A stretch of DNA of 7,448 bases. Origin: a bacterium. Its GTDB lineage: Bacteria; Arandabacterota; Arandabacteria; Arandabacterales; Arandabacteraceae. The DNA is taken from NCBI GenBank assembly GCA_029933125.1, contig JAOZOU010000029.1, forward strand, positions 1-7,448. The letters are read 5' to 3'. Under the pieces are notes generated by a model. That model was not told the origin of the DNA, made no database searches, and worked only from the letters and a program-made list of their open reading frames with translations. Below, piece by piece: positions 1-7,448 of the stretch (its first letter is position 1; the number at the start of each line of letters is the position of its first letter). Both the position numbers and the translations under genes were made by a program.

Positions 1-86
1 CCATGCGCGGTCACCGAGTAACAAGCATACACAGGTGCTTCGAAGGATGCCGATGTAAGTCAAGCCTACAAAGGGGGTAGTGAGGA

Positions 87-1361
87 TTGCAAACACCTGA
101 GAAGGTCTTGCTTGTAGGGATTTTTAGTGGTCGAGGAGGCAGAACTGTAGCACGGGAATCGCTTGATGAGCTCGCATCACTTACTCGCACGGCAGGTGGT
201 GAGGTAGTTGCTAGCGTCTTACAGGAGCGAAGGCACGTCGATCCAGCCACTTTTGTTGGCAAAGGCAAGGCGGAGGAAATTGGTGAGCTCTGCAGGGAAC
301 AGGGCATCGACCTTATAGTCTTTGATGATGACCTCAGTCCTGCTCAGGCACGCAATCTTGAAAAGATAACCAGCTGCCGCGTGATCGATCGCAGTCAGCT
401 CATCCTCGATATCTTTGCTTTGGGTGCTCGCACAAGCATTGCCAAGGCTCAGGTTGAGCTTGCCCAGATCGAATACACCCTACCGCGACTCAAGCGTATG
501 TGGGAGCATCTTTCCAGAACCGGCGGTGGCATCGGTACTCGCGGCCCTGGTGAGACCCAGCTTGAGGTCGACCGCAGGCGTATCAGACGTCGCATGTTCA
601 CGCTTAAGAAAATACTCAAGAAGGTTGAGCGTGATAGAGCCGTAAGGACTGCGCGGCGCAAGCAATTCACCCAGGTTAGTCTCGTTGGCTATACCAATAC
701 AGGAAAGTCCACCCTTTTCAATAGGCTCACTCAGGCAAATGTGCCAACAGGTGATCGTCTTTTTGAGACCCTCGATGCTACCACGCGTATCCTGCGGCTT
801 CCCATGAAGGAGCGGGTGCTCCTGAGTGATACAGTGGGCTTCATCCGTAAGCTCCCGCATCATCTTGTAGCATCTTTCCATGCGACTCTCGAGTGTGTGA
901 TTGAGGCTGATCTTATCATCCATGTTGCTGACCTGAGTCATCGCGACTACGCGGAGCAGATTGCCACAGTGCGGTCTGTCCTTGATGAGATCGGTGCAAA
1001 GGGGAAACCTGAAATCCTTGTGTTTAACAAAGTCGATCTCGTGAGTGACGAATCGCACCTGAGAGTGGCTTTGCGGAGTTTCGAAGGTTCTATTCCTGTG
1101 AGTGCTGTTTATGGCTGGGGCATCGATGTTATACGTGAGCGTATTCTTCGATTTGTCCTCGACCGCAAGCAGGAAGTAAAACTTTTACTCCCGGCAGAAA
1201 ACGGAAAGTTGCTTGCCTACATCCATAGATTTGGGACTGTGCTTAGGCGTGAACTCGTCAATGGCAGACTCGAAGTTGTTGCGAGGCTTGAGCGTCGCTA
1301 TCTTGGTCCGCTTGCTGCCTACTTGGAGCCCATCGGTGAAGGTGGGGGGAAGCGTTTGTGA
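87..1361 (+). CDS. hflX: GTPase HflX (ribosome-associated, 50S-splitting family)
   Basis: A 424-residue protein, the usual HflX length. HflX is a cytoplasmic GTPase that binds the 50S subunit and, in studied bacteria, splits stalled or heat-stressed 70S ribosomes. The N-terminal HflX domain is visible (residues about 5-130, with ERRHVDPATFVGKGKAEEI at 47-65 and the ALGARTSIAKAQVELAQIEY helix region at 111-130). Next come the glycine-rich loop GGGIGTRGPGETQLE (147-161 region), a helical linker, and the G domain: G1 GYTNTGKST at 201-209, switch I FETLDATTR at 226-234, G3 DTVGF at 248-252, G4 NKVD at 314-317 and G5 SA at 339-340. The C-terminal domain ends with RRYLGPLAAYLE. An in-frame TGA at 81-83 leaves the TTG at 87 as the first possible start; GGGGG at 73-77 sits 9 bases before it. 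The gene overlaps the next one by 4 bases. The identification is secure; the exact start is slightly less so. Confidence 0.96.
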   Translation: MQTPEKVLLVGIFSGRGGRTVARESLDELASLTRTAGGEVVASVLQERRHVDPATFVGKGKAEEIGELCREQGIDLIVFDDDLSPAQARNLEKITSCRVIDRSQLILDIFALGARTSIAKAQVELAQIEYTLPRLKRMWEHLSRTGGGIGTRGPGETQLEVDRRRIRRRMFTLKKILKKVERDRAVRTARRKQFTQVSLVGYTNTGKSTLFNRLTQANVPTGDRLFETLDATTRILRLPMKERVLLSDTVGFIRKLPHHLVASFHATLECVIEADLIIHVADLSHRDYAEQIATVRSVLDEIGAKGKPEILVFNKVDLVSDESHLRVALRSFEGSIPVSAVYGWGIDVIRERILRFVLDRKQEVKLLLPAENGKLLAYIHRFGTVLRRELVNGRLEVVARLERRYLGPLAAYLEPIGEGGGKRL

Positions 1362-2272
1362 AGATAGCTTCCTCGCACACCGTGCTTGTTACAGGTGTGA
1401 GTGGCACCCTCGGCTGGAATCTTTCCCGCAGGCTTGCTGGACGATGCCGAGTGGTTGGCACTTTTTGCTCGCATAAGGTTGCACCTAGCAGCGTGGAGGC
1501 CATAGGGCTTGATCTAAGGAATATCGATAGAGTTGCGGATGCTATCAGATCGATTAAGCCTCACATCATCATCCATCTTGCAGCCCTTACCCACCCTGAT
1601 GTCTGCGAAGAGAATCCGCAGGTTGCTTTTGCGATTAATAGGGACGGAACCCGAGAGATTGCGCTTGCGGCAGAGACGCTTGGAGCTAAGCTTGTGTTCG
1701 CATCAACTGATCTTGTCTTCGATGGTTCCAAGGGCAACTATTGCGAGGATGACGAGGCGCATCCTTTGAGCGTCTATGGTAAGTCGAAACTCGAAGCGGA
1801 AAGGGCCCTCTTAGACATTTGTCCTGATGCCTTCGTTTTCCGAACATCCTTGATCTACGGCTTCGGGAGTCCTGTGAGCGGCACTTTCCTTACTGCTCTA
1901 CTTCAAAGATTGGGGAAGGGCGAGTCCATGAAGGTCTTCACCGACCAGAAGCGAAGTCCAATTCTTGTGGATGATCTGGCTCGGGCGATTGTGCTTGCAC
2001 TTGAGAAGGATCTTACCGGAAGGTATCACATTGCCGGGAGTGAGGTCTTGACTCGATATGAGTTTGCGCGTCTTGTTTGCGAGGCATTCGGTCTTGATGA
2101 GACCCTCCTCGTCCCCATCAAGATGGCTGAGTTTGACTATGTTGCTAAGCGTCCGCTGGATTCCAGTCTCGATGGCACCCGCTTTCGCCACGTAAGTGGC
2201 TTTACACCCACTCCGACAGTCTCTGCTTTAGGCAGATTGGCTGAGAACTATCGAAATCAGAAGTGGAAGTGA
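1358..2272 (+). CDS. RmlD-like SDR family NAD(P)-dependent sugar-nucleotide reductase/epimerase
   Basis: A 304-residue extended short-chain dehydrogenase. Seen: the Rossmann glycine motif TGVSGTLG at 12-19; HLAALTHPDVCEENP at 73-87, the segment after beta-4 typical of RmlD-like proteins; STDLVFDG at 116-123 carrying the catalytic Ser/Thr; YGKSK at 140-144, the YxxxK catalytic pair; DQKRSPILVDDLARAI at 196-211; and RPLDSSLDG near the end, resembling the substrate-binding RP-x-x-S-x-L-D of dTDP-4-dehydrorhamnose reductase. Family members reduce dTDP-4-keto-rhamnose or act on related sugars, and some (MAT2B type) are non-enzymatic. No other dTDP-rhamnose genes (rmlA, B, C) are in view, so I give no gene symbol. 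The GTG start overlaps the hflX stop (GTGA, 1358-1361), and GGGGGGA at 1344-1350 inside hflX is a good ribosome site 7 bases upstream. This implies translational coupling. Family assignment is firm; the substrate is unknown. Confidence 0.9.
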   Translation: MKIASSHTVLVTGVSGTLGWNLSRRLAGRCRVVGTFCSHKVAPSSVEAIGLDLRNIDRVADAIRSIKPHIIIHLAALTHPDVCEENPQVAFAINRDGTREIALAAETLGAKLVFASTDLVFDGSKGNYCEDDEAHPLSVYGKSKLEAERALLDICPDAFVFRTSLIYGFGSPVSGTFLTALLQRLGKGESMKVFTDQKRSPILVDDLARAIVLALEKDLTGRYHIAGSEVLTRYEFARLVCEAFGLDETLLVPIKMAEFDYVAKRPLDSSLDGTRFRHVSGFTPTPTVSALGRLAENYRNQKWK

Positions 2273-2331
2273 TAGTCCAACCCGTGACGCAGTCAGCCGA
2301 TCTCGTGGTGAGCTTAACTACCAATTTCACC

Positions 2332-2709
2332 CTAAGGTCCTTCGCCGAGGAGATCGACGGCATCTTCGACCGAGATCTCGCCTTTGCGGAGCTTTTCGAA
2401 GACATCGGCGCGACTCATGCGTGGTGCGGCCCCACGGTACCCTTCCGCGATGCCCAGTCCTGCGAGAAGCTCATCGAGGCGCTTGCGTACTGTTGGATAG
2501 GAGATGCCGAGTTGGCGTTCTACTTCCTTTATGTTGCCGCGGGTTGCTAGGAAGACATGCATGAAGTGGCGCAGATCAGGTGGGAGTGCGCAGTAGCGGC
2601 ATGTTTCGATGTCAGTCATGATCCTCGTCCTGCACTTTGGACATGTGAGCTCGGTAATGCGCAAGCTGGCTTTGCAGGCTGGGCACTCACCAATTGGCCT
2701 TGCATTCAT
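2332..2709 (-). CDS. DUF2089 family protein: zinc ribbon plus helix-turn-helix, putative regulator
   Basis: A 125-residue protein in three parts. An N-terminal zinc-ribbon-like segment has CPAC (Cys9, Cys12) and CPKC (Cys23, Cys26), with a further CRYC pair (Cys37, Cys40). A central helix-turn-helix like sigma-70 region 4 follows (RGNIKEVERQLGISYPTVRK, about residues 57-76). A short SHOCT-like C-terminal segment reads LRKGEISVEDAVDLL. This order matches the DUF2089 family, whose function is not established; DNA binding is inferred from the HTH. The frame is open upstream to 3018, but I chose the ATG at 2709. AGGGG (2722-2718) lies 8 bases before it, the protein then begins just before the first CxxC as in the family, and the 103 upstream codons are low-complexity and unlike protein. 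The gene converges on the rmlD-like gene (59 bases between) and diverges from the aminotransferase, a natural regulatory target but unproven. Confidence 0.88.
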   Translation of the reverse strand: MNARPIGECPACKASLRITELTCPKCRTRIMTDIETCRYCALPPDLRHFMHVFLATRGNIKEVERQLGISYPTVRKRLDELLAGLGIAEGYRGAAPRMSRADVFEKLRKGEISVEDAVDLLGEGP

Positions 2710-2758
2710 GAATTCAACCCCTGAATTGACAGGTTTAATTATGTCATTGCATTTGTCA

Positions 2759-2787
2759 ATCATAAAATTGATAAATTCAACTGTAGT
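2759..2787 (-). promoter_or_regulatory. Possible sigma-70-type promoter for the DUF2089 gene
   Basis: Reading the minus strand, TATGAT (2764-2759, 5 of 6 to the -10 consensus) follows ACTACA (2787-2782, only 3 of 6 to the -35) with a 17-base spacer. Transcription would start near 2752, giving a leader of about 43 bases. The surrounding 2711-2780 stretch is distinctly AT-rich compared with its flanks, as expected for a promoter. The weak -35 keeps confidence low. A TTGACA at 2759-2754 is also present but has no good -10 at the right distance. Confidence 0.3.
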
Positions 2788-2963
2788 GGCTCCAGTGGAG
2801 CTAGCACCGGTTGCGCCGCTGAATCGCCCCGACCGTGACCGACGACCACAATTGGTGGATGAACCGCTTGTCGGGAGGCCTGCACTGGTAAGTTGACCCG
2901 CGTTCCATGTGACTAGGTGACTTTGACATATTAGGGACCTTGCCGGCGGAGGTGATGCTAGCA

Positions 2964-2988
2964 GGGCGGAGGGGATGGGGTCGTGGGG
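2964..2988 (+). other. G-quadruplex motif
   Basis: Four G-runs of 3, 4, 4 and 4 (2964-2966, 2971-2974, 2977-2980, 2985-2988) are separated by loops of 4, 2 and 4 bases. This satisfies the standard G3+N1-7 pattern on the plus strand. It lies about 200 bases before the aminotransferase start and 255 bases before the DUF2089 start. Folding is inferred from the pattern only. Confidence 0.55.
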
Positions 2989-3042
2989 TAGGCATACGAG
3001 CTTGCTGACCACTCGCAACGCAAACCTGGGGAATTACAGCGG

Positions 3043-3072
3043 TTGACTTAGCGACTGGGTCGGGTTTACCAT
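3043..3072 (+). promoter_or_regulatory. Weak promoter candidate for the aminotransferase gene
   Basis: TTGACT (3043-3048, 5 of 6 to the -35) is followed after 18 bases by TACCAT (3067-3072, 4 of 6 to the -10). The -10 falls in the loop of the inverted repeat CGGGTT/AACCCG (3061-3066 and 3075-3080), so a factor bound to that repeat would occlude the promoter. The predicted leader is about 110 bases. The match is only moderate. Confidence 0.25.
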
Positions 3073-3080
3073 TCAACCCG
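3061..3080. repeat. Inverted repeat CGGGTT-N8-AACCCG, operator-like
   Basis: Perfect 6-bp arms separated by 8 bases, 110 bases upstream of the aminotransferase start and overlapping a candidate -10 box. It could be an operator or a leader hairpin. The 9-mer ATTCAACCC in its right half also occurs at 2712-2720 just before the DUF2089 start, which may be chance. Confidence 0.35.
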
Positions 3081-3189
3081 TGGCACTCATGAGGAAATGT
3101 TAGGTTGGTGACGTTCCCTCCGGGGCGTTGCTGCAACTCGGAATCCGCTAAATGTCGGATAAACGTCGTAAAACGGGGTTGGTGTACCA

Positions 3190-4329
3190 ATGGCAGATAA
3201 GTTCGATAAGATACGGAACCTCTTTCCCGTCACTAAGAAGTTTGTCTATCTCAATCATGCTGCTGTCTCCCCCACTCCCAGGCCTGTTGCCGAAGCCTTA
3301 AGACAGCAAGTGAGTGAGCAGCTTGCTTATGGTGGAAGGGCTGAGGATCTCTGGGAGAAGCGTGCCGAGCAAGCAAGGCGCCAGGCGGCAAAGCTCCTGG
3401 GAGCCAAGCCCAGTGAGATTGCTTTTGTCACCAATACGACGCACGGGCTTAATCTGGTTGCTAGAGGCATACAGTGGAAGCGCGGTGACAATGTCGTTCT
3501 CCCACAGGTTGAGTTCCCAGCCAACGTTTATCCGTGGCTTTCGCTTCAGTCCAAGGGAGTTCGGATAAAGTTTGTGCCAGAAAAAGACGGGCGGATTCGT
3601 CTGGAAGATATCGAGCGTTCGATAGATCGACGGACACGGTTAGTGGCCATAAGCTTTGTCGAATTCTTGAGCGGATACCGCAATGACCTCAAGGCGTTAG
3701 CGACAATCTGCCACAGCAAAGGTGTCTATCTCGTCGTTGACGGAATCCAGGGTATTGGAGCTCTTAAGCTCGATGTCAAGAAGGCAGGAATTGATGCCCT
3801 GTCAGCGGGTGGACACAAATGGCTGCTTGCACCACAAGGCACGGGGATTTTCTATTGCCGACCCGAGCTCCTTCGGCAACTGGAGCACCCGATGCCGGGC
3901 TGGATGTCAGTTGTTGGCTGGCAGAACTACTACAAGTTTGAATACAAACTCTTCGATAGCTGCAGGCGATATGAGTCCGCTCAGAAAAATCTTCTTGGGC
4001 TTTGCGGGTTGCTTGAGGCTCTTCGCCTCTTCAACCGGCTCGGTATCGCATCAATCGAACGCCGCATCCTTGCCCTGACCGACTATTTGTGCGAACAACT
4101 CGAGGCTCACGGCTATCGCGTGTTTAGTCCAAGGGGGGATCGTGAGAAGTCAGGCATTGTCTCTTTCTACCCGAAACGGCGCAAGGCTGAAGCCGTCTGG
4201 GCTAGTCTTCTCAAACGAGGTTTCGTCACGTCCGCACGCAAGGGGCGCATCCGCATCTCCCCCCACTTCTACAACACCTTTGAAGAGATCGACCGCCTCA
4301 TCCACGCACTGTCCCGGGGTCGGAGCTAA
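3190..4329 (+). CDS. Aminotransferase class V-fold PLP-dependent enzyme, lacking the desulfurase cysteine
   Basis: A 379-residue fold-type I PLP enzyme of the class V (NifS/SufS/isopenicillin-N epimerase) group. Seen: YLNHAAVSPTPRPV near the N-terminus (20-33), the substrate-loop motif of the family; TNTTHGLN (81-88), phosphate and ring contacts; VDGIQGIGALKLD (183-195), where Asp184 binds the PLP nitrogen and Gln187 the O3' side; SAGGHKWLLAPQGTG (205-219), where Lys210 forms the Schiff base; and RIRISPHFYNT (353-363), with an Arg of the carboxylate-binding type. In group II cysteine desulfurases the loop before that segment carries RSGxxCA. Here it reads SARKGRIR, so no catalytic cysteine is present and sulfur transfer is unlikely; a lyase, epimerase or kynureninase-like reaction is possible. 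ATG at 3190 is preceded by GGGG (3175-3178), a loosely spaced ribosome site. The last codons and TAA stop lie inside the left end of a repeat element, although the family's C-terminal helix appears complete. Confidence 0.9.
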   Translation: MADKFDKIRNLFPVTKKFVYLNHAAVSPTPRPVAEALRQQVSEQLAYGGRAEDLWEKRAEQARRQAAKLLGAKPSEIAFVTNTTHGLNLVARGIQWKRGDNVVLPQVEFPANVYPWLSLQSKGVRIKFVPEKDGRIRLEDIERSIDRRTRLVAISFVEFLSGYRNDLKALATICHSKGVYLVVDGIQGIGALKLDVKKAGIDALSAGGHKWLLAPQGTGIFYCRPELLRQLEHPMPGWMSVVGWQNYYKFEYKLFDSCRRYESAQKNLLGLCGLLEALRLFNRLGIASIERRILALTDYLCEQLEAHGYRVFSPRGDREKSGIVSFYPKRRKAEAVWASLLKRGFVTSARKGRIRISPHFYNTFEEIDRLIHALSRGRS

Positions 4330-4337
4330 AAATCTGC
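4316..4337 (+). repeat. Element end repeat, copy 1 (left)
   Basis: Begins GGGGTCGGAGCTAAAAATCT and continues GC. It contains the TAA stop (4327-4329) of the aminotransferase gene. Its final bases also form a small hairpin, ATCTGC (4332-4337) with GCAGAT (4345-4350) around a 7-base loop. No T-run follows, so it is not an intrinsic terminator. Confidence 0.85.
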
Positions 4338-4410
4338 ATTTCAAGCAGATCGGTACATTTCTTGCTAATGCGCGCAACTCGCTGGTATTTAAGGAGATAA
4401 CGTAACTACA

Positions 4411-4440
4411 ATGCCTTTGCCACTATCTCTTAACTCTTAA
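4411..4440 (+). other. Nine-codon open frame with upstream AAGGAG, possible transposase-start remnant or leader peptide
   Basis: ATG at 4411 opens a frame encoding MPLPLSLNS followed by TAA. A strong Shine-Dalgarno AAGGAG lies at 4391-4396, 14 bases upstream, which is longer than ideal. AGGAGATA (4392-4399) can pair with TATCTCTT (4424-4431) over 8 bp with one G-U, which would hide the ribosome site within the frame's own codons. It may be the truncated beginning of a lost transposase gene. Expression is not shown. Confidence 0.2.
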
Positions 4441-4475
4441 CAGCAGACTTTAGCCGTCCCTGATACCCATTTTGA

Positions 4476-4495
4476 AGATTTTTAGCTCCGACCCC
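4476..4495 (-). repeat. Element end repeat, copy 2 (inner right)
   Basis: Exact reverse complement, over 20 bases, of the start of copy 1. Read on the minus strand it continues TCAAAATG, similar to the CAAATTG that follows copy 3. The two right copies therefore resemble each other beyond the core, as related IS ends would. Confidence 0.85.
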
Positions 4496-4509
4496 AAAAC
4501 TGGCAATTT

Positions 4510-4531
4510 GCGGATTTTTAGCTCCGACCCC
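4510..4531 (-). repeat. Element end repeat, copy 3 (outer right)
   Basis: Reverse complement of copy 1 with one difference in 22 bases (CCGC instead of CTGC after AAAAAT). It lies 36 bases beyond copy 2 in the same orientation. Confidence 0.85.
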
Positions 4532-4533
4532 GA

Positions 4534-4553
4534 GGTGGGGGTGGGGGTGGTGG
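4534..4553 (+). other. G-rich tract (two-tier quadruplex potential)
   Basis: G-runs of 2, 5, 5, 2 and 2 are separated by single T residues, directly after the outer end of the repeat element and just upstream of the methyltransferase promoter. Two-tier quadruplexes are less stable than the motif at 2964-2988. Confidence 0.4.
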
Positions 4554-4566
4554 ATGAGTATAGAGT

Positions 4567-4594
4567 TTGACTATCGACGCAGTAGGGTTATGAT
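4567..4594 (+). promoter_or_regulatory. Sigma-70-type promoter for the methyltransferase gene
   Basis: TTGACT (4567-4572, 5 of 6 to the -35) and TATGAT (4589-4594, 5 of 6 to the -10) are separated by 16 bases. The predicted start is near 4601, giving a leader of about 48 bases to the GTG at 4649. This is the best promoter match in the window and sits in the expected place. It means the methyltransferase need not be co-transcribed with the aminotransferase across the repeat element. Confidence 0.6.
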
Positions 4595-4648
4595 TAGGGT
4601 TGGTGGGTCTGAAGGAATTGTGATCTTCGATCAGGGGCTCATGGCAGT

Positions 4649-5491
4649 GTGGGCCGTCATGAAAGCGACAGCTTCAACTTCCATTGCAGTCCAAAAGTGG
4701 TGGATGAAGAAAGTTTGAGGAAGCAGCTGCAGCGCAAAAGAAAAAGGCTTGAAAATCTAGTCCGCTATCTCAGATCTGGACTCATAGTCGAATTCGGATG
4801 CGGTAGCGGCTTCGTCCTTGGATTTCTTTCTGAAGTTGCAGCCGACAGCCACATCATCGGGGTCGACAGGCTGCCAGAGAGGCTTGCAGCTGTCTCCGAA
4901 AGGGGTCTCCACAATGTGGTGACAGTCTGCGCAGACATAGAAGACAGCATTTTCCCCGATGGGGTGTTCGACACTGCAGTATTCATCAATTGCCTCCATG
5001 AGATTTTCTCGGAGAGAGGGCGCGAAGGCGTCCTGGGAGCTCTGAGGATTGCATCGACCGTACTGAGAAGGGGTGGGGTCGTGCTCATACAAGATTACCT
5101 GAAGCCAGAGCCACAGGCTATTGAGGTGGAGTTTGCCAACAAGTCGCTTCTCGAGAGGTTCATGAGATTCGCAAAGGAATTCAAGCCGCGGCAGGTGAAC
5201 TACGAGATCGAGGGCAGCACAGCAAAACTTGATGTGGCAGATGCGGTCGAATTCATTACCAAACATCATGCGGAGGGCGAGGAGCACTGGCAGGAAGAAA
5301 TGCGTGAGAGCCATCTGTTTTTCACGGAGGAGGATTTCAGGCAAGCCCTTAGGGAAGCTGGTTTCAATGTCGTAGCGATTGAAAGAATCAAGGACGCTCA
5401 AGCATACCGCGAGGCAGTCGAAGGTCTTAAACTCAAGCCCCCCGTCGAGGTTGAATGGGTCCAGGTCATCGGGAAGAAGCCCGGCGACTGA
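4649..5491 (+). CDS. Class I SAM-dependent methyltransferase, substrate unknown
   Basis: A 280-residue protein with a Rossmann-like methyltransferase core. Motif I is VEFGCGSGFVLGFL (47-60), with the GxGxG-type SAM loop and Glu48. The acidic residue after beta-2 is Asp73 (GVDR), and the adenine-contact residue is Asp96 (CADIED). Motif IV is FINCLHEIF (112-120), and RRGGVVLIQDYLKP (140-153) is the post-IV strand region. A charged N-terminal helix (about 20-42) precedes the core. The C-terminal part contains KHHAEGEEHWQEEMRESHLFFTEEDF (from 205) and the EAGF turn (236-239) that usually closes such domains. The FxNxxHE signature suits small-molecule or lipid/quinone-type methyltransferases, but the substrate cannot be read from sequence. 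An upstream in-frame TGA (4610-4612) makes GTG 4649 the first possible start, with AGGGG at 4633-4637. It is convergent with the membrane protein, 40 bases away. Confidence 0.88.
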   Translation: MGRHESDSFNFHCSPKVVDEESLRKQLQRKRKRLENLVRYLRSGLIVEFGCGSGFVLGFLSEVAADSHIIGVDRLPERLAAVSERGLHNVVTVCADIEDSIFPDGVFDTAVFINCLHEIFSERGREGVLGALRIASTVLRRGGVVLIQDYLKPEPQAIEVEFANKSLLERFMRFAKEFKPRQVNYEIEGSTAKLDVADAVEFITKHHAEGEEHWQEEMRESHLFFTEEDFRQALREAGFNVVAIERIKDAQAYREAVEGLKLKPPVEVEWVQVIGKKPGD

Positions 5492-5531
5492 ATCCAGTTT
5501 TAGATTTTGACTATTTTCGTATCCCGGTCGT

Positions 5532-7448
5532 TTAGCGGGTAAGTTGACCACTGGGGCGGTTGATGCCCCATAACATGTAGGAGGCGTTGCGGAAGAGCGG
5601 GATGAAAGCCCGAGGCGAGCGTCTTATGGCATGAGCCAGTGGCAGGTCAGCCTCAAGCATTACGTATCCTATATCGAGATCGTCGATTAGATCGAGGAAC
5701 TCGGGTTCGACCGATCTCAACTTCGTAAGTCGACTGAGATCATCCTGGCTGACCGGTCCATACTCTCTGAAGTTCACCGGATATGCCTGGGGAACGAACG
5801 CGGGGATCATGCGCCCGGTTGCCTCCGAAGCGAAGACAAGACCCTGAGGCACAGGCTCTGAAGCAAGTCGCATGAGCACTCGACGAGCGTCCTTCGATGG
5901 TCGGTTTCGGTCGTACATGGCTTTTGGTGAAGTGATGTAATTCTGTGGATTCCCCCTAGCAAGCGCGAGCCCAATTGCGATGATGGCGAGAGCAAGTACA
6001 GGTGGACGCAGTCTGAGTCTTGCCAGAGCGAAGGTGATCACGAATCCCCACGGCAAAACCCATACCAGCCGGAAGATAAGCCTTGGGTTTAGTAGCCATG
6101 AGCCAAACCAGACACCTGGCGGTGTGAATAAGATGAGAAGAACTGCTACGGTTGTGCCAACGAGAAATCTTGCAGCAATCTGGCTCTTGAAATCCCTCAA
6201 AGTAACAACCGTGAGTGCAAGTCCTGCGAAAGCCAGGGGGTAGCGAGTGATGAAGAGAGGGCTTAGAATGCGAAACCCCTGAGCGAATACGGTCACGATT
6301 GGATGAAATGTCTCAATGGGCTTCCCAAAAGGATTGCCGGGCAAGTAGATGTTCGAAAGGATTGGCGGTATTGGTGTCACATCATGGGGTGGAACAGTAA
6401 TGGAACTCGATACGGCTTGCCTCCCCATGATAAGCGCAACTATGTAGCCCACAAAAGGCAGGAGCATCAATAGATACTTCAGAGTGTGGGCACGATCTCG
6501 GTGCCTTAACCATTCGATGATGATGAGTGGGGCAATTAGCAATCCACTCCAGGCAGGACCCATCGGGTGGACGAGAATTGATACGCCGAGGATCCCCAGG
6601 TAGAAAAGCAAGAGCCTCTTCGAGTAGTTCTTCCCCTGGAGAAGTCTGATGCCTGAAGCTGCCACAATCGGGACAATGGTGAAGCACGCGACAGCCTTAT
6701 CTTGCGCTATCCGGCAAAACACGAACCAGCCTGTGCTCTTGTAAGGAAATACGCTTGAGAGATAGAAGAGCATTTGCAAAGCGCAGGCAGCGACTGCCGT
6801 CGAGACTGACTGGAAAAGGGACTTTGCCAGTGTGTAGATGGCAAATGTTCCGAAGGGGACGAGGAGAAGTGACAGGTAGATCTGGTGACAATCAACCGGA
6901 TGCAACCCTGACGCTTTTGAGAAGACGGCCTCGATGACCCACCATGTACCACCCAACACGGCGCGAGCCGGAGCTGGCTTTGCCTGATCGAAGATGGCAT
7001 CTTCTGAAGCAAGTGGCTGGCCCGCGACATAGTCAGAAATGTATGCGAGATAGAACCAATCGTCATAATCACGAGGTGTTGTGAGGGTGACGACTGAGAA
7101 GAGGATGGCAAGAGCCAGAGTGATTAGGGTTGGAGTAATGTGTCGGAGCCGTGCTCTTTGGGTTTCGGGCTCCTCGTGCAGCTCCTCAGGTGAGATTGTT
7201 TGGCTACGATGTATGATTTCGAGCAGAAGTAGCCCGCCATAGAGAATAGCTAGCTTGAGCATTACAGTATGAAGGGTGAGTCTAAGAAGAAGTCCGATGA
7301 AGCACACTATCCCATCGACTCCAATCCCGATGGCAAACCAGATGCTCAGCTTTTCAACGAAGGACAGTGCCTCCGCTTTTCCTCCAGAAGCAACCTTGAG
7401 ATCACAATCCCAGGGAAGAGGATCGCGGAGAGCACAACAACGAAGAAT
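5532..7448 (-). CDS. Polytopic membrane protein, GT-C-like / DUF6077-like putative glycosyltransferase (5' end outside the window)
   Basis: The frame is open from the TAA at 5534-5532 to the right edge (638 residues visible). A GTG at 7307 is the first start codon in view, but the 47 codons before it read as sensible membrane protein (for example KLSIWFAIGIGVDGIV running straight into CFIGLLLRL). The true start is therefore probably beyond the window. Numbering from that GTG: many hydrophobic segments span about 2-32, 58-77, 144-162, 169-188, 206-220, 232-263, 278-294, 356-370, 384-396 and 409-450. An extracytoplasmic loop after the 58-77 helix has DYDDWFYLAY (80-89), like the acidic catalytic loop of GT-C transferases. 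RIAQDKA (199-205) resembles a motif I associate with DUF6077 proteins. A soluble C-terminal region (about 460-591) ends in a beta-rich segment ending SYMLWGI. Probable role: transfer of lipid-linked sugar to a surface glycan or lipid; inferred, not shown. Confidence 0.8.
   Translation of the reverse strand: MLRCCALRDPLPWDCDLKVASGGKAEALSFVEKLSIWFAIGIGVDGIVCFIGLLLRLTLHTVMLKLAILYGGLLLLEIIHRSQTISPEELHEEPETQRARLRHITPTLITLALAILFSVVTLTTPRDYDDWFYLAYISDYVAGQPLASEDAIFDQAKPAPARAVLGGTWWVIEAVFSKASGLHPVDCHQIYLSLLLVPFGTFAIYTLAKSLFQSVSTAVAACALQMLFYLSSVFPYKSTGWFVFCRIAQDKAVACFTIVPIVAASGIRLLQGKNYSKRLLLFYLGILGVSILVHPMGPAWSGLLIAPLIIIEWLRHRDRAHTLKYLLMLLPFVGYIVALIMGRQAVSSSITVPPHDVTPIPPILSNIYLPGNPFGKPIETFHPIVTVFAQGFRILSPLFITRYPLAFAGLALTVVTLRDFKSQIAARFLVGTTVAVLLILFTPPGVWFGSWLLNPRLIFRLVWVLPWGFVITFALARLRLRPPVLALAIIAIGLALARGNPQNYITSPKAMYDRNRPSKDARRVLMRLASEPVPQGLVFASEATGRMIPAFVPQAYPVNFREYGPVSQDDLSRLTKLRSVEPEFLDLIDDLDIGYVMLEADLPLAHAIRRSPRAFIPLFRNASYMLWGINRPSGQLTR

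Follow-up and report, generated by a model that had tools for sequence, protein, structure and literature searches.

A TIRtron-type element with a putative sigma54 promoter motif inside its left end

In the 7,448-nucleotide stretch of bacterial DNA analysed here, hereafter the window, a class-V aminotransferase gene is followed by a short repeated sequence that occurs once in the forward direction and twice inverted. This arrangement, with one left end and two right ends, raises the questions of what kind of element it is, which enzyme may have moved it and what lies between its ends.

The three ends and the history of the site

The 18-base sequence GGGGTCGGAGCTAAAAAT is found exactly at 4316–4333 on the forward strand and at 4478–4495 and 4514–4531 on the reverse strand, and none of 200 dinucleotide shuffles of the window contains a copy with up to three mismatches. 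The outer arms (4315–4338 and 4509–4532) are 23–24 nucleotides long and 96% complementary, and the two right-end copies form 28-nucleotide direct repeats, 89% alike, with a period of 36 bp. These exact matches and arms bear out an earlier sequence-only reading, which had described a 20–23 bp sequence with one forward and two inverted copies, the last two 36 bases apart, and nearly identical outer ends. As that reading also said, there is no transposase gene within the element, and its view of a MITE-like, non-autonomous, two-ended element is supported. A search of the element against Rfam gave no match, and no target duplication is evident by eye at the ends, whose outer flanks show nothing beyond C/T richness. 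Folded as a single strand, the stretch does far better than its shuffles (z −4.8), as expected from an inverted pair. The parts of the element and the adjoining genes are listed in Table 1.

Table 1. Features of the element and of the flanking genes in the window.
Feature	Position	Strand	Remarks
Class-V aminotransferase gene	3190..4329	+	Native 3′ end replaced by the insertion; now ends ..ALS-RGRS*
Left end repeat (TIR), GGGGTCGGAGCTAAAAATCTGCA	4316..4338	+	115 genomic copies; TAA at 4327–4329 is the present aminotransferase stop codon
Sigma54-type −24/−12 motif, TCGGTACATTTCTTGCTA	4350..4367	+	GG at 4352–4353, GC at 4364–4365; weaker version of the family consensus YTGGCAYG-N4-TTGCTA
Element interior	4368..4472	.	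Resembles neither other copies nor the G001 element at this site
Inner right end repeat	4473..4495	-	Repeat matches
Tandem right-end copy, 36-bp unit	4496..4531	-	Core 4515–4531; missing at the same site in G001
Class-I-type methyltransferase gene	4649..5491	+	Downstream of the motif, co-directional; start GTG 4649 or possibly ATG at about 4704

The site can be compared across the group, each species of which is represented by one genome, apparently in all cases a metagenome assembly. In the sister species (G001), the aminotransferase orthologue is 86% identical and likewise runs into an end; its frame goes on to SQKRAR*, and the protein here finishes in RGRS*, its stop being the TAA inside the repeat. 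The same-site element there bears only one right end, and the gene downstream of it is not the methyltransferase. In four relatives from other genera, the aminotransferase has a stop of its own after ALP or ALPDQASALA, no element is found next to the gene, and the genes further downstream differ from those of the window; sites free of the element, which the sequence-only reading had proposed to seek in relatives, are thus found at the orthologous position in other genera. Because the element is present in the sister species and in none of these other genera, its insertion at the aminotransferase stop codon most likely dates to the common ancestor of the genus, and, since the sister species has one right end, the extra right end probably arose later in this species by tandem duplication.

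A dispersed end family and a single Y1 transposase

Allowing up to two mismatches, a search of the 3.23-Mb genome gives 115 copies of the 17-base end and none of the reversed pattern, so the many genomic copies that the sequence-only reading had named as support are borne out. Across 40 stretches retrieved around end copies, 18 pairs face inwards and 1 diverges, and the facing pairs are 49–50, 104–120 or about 180 bp long, with some longer spans. We considered the longer pairs as carriers of cargo and rejected this, as the open reading frames there resemble ordinary chromosomal genes between separate insertions. Extra ends stack outwards: of 38 tandem steps at the retrieved loci of this genome, 37 measure 36 or 37 bp, which makes the extra right end of the window one such array step. 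A single end folds at about 0 kcal/mol, with no stable hairpin, and lacks a GTAG tag; it is therefore not a classical REP.

Several minor features accompany the ends. Those at the same site in the two species (window 4316–4332 and L207) differ by a species-specific base, being AGCTAAAAA here and mostly AGCCAAAAA in G001, and it looks as if all copies in each genome had been kept uniform together. C and T prevail in the 12 bases outside the ends in both species, position −9 being a C in 74% of cases in G001; this may reflect target choice or an outer portion of the element. Loci L067 and L069 have in common an additional stretch of 229 bp, 95% identical, which is a separate repeat beside the end.

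Exactly one Y1_Tnp gene is present in the genome, with three ends lying to one side of it and two to the other, in agreement with the suggestion that a transposase elsewhere in the genome recognises such ends. Its product of 291 amino acids passes the NCBIfam model NF047646 (REP-associated tyrosine transposase) at 94.6 bits against a cutoff of 80, matches Pfam Y1_Tnp at 2.6e-11 and contains NHYH and YVLLNP, corresponding to the HuH motif and the Y---NP signature; its C-terminal region matches HTH_8 and HTH_IclR at E values of 2.5e-4 to 3.8e-4, just short of the Pfam cutoffs. In several genera whose flanks were inspected, the gene neighbours are a gene with a lamin-tail-like end and a radical-SAM gene, and the orientation of the transposase between them is flipped in G004 and G005. 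Such opposite orientations between the same two neighbours, seen among genera at L031, L160, L161 and L165, suggest inversion between the ends of the transposase.

Judged by sequence, the end family and its single Y1 gene are a TIRtron/TIRYT system (Di Nocera et al. 2013, PMC3733652; TnpA-Y1 subclass 2.1 in PMC6006769), a non-palindromic cousin of REP/RAYT, and the window element is classified as a non-autonomous member of it. TIRtrons have inverted repeats with the consensus GGGGWSAS, dispersed as dimers and groups (PMC3733652; PMC6006769); the repeats flanking the transposase fit this consensus exactly in G004–G006 (GGGGTCAG) and are one base off in the genus studied here (GGGGTCGG). Common to both are a RAYT-related Y1 transposase, here perhaps also with the C-terminal HTH-like region, flanking non-palindromic inverted repeats that start with GGGG, and copies that are single, dimeric or grouped. 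As opposed to the known TIRtrons, there are more than 100 copies here, in regular outward arrays of 36/37 bp, and a putative sigma54-type promoter precedes the transposase and has spread with the ends. The searched text of PMC3733652 and PMC6006769 makes no mention of a promoter in TIRtron repeats. REPINs and REPs with their RAYT (Bertels and Rainey 2011, PMC3116915; Nunvar 2010, PMC2817692) likewise form extragenic inverted doublets of about 100 bp and tandem clusters served by one transposase with matching ends, but the end here is non-palindromic and without the GTAG tag, and the doublets bear a promoter-like block. Bacterial MITEs are similarly short, non-coding and gene-adjacent, with inverted ends, whereas here the associated enzyme is of the HuH/Y1 and not the DDE type, no target duplication was seen and the interiors are mutually unrelated.

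A sigma54-type motif at a fixed distance from the end

What the earlier reading overlooked is a sigma54-type promoter motif at a fixed position inside the left end. The pattern GGN10GC lies exactly 36 bases inside the first G of the end in 17 of 63 ends here, every other offset being represented at most three times, and in 12 of 58 ends in G001. The motif family follows YTGGCAYG-N4-TTGCT, and 29 distinct modules yield the consensus YTGGCAYGRWANTTGCTA, with near-random sequence after it and in the 12 bases before it. Four bases are invariant or almost so (G 28/29, G 29/29, G 29/29, C 29/29), with a GG–GC spacing of 10 bp. We take this consensus to be that of sigma54 −24/−12 promoters, with which the modules share YTGGCAYG-N4-TTGCW and the nearly invariant GG and GC; unlike ordinary sigma54 promoters, they stand at a fixed distance from a transposase end repeat. 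The linked pattern of end and motif has 13 and 14 matches in the two congeneric species, as opposed to no more than 2 in any of 288 other genomes, and chance is ruled out by the fixed offset together with this control. The match in G237 is a mimic arising from the start-codon sequence ATG GCA CGN CCN YTN CG. A relic of the transposase's own start codons, which could imitate TGGCACG-N4-TTGC in this way, was also ruled out, as the motif lies upstream of the start in five genes and positions 44–45 are A/T-rich, not CC.

The copy in the window is among the weaker ones: it lies two mismatches from TGGCAYRNNNNTTGCW, is not significant alone in the window and has an off-consensus −24 box (CGGTAC). 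It is retained at the same site in G001, and transcription from it would be expected to start near 4377.

The motif is also found at transposase genes. Among 100 Y1 loci examined, including some duplicates, 7 have it about 31 bp before the start codon; these 7 stand for four distinct genes. In a fifth gene, in G004, it precedes an ATG later than the automatically chosen start; all five genes belong to this order, and at the other Y1 loci examined the motif was not found. The related transposases are 42–60% identical to the one in this genome, and their ends differ (GGGGTCGGAGC, GGGGTCAGAGCTC, GGGGTCAGGTACC). As the motif is common to five genes with differing ends, it is older than the present ends. 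G004–G006 have 78–108 dispersed ends each and essentially no dispersed motif, which is absent from the ends tested there except at the transposase genes themselves; its dispersal is therefore specific to this genus and, as most dispersed ends lack it, is not needed for theirs. More distant transposase genes (L075, L085, L166) have apparent sigma70-like promoters overlapping their ends, for example TTGCAA-16-TATAAT in L085, so the type of promoter seems to have switched in this order.

Retention was followed base by base in five same-site pairs of the two species, the outer flanks being weak in L063/L193 and L035/L216. Identity is 94% in the end, 96% in the −12 box and 73% in the −24 box, against 23% in the spacer and 26% in the 34 bases after the motif. 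A sixth pair, L071/L202, was excluded from these averages for its unusually conserved surroundings (96% identical between the species); there, the motif lies within a G+C-rich hairpin followed by T, resembling a terminator. By site, the motif is present in both species in 6 cases, here only in 1, in G001 only in 1 and in neither in about 8. At the pairs L049/L206 and L048/L198, the total length is equal in both species (108 and 120 bp), although the interiors have little or nothing in common; the 120-bp element lacks the motif here but bears it twice, face to face, in G001. Two facing motifs within one element occur at L038, L192 and L198, the 104-bp elements with head-to-head motifs at L038 (238–377) and L192 (177–280) being examples.

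RpoN is encoded in this genome and its relatives, in G006 only as a fragment at a contig edge, and the genome has about 17 strong matches to activator domains. A strict sigma54 pattern has 32 matches genome-wide, against 6 for the reversed control. Away from the repeats, matching sites lie close before genes, for example 36 bp before the ATG of a secreted protein (L246) and upstream of a PduL-like gene (L249). Genes downstream of the repeat-associated motif are co-directional in the window (the methyltransferase) and elsewhere (lipoprotein in L032, L037, L046), and convergent in other copies.

Weighing the readings

We put at roughly 70% the probability that this is a TIRtron element of a sigma54-driven Y1 transposase, whose left end and promoter were copied together into dispersed elements and retained there. 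The 17–23 bp non-palindromic end would be tied to the single domesticated Y1 (HuH) transposase elsewhere in the genome, which sigma54 polymerase would transcribe when engaged by an activator, from a promoter that in this order is placed between the left end and the start codon. Related TnpA-REP enzymes are established to act on ends in single-stranded DNA (PMC8266576), and the transposase here may act on its own ends in the same form. In this genus, the copied unit would include the promoter, so that elements keep end and promoter and lose the rest. That RpoN polymerase starts transcription at the motif, that the transposase works on these ends and that retention reflects promoter function are what we infer from the patterns described above. 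Several observations speak against this reading: most dispersed ends lack the motif, the copy in the window is off consensus in its −24 box, the downstream genes are co-directional in some copies only, and facing pairs of motifs, as in three elements, would be odd for a gene promoter.

Those facing pairs, with a motif at both ends, suit another idea, that TGGCAYG-N4-TTGCTA is an inner recognition site of the transposase or a hairpin with a TGGCA/TGCTA stem, kept for mobility. The fixed distance of 36 bp from the end, the imperfect dyad with its invariant pairs 38–50 and 40–48, and the recognition of single-strand hairpins by Y1 enzymes point the same way. We nevertheless regard it as unlikely, for the base patterns of the modules disfavour a hairpin: position 37 stays G (28/29) whether it faces T, A or G, where pairing with T would call for A, position 51 shows free variation, and in the transposase genes of G004–G006 the stem fails while the sigma54 consensus holds. 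The motif is, moreover, lacking at most dispersed ends and at the transposase gene's 3′ end. Still less probable is a functionless fossil, in which the elements derive from transposase copies by internal deletion and still carry their 5′ leader; the position of the motif equals that in the transposase gene, about 31 bp upstream, but a fossil should decay evenly, and at the same sites the 12-bp spacer and following bases are randomised (23–26%) as the −12 box remains at 96%, in a small test with few pairs whose outer flanks are certain. Nested insertion of one element into the right end of another, which the sequence-only reading had offered for the three ends, two of them in the same direction, is unsupported and very improbable: nearly all tandem steps have a period of 36 or 37 and stack outwards, the extra copy has no partner left end, and at this site only one right end is present in the sister species.

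Beyond the favoured reading of a promoter copied with the left end, it is conceivable, though we hold this only tentatively, that a sigma54-controlled domesticated transposase seeded portable, activator-dependent promoters that selection keeps because they wire neighbouring genes into the RpoN programme. The methyltransferase gene is a possible target of the window motif and has perhaps been wired in by the element. Why domesticated Y1 transposases persist as vertically inherited single-copy genes is an unanswered question that PMC6006769 discusses, and a conserved sigma54 promoter, if real, would tie such a gene to a tightly gated, signal-dependent programme and give a tangible example of an activator-dependent promoter being spread by a mobile end repeat. 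We found no paper in the open-licence literature that joins these repeats with sigma54, which is weak evidence given that coverage. Elsewhere in the window, a gene for a DUF2089 zinc-ribbon/helix-turn-helix protein (2332–2727, reverse strand) is unrelated to the element.
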